This document shows positions 1 to 64,000 of a stretch of DNA of 64,000 bases, in pieces. Under the pieces are notes generated by a model. That model was not told where the DNA came from and made no database searches. It worked only from the letters and a program-made list of their open reading frames with translations. The stretch's first letter is position 1, and each line of letters opens with the position of its first letter. Origin of the DNA: an uncultured Pelagibacteraceae bacterium (GTDB lineage: Bacteria; Pseudomonadota; Alphaproteobacteria; Pelagibacterales; Pelagibacteraceae); contig CACNWV010000002.1 of the NCBI GenBank assembly GCA_902624195.1, positions 1-64,000 of the forward strand, given 5' to 3'. The translations under genes and the position numbers were made by a program.

Positions 1-42
1 TAAACCAGTATAAATTCTTTTTCTAAGATCAAGTTTAAGCAT
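1..42 (-). CDS. cdsA: Phosphatidate cytidylyltransferase, N-terminal fragment at window edge
   Basis: Only the first 14 codons are inside the window, reading MLKLDLRKRIYTGL. The ATG lies 2 bases after the uppS stop codon on the same strand. A short basic N-terminus leading into a hydrophobic stretch fits CdsA, the membrane enzyme that makes CDP-diacylglycerol, and the order frr-uppS-cdsA is the common bacterial one. The call rests mainly on gene order, because too little sequence is present to show a domain. Confidence 0.5.
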   Translation of the reverse strand, partial: MLKLDLRKRIYTGL

Positions 43-44
43 AA

Positions 45-713
45 TTAAATTGCCCCAAAATTTCTTTTTCTTTTATAATACTGTTTGATCACTTTTTTTA
101 AATCTTCAGTATTGAAATCTGGCCATAATTTTTTTAAAAAAAAGAGTTCTGAATAAGCAATTTGCCATAGCATAAAATTACTTAATCTTTTTTGACCTCC
201 CGTTCTAATCAATATATCAGGATCTGGCATATTGTTAGTATAAAGATTTTTTTCAAAACTTTTTATAGTAATTTTTTTTTTTGATTTATTAAAAGCACCT
301 ATAATTTCGTTTTTAGAACCGTAGTTTATTGCTAAGTTTACTGTAATTTTCCTATTGTTTTTTGTTAAAAAAGTAGTTTTTTTTAATGTTTTTTTTATAT
401 CAGACGAAAGTTTTTTTATATCACCAATGATGTTTATTTTAATACCTTGAGAGACAACACTTTCAATTTCGTCTGTAAAATATCTTTTGATAAGATGAAA
501 TAAAAAAGAAACTTCTTTTTTAGGTCGCCTCCAATTTTCAGATGAAAAAACATAAAAAGTTACTATCGGAATCTGAAGTTTAATTGAACTAGTGACAATT
601 TTTTTAACAGTATCAACGCCTTTTAAATGACCAAAATTTCTACTTTTGTTTTTTTTGATGCCCCAACGTCCATTGCCATCCATAATAAAGGCAATATGAC
701 TGAGTTTGTTCAT
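45..713 (-). CDS. uppS: Undecaprenyl diphosphate synthase (cis-prenyltransferase)
   Basis: This enzyme condenses isopentenyl diphosphate units onto farnesyl diphosphate to make the C55 carrier lipid for peptidoglycan and glycan synthesis. The N-terminus carries the family signature FIMDGNGRW, with catalytic Asp12 and Arg16, followed by RNFGHLKG (residues 25-32). The FSSENWRRP segment lies near residue 57, and the C-terminal DILIRTGGQKRLSNF block binds the diphosphate. The 222-residue length is slightly shorter than the usual 230-250. Its start overlaps the end of frr by 4 bases, so the two are probably translationally coupled. Cytosolic, membrane-associated. Confidence 0.96.
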   Translation of the reverse strand: MNKLSHIAFIMDGNGRWGIKKNKSRNFGHLKGVDTVKKIVTSSIKLQIPIVTFYVFSSENWRRPKKEVSFLFHLIKRYFTDEIESVVSQGIKINIIGDIKKLSSDIKKTLKKTTFLTKNNRKITVNLAINYGSKNEIIGAFNKSKKKITIKSFEKNLYTNNMPDPDILIRTGGQKRLSNFMLWQIAYSELFFLKKLWPDFNTEDLKKVIKQYYKRKRNFGAI

Positions 714-1270
714 ATCTGACTGATCTCTTTTTCTTTATTAGTTAGAACTTTATCAATAATTTCAATATTACTATCTGTTAGCTTTTGAATATTTTTTTCA
801 AAATTTTTATTTTGGTCTTCGGAGATAATCTTTTCTTTCAATTTTTTTTTTAATTCCTCGTTTGCCTCTCTTCTAATATTTCGTACAGCTATTTTTCCTT
901 TTTCTCCCATGCTTTTAAGAACTTTGATTAGCTCTTTTCTTCTATCCTCTGTTAGGTCTGGAATTCTCAATCTAATTATTTGACCATCTATCTGGGGGTT
1001 AATTCCCAGTTCTGATTTCTGTATCGAAGACTCTATAATATTAATATTCGCTTTATCCCAAACTTGAATAGAAATTAATCTAGCTTCAGGAGTACTAATT
1101 GTAGCTAATTGATCTATTGGCATCAGTTGACCGTATACATCAACTTTAATTGTATCTAGCATACTTGTGTTGGCTCTACCTGTTCTTAAAGTTGAAATAT
1201 CTTTTTTCAATGATTGAATACTTTTTTCCATTTTAGAAGAATAATTACTTTCATTGAATTCACCACTCAT
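710..1270 (-). CDS. frr: Ribosome recycling factor
   Basis: Frr splits post-termination ribosomes together with EF-G. The protein is a typical three-helix-bundle RRF of about 186 residues, with the conserved LRTGRANTSMLD segment and the RIPDLTEDRRKEL motif followed by NIRREAN. I place the start at the ATG at 1270 because GAAGGAG precedes it at good spacing and it lies 1 base beyond the tsf stop. An in-frame GTG 15 bases upstream (1285) would put the start inside that Shine-Dalgarno sequence. It sits directly after tsf with no pyrH between them, which is unusual. Confidence 0.96.
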   Translation of the reverse strand: MSGEFNESNYSSKMEKSIQSLKKDISTLRTGRANTSMLDTIKVDVYGQLMPIDQLATISTPEARLISIQVWDKANINIIESSIQKSELGINPQIDGQIIRLRIPDLTEDRRKELIKVLKSMGEKGKIAVRNIRREANEELKKKLKEKIISEDQNKNFEKNIQKLTDSNIEIIDKVLTNKEKEISQI

Positions 1271-1271
1271 T

Positions 1272-2138
1272 TTATACTCCTTCACCTACTTTGTATTTTA
1301 CAAAATCTAAAATATTAATTTTCTTACCTGATGAATTTTCTTTTAATACATCTGATACCTTTTTTTTAGGATCCATTATCCAAATCTGATTTAGAAGAGA
1401 ATTATCATCTAAAAATTTAGATATTTTTCCTTTTGAAATTTTCTCGGCAATTTCTTTTGGTTTTCCCGAATTTATGATTTCTTCATTTATAATTTCTAGT
1501 TCTTTGTCCACAATTTTTTTATCAATCCCATTCTTATCTATTGCTAGTGGGTTTGAAGCTGCAATATGCATGGCAATTTTTGATCCTAGATCATTATCTT
1601 TATTTTTTGAAACACCGTCAATTTTTACTATTGAAATAATTTTACCTATATTTTTTTCTATTGCCGAATGAACATAAAAAAAATTTGTACCTTGATTGTT
1701 ATCAAAAAATTGAGCTCGCCTAATAATTATTTTTTCTCCGATTTTTGCAATTAGATTAACTAGATTATCCTTTACAAGAATACCATTTTTCATCTTAGAA
1801 TTATTTAAATTTTCTAAATTACCTTTTGATAAAAAATTTATTTCTGAAAGTTCTTTACAAAAATTTATAAAATCATTATTTTTTGCAACAAAATCTGTTT
1901 CGCTATTAATTTCAATTATAGAAATATTACCGTCCAGCTCTTTTACCAAAGCTAATCCTTCCGAAGCTGTTCTACTCATTTTTTTTGATGCTTTAGCAAT
2001 TCCTTTTTTTCTCAAATATTCAATTGATTTTTCGATATCTCCGTTACTTTCATCTAAGGCTGACTTGCAATCTTTAAAACCGACTCCCGTCATTTCTCTA
2101 AGTTTTTTAATATTTTGTAATAAATCTTTGCCTGACAT
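1272..2138 (-). CDS. tsf: Elongation factor Ts
   Basis: EF-Ts exchanges GDP for GTP on EF-Tu. The N-terminal UBA-like domain is present (residues about 3-40, with the TGVGFKDCKSAL motif), followed by the EF-Tu contact motif NSETDFVAKN near residue 80. The 288-residue length is normal. It follows rpsB by 14 bases and precedes frr by 1 base, so rpsB-tsf-frr-uppS-cdsA reads as one translation/envelope operon. No clear Shine-Dalgarno sequence is visible before its ATG, suggesting coupling to rpsB. Confidence 0.96.
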   Translation of the reverse strand: MSGKDLLQNIKKLREMTGVGFKDCKSALDESNGDIEKSIEYLRKKGIAKASKKMSRTASEGLALVKELDGNISIIEINSETDFVAKNNDFINFCKELSEINFLSKGNLENLNNSKMKNGILVKDNLVNLIAKIGEKIIIRRAQFFDNNQGTNFFYVHSAIEKNIGKIISIVKIDGVSKNKDNDLGSKIAMHIAASNPLAIDKNGIDKKIVDKELEIINEEIINSGKPKEIAEKISKGKISKFLDDNSLLNQIWIMDPKKKVSDVLKENSSGKKINILDFVKYKVGEGV

Positions 2139-2152
2139 ATTAGGAGTGGTCT

Positions 2153-2902
2153 TTATTTTTTTTTCTTTTTTATTTCTGACTTATCGCTTGCAACTGCTTC
2201 TTTTTCCGAACCTTTAATAAATTTTTCAGCATCTTTGATCGTACTTCTTATTAGTTCGCAATAAAGATTTATTGACCTCCGCGCATCATCGTTTCCTGGA
2301 ACAGGAAAATCAATACCAGTAGGATCCGAGTTTGTGTCTAATACAGCAATTATTGGAATACCCAATTTTTTAGCCTCTGCTACGGCCAAAGACTCAACGT
2401 TAGTATCAATAATAAAGATAAGATCAGGTGTCTTTTTCATTTCAGATATACCACCTAAAGATCTTTTAAGTTTTTCTTTTTCTTTCCCAAATTTAATTAA
2501 TTCTTTTTTCGTAAAACCTAGATTCTCTTTTGAAAGCTGATCTTCAAGTTTTTTAAGTCTTTTAATTGAATTTTGTATTGTATTCCAATTTGTGAGCATA
2601 CCTCCTAACCATCTATAGTTAACAAAGTACTGATTAGTATCTTTCGCTAATTCACTCACTTGTTCTGAAGCTTGTTTTTTTGTGGAGACAATTAATAACT
2701 TTCCTCCACTTGAGATAACTTTGTGCACCTGAACTAATGCATTCTTTAAAAAATCAACAGTCTGAGTTAAGTCAATTATATGAATTGAGTTTTTTTCACC
2801 AAAAATGTATTTTTTCATTTTTGGGTTCCACCTTAGGGTTTTGTGGCCTAGGTGTACTCCGGCCTCTAAAAGTTGTTTTATATCTATTTTTGGTACGTTC
2901 AT
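2153..2902 (-). CDS. rpsB: 30S ribosomal protein S2
   Basis: S2 is a late-assembling small-subunit protein. Family motifs are clear: [19 protein letters not shown] at residues 11-29, [10 protein letters not shown] near 100, and [12 protein letters not shown] followed by [13 protein letters not shown] and FPVPGNDDA in the C-terminal half. The lysine-rich tail (residues about 230-249) is a common extension. It is the first gene of the operon, preceded by a 116-base leader with base-pairing potential next to the start codon, consistent with control of S2 synthesis at its own mRNA as known in other bacteria. Confidence 0.97.
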
Positions 2903-3018
2903 AATTTTCCGGTTAATCCACCACAGCTATTCCATTAATGGACCGGTAGGGCAATACCCTTAAAACTGTGTGCGAAATTATTATCTGATATATACAAACA
3001 AGCTAAAAAATCAACCGC
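2903..3018 (-). promoter_or_regulatory. rpsB 5' leader with mutually exclusive hairpins
   Basis: This 116-base gap between dnaE and rpsB is long for this genome. On the minus strand it contains a GGG/CCC mini-hairpin (2949-2959) and a perfect 12-base palindrome TCCATTAATGGA (2931-2942). It also has CCGGT (2942-2946), which can pair with ACCGG (2909-2913) lying 7 bases before the rpsB ATG. The long-range pairing can extend through CCA/TGG and would then exclude the palindrome hairpin. A GATAAT (2980-2985) is a possible -10 element. A switchable structure that closes on the ribosome binding region suggests S2 autoregulation; this is inference from visible pairing only. Confidence 0.4.
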
Positions 3019-6000
3019 CTAAACAATTATTTTTGCTACATATTCCTTAGCTTTTAGAGCTTTAAAATGCTTTAAATCAAATTTACGATTATTTTGTAGT
3101 GAATAACTTGCTTTTTGATTTTTTTCTTTCACAACTAAATCAATTATGGTGTTACCTTCTTTGGATAAAATTTCTTTAATTTCATCAATTTTGAAATTTT
3201 CTTTTAATTCGATCGTCACTTTTTTATAAGGCTCATTTATTGCTTCATCTAAACTTAAAATTTTTTTTACAGTTACCCTTTTTTTTGTTGCGTCAGTAGC
3301 TGCTCTGTCTTTTTGCAAATTTAATATAAAAGACTCTGACTCTTTTAATTTATCTCTATTATTGATTAATATATCTGAGAATAAAAATAACTCAAATTCT
3401 CTTTTTTTATCACTAAACTTGATAATAGCATAAGGAGTTCCTTTAGAGCTCTTTTTCTCTTGGATTGACATTATTGTGCCTGCTACTAAACCCTCGTTTT
3501 TTTCTTCCTGAAAGAACTGATCATAAGAAATTATTCTTAATTGGTTAAATACTTCCTCGTATTCGTTTAATGGATGATTTGAAATGTAAAATCCTAATGA
3601 TTTAAATTCCTCAGTCAAAAGCTCTTTTTGTCTCCAAGCAACTGAAGGAAGGAATTCAAAGTCGTTTGACAAATTTTCATTATTTTCAAATAAACTTGTT
3701 TGATTATTATTTTTTTCCTCATTTACATTCTTAATTTTTTGAATAATCTTAGTTATAGAGTTAAAAATTTTATTTCTATTTGTTTCAAATTCATCAAAAA
3801 CACCAGCTTTAGTTAATCCCTCTAATTGTAATTTATTAACATCTTTAGGGTCTACTCTATTAATGAAATCTATTAAAGATTTAAATTTTCCATTACTTTC
3901 TCTTTCTTTAATTATATTTGAAATAGCTTCGAAGCCAACATTTTTAATTGCACCAAGACCGTAAAATATTTTTCCATCAATTGCTTTAAATTCTGCGAAA
4001 CATTTATTTATTGAGGGTTTAATAATTTCAATTTTTAATCTCTTTAATTCTTCTACAAATTCTCTAAGTTTTGAAGTATTGGTCAACTCGGTAGACATAG
4101 TTGCAGCTATAAAATCTTCTTTATAATAAGTCTTAAGATATGCTGTTTGATAAGCAATTAGCGCGTAAGCTGCTGCGTGACTTTTGTTAAAACCATATTG
4201 AGCAAAAGGTTCAATTTTTGTAAAAACGTAATTTGCAACGTCTTTAGTAATTCCATTTTTTATAGCCCCGTTAATAAATCTTTCCTTTTGTTTATCTAAC
4301 TCAGCTTTTTTCTTTTTTCCCATTGCTCGTCTCAGAATATCAGCTTCACCTGCAGTAAATCCTGCCAAAGTTTGTGCAATTTGCATTACTTGCTCTTGAT
4401 ATATTATTATTCCATAAGTTGGTGTTAGAATTTCTTTGAGTACAGGGTGTATATAATCAGGTTCTTTTAAACCATTTTTACAATCATTATAGATTGGAAT
4501 ATTGCTCATAGGGCCGGGTCTATAAAGGGCCACTAGTGCAATTATGTCATCAAATTTGTTTGGTTTCATTTGTTTAATTGACTCTCTCATCCCTGCACTC
4601 TCAAGTTGGAACAAACCTGTTGTTTCGCCTGTAGATAAAAGAGAAAATACTTTTTCATCGCTTTGGTTAATTTTGCTTATATCTAAATTTATTTTTTTTA
4701 CCTTCAGTCTTTTAAGAGTTTTGTCTATAACCGTGAGCGTTTTAAGTCCTAGTAGATCAAATTTTACTAAACCTGCATTTTCAGACGAATACATATCGTA
4801 TTGAGTTGAGGGTAAAATTAGATTAGAACTATGATCAACATAAAGTGGGAATTGTTCTGCAAGTTTATCTCCTGCGATTACCACTCCAGCAGCATGTGTT
4901 GCCATATTTCTATTTAACCCTTCAAGTTTTAGAGATAATTCTAACAGCTTTTGGATTTTTGGATTATTTTTAATTTCTTCTTTAAATCTTGGTTCTCTGT
5001 CAATGGACTCTTGTAAAGTCAAAGGTCGTGAGGGATCAAAAGGGACCATTTTACAAATTTTATCTACATATCCATATGGGAGACCTAAAACTCTGCCCAC
5101 ATCTCTTAAAGCCATTCTAGCTTTTAATTTTCCAAATGTGATTATATGTGCGACTCCATCAGTATATTTCCTCTTTAGGTACTCAAAAACTTGATCTCTT
5201 TTCTCTTCACAAAAATCTATATCAAAGTCAGGCATTGAAATTCTGTCAGGATTTAAAAACCTTTCAAAAATTAAATCATACTCAATTGGATCAAGATCTG
5301 TGATATCTAAACTGTAAGCTACAAGAGATCCAGCGCCAGACCCCCTTCCAGGTCCAACTGGGATAGCATTTCGCTTAGCCCATTTAATATAATCTGAGAC
5401 AATTAAAAAATAGCTTGCGTAATCCATTGAATTAATAATATTTAATTCGTGTTCTAGCCTATCTTCATAAATTTCATTTATTTGGTCTTTAGTTTTTAAT
5501 GTATTTTTTTTTGAGATAAAATTATCAATTCTATTTCTTAATCCACTTTTAGCTTGCTTCAAAAGTTCTTTCTCCGGTGAAAAGTTTTGATTTTTAGCGA
5601 CTGAGGGCAAAATAGGTTTTGATTTTTTTGGTTTAAAATTAAATCTTAGATAAAAGTTATAGTTATTCTCTAAAGCCTCAGGAATATCAGAATAAAGATT
5701 TTTTATATCTTCATTTTTTTTTAAAAAATGTTGATCACTATATCGAAACCTATTGGCATCACTAACAAAATTTTTTTCTCCAATACATATTAAAGCATCA
5801 TGTGCCTCGTACATGTCTGGATTTAAATAATAGATTTCTTGTGAGGCAATTAATGGAATATTTAATGAATGAGAAGCATTTAATATGTAATGTTCAAAGT
5901 TTTTCTCATTTTGCTCATTATGTCTTTGAATTTCGAAATATATCCTATCATTAAAACTGTTTTTCAAGGTTTTTATTGTTTCCTCAAAAATTTTTAATTT

Positions 6001-6435
6001 ATTTGATTGGAATAATTTTCCAAAAAAGTCTCTATGATTACCTGTCAATAAGATAAGATCTTTATTATTATTTAATAAATCTTTCAAATCACAAGCCGGA
6101 TCTTCTATTGCATCACTTTTCAAATAGCTCATTGAAGAAAGCTTAGTTAAATTTTTATAACCTTCTTCAGACTTTGCGTAGAGAGTGATTTTGCCAACAA
6201 TATTTTGCTCTCTTAAATTAATTTGGGTACCTATAATTGGATGTGTTCCAACTTTTGATAATTTTTCTGAAAATTCAAGGGCCCCACATAAATTATGGCT
6301 ATCAGCAAGACCAAGGCATTTAATTTTATTTTTTTTACAATATTCAGCAAGATCATCTATTTTTATTGCTCCTTCGCAAATAGAATATTGTGTATGAATT
6401 TTTATATTATTAAAAATTTTTTCACTTATTTGCAT
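3019..6435 (-). CDS. dnaE: DNA polymerase III alpha subunit
   Basis: DnaE is the replicative DNA polymerase catalytic subunit. The N-terminal PHP domain starts with HTQYSICEGA and LADSHNLCGALEF. The polymerase core has VGPGRGSGAGSLVAY near residue 365 and the catalytic aspartates in PDFDIDFCEEKRDQVFEY near 405. GLFQLES and the helix-hairpin-helix and OB-fold regions follow. The length, about 1138 residues, is normal. I chose the ATG at 6435; a GTG two codons upstream is also in frame. Either start overlaps the end of lolD by 14-20 bases. Confidence 0.97.
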   Translation of the reverse strand: MQISEKIFNNIKIHTQYSICEGAIKIDDLAEYCKKNKIKCLGLADSHNLCGALEFSEKLSKVGTHPIIGTQINLREQNIVGKITLYAKSEEGYKNLTKLSSMSYLKSDAIEDPACDLKDLLNNNKDLILLTGNHRDFFGKLFQSNKLKIFEETIKTLKNSFNDRIYFEIQRHNEQNEKNFEHYILNASHSLNIPLIASQEIYYLNPDMYEAHDALICIGEKNFVSDANRFRYSDQHFLKKNEDIKNLYSDIPEALENNYNFYLRFNFKPKKSKPILPSVAKNQNFSPEKELLKQAKSGLRNRIDNFISKKNTLKTKDQINEIYEDRLEHELNIINSMDYASYFLIVSDYIKWAKRNAIPVGPGRGSGAGSLVAYSLDITDLDPIEYDLIFERFLNPDRISMPDFDIDFCEEKRDQVFEYLKRKYTDGVAHIITFGKLKARMALRDVGRVLGLPYGYVDKICKMVPFDPSRPLTLQESIDREPRFKEEIKNNPKIQKLLELSLKLEGLNRNMATHAAGVVIAGDKLAEQFPLYVDHSSNLILPSTQYDMYSSENAGLVKFDLLGLKTLTVIDKTLKRLKVKKINLDISKINQSDEKVFSLLSTGETTGLFQLESAGMRESIKQMKPNKFDDIIALVALYRPGPMSNIPIYNDCKNGLKEPDYIHPVLKEILTPTYGIIIYQEQVMQIAQTLAGFTAGEADILRRAMGKKKKAELDKQKERFINGAIKNGITKDVANYVFTKIEPFAQYGFNKSHAAAYALIAYQTAYLKTYYKEDFIAATMSTELTNTSKLREFVEELKRLKIEIIKPSINKCFAEFKAIDGKIFYGLGAIKNVGFEAISNIIKERESNGKFKSLIDFINRVDPKDVNKLQLEGLTKAGVFDEFETNRNKIFNSITKIIQKIKNVNEEKNNNQTSLFENNENLSNDFEFLPSVAWRQKELLTEEFKSLGFYISNHPLNEYEEVFNQLRIISYDQFFQEEKNEGLVAGTIMSIQEKKSSKGTPYAIIKFSDKKREFELFLFSDILINNRDKLKESESFILNLQKDRAATDATKKRVTVKKILSLDEAINEPYKKVTIELKENFKIDEIKEILSKEGNTIIDLVVKEKNQKASYSLQNNRKFDLKHFKALKAKEYVAKIIV

Positions 6436-7111
6436 TAACACGTTTTATATGACCATCAGAAATAAACAACTTGTAATCAGCCCTGTTAGCAAGTTCTCTA
6501 TTATGAGTTGCAAAAATTATTGTTTTTTTCAATTTTTTTAATTTCATAAAAAGAGAGAATATTTCTTTAGAAGTTTTGAAATCCAAGTTGCCAGTTGGTT
6601 CATCTGCTAAAATTAAGCTCGTTTCAGAAATTAATGCTCTTGCTATTGCTACTCTTTGTTGCTCTCCTCCTGATAATTCACTTGGAAAATAATTTGCTCT
6701 ATTATGAATCTTAACATCTTTAAGAATTTTTTTTGCTTTTTCTAAAACACTTTTATCCTTTTCACCCCTAATGATTAAAGGCATTTTAATATTTTCAATC
6801 GCAGAAAAATCATTAAGTAAATTGTTGTCTTGAAATATTATAGAAACACTTTTTCTTCTTAATTCATCTTTCTCTTTACTAGAAATATTTTTAATTTCTT
6901 TGCCATTTATTTTTATCTTTCCTTTAGTGGGTTCATCTAAAAGTGCAAGGAGATGTAATAAAGATGATTTACCCGAACCTGAGGGGCCAACTAGAGCTAC
7001 GAGTTCTCCCTTCTTAATTTTTAAGTTAAAATCCTCAAATAATGTTACTGATCCGTTTGCATGATCAAAGCTTTTTTTTAAATTTGTAGTTTCTAATAAA
7101 ATTTTATTCAT
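6422..7111 (-). CDS. lolD: Lipoprotein-releasing ABC transporter ATP-binding protein
   Basis: LolD powers release of outer-membrane lipoproteins from the inner membrane to LolA. The sequence has Walker A GPSGSGKSS (residues about 42-50), signature LSGGEQQRVAIARAL and Walker B LILADEPTGNLD, followed by a switch histidine in ATHNRELA. The length of 229 residues is typical. Its start overlaps the end of the membrane subunit gene lolC by 8 bases. The MacB/LolD/FtsE branch cannot be separated by motif alone; the adjacent LolC-type permease decides the name. Confidence 0.93.
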   Translation of the reverse strand: MNKILLETTNLKKSFDHANGSVTLFEDFNLKIKKGELVALVGPSGSGKSSLLHLLALLDEPTKGKIKINGKEIKNISSKEKDELRRKSVSIIFQDNNLLNDFSAIENIKMPLIIRGEKDKSVLEKAKKILKDVKIHNRANYFPSELSGGEQQRVAIARALISETSLILADEPTGNLDFKTSKEIFSLFMKLKKLKKTIIFATHNRELANRADYKLFISDGHIKRVNANK

Positions 7112-8336
7112 ACCGCAATGACCTAAACGTATCCATTTTTGAAATTCTTATCACTGGTAAATATGAAGCTAAAGCAGAGATTATCAATGAAATGATAAAA
7201 ATTATCATTATAGAGTTAAAATTTACTTCACTTGGTAGTTTCTCTAAGAAATAAATATCTGACGGAAAAATTTCAAAATTGAAAAGAGTTGACAATAAGA
7301 TTCTTAATTTTTCAATGTTAATAGAGAATAATATCCCAATGATTATACCGCTGATTGTAGCAAAAAAACCGATAGTTAAACCTGTTAAAAAAAAAATTTT
7401 TTTTATAGATTTATTGCTCAACCCTAAGGTTTTTAGAATCGCTATTTCCTTGGTTTTATTTTTAATTAATATTGTTAAACCAGAAATTATATTAAATGCA
7501 GCTACAATAACTATCAGAGAAAGTATTACAAACATCACGTTTCTCTCTACTTTTAAAGCGCTAAATAATGACTTATTTAAATCTGACCAAGAGTAAATAA
7601 AATAGTTTTGATTAATTTTTTGTAGTTTATTTTTGTAAGAATTAGCTTTTAAAGGATCTTCTAAATATAATTCAATATTCTGATCCGAATAATCTTTATC
7701 AAATATTGATAATGCATTTTCAATATCTAAAAAAATTACATTTTGATCGAATTCTAAAAAACCTGTATTGAATATCCCTGCAACTTTAAAAATTTCCTGT
7801 TTAGGTAAATTTCCTAAAGGAGTTGTAACGAAAGCTGATGACATCAAGCTCAAAGAGTCTCCTTTTTTTAAATTTAAATTAAATGCTAGCTCAGAGCCTA
7901 TAAAAATATTGTTAGAATTTAATTCATCTAGATCTCCATTAGAAACAAATTTACTAAAAAAATTTATTGTATTTTTCTCTTCTTTACTTACCCCTCTCAA
8001 TATCACGCCTTTTGCATTGTCATTGCTAATTATAATCCCCTCGCCAGAGTAAGACTTACTTAAGCTTACATTGCTAAAATCCATTTTAATTTGGGCGATG
8101 AAACTATCATCAATTTTAAATCCATTTGGCTGAATTACTATATGTGGATTTAAACCTAAAATTTTTTTAGTTAAGTCGGTTTTGAAACCATTCATAACAG
8201 ACATAACAATTATCAAAATTGCTACACCTAACATAATACCAAGAAAAGAAAAAATTGAAATAATTTTTAAAAAACCCTCTTTTTTTTTAGGTCGAAGATT
8301 TCTTAAGGAAATAAGTCTCTCAGCTTTAGTAAACAA
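7104..8336 (-). CDS. lolC: Lipoprotein-releasing system membrane protein LolC/LolE family
   Basis: This is the transmembrane subunit of the lipoprotein release complex. The 410-residue protein has one N-terminal membrane segment (about 22-47), a large periplasmic domain, and three C-terminal segments (about 268-292, 313-342 and 372-395), the FtsX/LolC layout. The N-terminus (RLISLRNLRPKKKEGFLKIIS) matches the family. Only one such gene is present beside lolD, so the complex may be a homodimer of this subunit, as in bacteria with a single LolF-type protein. It lies 4 bases after proS. Confidence 0.92.
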   Translation of the reverse strand: MFTKAERLISLRNLRPKKKEGFLKIISIFSFLGIMLGVAILIIVMSVMNGFKTDLTKKILGLNPHIVIQPNGFKIDDSFIAQIKMDFSNVSLSKSYSGEGIIISNDNAKGVILRGVSKEEKNTINFFSKFVSNGDLDELNSNNIFIGSELAFNLNLKKGDSLSLMSSAFVTTPLGNLPKQEIFKVAGIFNTGFLEFDQNVIFLDIENALSIFDKDYSDQNIELYLEDPLKANSYKNKLQKINQNYFIYSWSDLNKSLFSALKVERNVMFVILSLIVIVAAFNIISGLTILIKNKTKEIAILKTLGLSNKSIKKIFFLTGLTIGFFATISGIIIGILFSINIEKLRILLSTLFNFEIFPSDIYFLEKLPSEVNFNSIMIIFIISLIISALASYLPVIRISKMDTFRSLRYE

Positions 8337-8340
8337 TGTT

Positions 8341-9654
8341 TTAAGTTTTTATTTTTGATTTAATATTATCAAGACTTAATAATTCACTTTTTAAATTTAG
8401 TTCCTTAAATTCTAAATTGCTACCTTCAGATTTTGATCCAACTATTATTTGATAAGGAACTCCAATTAAGTCGTGCTTTTTAAATTTATTAGACATATTT
8501 TCATCAACATCATCTAACAATACGTCAATATTTTGTTTTTTTAAATCCTTATAAATTTTCTCTGCTTTTTGTAAGTTTTCTTTGTTATTTTTACTAATAC
8601 TAGGAATTATCACTACATCAAAAGGCGATATTGATTTTGGCCATTTCATGACATCGTTATTGTAGTTAGCCTCGATGGTAGCAGCAACAAGTCTAGATAC
8701 TCCAATTCCGTAAGAACCCATTTTGACAGAAATTTTTTTTCCCTCCTTATCATCAATCATACAATTCATTGGAATGGAATATTTGTCACTAAAATAAAAA
8801 ATATGGCCAACTTCAATTCCTTTAGCTATTACTTGATTTTTTTTTTCTACTTTCTTATCAAAATCATCTTTATCAAATTTTTCATCTGTTGCTGTATATA
8901 TTTGGGTAAAATCTTCCCTCATTTTCTTTAGTGATAGGTCATTAAATTTATAATTTTTCAAGTTTATTTCAAAAATTTTTTTGTCGGTATATATTTTGCT
9001 TTCTCCAGTATCTGCTAGAATAATAAATTCATGAGAAAGATCTCCTCCAATTGGTCCAGTTTCTGCTGACATTGGTATTGCTTTTAAACCTAATCTGTTA
9101 AAAGTTTTTAAATAAGAAAAAAACATTTTGTTATAAGATTTTTTAGCTTCTTCATCAGATAAATCAAAAGAGTATGCATCTTTCATATAAAACTCTTTAC
9201 ATCTCATAACTCCGAATCTTGGTCTTATTTCATCTCTAAATTTCCATTGAATATGATAAAGAATTTGTGGAAGAGATTTGTATGACTTAATGCTTGATCT
9301 GAAAACGTCTGTTATTAATTCCTCATTAGTTGGACCATAAAGCATTTCACGACCTTGGCGATCTGTTATTCTTAACATCTCTTCTCCATAATCATCGTAC
9401 CTTCCGCTCTCTTTCCATATTTCTGAAGATTGAATTGTTGGCATTAACATTTCCTGGGCTCCTACTGAATTCTGTTCCTCTCGAACAATTTTTTCTATTT
9501 TTTTCATTACTTTGAATCCAAGAGGTAACCATGAATATATTCCTGCTGAAGATTGTTTTATCATGCCTGTTCTTAGCATTAGTTGATGAGATTTTATCTT
9601 GGCCTCTGCAGGGAGATCTTTAGTTATAGGAATAAATAATTTTGAAAGATACAT
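8341..9654 (-). CDS. proS: Prolyl-tRNA synthetase, short form without editing insertion
   Basis: ProS charges tRNA-Pro. Class II motifs are visible: RTGMIKQSSAGIYSWLPLG (residues about 28-46), motif 2 around FRDEIRPRFGVMRCKEFYMKDAYSF, and motif 3 around MGSYGIGVSRLVAA. A C-terminal anticodon-binding domain covers about 340-437. At 437 residues it is the short alphaproteobacterial type that lacks the INS editing domain between motifs 2 and 3. It starts at the stop codon of the DUF1467 gene. Confidence 0.96.
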   Translation of the reverse strand: MYLSKLFIPITKDLPAEAKIKSHQLMLRTGMIKQSSAGIYSWLPLGFKVMKKIEKIVREEQNSVGAQEMLMPTIQSSEIWKESGRYDDYGEEMLRITDRQGREMLYGPTNEELITDVFRSSIKSYKSLPQILYHIQWKFRDEIRPRFGVMRCKEFYMKDAYSFDLSDEEAKKSYNKMFFSYLKTFNRLGLKAIPMSAETGPIGGDLSHEFIILADTGESKIYTDKKIFEINLKNYKFNDLSLKKMREDFTQIYTATDEKFDKDDFDKKVEKKNQVIAKGIEVGHIFYFSDKYSIPMNCMIDDKEGKKISVKMGSYGIGVSRLVAATIEANYNNDVMKWPKSISPFDVVIIPSISKNNKENLQKAEKIYKDLKKQNIDVLLDDVDENMSNKFKKHDLIGVPYQIIVGSKSEGSNLEFKELNLKSELLSLDNIKSKIKT

Positions 9655-9908
9655 TATTCTAATAATTTTCTTAAATTTAATAAATCAAATTTTACCAGAT
9701 AATATATTAGAATAAAAATAATAGTAGTAATTATAGTGGTGATAAAAAATTTTTTAGCTATTTTTGGATTTTTAGGAGCGCCTGGGTCTATACCGCCTAT
9801 TTTCTCCTCAAAAATATCTTTTTTTGATTGAATGCCGATTGGTAAAACTGAGAAAAATATTATCCACCAAATCATCACATAAACAATTATAGACCCTGTT
9901 ATCCCCAT
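9654..9908 (-). CDS. Small DUF1467-type membrane protein
   Basis: This is an 84-residue protein with two hydrophobic segments (about 5-25 and 50-72) separated by a polar stretch containing the PGAPKNPKIAKKF motif. This matches the DUF1467 family, which sits between RNase J and proS in many alphaproteobacteria. The function is unknown; the sequence only supports a small inner-membrane protein with two spans. It is overlapped by 1 base at both ends by its neighbours, so it is translated as part of the operon. Confidence 0.8.
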   Translation of the reverse strand: MGITGSIIVYVMIWWIIFFSVLPIGIQSKKDIFEEKIGGIDPGAPKNPKIAKKFFITTIITTIIFILIYYLVKFDLLNLRKLLE

Positions 9909-11569
9909 TAAATCCTTGTAATATTGATATTAGTAAAAGGTTTCTTTCCAGTTTTTTCTCTAACAATTCTTCTGCAATTTTGTTTTAAGGTTTCAATTAA
10001 ATTTTGTTGCTGATTTTTGTTATCAATTGAAAAAGTTCTACAAATATTTAATATTTCATCCTCTATATCAAAAATAAATGTATCATTTTCATTACTTTCA
10101 GGTATTCCTTTATAAGAAATTACAGGTTTTTTAACATTCCCACCACTTGAAATTATCAAAGTAATTTCAAGGTACCCATTCATAGATAAATTTTTTCTAT
10201 CTTTGATAGATTTTGAGTCTGTTTCAACATTTATATTACCATCGAGATAAATTTTTCCTGAAGGTGCTTTGTCAATAATTTCTGGTTTTTTTCCAGGTAA
10301 AATTTGAATTATATCTCCATTTTCAATCAGTAAAGAGTTTGGAATTTGCATTTCTTTTGCAAAAGTGACATGCTCCGCCATATGTCGGTATTCACCATGA
10401 ACTGGGATTATGCATTGCGGTTTGACCCAATTATACATATCCTTTAAATCATCTCTATTTGGGTGTCCAGATACGTGAACAAATGCGTTTTCTTCACTAA
10501 TCATCTCCATATTGTTTCTTACAATCATATTTTGAAGATGGTATAATTTTTTCTCATTTCCAGGAATTATTTTAGAAGAAAAAATTACACAATCTCCATC
10601 ATCTAAATTAACTTCGGGATGAGCTCCATTAATAATTCTATTCATGGCCCCCATGGGTTCACCTTGGCTACCAGTTGCTAAATATAAAATCTTATTTTTC
10701 GGAACTCTTTTTGCATCTTTTGGCTCCAAAGGTTCTATAAGTCCGTTCAAATATCCGCATTTTCTAGCAGCCTTATAAATTCTTTGCATAGATCTTCCGA
10801 CAAGGCAAATATCTCTTCTTAATTTTTTTGCGCAATAAAATATAGTCTCCATTCTTGCTACATTAGATGCAAATGAAGTAACTAAAATTCTTTTGGTTTT
10901 TATTTCCATTATTCTAAGTAAACTATCTCTTACATCTGACTCAGACCCTGCTCTTCCAGGGCTAAAAATATTTGTTGAGTCACAAATCATCGCAGAAACA
11001 CCTTTTTCTCCAATGGATTTTAACTTTTTTTCATCTATTTGACTTCCTATTAATGGATTTGAATCTATTTTCCAATCTCCTGTATGTAAAACAGTTCCTA
11101 ATGGTGTTTTAATGCTTAGACCGTTTGGTTCCAAAATTGAATGTGTAAGTGTTACAAAATCTATTTCAAAATCGCCAAGATTAATTTTGCCATTAAGTGG
11201 CACAACTTCTAAGTATGAAGATATATCGATTTTTTTTTCCTTAAATTTTTCTAAAATTAATGCGGCTGTAAACGGTGTAGCGTACATTTTACATCTTAGG
11301 TTGGGCCATATATGAGCTACTGCTCCTATATGATCTTCGTGCGCGTGGGTTAAAACAATTCCTAACAAATCATCCTTTTTGTCGATTATAAATCCTGCAT
11401 CAGGCATTATTAAATCCACTCCAGGAACAGAGTCATCAGCAAAAGATACACCTAGGTCTACTATTATCCATTTTTGATTATCCTCTTTCCCATATGCATA
11501 TAGATTCATATTGCCTCCTATTTCACCTGAACCACCTAGTGGGCAAAAAATTAATTGTTCTTTACTCAT
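9908..11569 (-). CDS. rnj: Ribonuclease J
   Basis: RNase J is a metallo-beta-lactamase-fold ribonuclease with endonuclease and 5'-to-3' exonuclease activity in mRNA decay and rRNA maturation. Visible motifs are GGSGEIGGNMN at the N-terminus, the metal motif THAHEDHIGA (residues about 74-83), HTGDWK, the beta-CASP region, and VHVSGHPNRDD and IPVHGEYRH for the remaining ligands. The 553-residue length is normal for the family. Its start overlaps coaX by 4 bases. Confidence 0.95.
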   Translation of the reverse strand: MSKEQLIFCPLGGSGEIGGNMNLYAYGKEDNQKWIIVDLGVSFADDSVPGVDLIMPDAGFIIDKKDDLLGIVLTHAHEDHIGAVAHIWPNLRCKMYATPFTAALILEKFKEKKIDISSYLEVVPLNGKINLGDFEIDFVTLTHSILEPNGLSIKTPLGTVLHTGDWKIDSNPLIGSQIDEKKLKSIGEKGVSAMICDSTNIFSPGRAGSESDVRDSLLRIMEIKTKRILVTSFASNVARMETIFYCAKKLRRDICLVGRSMQRIYKAARKCGYLNGLIEPLEPKDAKRVPKNKILYLATGSQGEPMGAMNRIINGAHPEVNLDDGDCVIFSSKIIPGNEKKLYHLQNMIVRNNMEMISEENAFVHVSGHPNRDDLKDMYNWVKPQCIIPVHGEYRHMAEHVTFAKEMQIPNSLLIENGDIIQILPGKKPEIIDKAPSGKIYLDGNINVETDSKSIKDRKNLSMNGYLEITLIISSGGNVKKPVISYKGIPESNENDTFIFDIEDEILNICRTFSIDNKNQQQNLIETLKQNCRRIVREKTGKKPFTNINITRI

Positions 11570-12309
11570 AATAATTCCTTATAAACTCTCGAGATACCTC
11601 TAATAGTTATGTCTTGGTCAACAATCACTTTTTTTTTAATTTTACTTTTAAAAAAATTTGCATAACCACCAGTTAATATTATCTTATATCGTATTTTCCT
11701 GTTTTGAATTATTTTGTTAATTATATTGTTTATCAAACCTTCGTAACCCCAAACAAATCCAGCATTTAATGCATCTTTCGTATTTTTACCATAGCTATTT
11801 TGTTTAATCTTTAATTTAATCATTGGAAGCAAGGCTGTTGATTGACTTAAGTTTTTGATAGATAAATTTATTCCTGGAGCTATAACTCCTCCCTCGTATA
11901 TTTTATTTTTTACAATATCGAAAGTTGTTGCTGTTCCAAAATCAACTATTAAACAATTATTAAATCTTCTTCCCTCAATAGAATTAACTATTCTATCTGA
12001 ACCTAGTTGTTTAGTGCTTTTAATATTTATTTTAATCATTTTTTTTAAGTTAAGATTCTTTATTTCTAAAATATTGAATCTCTTTTTAAATGTATTTTTT
12101 ATCTTTTTAAGAGCCTGAGGAACTACACATGAAAATAGTATTTTTTTTTCTAAGTTTTTTTTAGAAAATTTTTTAAATACTTTTTTAATATATCCTTTTA
12201 AAAAAATATTTTTAGTATCGAAAATAATAGACTTCAATATTTTTGATTTGTTATTTAATAAACAAATTCTAGTTGAGGTATTCCCAATATCACCGATAAT
12301 ATAATTCAT
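11566..12309 (-). CDS. coaX: Type III pantothenate kinase
   Basis: CoaX phosphorylates pantothenate, the first step of coenzyme A synthesis. ASKHA-fold motifs are present: GDIGNTSTRICLL at residues 7-19, LGSDRIVNSIEG near 102, DFGTATTFDIV near 123, and GGVIAPG near 140. The 247 residues match the family. It lies between birA and rnj, the standard alphaproteobacterial arrangement, and starts 2 bases after the birA stop. Confidence 0.94.
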   Translation of the reverse strand: MNYIIGDIGNTSTRICLLNNKSKILKSIIFDTKNIFLKGYIKKVFKKFSKKNLEKKILFSCVVPQALKKIKNTFKKRFNILEIKNLNLKKMIKINIKSTKQLGSDRIVNSIEGRRFNNCLIVDFGTATTFDIVKNKIYEGGVIAPGINLSIKNLSQSTALLPMIKLKIKQNSYGKNTKDALNAGFVWGYEGLINNIINKIIQNRKIRYKIILTGGYANFFKSKIKKKVIVDQDITIRGISRVYKELL

Positions 12310-12311
12310 TT

Positions 12312-12878
12312 TTATTTATATTTCCTTTTTAAATCTAAAAAAGATAATTCATTTTTTTCTTTTAAAAATTTCTCATATATTTTAACAATACTATCTAAAA
12401 TTATTTTATTGCTTACTTTTTTATTTAATATATTTTTTAGGCAAGTTGAATCAAAGCCTTTGTTTTGTGGAGCTGTATTAGTATTTAATCCAATACCCAC
12501 TATCAAATATTCGTAATTATTAAATTTAATAATTTCTTGTAAAATTCCACAAAACTTTTGTTGATTAAATAATAAATCGTTGGGCCATTTAATCTTAATT
12601 TTTTTTGAAATTCTTTTTGAAATTACTTTTTTGATGACGAGTGCATTTAAAATTGCAAACTGTTTGAAATTTATTTTAGTTGGATCAAATCTGAAGAATA
12701 ATGAAATAAAAAGATTACCTTTTTTTGAAATCCATTTTTTACCAATTCTACCTCTGCCATTAGTTTGACTTTCTGACGTTATTAATGTTGGTGCAGAAAT
12801 ATTCTTTTTAATTAGTTTTATAGCTATATCGTTTGTGCTTTTTACTTTTTGAAACTTTTTAATCTTTATCTTCATCAA
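12312..12878 (-). CDS. birA: Biotin-[acetyl-CoA-carboxylase] ligase, minimal form
   Basis: BirA activates biotin to biotinyl-AMP and attaches it to carboxylase carrier proteins. The catalytic core shows SQTNGRGRIGKKW (residues about 37-49) with the biotinyl-AMP loop, KGNLFISLFFR, and KWPNDLLFNQQKFCGIL with the catalytic lysine. At 188 residues it lacks the N-terminal DNA-binding domain of repressor-type BirA, and the C-terminal SH3-like domain appears reduced to a short basic tail. It should be a ligase only. A second ATG one codon downstream, where the nuoN stop falls, is equally possible as the start. Confidence 0.9.
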   Translation of the reverse strand: MMKIKIKKFQKVKSTNDIAIKLIKKNISAPTLITSESQTNGRGRIGKKWISKKGNLFISLFFRFDPTKINFKQFAILNALVIKKVISKRISKKIKIKWPNDLLFNQQKFCGILQEIIKFNNYEYLIVGIGLNTNTAPQNKGFDSTCLKNILNKKVSNKIILDSIVKIYEKFLKEKNELSFLDLKRKYK

Positions 12879-14290
12879 CTAATGAATAAAGTATTTACTA
12901 AATTATTAAGAAACGACGGATATAAAAAAAATGTTATCAAAATTGCACAACTAGCGAAAATTGATATTTGGGCTGTTTTATTTTTTGTAGCTTCAAAAGT
13001 AATAAGACTGTCATCAAAATAAATAATTTTTATAATTTTTAAGTAATAAAATGCAGACATTACTGTTGTCAATAAACCTACTATTGCCAATCCGTACATT
13101 TCATTCTTTAGAACAGCAACGAAAACATAAAATTTCGCAAAAAATCCTCCTAATGGTGGAACTCCTGCTAAAGAGAATAAAATTATTAGTAACGAAAGAG
13201 CCAGAAGTGGATGTTTTTTTGAAATCCCTGATAAGTCAGAAATATTCTCCTTATATTGTCCATCTTTTTTTAGCAAGTATAAACATGAAAATGCTCCGAT
13301 ATTCATAATTACATAAATAGAAATATAAACTATCGAACTTTCATAACCTGAAATAGCGCCTGTAGCTACTCCAGCAAGAGCATAACCTATATGCCCTATC
13401 GAGCTATAGGCTAAAAGTCTTTTAAAGTTTTTTTGAATCATTGCTGCAACAGCTCCTAAAATCATAGAGGCTATTGAAATAAAAATTATAATAGTTTGCC
13501 ATTCTAATAAAATATTTGAAAAAGGAATAAACATAAATTTTATTAATAAGGCAAGCCCAGCTACTTTTGGAACTACAGCAAAGTAACTAGTTATCGATGT
13601 AGGGGCCCCTTCATAAACATCAGGAGTCCACATGTGGAAAGGTACTGCAGAAACTTTGAATGCAAGTCCAACTAATATAAATACCATCGCAAATACAGCG
13701 CCAGTATTTTCTTGATTAATTTGACTAGCTATCAACTCAAAATTTGTAGAGCCGGTAAAACCGTATAATAATGAACATCCATAAAGTAATAAACCCGAAG
13801 ACAGCGCACTTAGCACAAAATATTTTATACCAGACTCGGTTGATCTCAGATTATCCCTGTCGATTGACGCAAGAATATAAAGAGCTAATGATTGAAGTTC
13901 TAAACCTAAATAAAAAAGTATTAAATCGTTTGAACTCACCATAAAAAACATTCCTAAAATTGATAGCAGGATAATAATAGGATATTCGAACTTATCTAAT
14001 TTATTATCTATTATGAAATTTTTGGAGGAATTTAAAACGCAAAAAGATGAAAAAAGTATCAAAATTTTAAAATAGTTTGAAAAAGCATCTCTTGTAAAAC
14101 TATCTAAAAATATCTTCTCTGTTTCATTAGGACTAGTTAAAATAATTGTAATTGTAATGATTATTATCAAAGATGTTAAATTGAAAATAATATTAAAACT
14201 TTTTTTTATAAAAACACCAAGCATAAGAATTGAAAATATTGATAACGATAAGAAGACCTCAGGAAACATTATATTTAAATTATTTATCAT
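12875..14290 (-). CDS. nuoN: NADH-quinone oxidoreductase subunit N
   Basis: NuoN is one of three antiporter-like proton-pumping subunits in the complex I membrane arm. The 471-residue protein is almost wholly hydrophobic, with about 13-14 membrane segments. Family signatures include the LELQSLALYILA region, HMWTPDVYEGAPTSITSYF with discontinuous-helix features, and LLAYSSIGHIGYALAG. It is the last nuo gene and overlaps birA by 4 bases, linking the complex I operon to the following housekeeping genes. Confidence 0.97.
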   Translation of the reverse strand: MINNLNIMFPEVFLSLSIFSILMLGVFIKKSFNIIFNLTSLIIIITITIILTSPNETEKIFLDSFTRDAFSNYFKILILFSSFCVLNSSKNFIIDNKLDKFEYPIIILLSILGMFFMVSSNDLILFYLGLELQSLALYILASIDRDNLRSTESGIKYFVLSALSSGLLLYGCSLLYGFTGSTNFELIASQINQENTGAVFAMVFILVGLAFKVSAVPFHMWTPDVYEGAPTSITSYFAVVPKVAGLALLIKFMFIPFSNILLEWQTIIIFISIASMILGAVAAMIQKNFKRLLAYSSIGHIGYALAGVATGAISGYESSIVYISIYVIMNIGAFSCLYLLKKDGQYKENISDLSGISKKHPLLALSLLIILFSLAGVPPLGGFFAKFYVFVAVLKNEMYGLAIVGLLTTVMSAFYYLKIIKIIYFDDSLITFEATKNKTAQISIFASCAILITFFLYPSFLNNLVNTLFIS

Positions 14291-14292
14291 GT

Positions 14293-15771
14293 TTAATTCG
14301 AGATTATTGCTGTTTCATAATTATTAATTAAACTATTAACTGATACACTAAAAGTTTCCATTAATGGAAGTGGGTAAAAACCGAAAAAAAGAACTAGAAA
14401 GGCTAATGATACAAGCATGATTGCTTCAGATTTATTAATGTCTCTTAATTTTTTAATTTCTGAATTGTTTGTAACGCCAAAAATTACTCTTTTTGTTAGC
14501 CATAACATATAAGCAGCTCCTAGAACTACTCCAAACGTTGCAAGCATAGCTGCTAAATAACTTTTTTGAAATGTTCCAGTTAAGACTAAAAACTCACCTA
14601 AAAATCCTGAAGTACCAGGTAATCCAAGAGCTGCCAAAGAAAAAATTAAAAATAAAAAGGAGTATTTCGGAATGTAGTTTACCAGCCCCCCATAAGTACT
14701 GATCATTCGTGAGTGGAGTCTGTCATAGACTACTCCAACACATAAAAATAGTGCAGCAGAGATTAATCCATGACTGATCATTTGATATATACTTCCTTCG
14801 ATACCTTGTTTGGTTAATGTAAAAATTCCTAAAGTTACATAACCCATGTGCGCTACCGAGGAATAAGCTATTAGTTTCTTCATATCATCTTGCATTAAAG
14901 CTACTAGAGATGTGTATATAATTGCGATAATACTTAGAGTGAAAATTAATGGAGTAAAATAATCTGAGGCGATTGGAAACATAGGTATTGAAAATCTTAA
15001 AAACCCATACCCAGCCATTTTTAATAATATTGCAGCAAGAATTACTGAACCAGCTGTAGGTGCTTCAACATGAGCATCGGGTAACCAAGTATGGACTGGC
15101 CACATAGGCATTTTTACTGCAAATGAGCTTAAGAAAGCTAACCATAATATATTTTGATATTCTCTTGGTATTTTGATCTCATAAATTTGAGTAATATCCG
15201 TGGTGCCAGTCAGCCAGTAAATAACTATAATTGCGACCAACATTAAAACCGAGCCAAGCAAGGTAAATAAAAAAAATTTGAATGCTGAGTAAACTCTTTT
15301 AGGTCCACCCCAAACACCAATTATCAAAAACATTGGAATTAATCCTGCTTCAAAAAATAAATAAAATATAACAAGATCGAGTGAGCAAAATACACCGATC
15401 ATGAATGTTTCTAAAATTAGTATAGCTATAAGAAATTCTTTAACCCTTACTTTAACACTATTTACACAAGAGATTATACATATAGGAGTTATAAAAGTTG
15501 TTAAAACAATAAAAAGTATTGAAATTCCATCAACACCTAATTTAAATTTTATAAAGTTATTTATCCAGGATTTTTCTTCAACAAATTGAAATTCTGATGT
15601 GTTTACATCTAAAGAGTACCATAGAAATAATGAAAGAAAAAAAGTAGCGATACTACTAAATAGGGAAATATAAATTGAACTGTAATTATTTGTTTTATCT
15701 TTAGATAGAAAAATAAATAAAGAACTTAGTAAAGGTAAAAATATCAAAGATGATAATATGGGAAAATTCAT
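14293..15771 (-). CDS. nuoM: NADH-quinone oxidoreductase subunit M
   Basis: NuoM is an antiporter-like proton-translocating subunit of complex I. It has 492 residues and about 14 membrane segments, with conserved blocks LFFEAGLIPMFLIIGVWGG (functional glutamate in helix 5), PVHTWLPDAHVEAPTAGSV and KLIAYSSVAHMGYVTLG. The neighbours are nuoN (2-base gap) and nuoL (1-base gap). Confidence 0.98.
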   Translation of the reverse strand: MNFPILSSLIFLPLLSSLFIFLSKDKTNNYSSIYISLFSSIATFFLSLFLWYSLDVNTSEFQFVEEKSWINNFIKFKLGVDGISILFIVLTTFITPICIISCVNSVKVRVKEFLIAILILETFMIGVFCSLDLVIFYLFFEAGLIPMFLIIGVWGGPKRVYSAFKFFLFTLLGSVLMLVAIIVIYWLTGTTDITQIYEIKIPREYQNILWLAFLSSFAVKMPMWPVHTWLPDAHVEAPTAGSVILAAILLKMAGYGFLRFSIPMFPIASDYFTPLIFTLSIIAIIYTSLVALMQDDMKKLIAYSSVAHMGYVTLGIFTLTKQGIEGSIYQMISHGLISAALFLCVGVVYDRLHSRMISTYGGLVNYIPKYSFLFLIFSLAALGLPGTSGFLGEFLVLTGTFQKSYLAAMLATFGVVLGAAYMLWLTKRVIFGVTNNSEIKKLRDINKSEAIMLVSLAFLVLFFGFYPLPLMETFSVSVNSLINNYETAIISN

Positions 15772-15772
15772 T

Positions 15773-17680
15773 TTAATTTAAAATTAAATAAGTTAACAGA
15801 ATTGATAAACCTAATAGCATCACAAAAGCATAATCATAAATAAATCCTGTTTGAAGACGTCCTGCTTTATTAGAAATAACCTTAATTAGTTTTGAAATTC
15901 CATCCGGACCAAACTTATCTATTATGCCTATATCACCTTTTTTCCAAAAAAATGAACCTATTTTTTTCGCTGGGTTTACAAAAGCATTTTCGTAAAATTC
16001 ATCAATATACCACTTGTTTAATAAGAAATTATATAAAGGAGCATTAGTATTTTTGAAATCTTCTAAAATCTTAGGATTTGAAATATATAAATAAAACGAA
16101 ATAGGAATTGATAATAAAACTAAGACTGGAGTAATTAATAAAAACCAAAATGGTATTGCGTCATGTTTTATTTCGTTTAAAAATAAGATTGAACTTTGCC
16201 AAAACTCATTATTAAGATGACCTATAAAAGTATCTTTAAAGACGTATCCAGAAAAGATTGCCCCAACGCTTAGAAATACTAGAGGTAACAACATAACCAA
16301 AGGTGATTCATGGGTATCAGTTATTAAAATTTTTTTGTTATTATAAGTTCCATGGAAAGTTTTGAAGAATAATCTCCAAGAATATATTGAAGTTAAAAAT
16401 GCCGTAAGAATACCTATTGTTGCTGCGTAATTGCCTAAAGTTGAGTTTCTCAAGTATGCAAATTCAATAATTGCATCTTTTGAATAAAAGCCCGACAAAA
16501 AAGGGAACCCAGTTAATGCTAAGGTGCCTAATAACATAAAAATGTAAGTGTAAGGTAGTTTTTTTCTTACACCACCCATGTATCTAATATCTTGCTCATC
16601 TTTAAATGCATGTATTACTGAACCAGCGCCTAAGAATAATAGTGCTTTAAAGAAAGCATGAGTGAACAAATGAAACATCGCAACATGATAAGCTCCAACT
16701 CCAGCTGCAAAAAACATATATCCAAGTTGACTACAAGTTGAATAAGCGACTATTTTTTTTATATCATTTTGTACTATTGCAACTGAGGCTGCAAATATTG
16801 CGGTTATCATGCCTACCACAGTAACTAAATTTAAAGCAACCTGAGAGTACTCAAAAATTGGTGAGCATCTTACAACAAGAAAAACACCTGCTGTTACCAT
16901 TGTCGCTGCATGAATTAAAGCTGAAACTGGTGTAGGGCCTTCCATTGCATCAGGTAGCCATGTGTGAAGTAAAAATTGTGCAGATTTTCCCATTGCACCA
17001 ATAAATAAAAATACACAAATTAAAGTTACTAAATTTATTTCAAAGCCCAAAAAGTTTATTTTTTTTTCAGCAAATTGGCTTGTGGCTTGAAAAGCTTCCT
17101 CAAAATTAATTGTACCAAAAAAGAAAAAGATTAAGAATATTCCAATGGCTAAACCAAAATCACCTATTCTATTGACTATAAAAGCTTTAATAGCAGCATT
17201 ATTTGCTGTTTCTTTTTTATACCAAAAACCTATTAATAAATAAGAGCATAAACCTACTCCCTCCCATCCAAAGAAAAGTTGTAAGAAATTATCTGAAACA
17301 ACTAAAGCTAACATTGAGAAAGTAAATAATGATAAATAGGACATGAACCTTGGTTTATGAGGATCATGACTCATATAACCGATAGAGTAAATGTGAACTA
17401 ATGCAGATACAAAAGTTACAACCACCAACATAACTGAACTTAATGGATCAATATTAATTGACCAGTTTGCCTTAAAATTTCCAGAACTTATCCATTCAAA
17501 AATTATATAATTTCCGTAAATATCGTTTTGAATTCCATTCCAAAAAACAAGTACCGAAAGTACTGCTGAGGCACTAACAAATAGACTCGTAGAAATTTCA
17601 GCAAAATATTTTGTAAAAGATCTACCAAAATACCCAAGTAATGCACCCATTAACGGTAAAAACAATATAGCGTATTCCAT
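15773..17680 (-). CDS. nuoL: NADH-quinone oxidoreductase subunit L
   Basis: NuoL is the distal antiporter-like pump of complex I and carries the long lateral helix along the membrane arm. The 635 residues include FFGWEGVGLCSYLLIGFW, LLHTWLPDAMEGPTPVSALIHAATMV and KKIVAYSTCSQLGYMFFA. A C-terminal amphipathic helix and final membrane segment lie near 560-635. The start directly abuts the nuoK stop. Confidence 0.98.
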   Translation of the reverse strand: MEYAILFLPLMGALLGYFGRSFTKYFAEISTSLFVSASAVLSVLVFWNGIQNDIYGNYIIFEWISSGNFKANWSINIDPLSSVMLVVVTFVSALVHIYSIGYMSHDPHKPRFMSYLSLFTFSMLALVVSDNFLQLFFGWEGVGLCSYLLIGFWYKKETANNAAIKAFIVNRIGDFGLAIGIFLIFFFFGTINFEEAFQATSQFAEKKINFLGFEINLVTLICVFLFIGAMGKSAQFLLHTWLPDAMEGPTPVSALIHAATMVTAGVFLVVRCSPIFEYSQVALNLVTVVGMITAIFAASVAIVQNDIKKIVAYSTCSQLGYMFFAAGVGAYHVAMFHLFTHAFFKALLFLGAGSVIHAFKDEQDIRYMGGVRKKLPYTYIFMLLGTLALTGFPFLSGFYSKDAIIEFAYLRNSTLGNYAATIGILTAFLTSIYSWRLFFKTFHGTYNNKKILITDTHESPLVMLLPLVFLSVGAIFSGYVFKDTFIGHLNNEFWQSSILFLNEIKHDAIPFWFLLITPVLVLLSIPISFYLYISNPKILEDFKNTNAPLYNFLLNKWYIDEFYENAFVNPAKKIGSFFWKKGDIGIIDKFGPDGISKLIKVISNKAGRLQTGFIYDYAFVMLLGLSILLTYLILN

Positions 17681-17995
17681 TTAACCTTTCATTCCGTGGA
17701 TATCTTCAACTCTTATAGAACCTCTGTTTCTGTAATAGACAACAATAATTGCGAGACCTATTGCAGCCTCTGCTGCTGCAACAGTTAAAATAAGCATGGT
17801 AAAAATTTGACCAACAATGTCACCAGAGAAAATTGAGAATGATATCAAATTAATATTAACTGCTAGTAAAATTAGCTCAATAGACATCAGAATAACTATT
17901 ACATTTTTTCTATTTAAAAAAATTCCGATTACACCTAAGAAAAAAATTATAGCCCCTAATGATAAGTAATGACCTAAACCGATCTCAATCATCAA
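17681..17995 (-). CDS. nuoK: NADH-quinone oxidoreductase subunit K
   Basis: NuoK is a three-helix membrane subunit of complex I containing buried glutamates of the proton pathway. The 104-residue sequence shows [14 protein letters not shown], the [14 protein letters not shown] helix with its conserved glutamate, and [20 protein letters not shown] with the second glutamate. It overlaps the end of nuoJ by 11 bases. Confidence 0.98.
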
Positions 17996-18611
17996 TCTTA
18001 ACTCCTTGATTAGATTTGACGTCTATTAGTTCTACTGCACTTGAAGGATTTCTAGAAATTTGATTAATATAACTTTGTTTTTTCACACCTATTCTCTCTC
18101 TAAAAGTTAGAAGTATTGCTCCAATCATCGCTAAAAGAAGTACTATCCCTGCTAACTGAAAATATAAAATATAGTCAGTATACATTACTAAACCTAATTG
18201 ATGAGTATTTGAGATGTCTGATAAAATTAATGTACTGCTAGACATCACATCCTCTTTATATTTCCAACCTCCCACTACGACTAGTAACTCTAATAAAATT
18301 AATACGCTAACAATTAAACCTGTGGGTATATGTGTTGATTTTTTACCGATAAACCATGATTGTTTTTGCTCTGCAACATTTAACATCATCACTACAAATA
18401 AAAATAATACGGCGACTGCTCCTACATAAACAATTAATAATATCATTCCCAAAAATTCAGCTCCAACCATGATAAATAAACAACCAACTGAAATGAAATC
18501 TAATATTAGAAAGAAGACTGAATTAATTGTACTTCTAGAAGTTATTACCATTAAAGATGAAAAAATAGCAATCACTGAAAAAAAATAAAAAAAAATTGAG
18601 TGGAATATCAT
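17985..18611 (-). CDS. nuoJ: NADH-quinone oxidoreductase subunit J
   Basis: NuoJ is a membrane subunit of complex I next to the quinone site. The 208 residues contain about five membrane segments and the conserved [24 protein letters not shown] region that holds the pi-bulge helix. The C-terminal 40 residues are polar and extend beyond the last membrane segment. It starts right at the nuoI stop. Confidence 0.97.
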
Positions 18612-19097
18612 TTATCTATAAGGTTTATCCAGTTTGATATTTTTTGCTATAACTGACTCCCATCTATCTCCATTATCTAAAAGTTTTTCTTTGTTATAAT
18701 AAAGCTCTTCTCTAGTTTCTGTAGCAAATTCAAAGTTTGGTCCTTGCACTATAGCATCAACTGGACATGACTCTTGGCATAGACCACAATATATACATTT
18801 AAGCATATCAATGTCATAACGTGTAGTTTTCCTACTGCCATCTGATCTCTCTGAAGACTCTATCGTGATAGCTTGAGCTGGACAGACTGCTTCGCATAAT
18901 TTACATGCAATACATCTCTCCTCTCCATTGGGATATCTTCTTAATGCATGTTCACCCCTCATTCTTGGGCTTATTCGTCCTTTTTCAAAAGGATAATTTA
19001 TTGTTTTAGATTTTCTAAATAATTCTCTCACTGCCACATACAACCCAAAGATAAACTCGACAAGAAATATAGTCTTTAATAGCCTATTAAAATTCAT
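18612..19097 (-). CDS. nuoI: NADH-quinone oxidoreductase subunit I (2x 4Fe-4S)
   Basis: NuoI carries clusters N6a and N6b between the peripheral arm and the quinone site. Two ferredoxin motifs are intact: [12 protein letters not shown] (residues about 62-73) and [12 protein letters not shown] (about 101-112). The [16 protein letters not shown] segment precedes them, as is usual in the family. Its 161 residues match alphaproteobacterial NuoI. It overlaps nuoH by 1 base. Confidence 0.98.
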
Positions 19098-20104
19098 TAA
19101 ATATTTACCTTTGGTAGTTTGTCAAAATAAAATAAAAAACTTGCAGTCATCACAAGATAAATTAAAGAAAACGGTAAAAATATTTTCCAACCTAATCTCA
19201 TCAGTTGATCATATCTATATCTTGGAACAATAGCTTTGATTAGAGCAAATAATAAAAATAAAAATAAAATCTTCAAAATCATCCATAGCGGGGCAGGAAT
19301 TATATTTAGTGGATAGATATTCATTATTGGTAGCCAACCACCAAGGAAAAGTATTGACCCCATAGCACACATTAAAAGTATATTTGCATACTCTCCTAAC
19401 CAAAACATAGCGTACATCATACCCGAGTATTCAGTTTGATAACCAGCCACTAACTCAGCTTCTGCCTCAGGTAAGTCAAACGGAGGTCTGTTTGTCTCTG
19501 CAAGTGCAGATATAAAAAAAATTACGAACATTGGGAAAAGTGGAATCACATACCATAATTCTTTTTGTGCAAGAACAATATCATTTAAGTTTAGTGATCC
19601 TACACATAAAAGTACGTTTATAATTATAATTCCAATTGAAACCTCGTATGAAACCATTTGTGCGGCTGATCTTATTGCTCCTAGAAAAGGATACTTAGAA
19701 TTTGAGGCCCATCCGCCCATTATAATTCCATAAACGCCAAGAGAAGAAACTGCGAATAGATATAAAACTCCAACATTAATATCTGCTAAAACTAAATTTT
19801 CACTCATTGGAATTACCGCCCACGCAACTAAAGCCAAAGTCATCGTAACAATTGGAGCAAGAATGAAAACCACTTTATTAGCACTAGCAGGTATAATAAT
19901 TTCTTTAAAAATATACTTTAATGCATCAGCTAATGTTTGAAAAAGTCCGAAGGGTCCTACAACATTAGGTCCTCTTCTTTTTTGTACTAAACCCCACACT
20001 CTCCTATCAAGCCATACGATCATAGCTACAGAAACAAGTATCGGAATAAGTAAAAAAGCTATTTTATAAACCTCTTGCCCTAAGATTTGTAAATATTCAA
20101 TCAT
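19097..20104 (-). CDS. nuoH: NADH-quinone oxidoreductase subunit H
   Basis: NuoH forms much of the quinone chamber and the link to the peripheral arm. It has 335 residues with about eight membrane segments. Conserved features are [20 protein letters not shown] near the start, [20 protein letters not shown] with the quinone-site glutamates, and GYQTEYSGM directly after. It overlaps nuoG by 4 bases. Confidence 0.98.
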
Positions 20105-22158
20105 AAATTATCTGTCCCAGTTTTTTTTGAGTTATGTCTAATTTGTCGACATTCACTCATCGTTTTTGAGGCTCTCGAGATTGCATTTGTAAAAAAATAA
20201 TCTAATTCTTTTATACTGACTGTCTCACTTAGAAATTTTGGAGATGTATTTTTAATAATACTTTCTTTAAAAAAAGGTAATTCATTTAATTCCGTAAAAT
20301 TTGAAATTGAATTTAATACTTCTTTTCTTAACGAACTAAAATTTAAAAAATTTTGGTTTTTTCCTAATGCTTTTAAGATTAAATTAAAAATCTTCCAGTC
20401 TTCTAAGGCCTCTCCAATAGTATAGGATGCCTTTTTACATTCTTGTACTCTTCCCTCAAGATTTTCATATAAACCATTTTGTTCAGTAAATGCAGCGCTT
20501 GGAAGAATTATATCTGCGATTTCTGCACCTCTATCACCATGACTTCCTTGGTATACAATAAACTCATTATTTTTTTTAATATCTAAGTTATCTGAACCCA
20601 AAAGATATAATAACTTAAATTGATTATTGTTTAATTTTTCAAAAAAAGTATGATTTTCCTCATCGTCTTTGGATACGATATTTAAGTCTATTAACCCAAC
20701 AGTTGAGGCGTTTTGAGGTAAAAAGTTGAATGCGTTCCAATCTTTATTGATAAAATTGTTTTTTTTTAAAAAATTTTTAAAACCTTCAAATATGTATTTT
20801 CCACTATCAATTTCTAAAGCTGATTCTCCAATTATAATTATAGGTTTTTTTGAAGAGGACAATTTTTTTGAAAAATCCGTCTCATTATTTAGTATTTTCT
20901 TTATGTCGTCTGTTTTATCACCTATTATTGTGTAGTCATATGTTAAATCTCCAGGGTTTCCAATTGAGAATATCGGAGTTTTTTTCTGAGCAAATGCCTT
21001 CCTAATTCTTGCATTCAACATAGTGGCTTCATGTCTTGGGTTTGTTCCCACTAAAAGAATTAAATCAGCTTCTTCAATGCCTTTTATTGAGGAGTTAAAT
21101 ATATAATTGCTTTTTTCAGCTGAATTTATGTAAAATTTTCTCTCTCTAAATTCCAAATTTTTGATTTTTAATGCTGAAAAAAGTTTTTTAAATCCTAAAG
21201 CATTCTCTAAGTTAATCATATCTCCAATATGACCTCCAATTTCATTAGGATTTATTGTTTTAATTTTCTCAACTAAAATTGGAATAACTTCATCCCAAGT
21301 ACTTTTTTGGAGTTTATTATTTCTTTTAACATAAGGAACATCTAACCTTTGTTTGAGTAAGCCGTCACATGAATATCTTGTTTTGTCTGAAACCCATTCC
21401 TCATTAATATCATTGTTGAGCCTTGGTAATATTCTTTTTACTTCCCAGTTATAAGTGTCGACTCTTATATTTGAGCCAACCGCATCCATAACGTCAATAC
21501 TTTCAGTTTTTTTCAGTTCCCACGGCCGTGCCTCAAATGCATAGGGTTTTGATGTGAGTGCTCCAACTGGACATAAATCAATTACATTGGCTGAGAGTTC
21601 CGACTCCATTGCTTTTTCTAAATAAGTTGTTATCTCCATATTCTCCCCTCGGCCAATAGCTCCAATCTCAGGTACTCCTGCAACCTCAGTTGCAAATCTC
21701 ACACACCTAGTGCAATGAATGCATCTAGTCATTTGAGTTTTTATTAACGGGCCCATATATTTTTCTTTCACTTGTCTTTTATTTTCTACAAACCTTGATT
21801 TATCTACTCCGTAATACATTGACTGATCCTGCAAATCACATTCGCCACCTTGATCACAAACGGGGCAATCTAATGGATGATTAGCTAGCAAAAATTCCAT
21901 TACACCCTTTCTAGCCTTTTCAACAAAATCTGTATTAGTTTTAATATTCATTCCTTCAGTTGCTGGCATTGCACAAGATGCGATTGGTTTTGGAGATTTT
22001 TCTAGTTCCACCAGACACATTCTACAATTTCCAGCAATTGATAATTTTTCATGATAGCAAAACCTTGGTATTTCAACTTCTGCAAGTTCACATGCTTGAA
22101 GCACAGTCATGCCTTTTTTAAATTCTATTTCTTTTCCATTAATTGTGATTTTAGGCAT
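20101..22158 (-). CDS. nuoG: NADH-quinone oxidoreductase subunit G
   Basis: NuoG is the large iron-sulfur subunit of the NADH module. The N-terminal 2Fe-2S domain has [17 protein letters not shown], followed by the His-Cys3 cluster ([17 protein letters not shown]) and the 4Fe-4S domain ([10 protein letters not shown] and the later [10 protein letters not shown]). The rest is a molybdopterin-oxidoreductase-like fold without the cofactor. It is 685 residues long, normal for alphaproteobacteria. It overlaps nuoF by 8 bases. Confidence 0.97.
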
Positions 22159-23482
22159 TTTTATTTTCCAAAAGGTGCTGATCTACTAAATAAGGATTAT
22201 TAGTTTTCTTTTTAATTAAAGGTTCCTCTCTGCAACGACTTTCAATCTCTTTTCTAAAGTGTCTTAATAATCCTTGGACTGGCCATGCTGAACCTTCTCC
22301 AAAAGCACAAATTGTATGACCTTCGATTTGTTTTGTTACGTCGGATAATAAATCAATATCGCTGAAAGTCGCTTTTCTCTTCTCAACTCTATCTAATATC
22401 CTCCACATCCATCCAGCTCCCTCTCTACAAGGAGTACATTGTCCGCAGCTTTCATGTTTATAAAATCTTGCAATTCTTGCCATACAAGCAATGATATCTT
22501 GATCTTTATTAATTACTACTATTCCTGCTGTACCTAATCCACTTTTGTTCTCTATTAGAGAGTCGAAATCCATAGTGATTGTATCACATATTTTTTTAGA
22601 TAATAAAGGCATAGATGAACCACCTGGTATCACTGCTTGAAGATTTTCCCAGCCTCCAATGACTCCTCCTGCATGTTTTTCAATTAATTCTTTCAATGAA
22701 ATTCCCATTTCTTCTTCAACATTACACGGGTTGTTAACATTACCAGAAATACAGAATATTTTTGTTCCAGTATTTTTGGGTCGTCCTAAAGAGGCAAACC
22801 ATTTTCCTCCTCTTCTCAAAATAGTTGGAACAACTGCTATTGTCTCTACGTTGTTGACTATTGTTGGACAACCATACAAACCTACTAAAGCAGGAAAAGG
22901 GGGTTTGAGTCTTGGTTGACCTTTGTTTCCCTCTATACTTTCCAGTAAAGCTGTTTCTTCACCGCAAATATAAGCGCCGGCGCCGTAATGGATATAAATA
23001 TCAAAATCCCATCCAGAGCCACAAGAATTTTTTCCTAAGAAATTTTTTTCATAAGCCTGGTCAATAGCCTCCTGGAGTCTTTTGCCTTCATTCAAATATT
23101 CGCCTCTTATATATATGTAACAAACGTGAGCGTTTACTGTGTAACCAGCTATCAAACATCCTTCAATTAACTTCTGTGGTTCAAATCTTAAAATATCTCT
23201 ATCTTTGCATGTTCCAGGTTCGGACTCATCAGCATTTATCACTAAATAATGTGGTCGTGAACCAACTTCTTTAGGCGCAAAAGACCATTTTAAACCTGTA
23301 GAAAAACCTGCACCTCCTCTACCTCTTAATTCAGAGGTTTTTACTTCATTAATAATCCACTCTCTTCCTTTTGAAATTATATTTTTTGTATCTTTCCAAT
23401 CATCTCTTTTGATTGCATTATCTATTTCCCAACCATGATCATTATATAAATTTTTAAATATCTTATTTTCAGGTTTAAGCAT
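22151..23482 (-). CDS. nuoF: NADH-quinone oxidoreductase subunit F
   Basis: NuoF binds NADH and FMN and holds cluster N3. The Rossmann-like site [16 protein letters not shown] (residues about 53-68), [31 protein letters not shown] and the cluster motif [12 protein letters not shown] are all present. I placed the start at the ATG at 23482, which has GGAG six bases upstream and overlaps nuoE by 8 bases. An in-frame alternative lies four codons further up. Confidence 0.97.
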
Positions 23483-24080
23483 GATTTTCTCCATTAACTT
23501 TTTGCTGTTTTTCAGGCGCAGTATTTTTTCGTCCTCTATAAGAACCAGGTTTTAAAGGTTTGTCTTTTATTAGAGAGTCTAAAATTTCTTTCGTGCTTTT
23601 TTCGTCAAGATCTTCGTAATAATCATCATTAATTTGTATCATAGGGGCACTTACACAGGCTCCTAAACATTCTACTTCCATCCATGAACAACTTCCTTTT
23701 GTAGAAATTTCATTTTCATTTGGAGAAATTTTCTCTTTACAAAGACTGACAATTTTATCTGCTCCACGGATTAAACAAGGAGTTGTTGTGCACACCTGTA
23801 TAAAATGTTTTCCAACAGGCGCCAAGTTATACATAGTATAAAATGTAGCTACTTCATAAACTGAAATGTAAGGCATAGACAAAAGTTTGGCTATATACTT
23901 CATTGCAGCTAGTGGTATCCAATTACTGTTTTGTCTTTGAGCTAAATAAAGAAAAGGCATTACCGCACTTTTTTTATTTTTTTCCGGATACATTTTTAGA
24001 ATATCTGTAGCTTTTTTTAAATTTTCATCTGAAAATTTAAATTCTTTAGGTTGATCGCTATGTACTTTTTTTAAACTCAT
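23475..24080 (-). CDS. nuoE: NADH-quinone oxidoreductase subunit E
   Basis: NuoE carries the 2Fe-2S cluster N1a beside NuoF. The thioredoxin-like domain has the ligands in [11 protein letters not shown] (residues about 97-107) and [11 protein letters not shown] (about 138-148). The hydrophilic C-terminal tail (about 175-201) goes beyond the fold and is commonly variable. Its start overlaps the nuoD stop by 4 bases. Confidence 0.97.
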
Positions 24081-25252
24081 CGATCTACCTCCCCAAAAAC
24101 TATATCCAAAGAGCCTAAAACTGCGGGTACATCAGCTAACATATGGCCACGAATTAAGTAATCCATTGCTTGTAAATGTGAAAAACCTGGTGCTCTAATT
24201 TTACATCTGTATGGTTTATTACTTCCATCTGAAATTAAATATACTCCGAATTCTCCTTTTGGTGCCTCGACAGCTGTATATACGTCTCCTTTTGGAACTC
24301 TATATCCCTCTGTAAATAATTTAAAATGATGAATTAAAGCCTCCATAGACTGTTTTAAATCATCTCTTTTAGGTGGTGTTATTTTTCCATCAATCGATTT
24401 TACTGGTCCTTTAGGAAGTCTCTCTATGCATTGTAATATAATTTTTATACTTTCTCTCATTTCTTCAATTCTGCAGAGATATCGATCGTAGCAGTCTCCA
24501 TTTTTGCCAACAGGTATTTTAAAATCTAAATCTTTATAAATTTCATAAGGCTGTGATCTTCTTAAATCCCAAGGAACGCCAGAACCTCTTAACATTACTC
24601 CTGAAAAACTATGATCCAAAGCCTCTTGTTGAGTTACTATTCCGATTTCAACATTTCTTTGTTTAAAAATTCTATTGTCTGTGAGTAAGCCCTCTAAATC
24701 ATCAATTATTTTGGGGAATGATCTACAAAATTTCTCTATATCTTCTACTAGTTTTAATGGAATATCTTGATGAACTCCACCAGTTCTAAAATAATTTGCA
24801 TGCAATCTTGATCCTGAAGCTCTTTCGTAAAATGTCATTAAAGTTTCTCTTTCTTCGAAACCCCACAGAGACGGTGTTAGGGCTCCCACATCTAAAGCTT
24901 GTGTAGTAACATTTAAGATGTGGCTTAAAATTCTTCCAATTTCACAAAAAATTACTCTTATGTATTTTGCTCTTATAGGCACCTCAATTTTAAGTAATTT
25001 TTCAGCTGCTAGTGCAAAAGCGTGTTCTTGATTCATCGGGGCGACATAATCTAGTCTGTCAAAATAAGGTAAAGCTTGTGTGTAAGTTTTTTGCTCTATA
25101 AGTTTTTCAGTGCCTCTATGAAGAAGCCCAATGTGGGGATCTGCTTTTTCAACAACTTCACCATCTAGCTCTAATATTAGCCTTAACACGCCGTGTGCAG
25201 CTGGATGTTGCGGGCCAAAATTTAAATTTAACGATTTAGTTTTTTTTACCAT
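24077..25252 (-). CDS. nuoD: NADH-quinone oxidoreductase subunit D
   Basis: NuoD is the 49-kDa subunit that lines the quinone-binding cavity with NuoB. The sequence has [14 protein letters not shown] near the N-terminus, the quinone-contacting HPAAHG histidine, [12 protein letters not shown], and the C-terminal [10 protein letters not shown] and DIVFGEVDR end typical of the family. I chose the ATG at 25252; a TTG three codons upstream is in frame. Both starts overlap the end of nuoC, from which translation is probably coupled. Confidence 0.96.
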
Positions 25253-25850
25253 CTTTTTCAATATTGGTTTTATTTTTTAAATAATTTGTTCCTTCCCAAG
25301 GGCTTTCAAAATCAAAATTTCTATAATTTTGTTCAAGTTTGACTGGTTCATAAACAACTTTTTTTTCTTTTTCGCTGTATCTCACTTCATTAAAACCTGT
25401 GAGAGGAAAGTCTTTCCTTAAAGGATGACCTTTAAATCCATAGTCTGTTAATATTCTTCGCAAATCAGGGTGATTTTTAAATTTAATACCATACATATCG
25501 AAAACTTCCCTCTCCATCCAATTTGCTGAAGGAAAGATTTTTGTGATTGAATTTATAGTCTGACTAGTTTCAAATTTTACTAAAAGTTTTAATCTACTAT
25601 TATTTTCATGAGATAAAAAAAGATATATAAGATTGAATCTTTTTTCTTCCTCTGGGTAATCAACACCAGCGATGTCAATTAGCTGTCTAAATTTTAATTT
25701 TTCATTTGATTTAATAAATTGAACTACTTCGGTTAAATCATTTTCTCCAACTTCAATTAACAATTCGTCATTCTTAATAACTGAATTATGAATTTTACTT
25801 GAAAGCTCTGAATTTATATGTCTTTCTAATTTTTTAAGATTTTCTAACAT
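25236..25850 (-). CDS. nuoC: NADH-quinone oxidoreductase subunit C
   Basis: NuoC is the 30-kDa peripheral subunit. The C-terminal half shows the signature [24 protein letters not shown], then [13 protein letters not shown]. It is 204 residues, of normal length, and not fused to NuoD as it is in some gammaproteobacteria. It follows nuoB by 3 bases and overlaps nuoD. Confidence 0.97.
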
Positions 25851-25853
25851 GAG

Positions 25854-26390
25854 CTATCTTTGAATATTACCCTCTCGCCTAATTTTCTTTTGCAATTGTA
25901 AAATACCGTATAAAAGAGCTTCTGCTGATGGTGGACAACCAGGTATATAAATATCTACAGGAACAATTTTATCACAACCTCTTACTACTGAATATGAATA
26001 ATGATAATAACCACCTCCATTAGCGCAACTTCCCATAGATACAACATATCTAGGTTCAGGCATTTGATCATAAACTTTTCTCAAAGCTGGAGCCATTTTA
26101 TTAGTTAATGTTCCGGCAACTATCATAACGTCTGACTGTCTTGGTGAGGCTCGAGGAGCTGCACCAAATCTTTCTAGATCATACCTTGGCATAGAAGTTT
26201 GCATCATTTCAACTGCACAACAAGCTAAACCGAAAGTCATCCAGTGTAATGATCCTGTCCTAGCCCAATTGACTAAATTTTCTGATGAGGTAGTTATAAA
26301 ACCTTTTTCTGCAAAATCTTTAGCAAGATCTTTAAACTCCTCAGGGATTTTTTTTTGTCTCTCTTGATTAATTCCAAATTTTATTCCCAT
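25854..26390 (-). CDS. nuoB: NADH-quinone oxidoreductase subunit B
   Basis: NuoB holds cluster N2, the terminal 4Fe-4S centre before quinone. The tandem cysteines in [12 protein letters not shown] (residues about 53-64), [11 protein letters not shown] and the last ligand in [17 protein letters not shown] are all present. It is 178 residues. Its start overlaps the end of nuoA by 10 bases. Confidence 0.98.
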
Positions 26391-26749
26391 TCAAGAGCTC
26401 CTTTTTTCCATTCATAAATAAATCCAATAGTTAAGATTGCTAAAAAAATCATCATTGACCAAAAGCCTAAGGCTCCAAGATTTCCTAAGGAAATTGCCCA
26501 AGGAAAAAGAAATGCAATTTCTAGATCAAAAATAATAAACAAAATTGCTACTAAATAAAACCTGACATCAAACTCCATTCTTGAGTCATCGAATGCCTCA
26601 AATCCACATTCATATGCAGATAATTTTTCAGGATCCGGGTTAGATGGTGATGCTAAATAATTAGCTACGATAAATCCAATGCTTAGAAATAAAGCTATGA
26701 AAAGAAATATTACTATTGATAAGTATTCTGTTAAAAAATCGTAAATCAT
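26381..26749 (-). CDS. nuoA: NADH-quinone oxidoreductase subunit A
   Basis: NuoA is a three-helix membrane subunit at the junction of the two arms of complex I. The loop [36 protein letters not shown] has the conserved cysteine exposed near the quinone site. The protein has 122 residues. As the first gene of the 14-gene nuo operon it is preceded by a 162-base gap that must hold the operon promoter. Confidence 0.98.
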
Positions 26750-26911
26750 GTTTTTATTAATACCTACCCCAATACCGTAGTTTAGGGATTCTTATATTAA
26801 TAGTTTTATTTATAACATTTATGTCTAAAGAGTACAGGACAGAAGGAAGCATTATAGTTGATCAATTAATGTTGATTTATAACTTGCTAGATGAAAATCA
26901 TTATCAACTAG
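26750..26911 (-). promoter_or_regulatory. nuo operon upstream region with candidate promoter
   Basis: This gap separates tRNA-Asp from nuoA. On the minus strand a perfect TATAAT lies at 26851-26856, which would give a leader of roughly 95 bases before nuoA. I do not see a good TTGACA-like -35 at standard spacing. A copy of GTTGAT and two of ATCAAC lie between the tRNA end and the TATAAT and could form a hairpin behind the tRNA. Promoter assignment is by -10 match only. Confidence 0.35.
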
Positions 26912-26989
26912 TGGCGGGAGTGACGGGACTCGAACCCGCGACCTCCTGCGTGACAGGCAGGCGCTCTAACCAAGCTGAGCTACACCCCC
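26912..26989 (-). tRNA. tRNA-Asp (GTC)
   Basis: The minus strand folds into a full cloverleaf. The acceptor is GGGGGTG paired with CACTCCC (one G-U pair), the D arm GCTC/GAGC, the anticodon stem CCTGC/GCAGG around loop CTGTCAC (GTC at 26952-26954), and the T arm GCGGG/CCCGT with TTCGAGT. The terminal CCA is encoded (26912-26914). It lies upstream of nuoA on the same strand. Confidence 0.96.
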
Positions 26990-27135
26990 AGGCGTCTTTG
27001 GTGCAAAGTTGGTGCAACTTTTTGAACTCTGTCACCGCTCCAGATCCAGCTCTTGAAGATCACGCAATCAATATAAAGATTTATATAAGATAGTAAAGGA
27101 GTGTTTTACATCGTTTTAGAGTGTCAACTCAGCTA

Positions 27136-27168
27136 GCAGACGCTCTAACTAAGCTAAGCTATACCCCC
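27136..27168 (-). pseudogene. Decayed copy of the 5' half of tRNA-Asp
   Basis: On the minus strand, 33 bases beginning GGGGGTATAGCTTAGC align with the first 33 bases of the intact tRNA-Asp 147 bases downstream. There are four differences (tRNA positions 7, 13, 19 and 29), all transitions. Similarity stops inside the anticodon stem and no matching anticodon loop, T arm or CCA follows. It is a remnant of a duplication or an old integration event beside the tRNA cluster. Confidence 0.75.
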
Positions 27169-27179
27169 TAAGGTAAATT

Positions 27180-27255
27180 TGGTGGGCGGTAAAGGACTCG
27201 AACCTATGACCCTCTCGGTGTAAACGAGATGCTCTACCAACTGAGCTAACCGCCC
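27180..27255 (-). tRNA. tRNA-Val (TAC)
   Basis: The minus-strand cloverleaf has acceptor GGGCGGT paired with ACCGCCC, D arm GCTC/GAGC with loop AGTTGGTA, anticodon stem TCTCG/CGAGA around loop TTTACAC (anticodon TAC), and a T loop of TTCGAGT. The CCA end is encoded at 27180-27182. It sits between the phosphonate operon and tRNA-Asp. Confidence 0.96.
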
Positions 27256-27337
27256 TAAAATAAAGAATTTCTTATATCAACACTTTCCTTAAGATAAAAG
27301 AGAATAAAAGATTAAATAATTAGGTAGTTTGGCTTAT

Positions 27338-28186
27338 TCATGAAAATAATTTTATCAAAATACATCCACTTAATATCATTACGGCTGAAATAAAGGCCAA
27401 ATAGCCGCCTTTCTCTTTTAATATAAATAAACCATAAAGCGAGGCAAATAGAATACTCATTTCTCTCAAGGCAGCAACTACTGCTACTTTTCCGATGGTA
27501 TACCCATAAACGGCGGGCAGGTAAGAGTAAATATTGAAAAAAGCTGCAATAGATATATTTTTAAAATTTTTTAAAAAATAGTCTAAATGAATTTCTTTTT
27601 TTTTAAATATAAATGGTGCAATTATATTAAAAATAAAACCATCAAGAGAAAAATAATATAAAAGATAAATTAATGCGTTAGAAGCTCTAGCGCCTTTAGC
27701 GTCGGTGATTGTATAAGCTATTATTATTAAAGCAACAATTAAACTATAAAATAAGCCTTTTACATTTATTTTTTTAAAATTCCCTTCTGAAAATACTAAT
27801 AATAAAATTCCTAAAGAGATTATAATGACTGCAATTTGATTATTTAATTGTAAGTTTTCCCCGAATATAAAAGGTGTAATTAGTAAAAGAATAAATGAAG
27901 GTAGACCTCTCGCAATTGGATAACCAAATGATAATCCAGAATAATCATATACTTTACATAGAAATATTTTATAAAAAACATGAATTATTATAGTGGCGAA
28001 AAAAAAAAGCCAAGCTGCCTTCGGCAATGGTTCAAAAAAAAATAATAGGGGAAATAAAAATAAACTACTTAGCAAAGTAAACGCTCTCATAAATTTTATT
28101 TTATCATCTGATTTTTTTAAGAGCGCATTCCATATCACATGTCCTACTGCGCCAGACAAGATTGCTAAAAAAAGGAAATTATCCAA
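27338..28186 (-). CDS. EamA/DMT-family membrane transporter, last gene of phosphonate operon
   Basis: This 282-residue protein has about ten membrane segments in two repeated halves, the drug/metabolite transporter fold. The first half holds GHVIWNALLKKSDDK and YDYSGLSFGYPIARGLPSF. The second ends with GYTIGKVAVVAALREMSILFASLYGLFILKE, a typical EamA repeat. It starts 1 base after the iron alcohol dehydrogenase stop, so it belongs to the phosphonate operon. The substrate cannot be told from sequence; by position it could move a pathway intermediate or product such as acetate, but that is only a guess. Confidence 0.85.
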   Translation of the reverse strand: MDNFLFLAILSGAVGHVIWNALLKKSDDKIKFMRAFTLLSSLFLFPLLFFFEPLPKAAWLFFFATIIIHVFYKIFLCKVYDYSGLSFGYPIARGLPSFILLLITPFIFGENLQLNNQIAVIIISLGILLLVFSEGNFKKINVKGLFYSLIVALIIIAYTITDAKGARASNALIYLLYYFSLDGFIFNIIAPFIFKKKEIHLDYFLKNFKNISIAAFFNIYSYLPAVYGYTIGKVAVVAALREMSILFASLYGLFILKEKGGYLAFISAVMILSGCILIKLFS

Positions 28187-28187
28187 A

Positions 28188-29303
28188 CTAATATCCTAAC
28201 GACTCTTGTGCCTCTAAAACTTTTTTATAGCTACCAATAAAATTTTTTCCTCTTTCCCCTCCAAAAGCATCCTTAACTATTAAATCCCAATCATTAGCAT
28301 TTCCAATATAATCTTTAAAATTAGTTGAGACTTCTAGTTCCTTAAAAAAATTTTTTAACTGATTTGGTGCATTTTCAAAATCAGGAAAAAGAGATTTAAA
28401 ATTATTATCACATGTCTTATCCAGACCTTGCACTGATTTTAAAATTATTGGTAAAGTAAAAGAACAAGCTATTCCATGCGGAACTTTGTATTTTAAAGTT
28501 ATAGGATATGAAATCGAATGAGATATTGCTGTTTTAGTATTCGAAAAAGCTAATCCTGCAGACATTGATGCTTTCATTATTTCTTCTCTAAGTTTAATAT
28601 TTTTCAAATCTTTTACTAGTTGAGGAAGGTTCTTCAAAATTATATTTATTGAATTTCTTGCGTGTATATTCGAAACTGGATTAGAATTTATATTCCATAT
28701 ACTTTCAAAAGAGTGTGACATTGCATCTAATGAAGTTTCTATAGTAATTTTCTTAGGTAAAGATAAAGTAAGTTCACTATCAAATATTGATAGTTTAGAA
28801 AAGAGAGATTGATGTATTAAAGAATGCTTTCTTTGATTTTCTTCGTCCCAAATAGTTGCCCAGCAAGTTAGCTCACTTCCAGTTCCAGCAGTAGTAGGAA
28901 TTGAAATAAGGTCAATATCTGTAGGTGGAAAAGAACTTACTTTTTTTTCAACGTATTCTATAGTTTTATCAAAATTTCCTTTTCCCAAGACTATAAATTT
29001 TGCAGTATCAATTACAGATCCACCTCCTAACGCAATTGCAAATTTAATCTTGCTACATTTTAAGCTGAATAACTCGCTAATTTCTCTCAAATTTTTATAG
29101 TCAGGATTAGGTAAAATGTTATTAATAATTAACTTTGGCTCTCCCAAAGCATTGACTATTTGATTTGAGTATTCTTGAAATACTTTATCGGAGTAAGTAA
29201 ATATACAATAATCACCACCACCAATAACTTCTTTTAACTTTTTTTTGTTTTTAAGAATGCCGGTTTCAAAAATAATTTTTGAGGGATTGTGATAGTTAAA
29301 CAT
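28188..29303 (-). CDS. Iron-containing alcohol dehydrogenase, candidate 2-hydroxyethylphosphonate dehydrogenase
   Basis: This is a 371-residue group III (iron-type) alcohol dehydrogenase. The nucleotide-binding loop GGGSVIDTAK starts at residue 93, and PTTAGTGSE at 136-144 is the second cofactor motif. The four expected metal ligands are Asp193, His197, His262 and His276. It sits between phnY and a transporter gene with 0-1 base spacing. Family members related to PhpC/FomC interconvert phosphonoacetaldehyde and 2-hydroxyethylphosphonate in natural product pathways. Beside PhnY and PhnA, and with no PhnW in the operon, I infer oxidation of 2-hydroxyethylphosphonate to phosphonoacetaldehyde. 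Another alcohol substrate, or aldehyde reduction as an overflow step, remains possible. Confidence 0.8.
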   Translation of the reverse strand: MFNYHNPSKIIFETGILKNKKKLKEVIGGGDYCIFTYSDKVFQEYSNQIVNALGEPKLIINNILPNPDYKNLREISELFSLKCSKIKFAIALGGGSVIDTAKFIVLGKGNFDKTIEYVEKKVSSFPPTDIDLISIPTTAGTGSELTCWATIWDEENQRKHSLIHQSLFSKLSIFDSELTLSLPKKITIETSLDAMSHSFESIWNINSNPVSNIHARNSINIILKNLPQLVKDLKNIKLREEIMKASMSAGLAFSNTKTAISHSISYPITLKYKVPHGIACSFTLPIILKSVQGLDKTCDNNFKSLFPDFENAPNQLKNFFKELEVSTNFKDYIGNANDWDLIVKDAFGGERGKNFIGSYKKVLEAQESLGY

Positions 29304-30746
29304 TTAATTCCATTTCATATTCACATTCTTTAATCTTGCATAACCTTTCATTTCATCAAAACACTCTTCGACACCAATACCACTTAATTTCCACCCTCCA
29401 TAAGGGGCACCAGAATATCTGCCTGCGGTATTTACCCAAACATAACCTACTTCCGCGTCTTCAGAAGTCTTCATGGCGTTTGATAATGAGTTTGTAACAA
29501 TCATTGTCGTAAGTCCATATTGAGTTGAATTTGCTATTTTGACCATTTCATCATAGTCATCCCAGTCAATAACTGAGATAACTGGTCCAAAAATTTCTTC
29601 TTTAGCTATTTTCATATCTGGTTTTACATCGCAAAAAATTGTTGGGTTTATAAAAAAACCATTTTTAAGATCACCAGATTTATTTTGATCACCTCCCAAT
29701 AATAATTTAGCACCTTCGTCTTTACCAGATTGAATATATTTCAAAACTCCATCAAATTGCTTTTTTGAGACTATTGGGCCAATTTCATTAGTTTCAATCC
29801 AAGGAAGTCCTATAGGTATTTTTTTTGCTTTTTCTACTAGAGATTTAAGAAACTTCTCTTTAATCTTCTTGTTAACTAAAACACGAGAAGTTGAGCTACA
29901 AGATTGTCCTTGTCTGCTTAAATTCATTCCTTTTATGGCTAGACCAGCAGCAAAATCAGGATCTGCATCATCAAAAACTATAATTGGATTTTTTCCTCCC
30001 AATTCTAACGAAATATTTTTTAAAAGTGGTGCTGCGGATTTTGCTATTGCAATACCAGTATTAACAGATCCGATTACAGCTATTCTTTTTATATCCTGGT
30101 GTTCTACCAAAAATTTTCCATTGTCTGGTCCACCAGTTACTACATTTATTAATCCTTTTGGAAAAATATCACCCAATAATTCACAAAATCTAAGCGATGA
30201 AATTGGTGCTTGTTCTGAATTTTTTATGATAAGTGAATTCCCCATTAATAATGGTGCAGCTATTTTTTCAACGCAAAATCTAAATGGATGATTAAAAGGA
30301 TTTATTTTTAGCACAACTCCATAAGGTTGGTAACGCGTGAAATTCAAATGATTTTTTTCCATAGAAAAAGTTTCACCTTTAACTTCTCTTACTAAACCAC
30401 AAAAATATCTAATATTATTAACAGTTTCTTTTACATCTTTTCTCATACCAGTAAGGGCATTGCCAGAGTCATAAGAATCAATTAAGGCAAATTCTTCCTC
30501 TCTCTCTAAGATTTTTTTTGATAATTCCTCCAGACATTTTACTCTTTCAATTAATGAGGTTTTGGACCAAATAGCCTGGGCTTTCTTAGCTGACTCTACT
30601 GCTAGTTCTAACTCCTTTTTATCGGATATAGGAACATCAGATAGTTTTTCTCCGTTTGAGGGGTTAAAAACTTCGTATGTTTTATTTGAATTAAACCACT
30701 GACCATTTACGTATGTGCCCTTAACCTTAAAGATGTTCTTATCCAT
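29304..30746 (-). CDS. phnY: Phosphonoacetaldehyde dehydrogenase (aldehyde dehydrogenase superfamily)
   Basis: PhnY oxidises phosphonoacetaldehyde to phosphonoacetate with NAD. The 480-residue protein is a complete aldehyde dehydrogenase with KINPFNHPF (residues 147-155), general base Glu248 in LELGGKNP and catalytic Cys283 in GQSCSSTSR. Arg102, His153, Arg288 and Arg443 fall where, as I recall, Sinorhizobium PhnY uses three arginines and a histidine to hold the phosphonate; this should be confirmed by alignment. Its start overlaps the phnA stop by 8 bases, which ties the two steps together. The family name rests on this context as well as on sequence. Confidence 0.85.
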   Translation of the reverse strand: MDKNIFKVKGTYVNGQWFNSNKTYEVFNPSNGEKLSDVPISDKKELELAVESAKKAQAIWSKTSLIERVKCLEELSKKILEREEEFALIDSYDSGNALTGMRKDVKETVNNIRYFCGLVREVKGETFSMEKNHLNFTRYQPYGVVLKINPFNHPFRFCVEKIAAPLLMGNSLIIKNSEQAPISSLRFCELLGDIFPKGLINVVTGGPDNGKFLVEHQDIKRIAVIGSVNTGIAIAKSAAPLLKNISLELGGKNPIIVFDDADPDFAAGLAIKGMNLSRQGQSCSSTSRVLVNKKIKEKFLKSLVEKAKKIPIGLPWIETNEIGPIVSKKQFDGVLKYIQSGKDEGAKLLLGGDQNKSGDLKNGFFINPTIFCDVKPDMKIAKEEIFGPVISVIDWDDYDEMVKIANSTQYGLTTMIVTNSLSNAMKTSEDAEVGYVWVNTAGRYSGAPYGGWKLSGIGVEECFDEMKGYARLKNVNMKWN

Positions 30747-31980
30747 AATTTAAGGCTAAATCAAATATGTCGTAGTTTTTAAGAACTCCTTTAGATTTAT
30801 AGCTATCATCTATTTTTCTCGAGATAAATATTGGAATATCTGTTTCCCCAAGTCCACCATGTGTTCTTAGTGGTTCTTTTAATTTTGTAAGATCGTGATC
30901 GCTTTCTTTTTTTCCAATTGCAAATTTTTCATTAGATGTAACCACTATATCGCCTATTCTATCCTGTGGTTGTTTTAGTTTTTTTATACTTTCCTCTTTA
31001 TTAATGACCATTTCTACGCCATTTATTGTTTTAATATAATTCATCACTTCATTAATTTTTGATTTATCTTTTACGTAAATAGTTACAAATGATCCAAAAG
31101 ATCCATGATGAACAACATAAGGATCTGTAATTGTACAAACAACATTACACTCATCTTTTCCAAATTTTTTATCAACTTCGTCTTGCATATATATTAAATT
31201 TAAAGATCCATCTTTATTAGTTTTTCCTTTCATACCATGGTCTGCAGTGAAAGAGATTTCACATCCAAGGTCGTAAAGTTTTGACAAATATCCATCAACC
31301 ATGTGATAAAAATCATTTGCCATTTTATCTCCTGGTGCTGCTTTATGTTGTATAAAGTCCGTTGTTGATAGATACATCAAATCTATCTTTTCCTTCTTAA
31401 TAATTTCTACTGCTGCTGCAAAAATAAATTCAGATAAATCCGAACTGTAAACCTCTGGTAAAGGTTTTTTTACTAAATCTAAAACATTTTCTATTCTATT
31501 ATCTTTAAGATTAGCTTTATCTGCTTTTTCAGACGAAAAACAAATCGCTTTACTTAAATTTTTTCCTAATAACTTTCTCAGCTTTTCCTTAGCAGTAATC
31601 ACGGCAACTTTTGCCCCAGCTTTTTCAAAAGCCTCAAAAATTGTTGATGCTCTCAAAAAGGTGTCATCATTCATTAAAGTTTCTTTTCCCTCTTCTGGAT
31701 TAAAAAAGAAATTTCCACAAATTCCATGTATATCGGGTGTTGTACCGGTAACAATTGACATATTGTTTACATTTGTAAAACTCGGCATTGCACATTTACC
31801 TACTTCATAAGTCGATTTGCTTATCATCGACTTCATAAAAGGCATCAAACCCATTCTTATTGCTGTATCAATATATCCTTTTGGCCCTGGCTCACTTCCA
31901 TCCAAACAAATTACTATAGCTGGTTTTGAAGGCCATTTATAAGATTTTCCGTTTACTGAGATTTTTTTGCTCGCTGACAT
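30739..31980 (-). CDS. phnA: Phosphonoacetate hydrolase
   Basis: PhnA cleaves the carbon-phosphorus bond of phosphonoacetate to give acetate and phosphate. It belongs to the alkaline phosphatase superfamily and uses two zinc ions. All expected active-site residues are visible: Asp27, nucleophile Thr69, Asp208, His212, Asp247, His248 and His374. Lys131 and Lys133 in TAKEKLRK lie where the characterised enzyme binds the phosphonate. The length of 413 residues matches. There is no signal peptide, so it acts in the cytosol on imported or internally formed phosphonoacetate. It follows the Pit gene by 2 bases and overlaps phnY. Confidence 0.93.
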   Translation of the reverse strand: MSASKKISVNGKSYKWPSKPAIVICLDGSEPGPKGYIDTAIRMGLMPFMKSMISKSTYEVGKCAMPSFTNVNNMSIVTGTTPDIHGICGNFFFNPEEGKETLMNDDTFLRASTIFEAFEKAGAKVAVITAKEKLRKLLGKNLSKAICFSSEKADKANLKDNRIENVLDLVKKPLPEVYSSDLSEFIFAAAVEIIKKEKIDLMYLSTTDFIQHKAAPGDKMANDFYHMVDGYLSKLYDLGCEISFTADHGMKGKTNKDGSLNLIYMQDEVDKKFGKDECNVVCTITDPYVVHHGSFGSFVTIYVKDKSKINEVMNYIKTINGVEMVINKEESIKKLKQPQDRIGDIVVTSNEKFAIGKKESDHDLTKLKEPLRTHGGLGETDIPIFISRKIDDSYKSKGVLKNYDIFDLALNYG

Positions 31981-31982
31981 TC

Positions 31983-32996
31983 TTAAAAATTATATATACT
32001 AGTTAATAAAAAGCTGCAACAAAAAACGCTTATCGGGATTAGTACCCAAGATAAAAGTATTTTAATTGTATGTTCAGGTTTCACTTCTCTAAATTTATTG
32101 AAAGATGCAATACCAATTATACTCGCAAAAGTAATATGTGATGCGGAAAGCGGCATTGCAAAAATTTGAAATGGTAAATATGTGTTTAAAAAACCGATAG
32201 TGTGATTGGAAGAAAAACTAAATAGTATTAATATTTGTGTAAGAAGTATTGCCAAAGCGGGTACCGGTTTAATATTTGAGATTTGTGAACCAATAGTTCT
32301 AACGATTTTTTGAGAAAAATAAAAAGCTCCTAATCCAATTAATAAAGATGTTAAAAAGTATAATTTCTTATCATCTATTGTCAAATTTAAATTTATAAAT
32401 TCTAACTCCAGAGATAAAAAAGGTGAGTAAATTCCAACTATTGCAGCGGTTAGATGTGCGCCGAGAGCAAAAGCTGCAAGGCATCCAAAAAAAATTAAAG
32501 ATAAACGAATTTGATAGTCAATTTGAAATACGTTTAATTTTAAAACTTTAAATATAAAATTAATTAGCCAACAAAAGAAAATAGAAAGTATAAAAGCGAT
32601 CAAAGGAGTGGCCAACCAAAAATAAATTAATTCTAAAAAAAGTTCATAATTAACATTCAGTTTTTCCACTATTGAGAACGCAACCAATGAGAATATAACT
32701 GATTGAGAGATTGAGCTTGGTATTTTTAGTTTTAGAGAAATGATTGTTACAATTACAACTGGGATTATGATTAAGAATATTTTTTTAAAATCAGGATAAT
32801 CAAGAATTAGATTTCCATATACTTTTGAGGGGTTTTCGGCATTTATTACCGCTCCTAAAATAATAAAAATAATAAAAAATATTATAGCTATCTTGAATTT
32901 TAACATTTTTGATCCAACGGCAGAACCAAAAACATTTGAAGCATCGTTTGCACCAATGATAATAGCTATAGTTGCTATTAATAATATATCTAACAT
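31983..32996 (-). CDS. pit: Inorganic phosphate transporter, PiT family
   Basis: This 337-residue protein has about ten membrane segments. It carries the PiT signatures near the N-terminus (IIIGANDASNVFGSAVGSKM, residues about 17-36) and in the second repeat (AFALGAHLTAAIVGIYSPF and MPLSASHITFASIIGIASF). PiT carriers move metal-phosphate with cations and work in either direction depending on gradients. It lies between a PhoU-like gene and phnA with gaps of 2 bases. Inside a phosphonate-degrading operon it is well placed to export surplus phosphate, though import is the textbook role. Confidence 0.88.
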   Translation of the reverse strand: MLDILLIATIAIIIGANDASNVFGSAVGSKMLKFKIAIIFFIIFIILGAVINAENPSKVYGNLILDYPDFKKIFLIIIPVVIVTIISLKLKIPSSISQSVIFSLVAFSIVEKLNVNYELFLELIYFWLATPLIAFILSIFFCWLINFIFKVLKLNVFQIDYQIRLSLIFFGCLAAFALGAHLTAAIVGIYSPFLSLELEFINLNLTIDDKKLYFLTSLLIGLGAFYFSQKIVRTIGSQISNIKPVPALAILLTQILILFSFSSNHTIGFLNTYLPFQIFAMPLSASHITFASIIGIASFNKFREVKPEHTIKILLSWVLIPISVFCCSFLLTSIYNF

Positions 32997-32998
32997 AA

Positions 32999-33634
32999 TT
33001 AATTTTTAGATGAGGATATAATCAGTCTGTCTGCAACGTCTTCCGAAAGATTGGCTACTTCATCCATTATCTCAACAAAGTATTTCAGATGTACTTTAGT
33101 AGCAAGACCATTTTTAGAATTTGAAAAGATAGTTTTTTTTAATTCAGTACTGACTTTGTCAGCTTTACTTTCTACTTTTGCAACCTCTAAACATTTTTTA
33201 ATAGTAATTTTTTTATCAACGAAAAAACTTCTTGAGCCTTCAATTAGTAATGAGATACATTCTGATGCATAATCACAAAGCTTAAGAAAGTTTTGATCAA
33301 GTTCTGAGTCTACTTTAGGTTTTTCTGTGTTAAAACTATGTGCATTTCCTTGTATTTGCCCTGGTATTTTATCTAAATTTTCAAGCATGCCAAGAACATC
33401 TCCTCTAATCTCTGGAATTAAGGTTTCGCTGTAAATTCTTCTCTCTACATCTCTTCTCAGGGCGTCACATTCACTTTCTAAGTTAGAAATTTGATCAGTA
33501 ACAGTTTGAACTTCCTCAAAATTATTATCAAAATATTTTTGGAGAAGAATTTTAAAAAGGTTATTAATTTTTAAAATATTATCTAAAAATAAATTGATTG
33601 AGGTCATCAATTCTTTCTCGTGACTTTTTAACAT
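32999..33634 (-). CDS. PhoU-like DUF47 (TIGR00153) phosphate transport regulator
   Basis: This is a 211-residue all-helical protein with acidic motifs EVQTVTDQISNLESECDALRRDVER and IPGQIQGNAHSF, characteristic of the DUF47/PhoU-related family that is almost always paired with PiT transporters. It probably controls the neighbouring Pit carrier by direct contact. It overlaps the second phnE by 1 base and precedes pit by 2 bases. There are no membrane segments and no DNA-binding motif. Confidence 0.85.
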   Translation of the reverse strand: MLKSHEKELMTSINLFLDNILKINNLFKILLQKYFDNNFEEVQTVTDQISNLESECDALRRDVERRIYSETLIPEIRGDVLGMLENLDKIPGQIQGNAHSFNTEKPKVDSELDQNFLKLCDYASECISLLIEGSRSFFVDKKITIKKCLEVAKVESKADKVSTELKKTIFSNSKNGLATKVHLKYFVEIMDEVANLSEDVADRLIISSSKN

Positions 33635-34431
33635 TATTGCGTTTCCTTATAAATTTTATCCCGCATGTATGCAGACAGAGCTTCAGAGAAAATTACTAAT
33701 ACAATAATCGACAATATAATTGCCGAAGTTCTAGCATATTCTAATTGAAGAACATTACGCTTTAAATACCACCCCATGCCACCTGCACCAAAAAAACCAA
33801 TAATAGTAGATGCTCTAAAACAAACATCCCATGTGTAAATTAATATTCCTGTGAATGCAGTTTTTACTTGAGGCCATACTCCGTATGCAAAAACCTGCAT
33901 TTCATTAGCACCATTTGATCTCATTGTGTCCACTAGTTTCATATCAACATTTTCTAATTCTTCTGAAAAAAGTTTACCAAAAAAACCTATACAATACATA
34001 GTTAAAGCCATTGTCCCTGCTAACATTCCAAAGCCTACGATCGTAACAAATAATATTGTCCAAATTGTTTCATGAATAGATCTTGCGAATATTATTAAAA
34101 ATTTTCCTATTGGGTATCCAATTCTTTTACTTGGTGTTAAGTTAGCAGCGGCAAGATAAGCAAGTATAGAAGCAACAATGACACCTATTATTAAACCAAG
34201 ATAGCCCATCTGAATACTATCCAATATAGATGCTAGATAACCAGGCTCAAGTGCATATGGAATATCTACAGGATAATATCTGTTAGCTATTAGTTTACCA
34301 AAATTTCCTAAAGCAGAAAAAAATCTATAGAAATCAATTCCTAAATATAAAAAACAAAGATATATTATAAAAAAGAAAAGACTTAAAAATATAAAGTTTT
34401 TTGCATTATTTCTTTTATAAATTTGCTCCAT
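33634..34431 (-). CDS. phnE: Phosphonate ABC transporter permease (second)
   Basis: This is a 265-residue inner-membrane permease with about six membrane segments. The conserved cytoplasmic EAA-type loop reads DTMRSNGANEMQVFAYGVWPQVK (residues about 168-190). FARSIHETIWTILFVTIVGFG is the PhnE-type signature just before it. It pairs with the other PhnE encoded immediately upstream (1-base gap) to form a heterodimeric channel, as in other marine phnCDEE transporters. Confidence 0.93.
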   Translation of the reverse strand: MEQIYKRNNAKNFIFLSLFFFIIYLCFLYLGIDFYRFFSALGNFGKLIANRYYPVDIPYALEPGYLASILDSIQMGYLGLIIGVIVASILAYLAAANLTPSKRIGYPIGKFLIIFARSIHETIWTILFVTIVGFGMLAGTMALTMYCIGFFGKLFSEELENVDMKLVDTMRSNGANEMQVFAYGVWPQVKTAFTGILIYTWDVCFRASTIIGFFGAGGMGWYLKRNVLQLEYARTSAIILSIIVLVIFSEALSAYMRDKIYKETQ

Positions 34432-34432
34432 T

Positions 34433-35245
34433 TTATATTATCCTCTTTCTTAAATAATGAGATAAAACTTCTCCTATTAAAATTAGTCCAACAATAAACA
34501 TTATTACTGTTGTAACACCTGGATAGTTAGACATATGCATTTGTCTAAAAAAAGCTAAACCAAGACCGCCTGCTCCTACAAGGCCCATTACTGCTGATCT
34601 ACGAATATTTATATCCCACTCAAAAATAATCGTTCCTATTACAGTTGGAAGAATTTGAGGAATAATCCCATAGTACATAACATCAAAACCAGAGCCCCCC
34701 GCTGCTCTAATCGCTTCAATCGGTTTTTTATCTGCTCCTTCTATACTTTCTGAAATAATTTTAGAAATAAATCCAACTGATCTAAATGCTAAGGCTAATA
34801 TGCCTGGTAAAGCTCCTAAGCCAACAGCTCCAACAAATATTAATGCCCAAATAATTTCATGAACTGACCTACTAATTGTCATTAGCATCCTAGCAAAACT
34901 AAAGCTAGCCATACCTAAAGGAGTAACATTTTTAGCTCCAAGCCAAGCTACTGGCAATGACATTATCAGTCCTAACATGGTGCCTAAGCACGCCATTAAG
35001 AATGTCTCAAAGGCTGGTTTGATTAAATAAGGCATAATTTTAAAATCTAAACCAACAAAATAAGATAGTTGTTTTAGAATTCCCTCACCAGAACCTATTC
35101 TATGCCAGTCAGTGTCTAGTATAATTATGAAATATACGCTTAAAAATATTACTAATATTGCAATTGTATAAAAAATTATCTTTTTTAAAATTTTTGAAGA
35201 GTTTTGTTTAGTATAATCTTCAACACCTAAATTATAACCACTCAT
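34433..35245 (-). CDS. phnE: Phosphonate ABC transporter permease (first)
   Basis: This 270-residue permease has a long cytoplasmic N-terminus of about 25 residues and about six membrane segments. It shares SRSVHEIIWALIFVGAVGLGALPGILAL and an EAA loop (AIRAAGGSGFDVMYYGIIPQ) with the following permease but is clearly diverged from it. The two lie in tandem after phnC. Together with PhnC and PhnD they form a complete binding-protein-dependent importer. Confidence 0.93.
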   Translation of the reverse strand: MSGYNLGVEDYTKQNSSKILKKIIFYTIAILVIFLSVYFIIILDTDWHRIGSGEGILKQLSYFVGLDFKIMPYLIKPAFETFLMACLGTMLGLIMSLPVAWLGAKNVTPLGMASFSFARMLMTISRSVHEIIWALIFVGAVGLGALPGILALAFRSVGFISKIISESIEGADKKPIEAIRAAGGSGFDVMYYGIIPQILPTVIGTIIFEWDINIRRSAVMGLVGAGGLGLAFFRQMHMSNYPGVTTVIMFIVGLILIGEVLSHYLRKRII

Positions 35246-35250
35246 AGTTT

Positions 35251-36009
35251 TTATAAAACCTCAAATTTGTATAAATCTTGAAGAACTTCGTTTGTAAGTT
35301 TAATAGTTACATCATCAAATTTTTTTTTACCATCCTGTAAACCTAGGATCCTATTTGCAAATTGTTTTGCTAAATCGATATTATGTATATTGCACAATAC
35401 AGGTATTTTTAACTCATCAGCTATTTTTTTTATCAATTCCATCATTTCAACAGCAATTTTAGGATCTAAACTAGATGTGGGTTCATCTACTAGCAGCATT
35501 TCAGGTTCTTGCATTAAAGCTCTAGCAATACCTACTCTTTGTCTTTGGCCACCGCTTAGTTGATCCACACGTTTATTTGCAAAGTCTTTCAATCCAACTT
35601 TTTCAATTAATTCGATAGCCCGACTTACATCTTTTCTACTGAACATTCTGAATAAACTTGAAAAAGTATTCATATAACCTAGCCTTCCAGTTAAAACATT
35701 GTCTATAACTGACATTCGATCTATTAAATTAAATTCTTGAAAAATCATCCCAATTCGTCTCCGAACATTTCTTAATTTTTGACCTTTTAAACTAAGTAAT
35801 TTTTGACCTTTAAAATCAACTTCTCCACTATTTGGATTTGCTAGCTTATTGATGCATCTTATTAGAGACGACTTCCCTGCACCACTTGGGCCTATGATTG
35901 CATAAAAATCATTATTAGCAACTGCAAATGATATATCAAATAATACCTGGGGCCCACCTCTACTATACGTTAAATTTAAATTTTCTACTTTTAAAACTGT
36001 TTCACTCAT
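35251..36009 (-). CDS. phnC: Phosphonate ABC transporter ATP-binding protein
   Basis: PhnC drives phosphonate import. Walker A GPSGAGKSSLIRC (residues about 40-52), Q-loop IFQEFNLIDRMSV, signature LSGGQRQRVGIARAL and Walker B MLLVDEPTSSLD are intact over 252 residues. It is separated from phnD by a strong stem-loop (36030-36060), which may set a higher level of the binding protein than of the rest. Confidence 0.94.
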   Translation of the reverse strand: MSETVLKVENLNLTYSRGGPQVLFDISFAVANNDFYAIIGPSGAGKSSLIRCINKLANPNSGEVDFKGQKLLSLKGQKLRNVRRRIGMIFQEFNLIDRMSVIDNVLTGRLGYMNTFSSLFRMFSRKDVSRAIELIEKVGLKDFANKRVDQLSGGQRQRVGIARALMQEPEMLLVDEPTSSLDPKIAVEMMELIKKIADELKIPVLCNIHNIDLAKQFANRILGLQDGKKKFDDVTIKLTNEVLQDLYKFEVL

Positions 36010-36029
36010 AAAACTTACAAATTAAATTA

Positions 36030-36060
36030 TTGTGCGTTTATACAAAATATAAACGCACAA
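36030..36060 (-). promoter_or_regulatory. Perfect 13-bp stem-loop between phnD and phnC
   Basis: Arms TTGTGCGTTTATA and TATAAACGCACAA are perfect complements around a 5-base loop, in a 66-base gap right after the phnD stop. No run of T follows, so it is unlikely to be a complete terminator. Such stem-loops after binding-protein genes commonly protect the upstream message from 3' decay or partly terminate, giving excess binding protein over transporter. The role is inference; the structure is directly visible. Confidence 0.7.
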
Positions 36061-36075
36061 AATTTATATAACTTA

Positions 36076-36981
36076 TTACTTTTTATTTTTTTTCTTAAAC
36101 TCAGCTTTAGCTTTCGCCAAAGTTCTGATTACATCATAATCTTTGTCCGACATTGGAACAAATTTAGATGATTTTAAGTTAGCTAAGAACTTTTGAGCTT
36201 TCGCGTCATTTCCAAGATTTAGAAATGTTGAAGCGACTGCTTTTTTTATTGGTTCACACAATTTACCACTATATACAAATGGATCTTGTGGTACTGACGG
36301 TGATCTCCATAAAATGTTAAAGTCTTCTAACTTGACTTGACCTTTAGCAACAACGTTATCAAATCTATGACTAGCTACAAAGCCAGCATCAATTTTACCA
36401 CTATGTACTGCTAAAGTAGTTAAATCGTGACCACCAGTATAAACTATTCTTTTCCAGAATTTATCAGCATCAGTATTCATGCTTGGTGCCCAAACTACTC
36501 TTGGAATTAAATCTCCTGATGTACTTCCAGGATCAGCATGTCCAACGGTCGCGCCTTTAAGAGATTTTTGATCAGTAAACTTAGATCCTTTTTTTGTAAT
36601 CAACACTGATTGATATCCAGGTCCTTCATTTTGCATGTAACCTTTCTTTTTTGCGTAAGTTGCAAACACTGTGATTGATGGATCTTCTTTCTTCGCAGTA
36701 ATGTATCCATAGGGACCTAGAACAGCGACATCAACAAATCCTCCAATTAAAGCTTCTGCCACTGATGCGTAAGAAGTAGGCATGTAAAATTCTATACTTT
36801 TGCCAGTGTTCTTCTTTAATTTCTCAAGAAGTGGTCTGTATAGATCAAGTTCGAATGATGACTCTTCAGTTGGTATAATTGAAAATCTTAATTGCTTGGG
36901 ATCCTTACATTTTGAGTATGCAAAGTTTGTTCCCAACAAAAAGATAGTAAAAAATACCAATATTCTTTTTAATGTAAGCAT
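36076..36981 (-). CDS. phnD: Phosphonate ABC transporter substrate-binding protein
   Basis: PhnD is the periplasmic receptor of the importer. The first 23 residues form a signal peptide (LVFFTIFLLGTNFAYS, cleavage before Lys24). The mature protein has the PhnD fold markers DLYRPLLEKLKKNTGK, DVAVLGPYGYI, the anion-binding loop DPGSTSGDLIP and TGGHD. The length of 301 residues is normal. It is the promoter-proximal gene of the operon, translated from a GGGAG element just before the ATG. Specificity among phosphonates cannot be read from sequence. Confidence 0.92.
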   Translation of the reverse strand: MLTLKRILVFFTIFLLGTNFAYSKCKDPKQLRFSIIPTEESSFELDLYRPLLEKLKKNTGKSIEFYMPTSYASVAEALIGGFVDVAVLGPYGYITAKKEDPSITVFATYAKKKGYMQNEGPGYQSVLITKKGSKFTDQKSLKGATVGHADPGSTSGDLIPRVVWAPSMNTDADKFWKRIVYTGGHDLTTLAVHSGKIDAGFVASHRFDNVVAKGQVKLEDFNILWRSPSVPQDPFVYSGKLCEPIKKAVASTFLNLGNDAKAQKFLANLKSSKFVPMSDKDYDVIRTLAKAKAEFKKKNKK

Positions 36982-37090
36982 TTTTTCTCTCCCAAATTGT
37001 TTATTAATTTGGAGATTTGATCCTATTTACAAATAAGTTTCAAACAATTAATGGTTGTAAAATACTAAATAGCACTATAATTGTTTAATT
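36982..37090. promoter_or_regulatory. Divergent intergenic region, phnD leader hairpin
   Basis: This 109-base gap must contain the promoters for the phosphonate operon (minus) and the zinc-ribbon gene (plus). An inverted repeat CCAAATT/AATTTGG (36992-36998 and 37006-37012) with a 7-base loop lies next to the phnD ribosome binding site, so the GG closing the stem is also part of the GGGAG element. I see no clear Pho box (CTGTCAT repeats) and no recognisable riboswitch. Confidence 0.45.
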
Positions 37091-37624
37091 ATGATTTTAA
37101 GTTGTAATTCCTGTGGTAAAAAATTTGTTGTCCCAGATAACGCAATTACTGCCTCTGGCCGTATGGTTCAATGTGGCTCTTGTGGAAATAAATGGAAACA
37201 ATTTCCCCTAAAAGAAATAGCTGAAAAAAAAGCTACTTCAAATCCTAAACCTAAAAAGATCCAAACGCCAAAAACAACAAATAAAATTAATAAGATTTCA
37301 AAACCTAAAAAAATTAAAAGCACCGTTGTTAAAAAACAGAGAGAGATTAGCTTATATTCACCAGAATACCTTGCAAAAAAACACGGCATTAAAATTAATC
37401 AACCCAAACAGCTTAAAATAGATAAAAAAGATAAAGAAGTTTACTTTGGTTTTTATAATTCATTAATTTTATTCATTTTTTTGATTATCTCATTATCTAG
37501 AATTTTATATTTTGCTCAAGATTTAATAATCTTTTATTTTCCGATTTCTGAATTCTATTTAAATTATTTTTTTGAAAGTATTCGCAATATTTTCGAAATT
37601 TGGAAAAATTTAATTAGTTACTAG
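37091..37624 (+). CDS. MJ0042-type zinc-ribbon membrane protein
   Basis: This 177-residue protein begins with a zinc ribbon whose ligands are Cys5, Cys8, Cys28 and Cys31 (CNSCGKKF and VQCGSCGNKW), the MJ0042 finger family common in alphaproteobacteria. A lysine/proline-rich linker follows (about 45-115), then one long hydrophobic segment (about 120-150) and an aromatic C-terminus. It looks like a membrane-anchored protein with a cytosolic metal-binding head. The function is unknown. The 3' end overlaps the convergent fusion gene by 11 bases. Confidence 0.8.
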   Translation: MILSCNSCGKKFVVPDNAITASGRMVQCGSCGNKWKQFPLKEIAEKKATSNPKPKKIQTPKTTNKINKISKPKKIKSTVVKKQREISLYSPEYLAKKHGIKINQPKQLKIDKKDKEVYFGFYNSLILFIFLIISLSRILYFAQDLIIFYFPISEFYLNYFFESIRNIFEIWKNLISY

Positions 37625-40184
37625 TCTCTAAGTCTTTGATGTTAATAAAGTTTTCAGACAAATTGATGTTATCTTTTTTTATATCTTTAAAAAAATTCCA
37701 AGCTAATACCAAAATTACATTTTTCTTATTTTTGATATTTAATTTACTTTTAATAGGTATGTTAACTCCAGGTATAAATTTGTTATGCTTTAATTTGTTA
37801 TCCTCAATTATATAATCAATTTCATTGGAAATTCCGTAAAAATTGAGAGCAGTTGTTGCTTTGGCAGGAGCGCCGTATCCAATAATTAGCTTATTTTTAT
37901 TTTTTAATTTTACAATATTTTTTCTAACATTTTCTCTTATTTTATAAACTTTTTCTCCAAATTCTTTATAAGTTTTGAATTTTTTTATTCCAAACTTCTC
38001 TTCTTCCTTCAGCATTTGTTTAACGCTTTTTTCCACATTTGCCTTTTTATCTTTTTTTATATAAACTCTTAACGAACCGCCATGAGTATCAAATTTTTCT
38101 GATTTTATTATTTTTGCGTCAAACTGTTTAAAGAAATTCGACAAAGAAGTTAATGACCAGTAATTAAAATGTTCATGATAAATATTATCAAAGGTCAAAT
38201 CTTTCAAAGTATTCATAAGATATTGAACCTCAATTATTATAGTTCCTTTGTTACTTAGTAATTTAAACATGCATTCAGCCATTTCTTTCAATTTATCTGA
38301 ATGAGCAAAAACATTTGAAGCTAAGATTAAATCTGCATTTTTTTTTATTTTTTTTAAATTTTTTTTCTCTAAAAAACCGTTAAAAGTTTTTATATTATTT
38401 TTATTTGCAAGTTTTGCTAAATTTTTAGCTGGCTCTATACCTAAAATATTCTTAAATCCCAAATCTTTAAACGGTTTTAATCCTACACCATCGTTACTAC
38501 CTATATCTATTATGTAAGATTTTTTTTTGTTAAGCTTTAAATCTCGAGAATATTTTTTTGCTGCTCTCGCAAAATGATCTCTAAAAGATTTAGAAGTTGA
38601 TGAAGTATAAATATAATTTACAAACATTTTTTTTGGATTCACTGAAACGGATAACTGGCAATTATGACAATTATCACAATAATTCACTTCTAGAGGGTAC
38701 AACTCACATTTGTCACTAACTTTATTAAGTAAATTATTTGCAAGCGGCTGGTAACCTAAAGAAACAACTCTTTTCAAATTAGAGTTTCCACATATTCTGC
38801 ATTCAAATTTGTAACACTCTAAAAGTAGGTTTTTTTCTTTTTCGTCTACAAGATTATGTTTAATTGTGTGAGTGATGCCATAATTTTCATGATCTCTCTC
38901 TCCTCTAACTAAATTTAAAAAAGTTGTATCTTTAGTGAAAACCATTGAGTGAGCTACATTTGGTTTTATTATTGAGGTCTGACCTGCATTAACAACTTGA
39001 GTTATTTTTGGAGCGTCTGGATTAATGATATCCTTATAAATCTCGATAATTTGACCTTTTGTAAACAAACATTTTTGCTCTTGCTGTGGATGATAATGAT
39101 TTGCTCTTATAGTTCCTTTTTTTGAATCAATTAATCCAATCAAATTTATTGGCTCTGTTAATTCATGGTTGCTAATAGTGCCTCTAACGTCGGTGAATAG
39201 ATCTTCTCCGTCTCTAACATGCTCTAAATCATTAACTATTTTTTGTTTTGACCATTTTTGGATCATTTCTTTAATACTTTGGTCAATTTCATATAAAAAT
39301 TTAAAACCAATTTTTAAAAGTTTTTTGTTAGATAGAGAAAAACCTAAATTAGGTATTTCATCATTAGTTTCTTTTAATTCAATTTTAGGATTATATTTTT
39401 TACATATTTCGGCAACTTTTTTTACCGTTATAGTATCTTTAGTTAGATTAAATATTTCAGAATAAATTTCATCTTTTTCTTCCATAAATTTAAAACACCT
39501 TGCAACATCGATTAATGGAACTAAACTTTTTATCTGTCTTCCACCTGCAAATAGTTTTAATGTTCCATTTTGAGATGCTATCTTGGAAAAAAGATTAGGC
39601 ATTATATCAATTCGCATGGTATCCGTAGAGTATCCATAGACTGAGCCCAATCTTAAAATTACATAGTTTTTTCCCGAATTTTTGAGTTGTTTCTCATTTT
39701 CTGCTTTGGAAGATGAATAAGCTAAAATAGGTTTTGTGGTCTCCTCCTCTTTTATATCCATTTTTACATTATCTATCCCTTCGTAAACCACGTGAGTTGA
39801 GGGAAATATTATTTTACAATTATCACTTATGGCATCTAAGATATTTTGCGTTCCCTCTACTCCAACTGCTCTAATATTTTCATCTTTATCTTTTGATGAC
39901 TCACTTTTTGTTCTTGGAACTGCGGTAATTCCGGCTAAGTGATGTACTACATCTGCATCTTTAAAATACTTTTGTATTAAACCTTTATCTAGAATATCGC
40001 CATGAACAAAATTTATATTCCAATTTCTCAATTGACTTACTCTTTCAGATACAAATCTATTATCAATTACAATTATATTATGATGCCAACTTACACCTGA
40101 ATAAAGTTTACACAACTCTGTTCCGATATAACCCAAACCGCCGGTGATTATAATCTTTTTTTTCATTAGAAAATTAATTATCAT
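37614..40184 (-). CDS. Three-part sugar-modifying fusion: NAD-epimerase/dehydratase, cupin, C-methyltransferase
   Basis: This 856-residue protein joins three enzyme domains. Residues about 7-315 are an extended short-chain dehydrogenase with TGGLGYIG and the YSSSK motif (Tyr156, Lys160), as in nucleotide-sugar epimerases and dehydratases. Residues about 345-445 form a cupin with ANHYHPQQEQ and IKPNVAHSMVF. From about 460 there is a zinc-binding head (Cys462, Cys465, Cys503, Cys506), then an SAM site IDIGSNDG (559-566) and a C-terminal part with GYGAPAKATT, the layout of NDP-hexose C-methyltransferases. I infer synthesis of a branched, C-methylated sugar. Met7 (40166) may be the true start, since the Rossmann fold begins right after it. 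Confidence 0.85.
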   Translation of the reverse strand: MIINFLMKKKIIITGGLGYIGTELCKLYSGVSWHHNIIVIDNRFVSERVSQLRNWNINFVHGDILDKGLIQKYFKDADVVHHLAGITAVPRTKSESSKDKDENIRAVGVEGTQNILDAISDNCKIIFPSTHVVYEGIDNVKMDIKEEETTKPILAYSSSKAENEKQLKNSGKNYVILRLGSVYGYSTDTMRIDIMPNLFSKIASQNGTLKLFAGGRQIKSLVPLIDVARCFKFMEEKDEIYSEIFNLTKDTITVKKVAEICKKYNPKIELKETNDEIPNLGFSLSNKKLLKIGFKFLYEIDQSIKEMIQKWSKQKIVNDLEHVRDGEDLFTDVRGTISNHELTEPINLIGLIDSKKGTIRANHYHPQQEQKCLFTKGQIIEIYKDIINPDAPKITQVVNAGQTSIIKPNVAHSMVFTKDTTFLNLVRGERDHENYGITHTIKHNLVDEKEKNLLLECYKFECRICGNSNLKRVVSLGYQPLANNLLNKVSDKCELYPLEVNYCDNCHNCQLSVSVNPKKMFVNYIYTSSTSKSFRDHFARAAKKYSRDLKLNKKKSYIIDIGSNDGVGLKPFKDLGFKNILGIEPAKNLAKLANKNNIKTFNGFLEKKNLKKIKKNADLILASNVFAHSDKLKEMAECMFKLLSNKGTIIIEVQYLMNTLKDLTFDNIYHEHFNYWSLTSLSNFFKQFDAKIIKSEKFDTHGGSLRVYIKKDKKANVEKSVKQMLKEEEKFGIKKFKTYKEFGEKVYKIRENVRKNIVKLKNKNKLIIGYGAPAKATTALNFYGISNEIDYIIEDNKLKHNKFIPGVNIPIKSKLNIKNKKNVILVLAWNFFKDIKKDNINLSENFINIKDLETSN

Positions 40185-40219
40185 TTACTTACAATAGATT
40201 TTATTATAACTCAAATATC

Positions 40220-41101
40220 ATGAACATTTATGACTGTTTTATGTATTTTGATGAAGATTTGCTATTAGATTTAAGGCTAAATGTTCTGCATAAATACGTA
40301 AAAAAATTTATAATTACAGAGTCTACTTTTCTTCATAGTGGTAGAGAGAAAAAACTTAATTTTGATATAAAAAACTTTAGTAAATTTAAAGATAAAATTG
40401 AATATATAATTGTCGACAAACCTCCTGATGGAATAGAAAAAGTTAATTCAGATGATAATTTAGAATTAAGAAATAAGAAAGTATTAGATAACTCACTAAA
40501 ACGAGAGAATAATCAAAGAAATCAACTTTTGAAAGGTTTAACAAAAGTTAGTGATGAGGATTTAGTTTTATCAAGTGATTTAGATGAAATACCAAACTTC
40601 AAAAATTTTAAATATAAGAGTAAAATTACCTTATTTGAACAAGATGTATTTTATTACAAATTCAATTTAATACAGCCAAACTTTAAATGGATTGGCACTA
40701 GGGCCTGTAAGAAAAAAAATCTCGTTGAATTTCAATGGTTAAGAAATATTAAAAGTAGAGTTTATCCCTTCTGGAGAATTGATACTTTATTCTCAAATAA
40801 AAGATATATGAGTGTTGATATAATAAAAAACGGTGGATGGCATTTCACATCAATAAAAAAACCCGAGGATATTTTTTATAAACTTTCAAACTTTATGCAT
40901 CATCTTGAATTTGAAGAAAGTGGCTTAACAATAAAAGATATGGAAAATATGGTTAATCAAAAAAAAATATTATATGATCATACTGTCGCGCAAGAAGACG
41001 ATAAATATACAGGTAACTTATCTTTAAAAAAAGTAAGAACTGAAATACTACCTGATTACATTAAAAATAATTTGACTAAATATAGAGATTGGCTTGATTA
41101 A
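40220..41101 (+). CDS. Glycosyltransferase family 17-like protein
   Basis: The 293 residues begin MNIYDCFMYFDEDLLLDLRL and continue with FIITESTFLHSGREK, then an Asp-x-Asp in LSSDLDEIP (Asp120, Asp122) for the metal-nucleotide sugar. This matches GT17 (beta-1,4-N-acetylglucosaminyltransferase-like) proteins found in bacterial glycan clusters. There is no signal peptide or membrane segment, so it acts in the cytosol. It is divergent from the sugar-modifying fusion gene across only 35 bases, suggesting a shared surface glycan role. Donor and acceptor are unknown. Confidence 0.8.
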   Translation: MNIYDCFMYFDEDLLLDLRLNVLHKYVKKFIITESTFLHSGREKKLNFDIKNFSKFKDKIEYIIVDKPPDGIEKVNSDDNLELRNKKVLDNSLKRENNQRNQLLKGLTKVSDEDLVLSSDLDEIPNFKNFKYKSKITLFEQDVFYYKFNLIQPNFKWIGTRACKKKNLVEFQWLRNIKSRVYPFWRIDTLFSNKRYMSVDIIKNGGWHFTSIKKPEDIFYKLSNFMHHLEFEESGLTIKDMENMVNQKKILYDHTVAQEDDKYTGNLSLKKVRTEILPDYIKNNLTKYRDWLD

Positions 41102-41110
41102 ACTCTTTTA

Positions 41111-43495
41111 CTAATGAGTGCTTAATTCTTCTTTATTCTTATTTTTATCAGCGAGTTGATCAACTTCAACCCATTCAACTCTTTTAAATGGTTTTGTAAG
41201 AGCCACTTTGAGGACTTCATCCACATTTTTGACTGAAATAATTTCCATAGAATTTAGTATAGTCTTTGGAACTTCAATTAAATCTTTTTTGTTTTCTACT
41301 GGAATTAAGACCTTTTTTATGCCGGCTCTGTGTGCTGCTAAAAGCTTTTCTTTCAAACCTCCTATCGGCAAAACTAAACCTCTCAAGGTGATTTCTCCAG
41401 TCATCGCCACGTTTTTATCAACTGGGATTTCTGTGATTGCTGAAATTATTGATGTTACCATTCCAACTCCTGCTGAAGGACCATCTTTAGGTGTTGCTCC
41501 CTCAGGAACATGAATATGAAAATCTTTTTTATCAAATATAGGGGGGATAATTCCATAATCTAAGCTTTTAGATCTTATGTATGATTTGGCTGCTTTAACT
41601 GACTCTTGCATTACATCACCTAGCTTTCCTGTAATTTGCATTTTTCCTTTTCCTGGCATTATTGCTGATTCTATTTTGAGAATTTCCCCTCCCACCTCTG
41701 TCCAAGCTAAACCAGTTACAACACCAACTCTATTTTCTTCCTCAATTTCACCGTAATTAAATTTTTGTACACCTAATAAATCTTTTATATCTTTTTCCTC
41801 AATTGGATTATTTACTTTTTCTTTATTATCAATTTTTTTTACTAGCTTTCTCGCTATTTTTGAAATTTCTCTTTCCAGATTTCTTACGCCAGACTCTCTT
41901 GTATAATGTCTAATTATTTTCCTATTTATATCTTCACTTATTGTCCACTCTTCTTTTTTTAAACCGTTATTTTTACTCTGATTTGGAATTAAGAATTTTT
42001 GAGAAATATTTACTTTTTCATCTTCTGTATACCCAGAGAGCCTAATAACTTCCATTCTATCTAATAAAGGTGGAAGTATATTTAAAGTGTTTGCTGTTGT
42101 TACAAACATTACATCTGATAGGTCATAGTCAACTTCCAAATAATGATCATTGAATTCCTTATTTTGCTCTGGATCTAAAGCCTCAAGTAAAGCAGATGAA
42201 GGATCTCCTCTATAATCATTTCCAACTTTATCAATTTCATCTAACAAAAAAAGAGGGTTTTTTGTTCCAGCTTTTTTCATCATTTGAATTATTTTTCCTG
42301 GTAAAGATCCTATGTAAGTTCTTCTGTGTCCTCTTATTTCAGCCTCATCTCTAATACCTCCCAATGAAATTCTTATGAACTTTCTATTCGTCGCTTTAGC
42401 TATGGATTTTCCAAGAGACGTTTTTCCTACCCCGGGAGGGCCCACTAAACATAATATCGGTCCTTTCATTTTTTGAATTCTTTTTTGTACAGCTAAGAAT
42501 TCTATAATTCTCTCCTTAACTTTTTCTAGTCCATAATGATCCTCATCTAAAATTTTTTGAGCATTATTCAAGTCAGTATTTATTTTTGATTTATTTGACC
42601 AAGGTAATTCCGTCATCCAATCCAGGTAATTTCTTACCACGGTAGCCTCTGCCGACATGGGGCTCATTGATTTTAATTTTTTTAGCTCAGATAAACATTT
42701 TTCTTTTGCCAATTTTGGCATTTTAGCATTTGAAATAGCTGAGGAAATTGATGAAAGCTCGTCTTTACCTTCATCGATCTCACCGAGTTCCTTTTGTATG
42801 GCTTTTAGTTGCTCGTTTAAATAATATTCTCTTTGAGTTTTCTCCATTTGATTTTTAACTCTTCCTCGTATTTTCTTTTCCACAGATAAGACACTAATTT
42901 CTTTTTCAATTAAAGAATGAATTTTTTCTAATCTTTTTTTTAAGTCGGTAATTTCTAGCATTTCTTGTTTTTCAAAAATTTGTATATTTAAATTTGAAGA
43001 AATATTATTAGCAATCTGTGAGGGATTTTTAAGATTTTTGAGATTATTTGTAGTTTCATTAAAATCTTTCTTGCTTAAAATTTGTAATTTTTCAAATTTT
43101 TTAACTAGGCCTAATGCTAGTTGATCTAAATCTTTAGAAATATTCTCGTCATCGGCTATTTCAACTTCGCAGGTTAAATATTTTTCATTATCTTCTTTAT
43201 AATTTGTTATTTTAATTCTTTTTTCACCCTCTACTAATACTTTAACTGTTCCATCAGGTAGTTTTAAAAGCTGAAGAACTTTACTTAAGCAACCAAACTG
43301 ATACAAATCTTTGCTAGTTGGGTCATCAACCTCTGAATTTTTTTGTGTAACTAAGACTATTGATTTGTCTGTTTTCATTACCTCTTGAAGAGCTTTTATA
43401 GATTTTTCTCTACCAACAAATAATGGAACGACCATAGATGGAAAAATTACTATGTCCCTTAGTGGCAACAGTGGTTTGAGATATGATGCTTTCAT
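41111..43495 (-). CDS. lon: ATP-dependent protease Lon
   Basis: Lon degrades damaged and short-lived regulatory proteins. The 794-residue protein has the N-terminal substrate-binding domain (LPLRDIVIFPSMVVPLFVGR at residues about 10-29), Walker A GPPGVGKTSLG, Walker B LFLLDEIDKVG, and the proteolytic Ser-Lys dyad in PKDGPSAGVGM with a downstream lysine. It is the last gene of the tig-clpP-clpX-lon protein quality cluster and converges on the GT17 gene with a 9-base gap. Confidence 0.97.
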   Translation of the reverse strand: MKASYLKPLLPLRDIVIFPSMVVPLFVGREKSIKALQEVMKTDKSIVLVTQKNSEVDDPTSKDLYQFGCLSKVLQLLKLPDGTVKVLVEGEKRIKITNYKEDNEKYLTCEVEIADDENISKDLDQLALGLVKKFEKLQILSKKDFNETTNNLKNLKNPSQIANNISSNLNIQIFEKQEMLEITDLKKRLEKIHSLIEKEISVLSVEKKIRGRVKNQMEKTQREYYLNEQLKAIQKELGEIDEGKDELSSISSAISNAKMPKLAKEKCLSELKKLKSMSPMSAEATVVRNYLDWMTELPWSNKSKINTDLNNAQKILDEDHYGLEKVKERIIEFLAVQKRIQKMKGPILCLVGPPGVGKTSLGKSIAKATNRKFIRISLGGIRDEAEIRGHRRTYIGSLPGKIIQMMKKAGTKNPLFLLDEIDKVGNDYRGDPSSALLEALDPEQNKEFNDHYLEVDYDLSDVMFVTTANTLNILPPLLDRMEVIRLSGYTEDEKVNISQKFLIPNQSKNNGLKKEEWTISEDINRKIIRHYTRESGVRNLEREISKIARKLVKKIDNKEKVNNPIEEKDIKDLLGVQKFNYGEIEEENRVGVVTGLAWTEVGGEILKIESAIMPGKGKMQITGKLGDVMQESVKAAKSYIRSKSLDYGIIPPIFDKKDFHIHVPEGATPKDGPSAGVGMVTSIISAITEIPVDKNVAMTGEITLRGLVLPIGGLKEKLLAAHRAGIKKVLIPVENKKDLIEVPKTILNSMEIISVKNVDEVLKVALTKPFKRVEWVEVDQLADKNKNKEELSTH

Positions 43496-43543
43496 AAGAT
43501 TAATATGGCCATAAATTCACTAATTTCAAGAAACAAATTATAA

Positions 43544-44797
43544 TTAAGCTACAGATGTTGATGATTTTTTGCCGTATGTGACAATGGGTTCAGACTTAGC
43601 CTGAACAGATGATTTGTCCACTGTGACTTTTACAACATTCTCCATATCAGGTAATTCAAACATTGTTTTAAGCAAAATATTTTCTAAAATTGATCTCAGT
43701 CCTCTTGCCCCTGTCTTTTTTGAGATGGCTTTTTTCGCTATCTCTGAAATAGCATCGTCTTTAAATTCTAACTCAACATCTTCGAATTCAAATAGCCTTT
43801 TGTATTGTTTTATTAAAGAATTTTTTGGTTCTTTGAGAATTTTTATTAATGATTTTTCATCCAAGTCATCGAGTGTTGCTATAATAGGCATTCTGCCTAT
43901 AAACTCAGGAATCAGTCCGTACTTGATTAAATCCTCAGGTTCTAACATCTTCATAGTTTCAGAGAGTGGTTGTTGTCTATAATCTTTAACTTTTGCACCA
44001 AAGCCAATTGAGCTTCCTTTACCTCTACTATCAATCAATTTGTCTAATCCTGCAAACGCTCCACCACAAATAAATAAGATATTTGTTGTATCAACTTGTA
44101 GAAATTCTTGTTGTGGATGCTTTCTACCACCTTGTGGAGGAACACTAGCTACCGTTCCTTCCATAATTTTTAATAATGCTTGTTGCACTCCCTCTCCTGA
44201 AACATCTCTAGTTATTGATGGATTTTCTGACTTTCTACTAATTTTATCAACTTCATCTATATAAACGATTCCTCTTTGGGCTTTATCAACATTATAATCA
44301 GCTGATTGTAAAAGTTTTAAAATAATGTTTTCGACATCTTCTCCTACGTATCCTGCTTCTGTTAATGTTGTGGCATCTGCCATTGTGAAAGGCACATCTA
44401 GAATTCTTGCTAATGTCTGAGCTAATAAAGTTTTTCCACATCCAGTAGGGCCTACAAGTAATATGTTTGATTTAGAAAGCTCTATATCTTTATTATTTTT
44501 ATTTTCATGATTTAATCTTTTATAGTGATTGTGAACTGCTACCGATAAAATCTCCTTTGCAAGTTTTTGACCTATGACATATTCATCCAAAACATTACAA
44601 ATTTCTTTAGGAGATGGCACCCCATCTTGGTGTTTGACAAGAGAACTTTTATTTTCCTCTTTGATGATGTCCATGCAAAGCTCAACACATTCATCGCAAA
44701 TAAATACTGTCGGACCAGCGATAAGTTTTCTTACTTCGTGTTGGCTCTTTCCGCAAAAAGAACAATATAGAATATTTTTAGTATTTTTTTCTGACAT
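43544..44797 (-). CDS. clpX: ATP-dependent Clp protease ATP-binding subunit ClpX
   Basis: ClpX unfolds substrates for ClpP. The N-terminal zinc domain ([28 protein letters not shown]) is complete. The AAA+ module has Walker [13 protein letters not shown] and Walker [11 protein letters not shown], plus the GYVGEDVE pore loop and the IGF loop ([10 protein letters not shown]) that docks on ClpP. The length of 417 residues is standard. It lies 78 bases downstream of clpP. Confidence 0.97.
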
Positions 44798-44875
44798 AGC
44801 GAATCAATAAACTAATATAAATCTCCACTAAATAGTTAGCAAGTTGAAGTTGTAAATAAAGCTATATATAGTGTT

Positions 44876-45502
44876 TTATTTTCGTTTCTCCACAACAGAA
44901 TCTATTAAACCAAATTTTTTAGCTTCTTCTGCTGTCATGAAATTGTCTCGTTCTAAAGCGTCAGAAATTTCTTCAACTGTTTTTCCAGTATGTTTTGAAT
45001 AAATCTTATTTAGTCTTTCTTTAAGAGAAAGAATCTCTTTAGCATGAATTTGAATATCTGTAGCTTGTCCTTGAAATCCAGCAGATGGTTGATGCACCAT
45101 AATTCTCGAATTAGGTAAAGAATATCTCTTTCCTTTTTCACCTGCAGCTAAAAGAAAAGATCCCATTGAAGAAGCTTGACCAATGCACAGAGTAGAAACC
45201 GGTGAGTTGATATATTGCATCGTATCATAAATACCGAGACCAGCAGTAACTAATCCGCCAGGACTATTAATGTAAAAGTTTATTTCTTTATTCGGGTTTT
45301 CTGACTCCAAAAATAGCAATTGTGCTGTTACTAATGACGCTACGGCATCGTTAACTGGACCAACCAAAAATACAATTCTTTCTTTAAGTAGCCTAGAATA
45401 AATATCGTAAGCTCTCTCACCTTTACTTGTTTGTTCAACAACCATCGGGATTAAACTATTCATTTTTTCCTCAAATTCACGACTCATATTGGTTTTATAC
45501 AA
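44876..45502 (-). CDS. clpP: ATP-dependent Clp protease proteolytic subunit ClpP
   Basis: ClpP is the serine protease chamber of the ClpXP complex. It has 208 residues with the catalytic serine in [14 protein letters not shown], the histidine in [10 protein letters not shown], and an aspartate in the C-terminal third (DRDNF-type region, here [11 protein letters not shown]). The hydrophobic N-terminal region [20 protein letters not shown] is typical. It follows tig by 7 bases. Confidence 0.97.
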
Positions 45503-45509
45503 CTATTAG

Positions 45510-46883
45510 TTACTTTTTACTAATTTTTTTTGTTTTAGACTTATTTTTTACTGAACCTGAAGTCTTTGATTTCTCAGCAGTTTCTGCTTTTGATTTACTA
45601 AACTCAGTAATGATTTTTTCAGCTTCTTTAGTATTAATTTCTTTTGAGGTAAGATTTATTTTTGATTTAATTAGTTCAATAATTTTTTCTTCATACAAAG
45701 ACCCCTTTAAATTTTGAGAGGCATTAGGATGTTTTTGATAATACTCTAAAACCATTTTTTCTTGTCCTGGCATGCCCCTAATTTGTTTTTGTATCTCAGC
45801 TTTTACTTCATCATCAGAGACCTTTAGATTATTTTTTTCACCATATTCGTTGAGTAACAAACCTAACTTTATTCTTTCTTTAGCTAATTTTTCATTATCA
45901 GATTTATATTTTTCTTTCTCTTCAGATTTTAAGTTTTGTGTCATTATTGAAATTTCTTGGTCAATTAAGTTTTGTGGTAAATCTACCTGATGATTTTTTT
46001 CAATTTGATCTAAAATTTCTTTTTTAGTTATCGAATTCAAAGCTTGTGAATACTGATTGGAAATTTGTTTTTCAATTGAAGATTTTAAATCCTTGATGTC
46101 TTCTGCGCCCATTAATTTTGCGAAATTATCATCTATTTTAAAATTTTTTGGTTTTTTGATTTTTTTAATTTTACATTCGAATTTTGTATTTTTATTAGCT
46201 AGTTCTTTCTTAGGATGATTCGCAGGAAGTACAGCGTTTAATATTTTTTTATCACCTTTTTTTACTCCAAGTAATTGTTCATCAAATCCTTTTAAAAAAA
46301 GATCCTTGCCTAATTCTAAATGCACATCTTTTCCTTCGCTACCCTCAAATTTATTTCCATCCAATGTAGCAGAGTAGTCAAAAATAACTTGATCCCCTCG
46401 GGTTGCTTTCTCGCTCTCATTTCTATCTTCAAATTGTTTGTTTTGATTTGCTATCTCATTTATTTTTTCGTCAATTATTTTATCTTCTATTTTTACTTTA
46501 AAGTTTGTCGCTTTAAATTTATCAAAATTCTTTAGACTAACGTTAGGTAAACAATCAATCTGTAGTTCATAATTTAAGTCTTTTCCTTCACCAAACTGTT
46601 TCAAATCTATTTTAGGTTGACCAGCAATTTTTAATTTTTTTTCATCGATCGCTTTTGATGTTGTCTCTCTTAAAATTTTATCTACTACTTCTCCGTAAAT
46701 CGATTTTCCAAATTGACTTTTAATTACTGAGGGAGGAACTTTTCCTGGTCTAAAGCCTTTTAAGGAAACCTCTTTCTGAAGTTCTTTAAGTCTCTCATCC
46801 ATTTTTGCTTGGATATTTTTTTTTTCTACAATTACAGATAAAACTGTTCTTAAACCTTTTTTTGATTTAACTTCTACTTTCAT
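45510..46883 (-). CDS. tig: Trigger factor
   Basis: Trigger factor is the ribosome-bound chaperone and peptidyl-prolyl isomerase that meets nascent chains. The N-terminal ribosome-binding domain has GFRPGKVPPSVIKSQFG (residues about 40-56). The FKBP-like domain follows (RGDQVIFDYSATLDGNKFEG, about 162-181), then the helical C-terminal arms ending in a lysine-rich tail. The length of 457 residues is slightly long. The start codon is only 7 bases after the encoded CCA of tRNA-Leu, with no visible Shine-Dalgarno sequence. Confidence 0.96.
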   Translation of the reverse strand: MKVEVKSKKGLRTVLSVIVEKKNIQAKMDERLKELQKEVSLKGFRPGKVPPSVIKSQFGKSIYGEVVDKILRETTSKAIDEKKLKIAGQPKIDLKQFGEGKDLNYELQIDCLPNVSLKNFDKFKATNFKVKIEDKIIDEKINEIANQNKQFEDRNESEKATRGDQVIFDYSATLDGNKFEGSEGKDVHLELGKDLFLKGFDEQLLGVKKGDKKILNAVLPANHPKKELANKNTKFECKIKKIKKPKNFKIDDNFAKLMGAEDIKDLKSSIEKQISNQYSQALNSITKKEILDQIEKNHQVDLPQNLIDQEISIMTQNLKSEEKEKYKSDNEKLAKERIKLGLLLNEYGEKNNLKVSDDEVKAEIQKQIRGMPGQEKMVLEYYQKHPNASQNLKGSLYEEKIIELIKSKINLTSKEINTKEAEKIITEFSKSKAETAEKSKTSGSVKNKSKTKKISKK

Positions 46884-46890
46884 AATATTT

Positions 46891-46975
46891 TGGTGGGCAA
46901 GAAGAGACTCGAACTCTTAAGCCTTGCGGCACTGGTTTCTAAGACCAGCGCGTATACCAATTCCGCCACTTGCCC
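46891..46975 (-). tRNA. tRNA-Leu (TAG)
   Basis: This is a class II tRNA with a long variable arm. The acceptor GGGCAAG pairs with CTTGCCC, the anticodon stem is CTGGT/ACCAG around a loop with TAG, the variable arm reads TGCCGCAAGGCT, and the T arm has GTTCGAGTC. CCA is encoded (46891-46893). A TATATA lies about 17 bases upstream of the tRNA (46992-46997), so it may have its own promoter within the 3' end of the preceding region. Directly downstream is tig. Confidence 0.95.
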
Positions 46976-47002
46976 AGTATTTAATCGGTCTTATATAACA
47001 AA

Positions 47003-48064
47003 TTAATTTTTAGTTAAATAATAAAGTCTAGAATAACCTACAGTGTAAATTAGCAAAAGTATGAAAAACCAATATCTGCTCAATGTTGGATGTTCAATAA
47101 AATACAACCCTGGAATTATAAGTATAAAGTAAACAAAATTTAGAACTAATGAATTTAAAAAATTGGCTTTATTATTTCCATAAATTTTTGAAATCCTATA
47201 AAAGCTGAGCATGTGTAAATGTCTATTATCTGGATAAATTGGCGACTTTCTTTGAATTAATTTTCTGAAAAAAGAGAAGAAAACTTCAAAAAATAAATAA
47301 AACAACAAAATACAGAAAAAAAATGAAGAAATATTTTGGTTCAGATTATTTGTCATTATTATATTTAGTGCGATCAAAGACCCCATCAAATAAGCGCCGC
47401 TATCACCAAAAAAAATTTTTGCTTGAGGAAAGTTAAATAGTAAGAAAGATAGTAAAATTATAATTTGAGCAGTTATGAAAAAAGATAATTCAAAATGTCC
47501 ACCTTTAGCATTTATTGACGCTAAAATAATATTGATAATTAACAAGTTTAAAGTAAGCAAACCGTTGAACCCATCAATTAAGTTTGCTCCGTTTATTACA
47601 AATAAAAAACATATAAGAACAAAAATAGATGAAAATAAATGATTACTCATCAAAAATTTTAAAAGTGGAATATCGATATTTAAAATCTTAATTGGTAAAA
47701 AATAAATAAACGTAAAGAGTAAAAAAATCATTAAAAGAAGCCTTTTGAAGGGTTTTATATTTATTTTTAAATCATCTATGAATCCAATTAAAAACATTGA
47801 ATAGCAAATAAAAAAATAATTGTATAAAAATTTTGAGTAAAGCAAATAGTATATTCCAAAAAAAATACTTAAAGAAATAATAGATGCTGTTCCGCCACTT
47901 CTTGTTACAGGAAAAGAATGAAAAGCTTGTGGCTTAGAAAAATCTTTATCTAATAGAACACCATGATAAAATTTATAGGAAATTTTACTAACAATTAAAA
48001 AAATAAAAAAACTAATCAAAGCAAACATTGACAAAAAACTAGCTTCTATTGACTCAGTTCCCAT
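47003..48064 (-). CDS. WecA/MraY-like undecaprenyl-phosphate sugar-1-phosphate transferase
   Basis: This 353-residue integral membrane protein has about ten segments. Family motifs are FLIGFIDDLKINIKP (residues about 90-104), GANLIDGFNGLLTLN (catalytic Asp and Asn), IFFGDSGAYLMGSLIA with the nucleophilic Asp, and RHLHMLSFYR with the sugar-recognition HxH-like loop. It starts lipid-linked glycan synthesis on undecaprenyl phosphate. It is a WecA/WbpL-type enzyme rather than true MraY, as it lacks cell-division cluster neighbours. It could supply the same glycan pathway as the fusion enzyme and GT17 protein. Confidence 0.85.
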   Translation of the reverse strand: MGTESIEASFLSMFALISFFIFLIVSKISYKFYHGVLLDKDFSKPQAFHSFPVTRSGGTASIISLSIFFGIYYLLYSKFLYNYFFICYSMFLIGFIDDLKINIKPFKRLLLMIFLLFTFIYFLPIKILNIDIPLLKFLMSNHLFSSIFVLICFLFVINGANLIDGFNGLLTLNLLIINIILASINAKGGHFELSFFITAQIIILLSFLLFNFPQAKIFFGDSGAYLMGSLIALNIIMTNNLNQNISSFFFCILLFYLFFEVFFSFFRKLIQRKSPIYPDNRHLHMLSFYRISKIYGNNKANFLNSLVLNFVYFILIIPGLYFIEHPTLSRYWFFILLLIYTVGYSRLYYLTKN

Positions 48065-48949
48065 TTAGGTTGTTCCTTTATTATTTTTTTTAAATATGTA
48101 TATTCCAAATAGAATTATAACTAATGAAATTAAAACTCTCCATGTAATTATTTCATCCATCAAAAAATATCCAAAAATAATACCAAAAATTGGTATTAAG
48201 TATGCTACTTGAGTTTGAAAAACTAATCCATTAACTGTTAAAATTCTGAATCGTATTAGCCAAGCTAAACCTGTAGCAACCACTCCTAAATACAGCAGCG
48301 AAAAGGTTGACGATAAAGTAGGGTTTGAGTTCCATGGTGTTTCGATAAGTAATGATAATGGAAATAAAAAAATTACAGACCAAAGTGTTGTTGAAGTAGT
48401 GACATTTTCATTTTTTTTATTTTTTAATTTTAAAGTCAATAAACCACCAATACAATAAAACGTAGAGCCAAGAATTGTAATTAAAACATAAATATAATTT
48501 TCACTATTAACGATTATTTTATCAAAAAATAGTAATACAATCCCACTAAACCCGATTAGTACTCCTAACGATTTAGGTAATGTTAATTTTTCATCTTTAA
48601 TAAAAAAATGTGCAAGTATAGAACCACTTAAAGGTGTTGTGCTCATTAACATTGCAGCAAGGTAGCTATTTATTTTTGCAGTCCCTATAGCTATTAAAAC
48701 AAAAGGGATGGCAATATTACATAATCCGATCAAAGCATAAGATTTCCAATTCTTTTCAAAAGCTTCTATTTTTATTTTTTTTAATTTACATAATATTATT
48801 AGTGGTATACTAGCAAATATTACTCTAACTAAAGCGAGTGTAATGGGGTCATAAGAATAAGTCGCTATTTTAATATTAAAGAAGGCTGACCCCCATATAA
48901 CAGCAAGTAAAACTAATAGTGTTAAATCGAAAGAACTAGCTTCTCTCAT
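48065..48949 (-). CDS. EamA/DMT-family membrane transporter
   Basis: The 294 residues have about ten membrane segments and two EamA repeats. The first repeat starts LTLLVLLAVIWGSAFFNIKIA and the second ends GIIFGYFLMDEIITWRVLISLVIILFGIY, the classic signatures. It abuts the WecA-like gene downstream and is divergent from glnA. The substrate is unknown; amino acid or metabolite export is usual for the family. Confidence 0.88.
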   Translation of the reverse strand: MREASSFDLTLLVLLAVIWGSAFFNIKIATYSYDPITLALVRVIFASIPLIILCKLKKIKIEAFEKNWKSYALIGLCNIAIPFVLIAIGTAKINSYLAAMLMSTTPLSGSILAHFFIKDEKLTLPKSLGVLIGFSGIVLLFFDKIIVNSENYIYVLITILGSTFYCIGGLLTLKLKNKKNENVTTSTTLWSVIFLFPLSLLIETPWNSNPTLSSTFSLLYLGVVATGLAWLIRFRILTVNGLVFQTQVAYLIPIFGIIFGYFLMDEIITWRVLISLVIILFGIYIFKKNNKGTT

Positions 48950-49075
48950 ATCAATTTAAAATTGTATGTATGTGATAAATGCATAGCTGATATAAATTTT
49001 TAATTATACTATTAAGAACTCCCTTATATATGTTCATTTCATTTTTAAAACTAATTTATTTAATATTGGAGAATT
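48950..49075. promoter_or_regulatory. Divergent region between EamA transporter and glnA
   Basis: This 126-base gap holds outward promoters for both genes. On the plus strand TATACT (49005-49010) is a possible -10 for glnA, with a leader of about 60 bases. GGAG sits 6 bases before the glnA ATG. No clear NtrC site, sigma-54 element or conserved riboswitch fold could be recognised by eye. Confidence 0.35.
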
Positions 49076-50482
49076 ATGAGTTCAAAAAACATTTTAAAGC
49101 TTATAAAGGATAAGCAAGTAGAATTTGTAGATCTGAGATTTACAGATCCAAAAGGTAAACTACAGCATTTAACAATGGATTCTACTGTGGTTGACGAAGA
49201 GATGCTTGATAAAGGAGTGTTTTTTGACGGATCATCAATTGCTGGTTGGAAAGCTATTAATGAGTCGGATATGATTTTAAAACCTGATTTAGAGAGACCG
49301 ATAATTGATCCTTTTAATTCTCACACTACACTAAACATCTTTTGTGATATTTTGGATGCGGTTAAAAAAAATCCTTATGAAAGGGATCCAAGAGGAACTG
49401 CAAAAAAAGCGGAGGAGTATTTAAAAAAAACTGGTATTGGTGACAAATCTTATTTTGGGCCTGAACCTGAATTCTTTGTTTTTGACGACGTAAGATTTAA
49501 GAACGATATGAATGAGACCAGCTTTATGATCGATAGTTCTGAGGGGCCATATAATACTGGAAAAAAATATGAGAATGGGAATATGGGACATAGACCTGGC
49601 GTAAAAGGTGGTTATTTTCCTGTGCCGCCTGTCGATAGTGCCCAAGATATGAGGGGCGAATACCTTAAAGCTTTAAAAGATATGGGAGTGAAAGTGGAAA
49701 AACATCACCACGAGGTTGCTCCAAGTCAACATGAGCTTGGTATGTATTTTGGAACATTGACTAATATGGCTGATAACGTTCAGCTTTATAAATACGCAGT
49801 TCAAATGGTTACTCACTCTTTTGGTAAAACAGCTACATTTATGCCGAAGCCCGTAAAAGGTGATAATGGTTCTGGAATGCATTGTCACCAGTCAATATGG
49901 AAAGGCAATACTCCAGTTTTTATGGGTAAAGAATATGCGGGTTTGTCAAAAAATGCGCTTTATTATATTGGCGGAATTTTAAAACATGCTCGAGCAATTA
50001 ATGCTTTTGCGAATGCGACAACAAATAGTTACAAGAGATTGATACCTGGATTTGAAGCACCAGTCATATTAGCATATTCAGCTAGAAATAGATCCGCATC
50101 TTGTAGAATACCAGTAATAATGAACCCTAAAGCTGCTAGGATGGAAATAAGATTTCCTGACGCAGCGGGAAACCCATATCTAACTTTTGCCTCTATGTTG
50201 ATGGCTGGTATTGATGGTATAAAAAATAAAATAGATCCAGGGAAAGCTTTCGATCAGGATTTATATTCTTTATCTGAAGATGAAGTAAAAAAACTTCCAA
50301 CAGTGTGCGGATCACTTAGAGAGGCAATGCAAAATTTAGACAAAGATCGAAAATTTTTAACAGAGGGCGGTGTTTTTACCGACGATCAAATTGATGCTTA
50401 TATTGAATTAAAGTTTCAAGAAATTTATAACTTCGAGCATACACCTCACCCAATAGAATTTGAAATGTATTATAGTGGCTAA
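49076..50482 (+). CDS. glnA: Glutamine synthetase, type I
   Basis: GlnA assimilates ammonium into glutamine, a central step in nitrogen-poor seawater. The 468 residues include MFDGSS-like FFDGSSIAGWK, GPEPEFFVFDD (metal-binding glutamates), EVAPSQHELG, NGSGMHCHQS and RSASCRIP for glutamate binding. A tyrosine in DLYSLSEDE (near residue 399) is at the position adenylylated in enterobacterial enzymes. It is one of few plus-strand genes and its stop abuts the end of the convergent sufA. Confidence 0.97.
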   Translation: MSSKNILKLIKDKQVEFVDLRFTDPKGKLQHLTMDSTVVDEEMLDKGVFFDGSSIAGWKAINESDMILKPDLERPIIDPFNSHTTLNIFCDILDAVKKNPYERDPRGTAKKAEEYLKKTGIGDKSYFGPEPEFFVFDDVRFKNDMNETSFMIDSSEGPYNTGKKYENGNMGHRPGVKGGYFPVPPVDSAQDMRGEYLKALKDMGVKVEKHHHEVAPSQHELGMYFGTLTNMADNVQLYKYAVQMVTHSFGKTATFMPKPVKGDNGSGMHCHQSIWKGNTPVFMGKEYAGLSKNALYYIGGILKHARAINAFANATTNSYKRLIPGFEAPVILAYSARNRSASCRIPVIMNPKAARMEIRFPDAAGNPYLTFASMLMAGIDGIKNKIDPGKAFDQDLYSLSEDEVKKLPTVCGSLREAMQNLDKDRKFLTEGGVFTDDQIDAYIELKFQEIYNFEHTPHPIEFEMYYSG

Positions 50483-50818
50483 CTAAACTTTAAAAGACTC
50501 GCCACAACCGCAACGCTCTGTTTCATTAGGATTTTTGAATACAAATTGTGAAGAAAATTTTTCTTGCTTATAGTCCATTTCAGTTCCAAGTAAATACATT
50601 ATAGCATTTGGATCAACAAAGACTTTTACGCCTTTTTCTTCAATCACTTCTTCATTAGGTCTAACCTCTTTTGCATATTCCATTATGTAAGACATCCCTG
50701 CACAACCTCCAGATTTTACACCTACTCTTACACCAATAGCTGTGCTTTCTGCTTGAGACATAATATATTTTATTCTTTCTGCTGCTGTATCACTAAGTTT
50801 TATGACTTGTCCGCTCAT
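50483..50818 (-). CDS. sufA: A-type iron-sulfur carrier protein (SufA/ErpA/IscA family)
   Basis: This protein receives Fe-S clusters from the assembly scaffold and passes them to apoproteins. In 111 residues the three ligand cysteines are in SGGCAGMSY (residue about 39) and ERCGCGESF (about 104 and 106). It is the last gene of the suf operon and overlaps the DUF59 gene by 4 bases. Confidence 0.94.
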   Translation of the reverse strand: MSGQVIKLSDTAAERIKYIMSQAESTAIGVRVGVKSGGCAGMSYIMEYAKEVRPNEEVIEEKGVKVFVDPNAIMYLLGTEMDYKQEKFSSQFVFKNPNETERCGCGESFKV

Positions 50819-51117
50819 AAATTTAATTCTAATTTTGCTGCTTCTGACATTTTATCTTTCGTCCAAGGAGGATCCCAAACTAATTTTAAATCGACATCCT
50901 TAATTCCATCGATTTTTAATATATTCTCTTTTACTGAATTAGGCAAACTCTCGGCTACAGGGCAGTTCGGAGAGGTTAATGTCATTTCTATCAATACTTT
51001 TTTATTATCTAGAATATCAATTTTATAGATTAAGCCCAATTCAAAAATATTAACTGGTATCTCTGGATCATAAATTTTTTTTATTTCAGATATTATTTTT
51101 TCTTTAAGTTTGCTCAT
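50815..51117 (-). CDS. sufT: SufT-like DUF59 (MIP18 family) Fe-S maturation protein
   Basis: This 100-residue DUF59 protein has the family motifs YDPEIPVNIFELGLIY and TLTSPNCPVAESLP with a conserved cysteine, then VWDPPWTKDKMSE. Members in suf operons help maturation of Fe-S proteins under high demand. It overlaps sufU by 4 bases and sufA by 4 bases. Confidence 0.9.
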   Translation of the reverse strand: MSKLKEKIISEIKKIYDPEIPVNIFELGLIYKIDILDNKKVLIEMTLTSPNCPVAESLPNSVKENILKIDGIKDVDLKLVWDPPWTKDKMSEAAKLELNL

Positions 51118-51560
51118 TTAGCCTTTTTTTCAATAGCTGATAAAAGTGTATGCCATGCCATAGTTGCGCATTTTATTCTCATCGGAAATTCTTGAACTCC
51201 AGACAATGAAGATATAGTAGTTATTTGATCTTCTGTTAAGCTATTTAATGTAATTTTTGTTTTATTTTTTAACATATTCAAAAAATCATCGGTTATTTTT
51301 TTTGAAAACTGTAAATCTCTTCCTTTTAAAGTATCCGTCAGAATTGATGCTGAAGCTAAAGATATTGCACATCCTTCTCCTTCAAAGCTTAAGCCTAAAA
51401 TATTTTTGTCTTTATCTAGTTTTAGAAAAATATGCACTTTATCTCCACAAAGTGGGTTATGAGCTTTTGCATCATGGCTGTAGCCCTCACATTTACCCTT
51501 GTTACGAGGATTTTTGGCGTGATCTAAAATAATTTCTTGATAAAGTTCTTTGAGTTCCAT
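51114..51560 (-). CDS. sufU: SufU-type Fe-S assembly protein
   Basis: The 148-residue IscU-fold protein has cysteines in HNPLCGDKVHI, EGEGCAISLASASIL and RIKCATMAWHTL. The extra region between the second and third cysteine motifs (about residues 78-125) marks the SufU group, which uses zinc and takes sulfur from SufS, replacing SufE. No sufE is present in the operon. It starts directly after sufS. Confidence 0.92.
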   Translation of the reverse strand: MELKELYQEIILDHAKNPRNKGKCEGYSHDAKAHNPLCGDKVHIFLKLDKDKNILGLSFEGEGCAISLASASILTDTLKGRDLQFSKKITDDFLNMLKNKTKITLNSLTEDQITTISSLSGVQEFPMRIKCATMAWHTLLSAIEKKAK

Positions 51561-52781
51561 TTAAATCTGAAATACCTTTTTACATTTATCAATAGACTCA
51601 CACAATACGTCTATATCTTCTTTATCATTATAAACGCCAATTGAAGCTCTTGCTGAAGCCGGAATTCCGAGTTTGTCATGTAAGATTTGACAGCAATGAT
51701 GGCCAGCTCTGATGGCTACCCCGTCATCATCCAAAATCGTAGCTATATCATGTGGGTGAATTCCTTTAATTGTAAATGACATTATAGAAGCCCTATTTTT
51801 TGGATTACCAATTAATTTTACAGAATTGTTTTTTCTTAATTTTTCTAATCCATATTCAAGAACTCGGCTTTCATGTTTCTCGATATTATTAATTCCAAGA
51901 TCTTGAATAAATTTGATTGATTTTGCAAATGCTACGACTTCAGCTGTTTGCATTGTTCCTGCTTCAAATTTAGTTGGTGAGTCAGCATATGAAACTTCAT
52001 TTTTTTTTACTTCGCTAATCATGCCTCCGCCCCCTTGATATGGCGGTAATTTATCCACCCATTTTTTTTTTGCGTAAAGAATTCCAAGTCCATTAGGGCC
52101 ATACATTTTATGGCAAGAAATAGCGTAAAAATCACAATCTAAATCTTGTACATCTAAAGTTGAGTGTGGCGCACCTTGGGTTCCATCAATTAGAACAGGT
52201 ATATTTTTTGATTTAGCTAGATCAATGATTTTTTTTACCGGCATAATAGTTCCTGTAACATTTGAAATATGTGTAAAAGCAATCATTTTAGTTTTATCAG
52301 TTATTTGTTTCTTAAATTCGTCGACTCCTACTTCTCCATTTTCATTTACAGCAGCAAATTTAATTACTGCTCCTTTTTTTTTTCTTAAATAATGCCAAGG
52401 AACAAAATTTGAATGGTGCTCTAACTCAGTTACAAGAATTTCATCACCAGTTTTTATATATTTTTCACCATAAGAATGGGCTACTAAATTTATTGCTTCA
52501 GTAGCTCCTTTCGTAAAAATTATTTCATCCCTATATTTTGCATTAATGTATGACTTTACAACATCTCTTGTTTCCTCAAATTTATTTGTAGCTTTTACTG
52601 CTAAAGTGTGAACACTTCGCCCGACATTGGAAAATTCAGTTTCGTAAAATCTTGAAATTTCGTCAATTACTGTCTTTGGTTTTTGTGAAGAGTTTGCGCT
52701 GTCAAGATATATCAAAGGTTTTCCTTTAATCTTTTGTTTAAATATTGGAAATTTCGATTTAATATTATGAAATTCCATCAA
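51561..52781 (-). CDS. sufS: Cysteine desulfurase SufS
   Basis: SufS removes sulfur from cysteine to form a persulfide for cluster assembly. It is a 406-residue PLP enzyme with ELEHHSNFVPWHYL, the PLP lysine in AISCHKMYGPNG, and the persulfide cysteine in RAGHHCCQILHDKLG near the C-terminus, characteristic of class II desulfurases. It overlaps sufD by 17 bases. Confidence 0.96.
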   Translation of the reverse strand: MMEFHNIKSKFPIFKQKIKGKPLIYLDSANSSQKPKTVIDEISRFYETEFSNVGRSVHTLAVKATNKFEETRDVVKSYINAKYRDEIIFTKGATEAINLVAHSYGEKYIKTGDEILVTELEHHSNFVPWHYLRKKKGAVIKFAAVNENGEVGVDEFKKQITDKTKMIAFTHISNVTGTIMPVKKIIDLAKSKNIPVLIDGTQGAPHSTLDVQDLDCDFYAISCHKMYGPNGLGILYAKKKWVDKLPPYQGGGGMISEVKKNEVSYADSPTKFEAGTMQTAEVVAFAKSIKFIQDLGINNIEKHESRVLEYGLEKLRKNNSVKLIGNPKNRASIMSFTIKGIHPHDIATILDDDGVAIRAGHHCCQILHDKLGIPASARASIGVYNDKEDIDVLCESIDKCKKVFQI

Positions 52782-54009
52782 CCTGTTCCTCTATACTTTT
52801 TTCGAGAAATTTTTTTAAACTATTCTCATGAATGTTTTCAAAAATTTCATTTAAAAATCCCTTTATCAAGAGTTTTTTTGCTTTATCTAATTCAATTCCT
52901 CGTGTCATAAGATAATGTATTGCGTCTTGATCAATGCTTCCTGAAGTAGATCCATGAGAGCACTTAACGTCATCAGCATATATTTCTAATTCTGGTTTAG
53001 CGTTAAATTCAGAAAGGTCATCTAAAATTAGAGCTTTGCTTAATTGATAGGCATCAGTTTTTTGAGCAACATCTTTTACAAATATTTTTCCTTGGTAAAC
53101 GCCTTTACTATTACTTTCTAAAACATTTTTAATTTTTTGATAACTTTTACAGTTAGGTGCTAAATGATTTATTTGTGTCTTAATTTCCTGATGATCATCT
53201 TCCCCTAAAGTTAATCCAGACAAAATAAAGCAATCGCTGTTTTCTTTTTTCAAATCCATATCAATATCAATTTTATTAAATTTGAGACCAGAGCTTAAAA
53301 TAAAATTTTGATAACTTGAATCATAATCTTGCGAGCCTAATATATTTTTATAAAAATAACCGTTGCTCTTTGTTTTTTGAATAATTATATTTTTTAAAAC
53401 AGCACCTTTACCAATATTTATTTTTTCAAATGTATTTTTAATAAATTTGCTTTTTTCAATAATATTATACTCTAGAAGAGTTAAGCCCGAATTTTCATTT
53501 AAATGAATTTTATTAGAATTGTTTATGATTTTATTATCCAGGCTCGATGTAAAATAATTATAAATTACTATAGGTTTTTTTAGCTTATAATCAGCTTGAA
53601 CCTCTAAATTAAAACCGCCTAATGACAAGGCTTTATTTAAATACTGAAGATTACCACTATTATTACTGTTGGAAATTTCCTTTGAGGCTAAACTTTCGAT
53701 TTTTACTTTGTCTTTTTCCTCAAATTTTAATTCACTGAACTTAAATATTCCGTTTACTAGAATAATATAGTTATGTTGGAAATCTTTTATAAATTCTATT
53801 TTCTTATTAAACGTAAAATCGTAATTATTTGAAATTTTTTTAAAATTTTTTTTTATAATGCTGCTCAAATCCGTAAATTTCCAGTTTTCGTCTTTTTTAT
53901 TAGGAAATCCGTTTTCTAAAAAGAATTTAAAATTTTTTTCCCTATCTTGTGCTTCTTGTTTAGAGGATGTAGAAATCTTCTCTAAGTCTATATCGAAAAG
54001 TTTTTCCAT
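52765..54009 (-). CDS. sufD: Fe-S cluster assembly protein SufD
   Basis: SufD forms the SufBC2D scaffold with SufB and SufC. The N-terminal part contains DENWKFTDLSSI. The C-terminal beta-helix core contains AYQLSKALILDDLSEFNAKPELEIYADDVKCSHGSTSG with the conserved KCSHG motif. Its 414 residues are divergent in the middle, as is usual for SufD. It starts at the sufC stop with a 1-base overlap. Confidence 0.94.
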   Translation of the reverse strand: MEKLFDIDLEKISTSSKQEAQDREKNFKFFLENGFPNKKDENWKFTDLSSIIKKNFKKISNNYDFTFNKKIEFIKDFQHNYIILVNGIFKFSELKFEEKDKVKIESLASKEISNSNNSGNLQYLNKALSLGGFNLEVQADYKLKKPIVIYNYFTSSLDNKIINNSNKIHLNENSGLTLLEYNIIEKSKFIKNTFEKINIGKGAVLKNIIIQKTKSNGYFYKNILGSQDYDSSYQNFILSSGLKFNKIDIDMDLKKENSDCFILSGLTLGEDDHQEIKTQINHLAPNCKSYQKIKNVLESNSKGVYQGKIFVKDVAQKTDAYQLSKALILDDLSEFNAKPELEIYADDVKCSHGSTSGSIDQDAIHYLMTRGIELDKAKKLLIKGFLNEIFENIHENSLKKFLEKSIEEQVDGIS

Positions 54010-54743
54010 TATTTTAAGTTTTCATAACCTGTTTTTTCTAATTCCTGACCAAGTTCTGCGCGACCTGTTTTAACAATTTTACCGTTTGAAAGAACATGAA
54101 TAAAATCTGGTTTTATATAATCAAGTAATCTTTGATAATGAGTAATAATTAAAAAAGCATTGTTATTACTCTTGTGAGAATTTACGCCATCAGCAACAAT
54201 CCTAAGGGCGTCTATATCTAGACCTGAGTCTGTCTCATCCAAAATTGCCAATTTAGGTTCTAAGAGTTTCATTTGAAGTATCTCATTTTTTTTTTTCTCT
54301 CCACCTGAGAAACCAACGTTTAACTGTCTAGATAAGAATTTTTCATCAATGTTTAACTCAGAAGCTTTTTCTTTTATTAATTTTAAGAGTGATAGAGTAT
54401 CTAATTCTTTTTCACCTTTAGCTTTTCTAATTGTGTTTAATGAAGTTTTTAAAAAGTTTGTTGTATTTACTCCTGGTATTTCTAATGGATATTGAAATGC
54501 TAGAAATATTCCTTTTTGTGCTCTTTCCTCAATCGGAATATCTTGTAAATTTAGACCATCATATTTTAAACTTCCAGTTACTTCATAACCGTTTTTTCCA
54601 GAAAGAATATTAGCTAATGTGCTTTTCCCTGATCCATTAGGGCCCATAATAGCGTGTACCTCTCCTGGTTTAATTTCCAAATTTAAACCATTTAAAATTG
54701 ATTTTTCATTGATTGAGGCTTTCAAATTCTGTAATCGAAGCAT
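54009..54743 (-). CDS. sufC: Fe-S cluster assembly ATPase SufC
   Basis: SufC is the ABC-type ATPase that drives shape change in the SufBCD scaffold. Walker A MGPNGSGKSTLA (residues about 33-44), the SufC-type signature FSGGEKKKNEILQM and Walker B LAILDETDSGLDIDAL are clear. Its 244 residues are standard. It overlaps sufB by 1 base. Confidence 0.97.
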   Translation of the reverse strand: MLRLQNLKASINEKSILNGLNLEIKPGEVHAIMGPNGSGKSTLANILSGKNGYEVTGSLKYDGLNLQDIPIEERAQKGIFLAFQYPLEIPGVNTTNFLKTSLNTIRKAKGEKELDTLSLLKLIKEKASELNIDEKFLSRQLNVGFSGGEKKKNEILQMKLLEPKLAILDETDSGLDIDALRIVADGVNSHKSNNNAFLIITHYQRLLDYIKPDFIHVLSNGKIVKTGRAELGQELEKTGYENLK

Positions 54744-56176
54744 TATCCCACACTTCCCTCTAGGCTGATCGAGACCAGTTTTTGAGCCTCTACTGCAAAC
54801 TCCATAGGCAATTGTTGTAAAACTTCTTTACAAAAACCGTTCACTATTAAGCTGACTGCTTCTTCTTGATTTAATCCTCTCTGATTACAATAAAATAATT
54901 GATCCTCATTAATTTTAGATGTTGTGGCTTCGTGTTCAACAGTTGAAGAAGAGTTTTTATTTTTAATGTAAGGTACAGTATGGGCACCACATTTATTTCC
55001 CATTAATAACGAGTCACATTGCGTATAATTTCTAGAATTGAATGCTTTTGCGCCAATATCAACCAACCCTCTGTAAGTATTATCGGCTTTACCAGCAGAA
55101 ATACCTTTAGATATAATTTTGCTTTTTGTATTTTTTCCTAAGTGAATCATCTTAGTTCCAGTATCTGCTTTTTGATGATTGTTTGTAATTGCTATTGAAT
55201 AAAATTCACCAACAGAATTATCTCCCTGCAAAATACAACTAGGATATTTCCAAGTAATCGCAGAACCGGTTTCGACTTGTGTCCAGGAAATCTTTGAATT
55301 TTTTCCTCTACAAGCTCCTCTTTTAGTTACAAAATTATAAATACCACCGACCCCATCTTTGTCACCTGGGTACCAATTTTGTACAGTTGAATATTTTATC
55401 TCTGCATCGTCTAGTGCAACTAGTTCAACGTTAGCTGCATGCAATTGGTTCTCGTCTCTCATTGGGGCGGTGCACCCTTCCAAATAACTAACATAGCTAC
55501 CTTTATCAGCGATAATAAGAGTTCTTTCAAATTGACCAGTTTCTGATGCATTAATCCTAAAATAAGTTGAAAGTTCCATTGGGCATCTTGTATTAGGAGG
55601 AATATAAACAAAAGAACCATCAGTAAACACTGCAGAATTTAGTGTAGCAAAGTAATGATCACTGATTGGGATTACTGAACCTAGATATTTTTTTACCAAT
55701 TCAGGATGCTTTTGTATAGCTTCGGATATTGGGCAAAAAATTATTCCTTTCTTGTCTAACTCTCCTTTAAAAGTTGTAGCTACTGAAACTGAGTCAAAAA
55801 CAGCATCTACAGCAACACCGCTTAATCTTTTTTGTTCGTTGAGCGGGATACCTAATTTATTGTATGTTTCAATAAGTTTTGGATCTACCTCGTCTAAACT
55901 CTTTGGTTTATCTTTCATGCTTTTTGGTGCAGAGTAATAGTATAAATTTTGATAATCAATTTTCGGATATTTAGGTTTTTGCCAATTCGGCTCTTTTAAA
56001 ACTTTAAGTCTTTTAAAAGCTTTTAGTCGCCAATCCAACATCCATTTAGGCTCTTTTTTTATTTTAGATATAAATCTAATAGTTTCCTCTGAAAGTCCTT
56101 TGGGTGCTTTAAAGTTTTCAATTTCGGTAGTAAAACCGTATTTATATTCTTGATTTTTTAATTCTTCACTCTTCAT
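54743..56176 (-). CDS. sufB: Fe-S cluster assembly protein SufB
   Basis: SufB is the scaffold on which clusters form. In 477 residues it shows [13 protein letters not shown] near the N-terminus, the GCTAP segment ([38 protein letters not shown]) and the C-terminal [23 protein letters not shown] with the conserved cysteine. It is the first structural suf gene, 4 bases after the regulator iscR. Confidence 0.97.
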
Positions 56177-56180
56177 AATT

Positions 56181-56591
56181 TTAATTATTTCTCGCCAAAT
56201 CTTGCAGTTTTACCTTTTCAAAAAAACCATTAATGTGCTGGTCTAATTGGTCCCACAGATTATGGGTTATACACTTAGTAGATTTATTGTTGCATCCTCT
56301 TTTTGAATTTTTTTTACAATTAAGTGTTTTTACTTCCTCATCAACAGCGAAAATTATATTGGACAATCTAATTTCGGATGCAGGTTTATCTAAAACATAA
56401 CCACCATTTGCACCTCTCGAACTTTTTACTAATTTATTATTTTTTAATTTAAGAAAAATTTGCTCTAAATATGCTAAAGAAATATTTTGTCTTAATGCTA
56501 TTTCCGATAAGCTAATAGGACCCTTATTGGCATTTGAAGCTAAGTCAGCCATAGCCATTACTGCATATCTTCCTTTATTTGTAAGTTTCAT
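56181..56591 (-). CDS. iscR: IscR-type Rrf2 family Fe-S regulator
   Basis: This 136-residue Rrf2 protein has an N-terminal winged helix ([18 protein letters not shown], then [13 protein letters not shown] and [11 protein letters not shown]) and three cluster-binding cysteines: Cys92, Cys100 and Cys107. [10 protein letters not shown] follows the last cysteine, with His110 in the position of the IscR histidine ligand. Cysteine spacing (7 then 6 residues) is wider than in E. coli IscR. It leads the suf operon and most likely represses it when clusters are sufficient. RirA is the main alternative name. Confidence 0.88.
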
Positions 56592-56626
56592 AATTAATCG
56601 TTGTAATATAATAGTTTTAAAAGAAT

Positions 56627-56646
56627 TCCTACCTATTTAGTCAGGA
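56627..56646. promoter_or_regulatory. Candidate IscR operator upstream of iscR-suf
   Basis: A 20-base imperfect palindrome (TCCTGACT-AAAT-AGGTAGGA on the minus strand, 6 of 8 arm positions paired) lies 36 bases upstream of the iscR start. The GACTA/TAGTC-like core with flanking CCT/AGG resembles type 1 IscR sites. A TATTAT element lies between it and the gene. The match is by eye only. Confidence 0.5.
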
Positions 56647-56722
56647 TTAAAAAAAAATATTTGTCGCATAAAAACGTGTTATAAATCTATACTTTTTTTT
56701 TTAATAGTAATCATTATCAAGT

Positions 56723-57379
56723 ATGAAACCAAAAAGTTTAGAAATATTTATCCCTGGCCCTGCTGGAAGACTTGAAGCAAAATATTATAAAAATCCAAAG
56801 TTTGGTGCCCCGATTGCAATAGTTTTACACCCACATCCTCAATACGGTGGAACAATGAATAATAGAATTGTTCAGTTATTATATAATATCTTTTTGAAGA
56901 ATGGTTTCTCGGTAATAAAAGTTAATTTTAGAGGTGTTGGTAAAAGTGAGGGAGTTTTTGATAATGGTCAAGGAGAATTGTCTGATGCTGCAGCAGCTTT
57001 AGATTGGATCGAAAGACAAAATCTTGATTATAGTCAATGCTGGGTTTCAGGATTTTCTTTTGGTTCGTTAATTTGTATGCAATTAATAATGAGAAGACCT
57101 GAAATAAACAATTTTATAGCTGTATCACCTCAACCAAATGTTTACGATTTCTCTTTTTTAGCTCCATGCCCAACTTCTGGTCAAGTAATTTACAGTGAAA
57201 ACGATGAGCTTGTGACTCGAGAAAGTATAAATGAACTTGACAAAAGAATAAAAAATCAAAAAGGTGTTGAGGTAATTTTTTCAAAAGTAAAAAATTCTAA
57301 CCACTTTTTTAAAAATAAAGAAAAAGATCTTACTTTTGAAATAGATAAATATATAAAAGAAAAAACAGCCTTGATTTAA
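56723..57379 (+). CDS. Alpha/beta hydrolase of the YqiA/DUF-like bacterial family
   Basis: The 218-residue alpha/beta hydrolase fold starts IPGPAGRLEAKYY and has the oxyanion segment LHPHPQYGGTMNNRIV, the FRGVGKSEG turn, the nucleophile elbow SGFSFGSLI (serine near residue 115), and a likely catalytic histidine in NSNHFFKNKE. It is widespread in alphaproteobacteria, but its substrate is not known. It is divergent from iscR and overlaps the end of anmK by 4 bases. Confidence 0.82.
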   Translation: MKPKSLEIFIPGPAGRLEAKYYKNPKFGAPIAIVLHPHPQYGGTMNNRIVQLLYNIFLKNGFSVIKVNFRGVGKSEGVFDNGQGELSDAAAALDWIERQNLDYSQCWVSGFSFGSLICMQLIMRRPEINNFIAVSPQPNVYDFSFLAPCPTSGQVIYSENDELVTRESINELDKRIKNQKGVEVIFSKVKNSNHFFKNKEKDLTFEIDKYIKEKTALI

Positions 57380-58494
57380 TCTTCTATTATTTCTCCTCCA
57401 GAAATAGGTTTTTTACAATTTGTAGTATTTGGAAAAGTAATAGGTAGCTTTTTGTAAGATCGGATTGCAAGAAAACCAAATGCTTGGGACTCTATAAAAT
57501 CACCATTTATTCCAAAATCATCAATAATTAATAATTCAATTTTTTTTGGAAGAATTTTTTTTATTGAATTAATTAAAGTTTTATTTTTTCTTCCCCCGCC
57601 ACAAAGCAATATTTTTATAGGACTCTCCTCTTTTAAAATTATTGATAACTTTTCACTAATTATGCTTGCCGAGAAGCTTGTAAGTGTTGCTGCTCCATCT
57701 TCTAAGGAAAGTCCCCTAGTAAATGAAACATCAAAATCACTGGTATCGAAAGATTTTTTTTCCTTATTTTTTCTATTCAAGTAAAGTTCTTGCGCTTGCT
57801 CAAGAATTATTTCATTAATATTTCCTTTTGCGGCTAGATTCCCATCAAAATCAAATTTTAATTTTGAGTTTTTTCTCACCCAAATATCAATTAAACAATT
57901 TCCAGGTCCGATATCTTTGCTAAATAATTCAGGAGAACCGATTTGATCTTTTTTTATAAGAGTTAAATTTGATATTCCTCCAATGTTTAAAATACAAATT
58001 GGGAGTTTAATTTTTTTTTGGGTTACAATTAATTGGTGGTAAATCGGTGTTAGTGGGGCTCCCTCTCCCCCATTAATAATATCGTTTTCTCTAAATTTAA
58101 ATACTATTTTTTTGTTTGTGAGTTGGTGTAAAAGGTTCCCATCTCCCAATTGTCTAGAGATTTTCTCTTCAGCATTATGGTATATAGTTTGTCCGTGAAA
58201 CCCCACAAGAATATTTTCATTGTTATAATTTAGGTCCTTTACAACTTTTGCATGAAATAATGTAATTTCTCGCTCTAACAATCTTAAATCCTCTGAAAAT
58301 TTGTTTAAGTCATAAGTGTTTGAAATTTTGTCTTTTAAACTATGAATACTTCTGTAAATAGTTGAGTCATATTCAAAATATTTATCTTTCACCACTTCAT
58401 ATTGATCAATCCCGTTAGATTTTATTATGGAAGCGTCCACTCCATCACCGGAAGTTCCGCTCATAAGGCCTAAAGATGTATAAATTTTTTGCAT
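57376..58494 (-). CDS. anmK: Anhydro-N-acetylmuramic acid kinase
   Basis: AnmK phosphorylates and hydrolyses 1,6-anhydro-MurNAc released during peptidoglycan turnover. The 372 residues show GLMSGTSGDGVDASII (9-24), VGFHGQTIYHN, NIGGISNLTLI, DIGPGNCLIDIW and the C-terminal LLCGGGRKNKTLI, all family marks. It is divergent from tyrS with a 55-base gap. Confidence 0.96.
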   Translation of the reverse strand: MQKIYTSLGLMSGTSGDGVDASIIKSNGIDQYEVVKDKYFEYDSTIYRSIHSLKDKISNTYDLNKFSEDLRLLEREITLFHAKVVKDLNYNNENILVGFHGQTIYHNAEEKISRQLGDGNLLHQLTNKKIVFKFRENDIINGGEGAPLTPIYHQLIVTQKKIKLPICILNIGGISNLTLIKKDQIGSPELFSKDIGPGNCLIDIWVRKNSKLKFDFDGNLAAKGNINEIILEQAQELYLNRKNKEKKSFDTSDFDVSFTRGLSLEDGAATLTSFSASIISEKLSIILKEESPIKILLCGGGRKNKTLINSIKKILPKKIELLIIDDFGINGDFIESQAFGFLAIRSYKKLPITFPNTTNCKKPISGGEIIED

Positions 58495-58549
58495 ATTTTT
58501 ATTTATTTATAACAATATTTGTATAATAGTGTTTTAAAAAATTTGTGCT

Positions 58550-59788
58550 ATGAAAAATAAATTTTTAATAGAGATGCAATCACGTGGATATCTAAATCAA
58601 TGTACAGATTTAGATAAACTAAATATAGCTTGCAATAAAAGGTCAATAGCGGGTTATATTGGATTTGACTGCACTGCAGATAGTTTACACGTGGGTAGTC
58701 TTCTGCAAATTATGATTTTTAAATTGATGCAGAAATATGGTCACCGTCCAATAATACTTTTAGGCGGGGGAACTACCTTAATAGGTGATCCCTCTGGTAA
58801 AGATTCTACAAGAAAAATTTTAAATAAAAATGAAATTGATAAAAATATTAAAAGTATTAAAAAAGTTTTTTACAAAATTTTAAATTTTTCGGATAAAAAA
58901 ATTAAACCTATTTTTGTTAACAATGCTGAATGGTTAACAAAATTAAAATATATTCAATTTTTAAGAGATATAGGTAGTCATTTTACAATTAATAAGATGC
59001 TAACCTTTGACAGTGTGAAATTAAGATTAGAACGGGAGCAATCTCTAAGCTATATGGAATTTAATTATATGATTTTACAAGCATATGATTTCTATCAATT
59101 ATATAAAAAAAAGAATTGTATTTTACAAATAGGAGGGTCGGACCAATGGGGTAACATTGTGAATGGAGTAGAGTTAATTAGAAGAGTATTGCAGAAAGAA
59201 TCTTTTGGTTTAACTTCGCCTCTTATTACTATGGCATCTGGAGCAAAGATGGGCAAAACAGAGAAAGGTGCAATATGGTTAAATGAAAAGTTATATTCCC
59301 CATATGATTATTGGCAATTTTGGAGAAATACAGATGATCGAGACGTTAAAAAATTTTTAAATTACTTTACTGAAATAGAAACTGATAAAATTGATAATCT
59401 TTGTCAAAATGAAAAAGATATTAACAATCTTAAAATACTATTAGCTAATGAAGCTACAAAAATTCTCCACGGAACATCTGCTGCATCAAAAGCAGAGCAA
59501 ACAGCTAGAGACACATTTGTAAAAAAAGGCTTCAGTTTAAATCTACCGGTTATAAGTATTAAATTAGAGGAATTAAAAGAGGGAATAAATCTTTTAGATT
59601 TTTTATCAATCAAAAAAATTATGTCTTCAAAGAGTGAGGCAAGAAGAGCTATGAATAATAATGGCTTAAAGATTAATGATAAAGTTATTAATGACGAAAA
59701 AAAGATGTTAAATTTGGAAGATTTTGAGAAAAAAATGTTAAAAATATCTCATGGAAAAAAGAGACATTACTTAGTTAAGATTATTTAA
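58550..59788 (+). CDS. tyrS: Tyrosyl-tRNA synthetase
   Basis: TyrS charges tRNA-Tyr. The class I HIGH-like motif is ADSLHVGSL (residues about 44-52), followed by GGGTTLIGDPSGKD, the tyrosine-binding QAYDFYQLY and GGSDQWGNI, and the KMSKS-like motif GAKMGKTEKG. The C-terminal S4 RNA-binding domain occupies about 345-410 (SSKSEARRAMNNNGLKIND). It is 412 residues. Its end overlaps the convergent AsmA-like gene by 8 bases. Confidence 0.97.
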   Translation: MKNKFLIEMQSRGYLNQCTDLDKLNIACNKRSIAGYIGFDCTADSLHVGSLLQIMIFKLMQKYGHRPIILLGGGTTLIGDPSGKDSTRKILNKNEIDKNIKSIKKVFYKILNFSDKKIKPIFVNNAEWLTKLKYIQFLRDIGSHFTINKMLTFDSVKLRLEREQSLSYMEFNYMILQAYDFYQLYKKKNCILQIGGSDQWGNIVNGVELIRRVLQKESFGLTSPLITMASGAKMGKTEKGAIWLNEKLYSPYDYWQFWRNTDDRDVKKFLNYFTEIETDKIDNLCQNEKDINNLKILLANEATKILHGTSAASKAEQTARDTFVKKGFSLNLPVISIKLEELKEGINLLDFLSIKKIMSSKSEARRAMNNNGLKINDKVINDEKKMLNLEDFEKKMLKISHGKKRHYLVKII

Positions 59789-61970
59789 CTTTTTTATTTT
59801 TATCAATTATTTTTTGAATAAATCTTGGTGTAATTGTTCTTATAGGGTTAATTGTTGTTTTAATATTATTTGGCGGACCTTTCATTTTAAAACTTATTCC
59901 GAATAATCCCTCCCCAACATCTTTAGGTATTACAATGTCTCCAATTAGAGGTATTCTTGAAATCATTTTATTCAAAGTTTTTGCTGGTACCAAAGTCCCC
60001 CTCAAGCTTGTAACTGACTTATCTTGGTACCCCTCCATTAAAATTGAAATACTGGGTCCCAAGGCAAGTATCTCGTTTATTTTAAGAGTATCTTTTGATT
60101 TTTCCATGCTTATTTCCAATATATCAAAAGATATACCTTCCCCCTCAGCAAGGTCAGCAAGCCCGCCTAGGTCAGCAAGACTTAATAACTTTACCATTCC
60201 TGGAGCATTAATTACTTTAAAATTTTTAATCTTTAATTTTGAATTTGAATTATTTTCATCAAATACTGATGAGTAAAGAAGATTTCCTCCACTTAAACCA
60301 TTAAAAAAATTGAATTCTTTAAGAAGGGGCTTAGCAATATCAGAGTAAATTTCCAGATACTTCTTATTATTATCTTTATTATTTTTTAACGTAATATCTA
60401 AGTAATTTTTATCACCATAGTCTCCTTTGGAAGAAATTTTTATGAATTGACCATTAACAATTTTTCCGATTAGTCGGAAATTTTTGAGTATTTCAGATTT
60501 AGAAATATTTACATTTGCTAAGTTAATTTCGATATCCTTTGAAAAATTTGAAAGTAAGCTTTTTTCATTTTTTTGACTAAATAATTTTAGAAGATTAACC
60601 GCATCAAAATTGGTTCCGTTAACAGAGATATTATTTTTAAAAGCAATTACAAAATCATTATTTTTTTTCTTATTTTCATATGTTTTTACTGTAATTTTTT
60701 TAAGAGAAACTAAACTATTTTTATTAAATTTAATACCCTCCGCAAAAATTATACTTTTATTCTCATTAATTTTGATTTTATTTAAATTTAAAATTTTTTT
60801 CTTTTTATCTAAGTTTAAATTAATATTTGCTATGCTGCCTTTTTTTTTTCGATAATTAATAGCGCTTATTTTTATAGGATTGATAAAATCAGCATTAATT
60901 TTGAGATTTAGTAAATCGTTAATAATTAAATTTTCTAATGTAAATTTTTGTAAATCCTCTTTGTTTAAAGAATATTTACCTTCGATATTTATTTTATTTT
61001 TTTTTGTATTAATATAGCTATTAAATTTGGAATTTAATAAAGATAAACTACTAATTTTTTCTTCAGACAAAAAATAATTTATTGAGTTGATGAAATTAAA
61101 ATTAGCTTTTATTATTTTACCAGTATTTTTAATTTCATAATTTTTTATTTTGTAAGTTTTATCTAATAGAATTGAAAAATTTGTCATTACCTCAACATTT
61201 ATATCTGATAATCTGCCTATTTTTTTTAAATTTGGAAAAAGACTATTGTATTTATTAAAATCCTCTTTTTTTTGAAATTTAAGTTGTGTATTAAGATTTG
61301 ATTCTAAAAGAATTTCATTGGATAGATTTAACTTTAAATCACCTTCATTAATTTTTATTTCATCAGAATCACTAGTAATATTTTTTATCAAAATATCAGA
61401 TTTATCTGCAAAAAAAGAGAAGTTTGTTTTTTTAAGAGTAAAATTGTTTAATATTTTAACTTCAAGATCTGTGACTGCCCCCCTGGCTATAAAATTATTA
61501 AATAAATTGTTATTATCTAAATAAATCTCAATTTCAGTATCAAAGGTTCCGTCTTTTAAATTATTATTTAAAAAACTTGTAAAATTTGAGGGTTTAAAAG
61601 ATACTGAAATTTCTTTTAGTTGATCAATATTAATTTTATTTAATACTAAATAAATTTTTTCTATTCTAATGTCTGACTTAATTATGGAAAAAAAATCTAC
61701 ATAAACTTTTATATTTTGAGCTGGAATTAAAGTATTACGATAATAAATGCTAGGATTTTTGGTGTCTAAAAATAAGCTTAATTTTTTTAAATCTAGTTTA
61801 AATTTAATTGTCTTAAAATCTAAATTTAAATAATTATTACCCTGATTTATTTTTTGAGAAATAATTTTGTTAAATTTTTTAGTTTCAACCCCGGATGTTG
61901 TAAGTGCTACAATTATGGAAATAAATGTGATTAAAATTATTATAAGTGTAGTTGGTAATATTTTTTTCAT
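59781..61970 (-). CDS. AsmA/YhdP-like large envelope protein
   Basis: The 729-residue protein has one N-terminal membrane anchor (residues about 5-27) followed by a long beta-rich, lysine- and asparagine-rich periplasmic region. The C-terminus (residues about 590-729) with FKVINAPGMVKLLSLADLGG, EGISFDILEISMEKS and IPLIGDIVIPKDVGEGLFGISF matches the AsmA-like/DUF3971 C-terminal region of YhdP-type proteins. These are thought to bridge lipid movement between inner and outer membranes. It abuts prfB with a 1-base overlap. Confidence 0.82.
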   Translation of the reverse strand: MKKILPTTLIIILITFISIIVALTTSGVETKKFNKIISQKINQGNNYLNLDFKTIKFKLDLKKLSLFLDTKNPSIYYRNTLIPAQNIKVYVDFFSIIKSDIRIEKIYLVLNKINIDQLKEISVSFKPSNFTSFLNNNLKDGTFDTEIEIYLDNNNLFNNFIARGAVTDLEVKILNNFTLKKTNFSFFADKSDILIKNITSDSDEIKINEGDLKLNLSNEILLESNLNTQLKFQKKEDFNKYNSLFPNLKKIGRLSDINVEVMTNFSILLDKTYKIKNYEIKNTGKIIKANFNFINSINYFLSEEKISSLSLLNSKFNSYINTKKNKINIEGKYSLNKEDLQKFTLENLIINDLLNLKINADFINPIKISAINYRKKKGSIANINLNLDKKKKILNLNKIKINENKSIIFAEGIKFNKNSLVSLKKITVKTYENKKKNNDFVIAFKNNISVNGTNFDAVNLLKLFSQKNEKSLLSNFSKDIEINLANVNISKSEILKNFRLIGKIVNGQFIKISSKGDYGDKNYLDITLKNNKDNNKKYLEIYSDIAKPLLKEFNFFNGLSGGNLLYSSVFDENNSNSKLKIKNFKVINAPGMVKLLSLADLGGLADLAEGEGISFDILEISMEKSKDTLKINEILALGPSISILMEGYQDKSVTSLRGTLVPAKTLNKMISRIPLIGDIVIPKDVGEGLFGISFKMKGPPNNIKTTINPIRTITPRFIQKIIDKNKKVK

Positions 61971-63059
61971 TATTTATTTTTAATACCCTCCTCAATGAAT
62001 TGATCAATATTGCCATCCAAAACACTTAATGGATTTGTATTTTCTACTTTATTTCTAAGGTCTTTTACAAGTTGGTAGGGCTGTAAAACATAAGATCTGA
62101 TTTGGTGACCCCATCCAATATCAGTTTTTGTATTTAATTGTTTTTGATTTTCCTCTTCTCTTTTTTGCATCTCATATTCATACAATCTCGCTCTTAACAT
62201 TTTGAAACATGTTTCTTTATTTTTATGTTGAGATCTTTCATTTTGACATTGCACTACAATTTTTGTTGGTAAGTGAGTAATTCTAACAGCGCTATCAGTT
62301 GTATTAACATGCTGTCCTCCTGCTCCACTTGACCTATAAGTATCCACCCGTAAATCTTTTTCGTCTATATTAATATTTATGTCGTCTTCGACTGCCGGGT
62401 AAACCCATACACTAGCAAAACTTGTGTGTCGTCTAGCTCCACTATCGAAAGGAGAAATTCTAACCAATCTATGGACACCTGACTCTGATTTCATCAAACC
62501 ATAAAGATAATCACCTTCAACTTTAATTGTGGAAGATTTTATACCTGCCTCCTCCCCTTTATGTTCGCTAATTAATTGATAATTAAATTTTTTTTTGTCA
62601 AACCATTTCAGATACATTCTTCTTAGCATATCTGCCCAGTCTTGACTTTCGGTGCCCCCTGCGCCAGCATGAATTTCTAAGTAAATGTTTAAATCATCAT
62701 TTTCACCTGAAAGAAAACAATTTACCTCTCTTTGTTTAAGTTCTTGATAAAGCTCATCTATTTTAAGGTTACAATCTTTTATGATTTCCTCATTTTTTTC
62801 TTCAGTTGCCAAACTGAATAAATCTTTAACATTATTTAAATCGTTAATAGATTTTTTATAACTATTTAATATATCTTCGAAGGTTTTTTTTTGCTTTACT
62901 GTTTTTTTTACGAGAGCTTTATCTTTCCAAAAATTGTCTGATTGTAGTGTCCTATCTAATTCTTCTAACTTGATTTCAACTTTATTCCTATCAAAGATAC
63001 CCCCTAATATTATTTAAGGTTTTTTCAGTCTTAGCTAATTTATTTTCAAAATTTTGCAT
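61970..63059 (-). CDS. prfB: Peptide chain release factor 2, with programmed +1 frameshift
   Basis: RF2 ends translation at UAA and UGA. The gene starts at the ATG at 63059. Its first 22 codons end ...NNIRGYL at an in-frame TGA (62991-62993). A +1 slip on CTT continues with DRNKVEIKLEELDRTL and gives a product of about 362 residues, the normal RF2 length. The main frame has the GGQ motif (SSGAGGQHVNTTDSAV) and the stop-codon-reading region around GVHRLVRISPFDSGARRHTSF. Calling only the second frame, from an internal ATG at 62812, would lose the N-terminal domain. It overlaps the mrcA stop by 1 base. Confidence 0.96.
62991..63005 (-). promoter_or_regulatory. prfB programmed +1 frameshift site
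   Basis: The minus strand reads AGG GGG TAT CTT TGA: an internal Shine-Dalgarno-like AGGGGG, the slippery CTT and the UGA stop, with the spacing of the well-known RF2 autoregulatory site. Low RF2 slows reading of UGA and allows the slip to the GAT codon. In the zero frame the UGA is followed at once by TAG, so readthrough without slipping is doubly blocked. Confidence 0.95.
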
Positions 63060-64000
63060 TAATAAAATTGTCTAAATTTAATAAGGATATCACGGTCATT
63101 GACTGATATTAAGTTATTATTATTAATATTGTTAATATCTTTTTCCTTCATAGCTTCAATAATTATATTTTTGTCTCCTGCAGATGATTTAAGGCCTGTG
63201 TCATAATTTAATGAAGTTAAAAAGATATTTTGAGGAATGTGAAAATCTTTGAAATCTTCCTTGAATAGTGCATTTTCAATAAAATTTTTAAAAATAGGTA
63301 ATGCAGCTTTTGAACCAGTTTCATATTTTCCTAAAGTTTTGGGATTATCAAAACCTACATATACTCCAACTACTAAATTTGCAGAATAGCCAATAAACCA
63401 TGCATCATAATTATCGTTAGTTGTTCCTGTTTTTCCAGCAAGTGGAACTTTTAAACCTCTTAATTTTTTTGCAGTTCCCCTCTTAACTGCACCACTTAAT
63501 ATAGATGTCATTTGGTAAGCCGTTTCTTCACTAAATATTCTCTCTTCGATATTTTCAATGTCTGGTAATTCATCGGTATCGCTTACAAATTTGTCACAAC
63601 CCAAGCACTTTCTACTTTTGTTCTGAAAAATAGTTTTTCCTCTTCTATCTTGTATCCTTGAAATTAGAGTTGGTTCAATTTTTTTACCTCCATTTACAAA
63701 AGGTGCATATGCTGATGTTAAATTTAGCAAAGTTGTTTCAGCTGCACCTAAAGATACAGAAAGTAGTTCAGGAATTTCATCATAAATATCCAATTTTTTA
63801 GATAAATCTAAAATTTTATCTAAACCTAATATTTTTGCTATCCTCACAGTCATTAAATTCCTTGAGTACTCTATCCCTTTTCTTAAAGTTGTTGGTCCGT
63901 AAAATTTTTTTCCATAGTTTTCTGGTTTCCAATTCTTTAAGCCTATTCCCTGACTTTCAACAAAAGGTGCATCTAATATGATTGAATTAGGTGAGAAACC
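63059..64000 (-). CDS. mrcA: Penicillin-binding protein 1A, C-terminal part (runs off window)
   Basis: The reading frame is open from the window edge (64000) to the stop at 63059, giving 313 residues of the C-terminal transpeptidase domain of a class A penicillin-binding protein. It cross-links peptidoglycan in the periplasm. Visible are GPTTLRKGIEYSRNLMTVR with the SxN motif (Ser-Arg-Asn) and GKTGTTNDNYDAWFIGYS with the KTG motif. The SxxK serine and the glycosyltransferase domain lie beyond the edge. The ATG at 63853 is internal, not the start. Confidence 0.92.
   Translation of the reverse strand, partial: GFSPNSIILDAPFVESQGIGLKNWKPENYGKKFYGPTTLRKGIEYSRNLMTVRIAKILGLDKILDLSKKLDIYDEIPELLSVSLGAAETTLLNLTSAYAPFVNGGKKIEPTLISRIQDRRGKTIFQNKSRKCLGCDKFVSDTDELPDIENIEERIFSEETAYQMTSILSGAVKRGTAKKLRGLKVPLAGKTGTTNDNYDAWFIGYSANLVVGVYVGFDNPKTLGKYETGSKAALPIFKNFIENALFKEDFKDFHIPQNIFLTSLNYDTGLKSSAGDKNIIIEAMKEKDINNINNNNLISVNDRDILIKFRQFY

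Follow-up and report, generated by a model that had tools for sequence, protein, structure and literature searches.

Why does a phosphonate-degrading operon of a SAR11 bacterium carry a Pit-family phosphate carrier and its PhoU-like DUF47 partner? The operon lies on the minus strand of a 64,000-nucleotide stretch of DNA (the window) from a Pelagibacteraceae (SAR11) genome (G000; 965 kb, 89% complete), in the order phnD, phnC, phnE1, phnE2, DUF47, pit, phnA, aldehyde dehydrogenase, Fe-containing alcohol dehydrogenase (Fe-ADH) and EamA (Table 1). From phnE2 to EamA, all neighboring genes are at most two bases apart or overlap slightly: PhnE2 and DUF47 overlap by one base, and two bases separate both DUF47 from Pit and Pit from PhnA. 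The ORF coordinates agree with a preliminary description of this DNA, in which the pair was placed between the importer genes and phnA at 1-2 base spacing, and both minus-strand ORFs are intact (pit, 337 aa; DUF47, 211 aa).

Table 1. The phosphonate operon of the window, listed in minus-strand gene order.
Feature	Product	Position	Strand	Profile match
phnD	periplasmic phosphonate/phosphite-type binding protein	36076..36981	-	PF12974, 188 bits
phnC	importer ATPase	35251..36009	-	TIGR02315, 307.7 bits (cut-off 266.1 passed)
phnE1	importer permease	34433..35245	-	TIGR01097, 240 bits (cut-off 216.7 passed)
phnE2	importer permease	33634..34431	-	TIGR01097, 229 bits (cut-off passed)
DUF47	DUF47/PitR-type accessory protein, PhoU-like	32999..33634	-	PF01865, 84.6 bits (cut-off 24.4)
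pit	PHO4/PiT-family carrier	31983..32996	-	PF01384, 125 bits (cut-off 33.7)
phnA	phosphonoacetate hydrolase	30739..31980	-	TIGR02335, 493 bits (equivalog cut-off 407.55 passed)
aldehyde dehydrogenase	presumed phosphonoacetaldehyde dehydrogenase, by position	29304..30746	-	PF00171, 484 bits
Fe-ADH	Fe-containing alcohol dehydrogenase	28188..29303	-	best model TIGR03405 Phn_Fe-ADH/PsrA, 365 bits (under cut-off 424)
EamA	EamA-type membrane protein of a kind found with phosphonate genes	27338..28186	-	PF00892, 39 bits

Enzymes and importer of the operon

PhnA converts phosphonoacetate to acetate and phosphate. The PhnA of the window aligns end to end with the solved PhnA 3szy (E 3e-131) and retains the CLDG, SFTN, QHK, ADHGM and HGG active-site motifs. 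The aldehyde dehydrogenase scores higher against the BADH model (427) than against the PhnY model (248.6), the latter under the equivalog cut-off of 635.65, and by this test it is not a PhnY orthologue. The Fe-ADH presumably supplies phosphonoacetaldehyde from an alcohol, for example 2-hydroxyethylphosphonate. We found no match to the transaminase PhnW in this 89% complete genome; since PhnW is absent and the Fe-ADH present, the operon probably starts from a phosphonate other than 2-AEP, and 2-hydroxyethylphosphonate would be the natural guess. The best NCBIfam match of the EamA protein is TIGR03340 phn_DUF6 (113 bits, under the cut-off of 288).

The phnD product passes the cut-off of the subfamily model TIGR01098 (190.7) and scores 216 against TIGR03431 PhnD, under its cut-off of 261. 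PhnDCE has been proposed as a phosphate/phosphite importer in picocyanobacteria (PMC10284923), and the PhnDCE of the window may be a plain phosphate/phosphite importer as well, given that the closest solved chain to its PhnD is PtxB (5o2j). More broadly, PhnDCE-type importers are one candidate for phosphate import in SAR11 genomes that lack PstC. Elsewhere in the window (37614-40184), an NAD-dependent epimerase domain and a C-methyltransferase module are fused in a single 856-aa ORF.

Distribution of the pair with phnA

Pit and PhnA occur in the same four of 237 Pelagibacterales genomes, adjacent in each, and the remaining 233 have neither protein (Fisher p = 8e-9 for 4/4 versus 0/233, a value that overstates independence since the four genomes are related). 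The one Pit-type carrier gene of such SAR11 bacteria lies, together with its DUF47 partner, in the phosphonate operon. In a conservation set of nine related loci fetched with PhnA, the order PhnE2-DUF47-Pit-PhnA is retained in L003, L007, L009 (the cultured strain HIMB114) and L010, and is partly visible at the contig ends of L004 and L008; it is also found in genomes G032 and G158. A LysR gene lies between pit and phnA in L008 (973-1857), L009 (9038-9913), L017 and L018, convergent with pit and divergent from phnA, so that pit there belongs to the importer transcription unit and not to that of phnA; no LysR gene occupies this place in the window, L003, L007 or L010. The preliminary description had treated uniqueness to a single genome as grounds for abandoning its proposal. 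The recurrence of PhnE2-DUF47-Pit-(LysR)-PhnA in other SAR11, and of the pairing in other alphaproteobacterial families, rules out a one-genome oddity: the Pit-DUF47 pair is part of the phosphonate module, and the arrangement is real and conserved.

Among SAR11 phnA clusters, those with an Fe-ADH have Pit and those with PhnW lack it. In L005, L006 and L011, PhnW comes after phnA and the accompanying aldehyde dehydrogenase, and the genomes lack Pit; across the SAR11 phnA genomes compared, PhnW exceeds its cut-off only where Pit is missing. Two further proteins were noted in these neighborhoods. In phnA clusters of SAR11 and G405, phnW is followed by a gene for a ureidoglycolate-lyase-like protein (PF04115; L005:14156-14794, L006, L011 and L021:5840-6469), and a 333-aa membrane protein with trace PHO4 similarity (12.9 bits), possibly a distant transporter, adjoins the phn operon at L007:3049-4050 in a genome that lacks PstC.

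PhnA is present in 44 of 385 Alphaproteobacteria and in 18 of 349 genomes across the phylum. We surveyed 63 PhnA loci; in 16 of them the flank on one side is under 5 kb, cut off by a contig end or by the limit of the retrieved sequence, and absence is less sure there. DUF47-Pit lies within 7 kb of PhnA in five loci: two from SAR11, and three from further alphaproteobacterial families at distances of 166 bp (L020), 2.3 kb (L032) and 6.4 kb (L021). L020 reads DUF47-Pit-PhnA-PhnY-FAD oxidoreductase-EamA; L032 reads Fe-ADH-PhnDCEE-PhnA-PhnY-DUF47-Pit, with a LysR gene; and the Pit of L021 lies near PhnW. Because the entry enzymes of these three loci differ (FAD oxidoreductase TIGR03364, PsrA Fe-ADH and PhnW, respectively), the element common to DUF47-Pit loci is PhnA, which carries out the phosphate-releasing step. 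The link to Pit is weakly stronger in Fe-ADH clusters (2/6) than in PhnW clusters (1/37; p = 0.047). Pit-DUF47 recurs beside phnA in unrelated gene orders, and the other 58 loci lack the pair. Pit near phnA is therefore an option and not a requirement, and an outlet of the Pit type is not generally needed.

A search of plasmids for the L032-type Pit gave no match. In G405, a small protein that is ArsC-like by appearance (L066:56-475) adjoins DUF47-Pit, as expected if that Pit admits arsenate.

The carrier, its partner and the direction of phosphate flow

The carrier belongs to the PHO4 family by sequence (Table 1) and by fold: its AlphaFold model (pLDDT 81) has the PiT transporter 6l85 as its sole significant solved match (E 4e-9, TMq 0.75). 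PiT proteins carry a signature with an aspartate in each of two repeats. In our alignment, the first-repeat signature of the carrier is GANDASN, with its aspartate intact, and the second is GAHLTAA, in which the conserved aspartate is missing; canonical alphaproteobacterial Pits have GSNDVAN at this position. In human PiT2, the matching second-repeat aspartate is reportedly critical, its mutation being said to abolish Na+-phosphate transport (work attributed to Bottger and Pedersen, 2005). Because this aspartate is missing, the carrier should not be taken to follow canonical phosphate-symport chemistry, and the label "bidirectional" in the preliminary description is an assumption carried over from E. 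coli-type Pit to a protein without the C-terminal signature aspartate.

GAHLTAA also occurs in L003, GSNLTAS in other SAR11, and GANNIAN in L020, L021 and L032. GANNIAN is a trait of a whole alphaproteobacterial Pit branch, nearly always with DUF47 and mostly away from phn genes, which rules out loss of the second aspartate as a feature unique to phn-linked carriers. The loss alone therefore cannot prove export; judged from the signature, it hints at altered coupling. In a tree, the SAR11 Pits fall on a very long branch and those of L020, L021 and L032 inside another, so a single common origin of all phn-linked Pits is not supported, with the proviso of long-branch warnings. The pit gene is under purifying selection (dN/dS 0.08-0.17) and has no internal stops.

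An altered second signature could also mean that the carrier moves another anion, such as phosphonoacetate, acetate, sulfate or some other pathway-linked oxyanion. One known member of the PiT family is a sulfate permease, and the only NCBIfam match of the carrier is the sulfate permease CysP, a weak one (66 bits, cut-off 400). However, the first signature is intact, related GANNIAN carriers are widespread with DUF47 and without phn genes, and the carrier has kept its DUF47 partner, a type of protein that accompanies phosphate Pits (PMC13170248). We regard a different substrate as quite improbable.

The partner is a DUF47/PitR protein by its PF01865 score and by its position two bases from Pit; it scores 75.8 against TIGR00153, under the cut-off of 104.3, and profile searches find the PhoU-like structures 3l39 and 2iiu. 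PitR is found beside PitA almost everywhere (PMC13170248), so the adjacency of DUF47 and Pit is in itself an ordinary arrangement. PitR works with its cognate transporter, strains without PitR and other PhoU-like regulators have raised cellular phosphate, and in S. aureus PitR controls PhoPR activity (PMC13170248). This last role raises the idea that DUF47-Pit transports little on balance and mainly senses internal phosphate, adjusting PhoR or the activity of the operon accordingly, and the pattern of divergence would suit it: Pit is the least conserved of the proteins compared (67% identity to HIMB114), with DUF47 (80%) and PhnC (91%) better kept. The sensor role is very unlikely, though, as Pit has retained a full carrier fold in the predicted model together with purifying selection, and sensing alone does not explain the tie to phnA.

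Characterized Pit carriers are mostly importers, which counts against an outlet and for an ordinary low-affinity phosphate importer in a general P-acquisition operon, with PhnDCEE taking phosphonate. We found no match to PstC or PNaS in the window's genome, G241 or G244, so an import role of Pit is possible there; PNaS (PF02690) was found in none of 12 Pelagibacterales genomes checked. The distribution of Pst argues against import more generally. PstC is absent from 68 of the 237 genomes, and just one of these, the window's own, has Pit; in the 149 genomes that are at least 90% complete, PstC is absent from 36, none with Pit. Three of the four Pit genomes have PstC (Fisher p = 1 for Pit versus PstC absence) and 67 Pst-less genomes lack Pit, so that Pit tracks phnA, perfectly in this set, and not the absence of Pst. 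These counts rule out Pit as a general replacement for a lost Pst, and Pit is not the general phosphate importer of Pelagibacterales.

HIMB114, which carries the phn operon with DUF47-Pit, bears on both directions of flow. Its operon adjoins a pst-phoU-phoB-like island, and between the two lie arsenate-reductase-like and aquaporin-like genes (L110:5958-14874; genes named by sequence appearance, except PstC and the response regulator, which were identified by family search), and this proximity favors import. At 100-150 nM phosphate, however, uptake of 33P-phosphate by HIMB114 met only ~1% (batch) to 30% (best chemostat) of its P demand (PMC6589437). Such low uptake speaks against import, and also against the rapid phosphate exchange by Pit in those cultures that would be expected of a freely reversible carrier. 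On balance, an ordinary importer seems to us somewhat unlikely.

Our best hypothesis, as in the preliminary description, is that Pit and DUF47 form an outlet for phosphonate-derived phosphate, to which we assign a probability of about one half. PhnDCEE would import a non-amino two-carbon phosphonate, which the Fe-ADH and the aldehyde dehydrogenase would oxidize in two steps to phosphonoacetate; PhnA would split this into acetate, serving for carbon and energy, and one phosphate. Phosphate far above the cell's need would then leave by way of the Pit-family carrier and become available to neighbors; the DUF47/PitR partner would gate the carrier or report on it. Beyond the distribution of Pit, which follows phnA and not Pst loss, an equilibrium calculation with assumed gradients is relevant to this proposal. 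With 0.1 micromolar phosphate outside, a carrier coupled to one cation (H+, or Na+ with its gradient taken as 10-fold) can sustain only ~0.2-70 micromolar in the cell, so that phosphate at millimolar levels in the cell would flow out; against this, coupling to 2 Na+, as in human PiT2, makes import feasible at an outside concentration as low as 0.1 micromolar under the same assumptions. The location of pit in the importer transcription unit of the LysR-bearing relatives (L008, L009, L017 and L018) also counts against an outlet. A stronger version, in which loss of the second aspartate weakened cation coupling and turned a PiT branch into a dedicated exporter, outward-only in phosphate-poor sea water and making SAR11 phosphonate eaters phosphate donors, we consider unlikely.

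Regulation, significance and known systems

The preliminary description had also argued that the operon need not be a phosphate-starvation system, and this is probably right. Systems of the phnA type are typically under LysR regulators and induced by their substrate (PMC10574752), and the divergent LysR gene in relatives of the window would be consistent with the same mode of control. The authors of the HIMB114 study concluded that this strain depends to a large extent on organic P even in the presence of available phosphate (PMC6589437), consistent with phosphate-insensitive phosphonate use. We found no convincing Pho box upstream of phnD, but the regions upstream of pstS, used as controls, score no better, so a scan with the E. 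coli consensus is uninformative in SAR11.

Release of phosphate during phosphonate use is already known: Stappia exports phosphate during phosphate-insensitive use of 2-AEP (PMC8316502), in a paper whose main text is without the words PitA and efflux. In the literature examined, we found no named exit gene for phosphate release by phosphonate-using marine bacteria, and what is new here is a candidate for one. If Pit is the exit, SAR11 bearing the operon would turn phosphonate into phosphate for their neighbors, and pit beside phnA would be a metagenomic marker of phosphate donors. The outlet reading also offers an explanation of an odd pattern, namely that almost no SAR11 have Pit and that those which do always have a phosphate-releasing hydrolase as well, and the cultured HIMB114 makes it directly testable.

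Four known systems invite comparison. YjbB, an enterobacterial cation/phosphate carrier that promotes phosphate export (PMC11389368), is comparable only in how it works: it belongs to a different family (PNaS, PF02690), which has no match in the window's genome. TmPiT of Thermotoga maritima (PDB 6l85) shares the fold of the carrier and its intact first signature, but the two are 17% identical in the structural alignment and TmPiT has GANDVAN in both repeats. PitA-PitR phosphate transporters consist of the same two families in the same adjacency, whereas the window's pair sits inside a phosphonate operon, is divergent in sequence and lacks the aspartate of the second signature. Finally, the PhnWAY (phnW-phnA-phnY) 2-AEP operons of marine Alphaproteobacteria share with the window PhnA, an aldehyde dehydrogenase and an associated importer, often carry a divergent LysR gene, and have phosphate-insensitive use with phosphate release on record in Stappia (PMC8316502); the window's operon differs in having no PhnW and an aldehyde dehydrogenase outside the PhnY model, and in carrying an Fe-ADH and DUF47-Pit instead.
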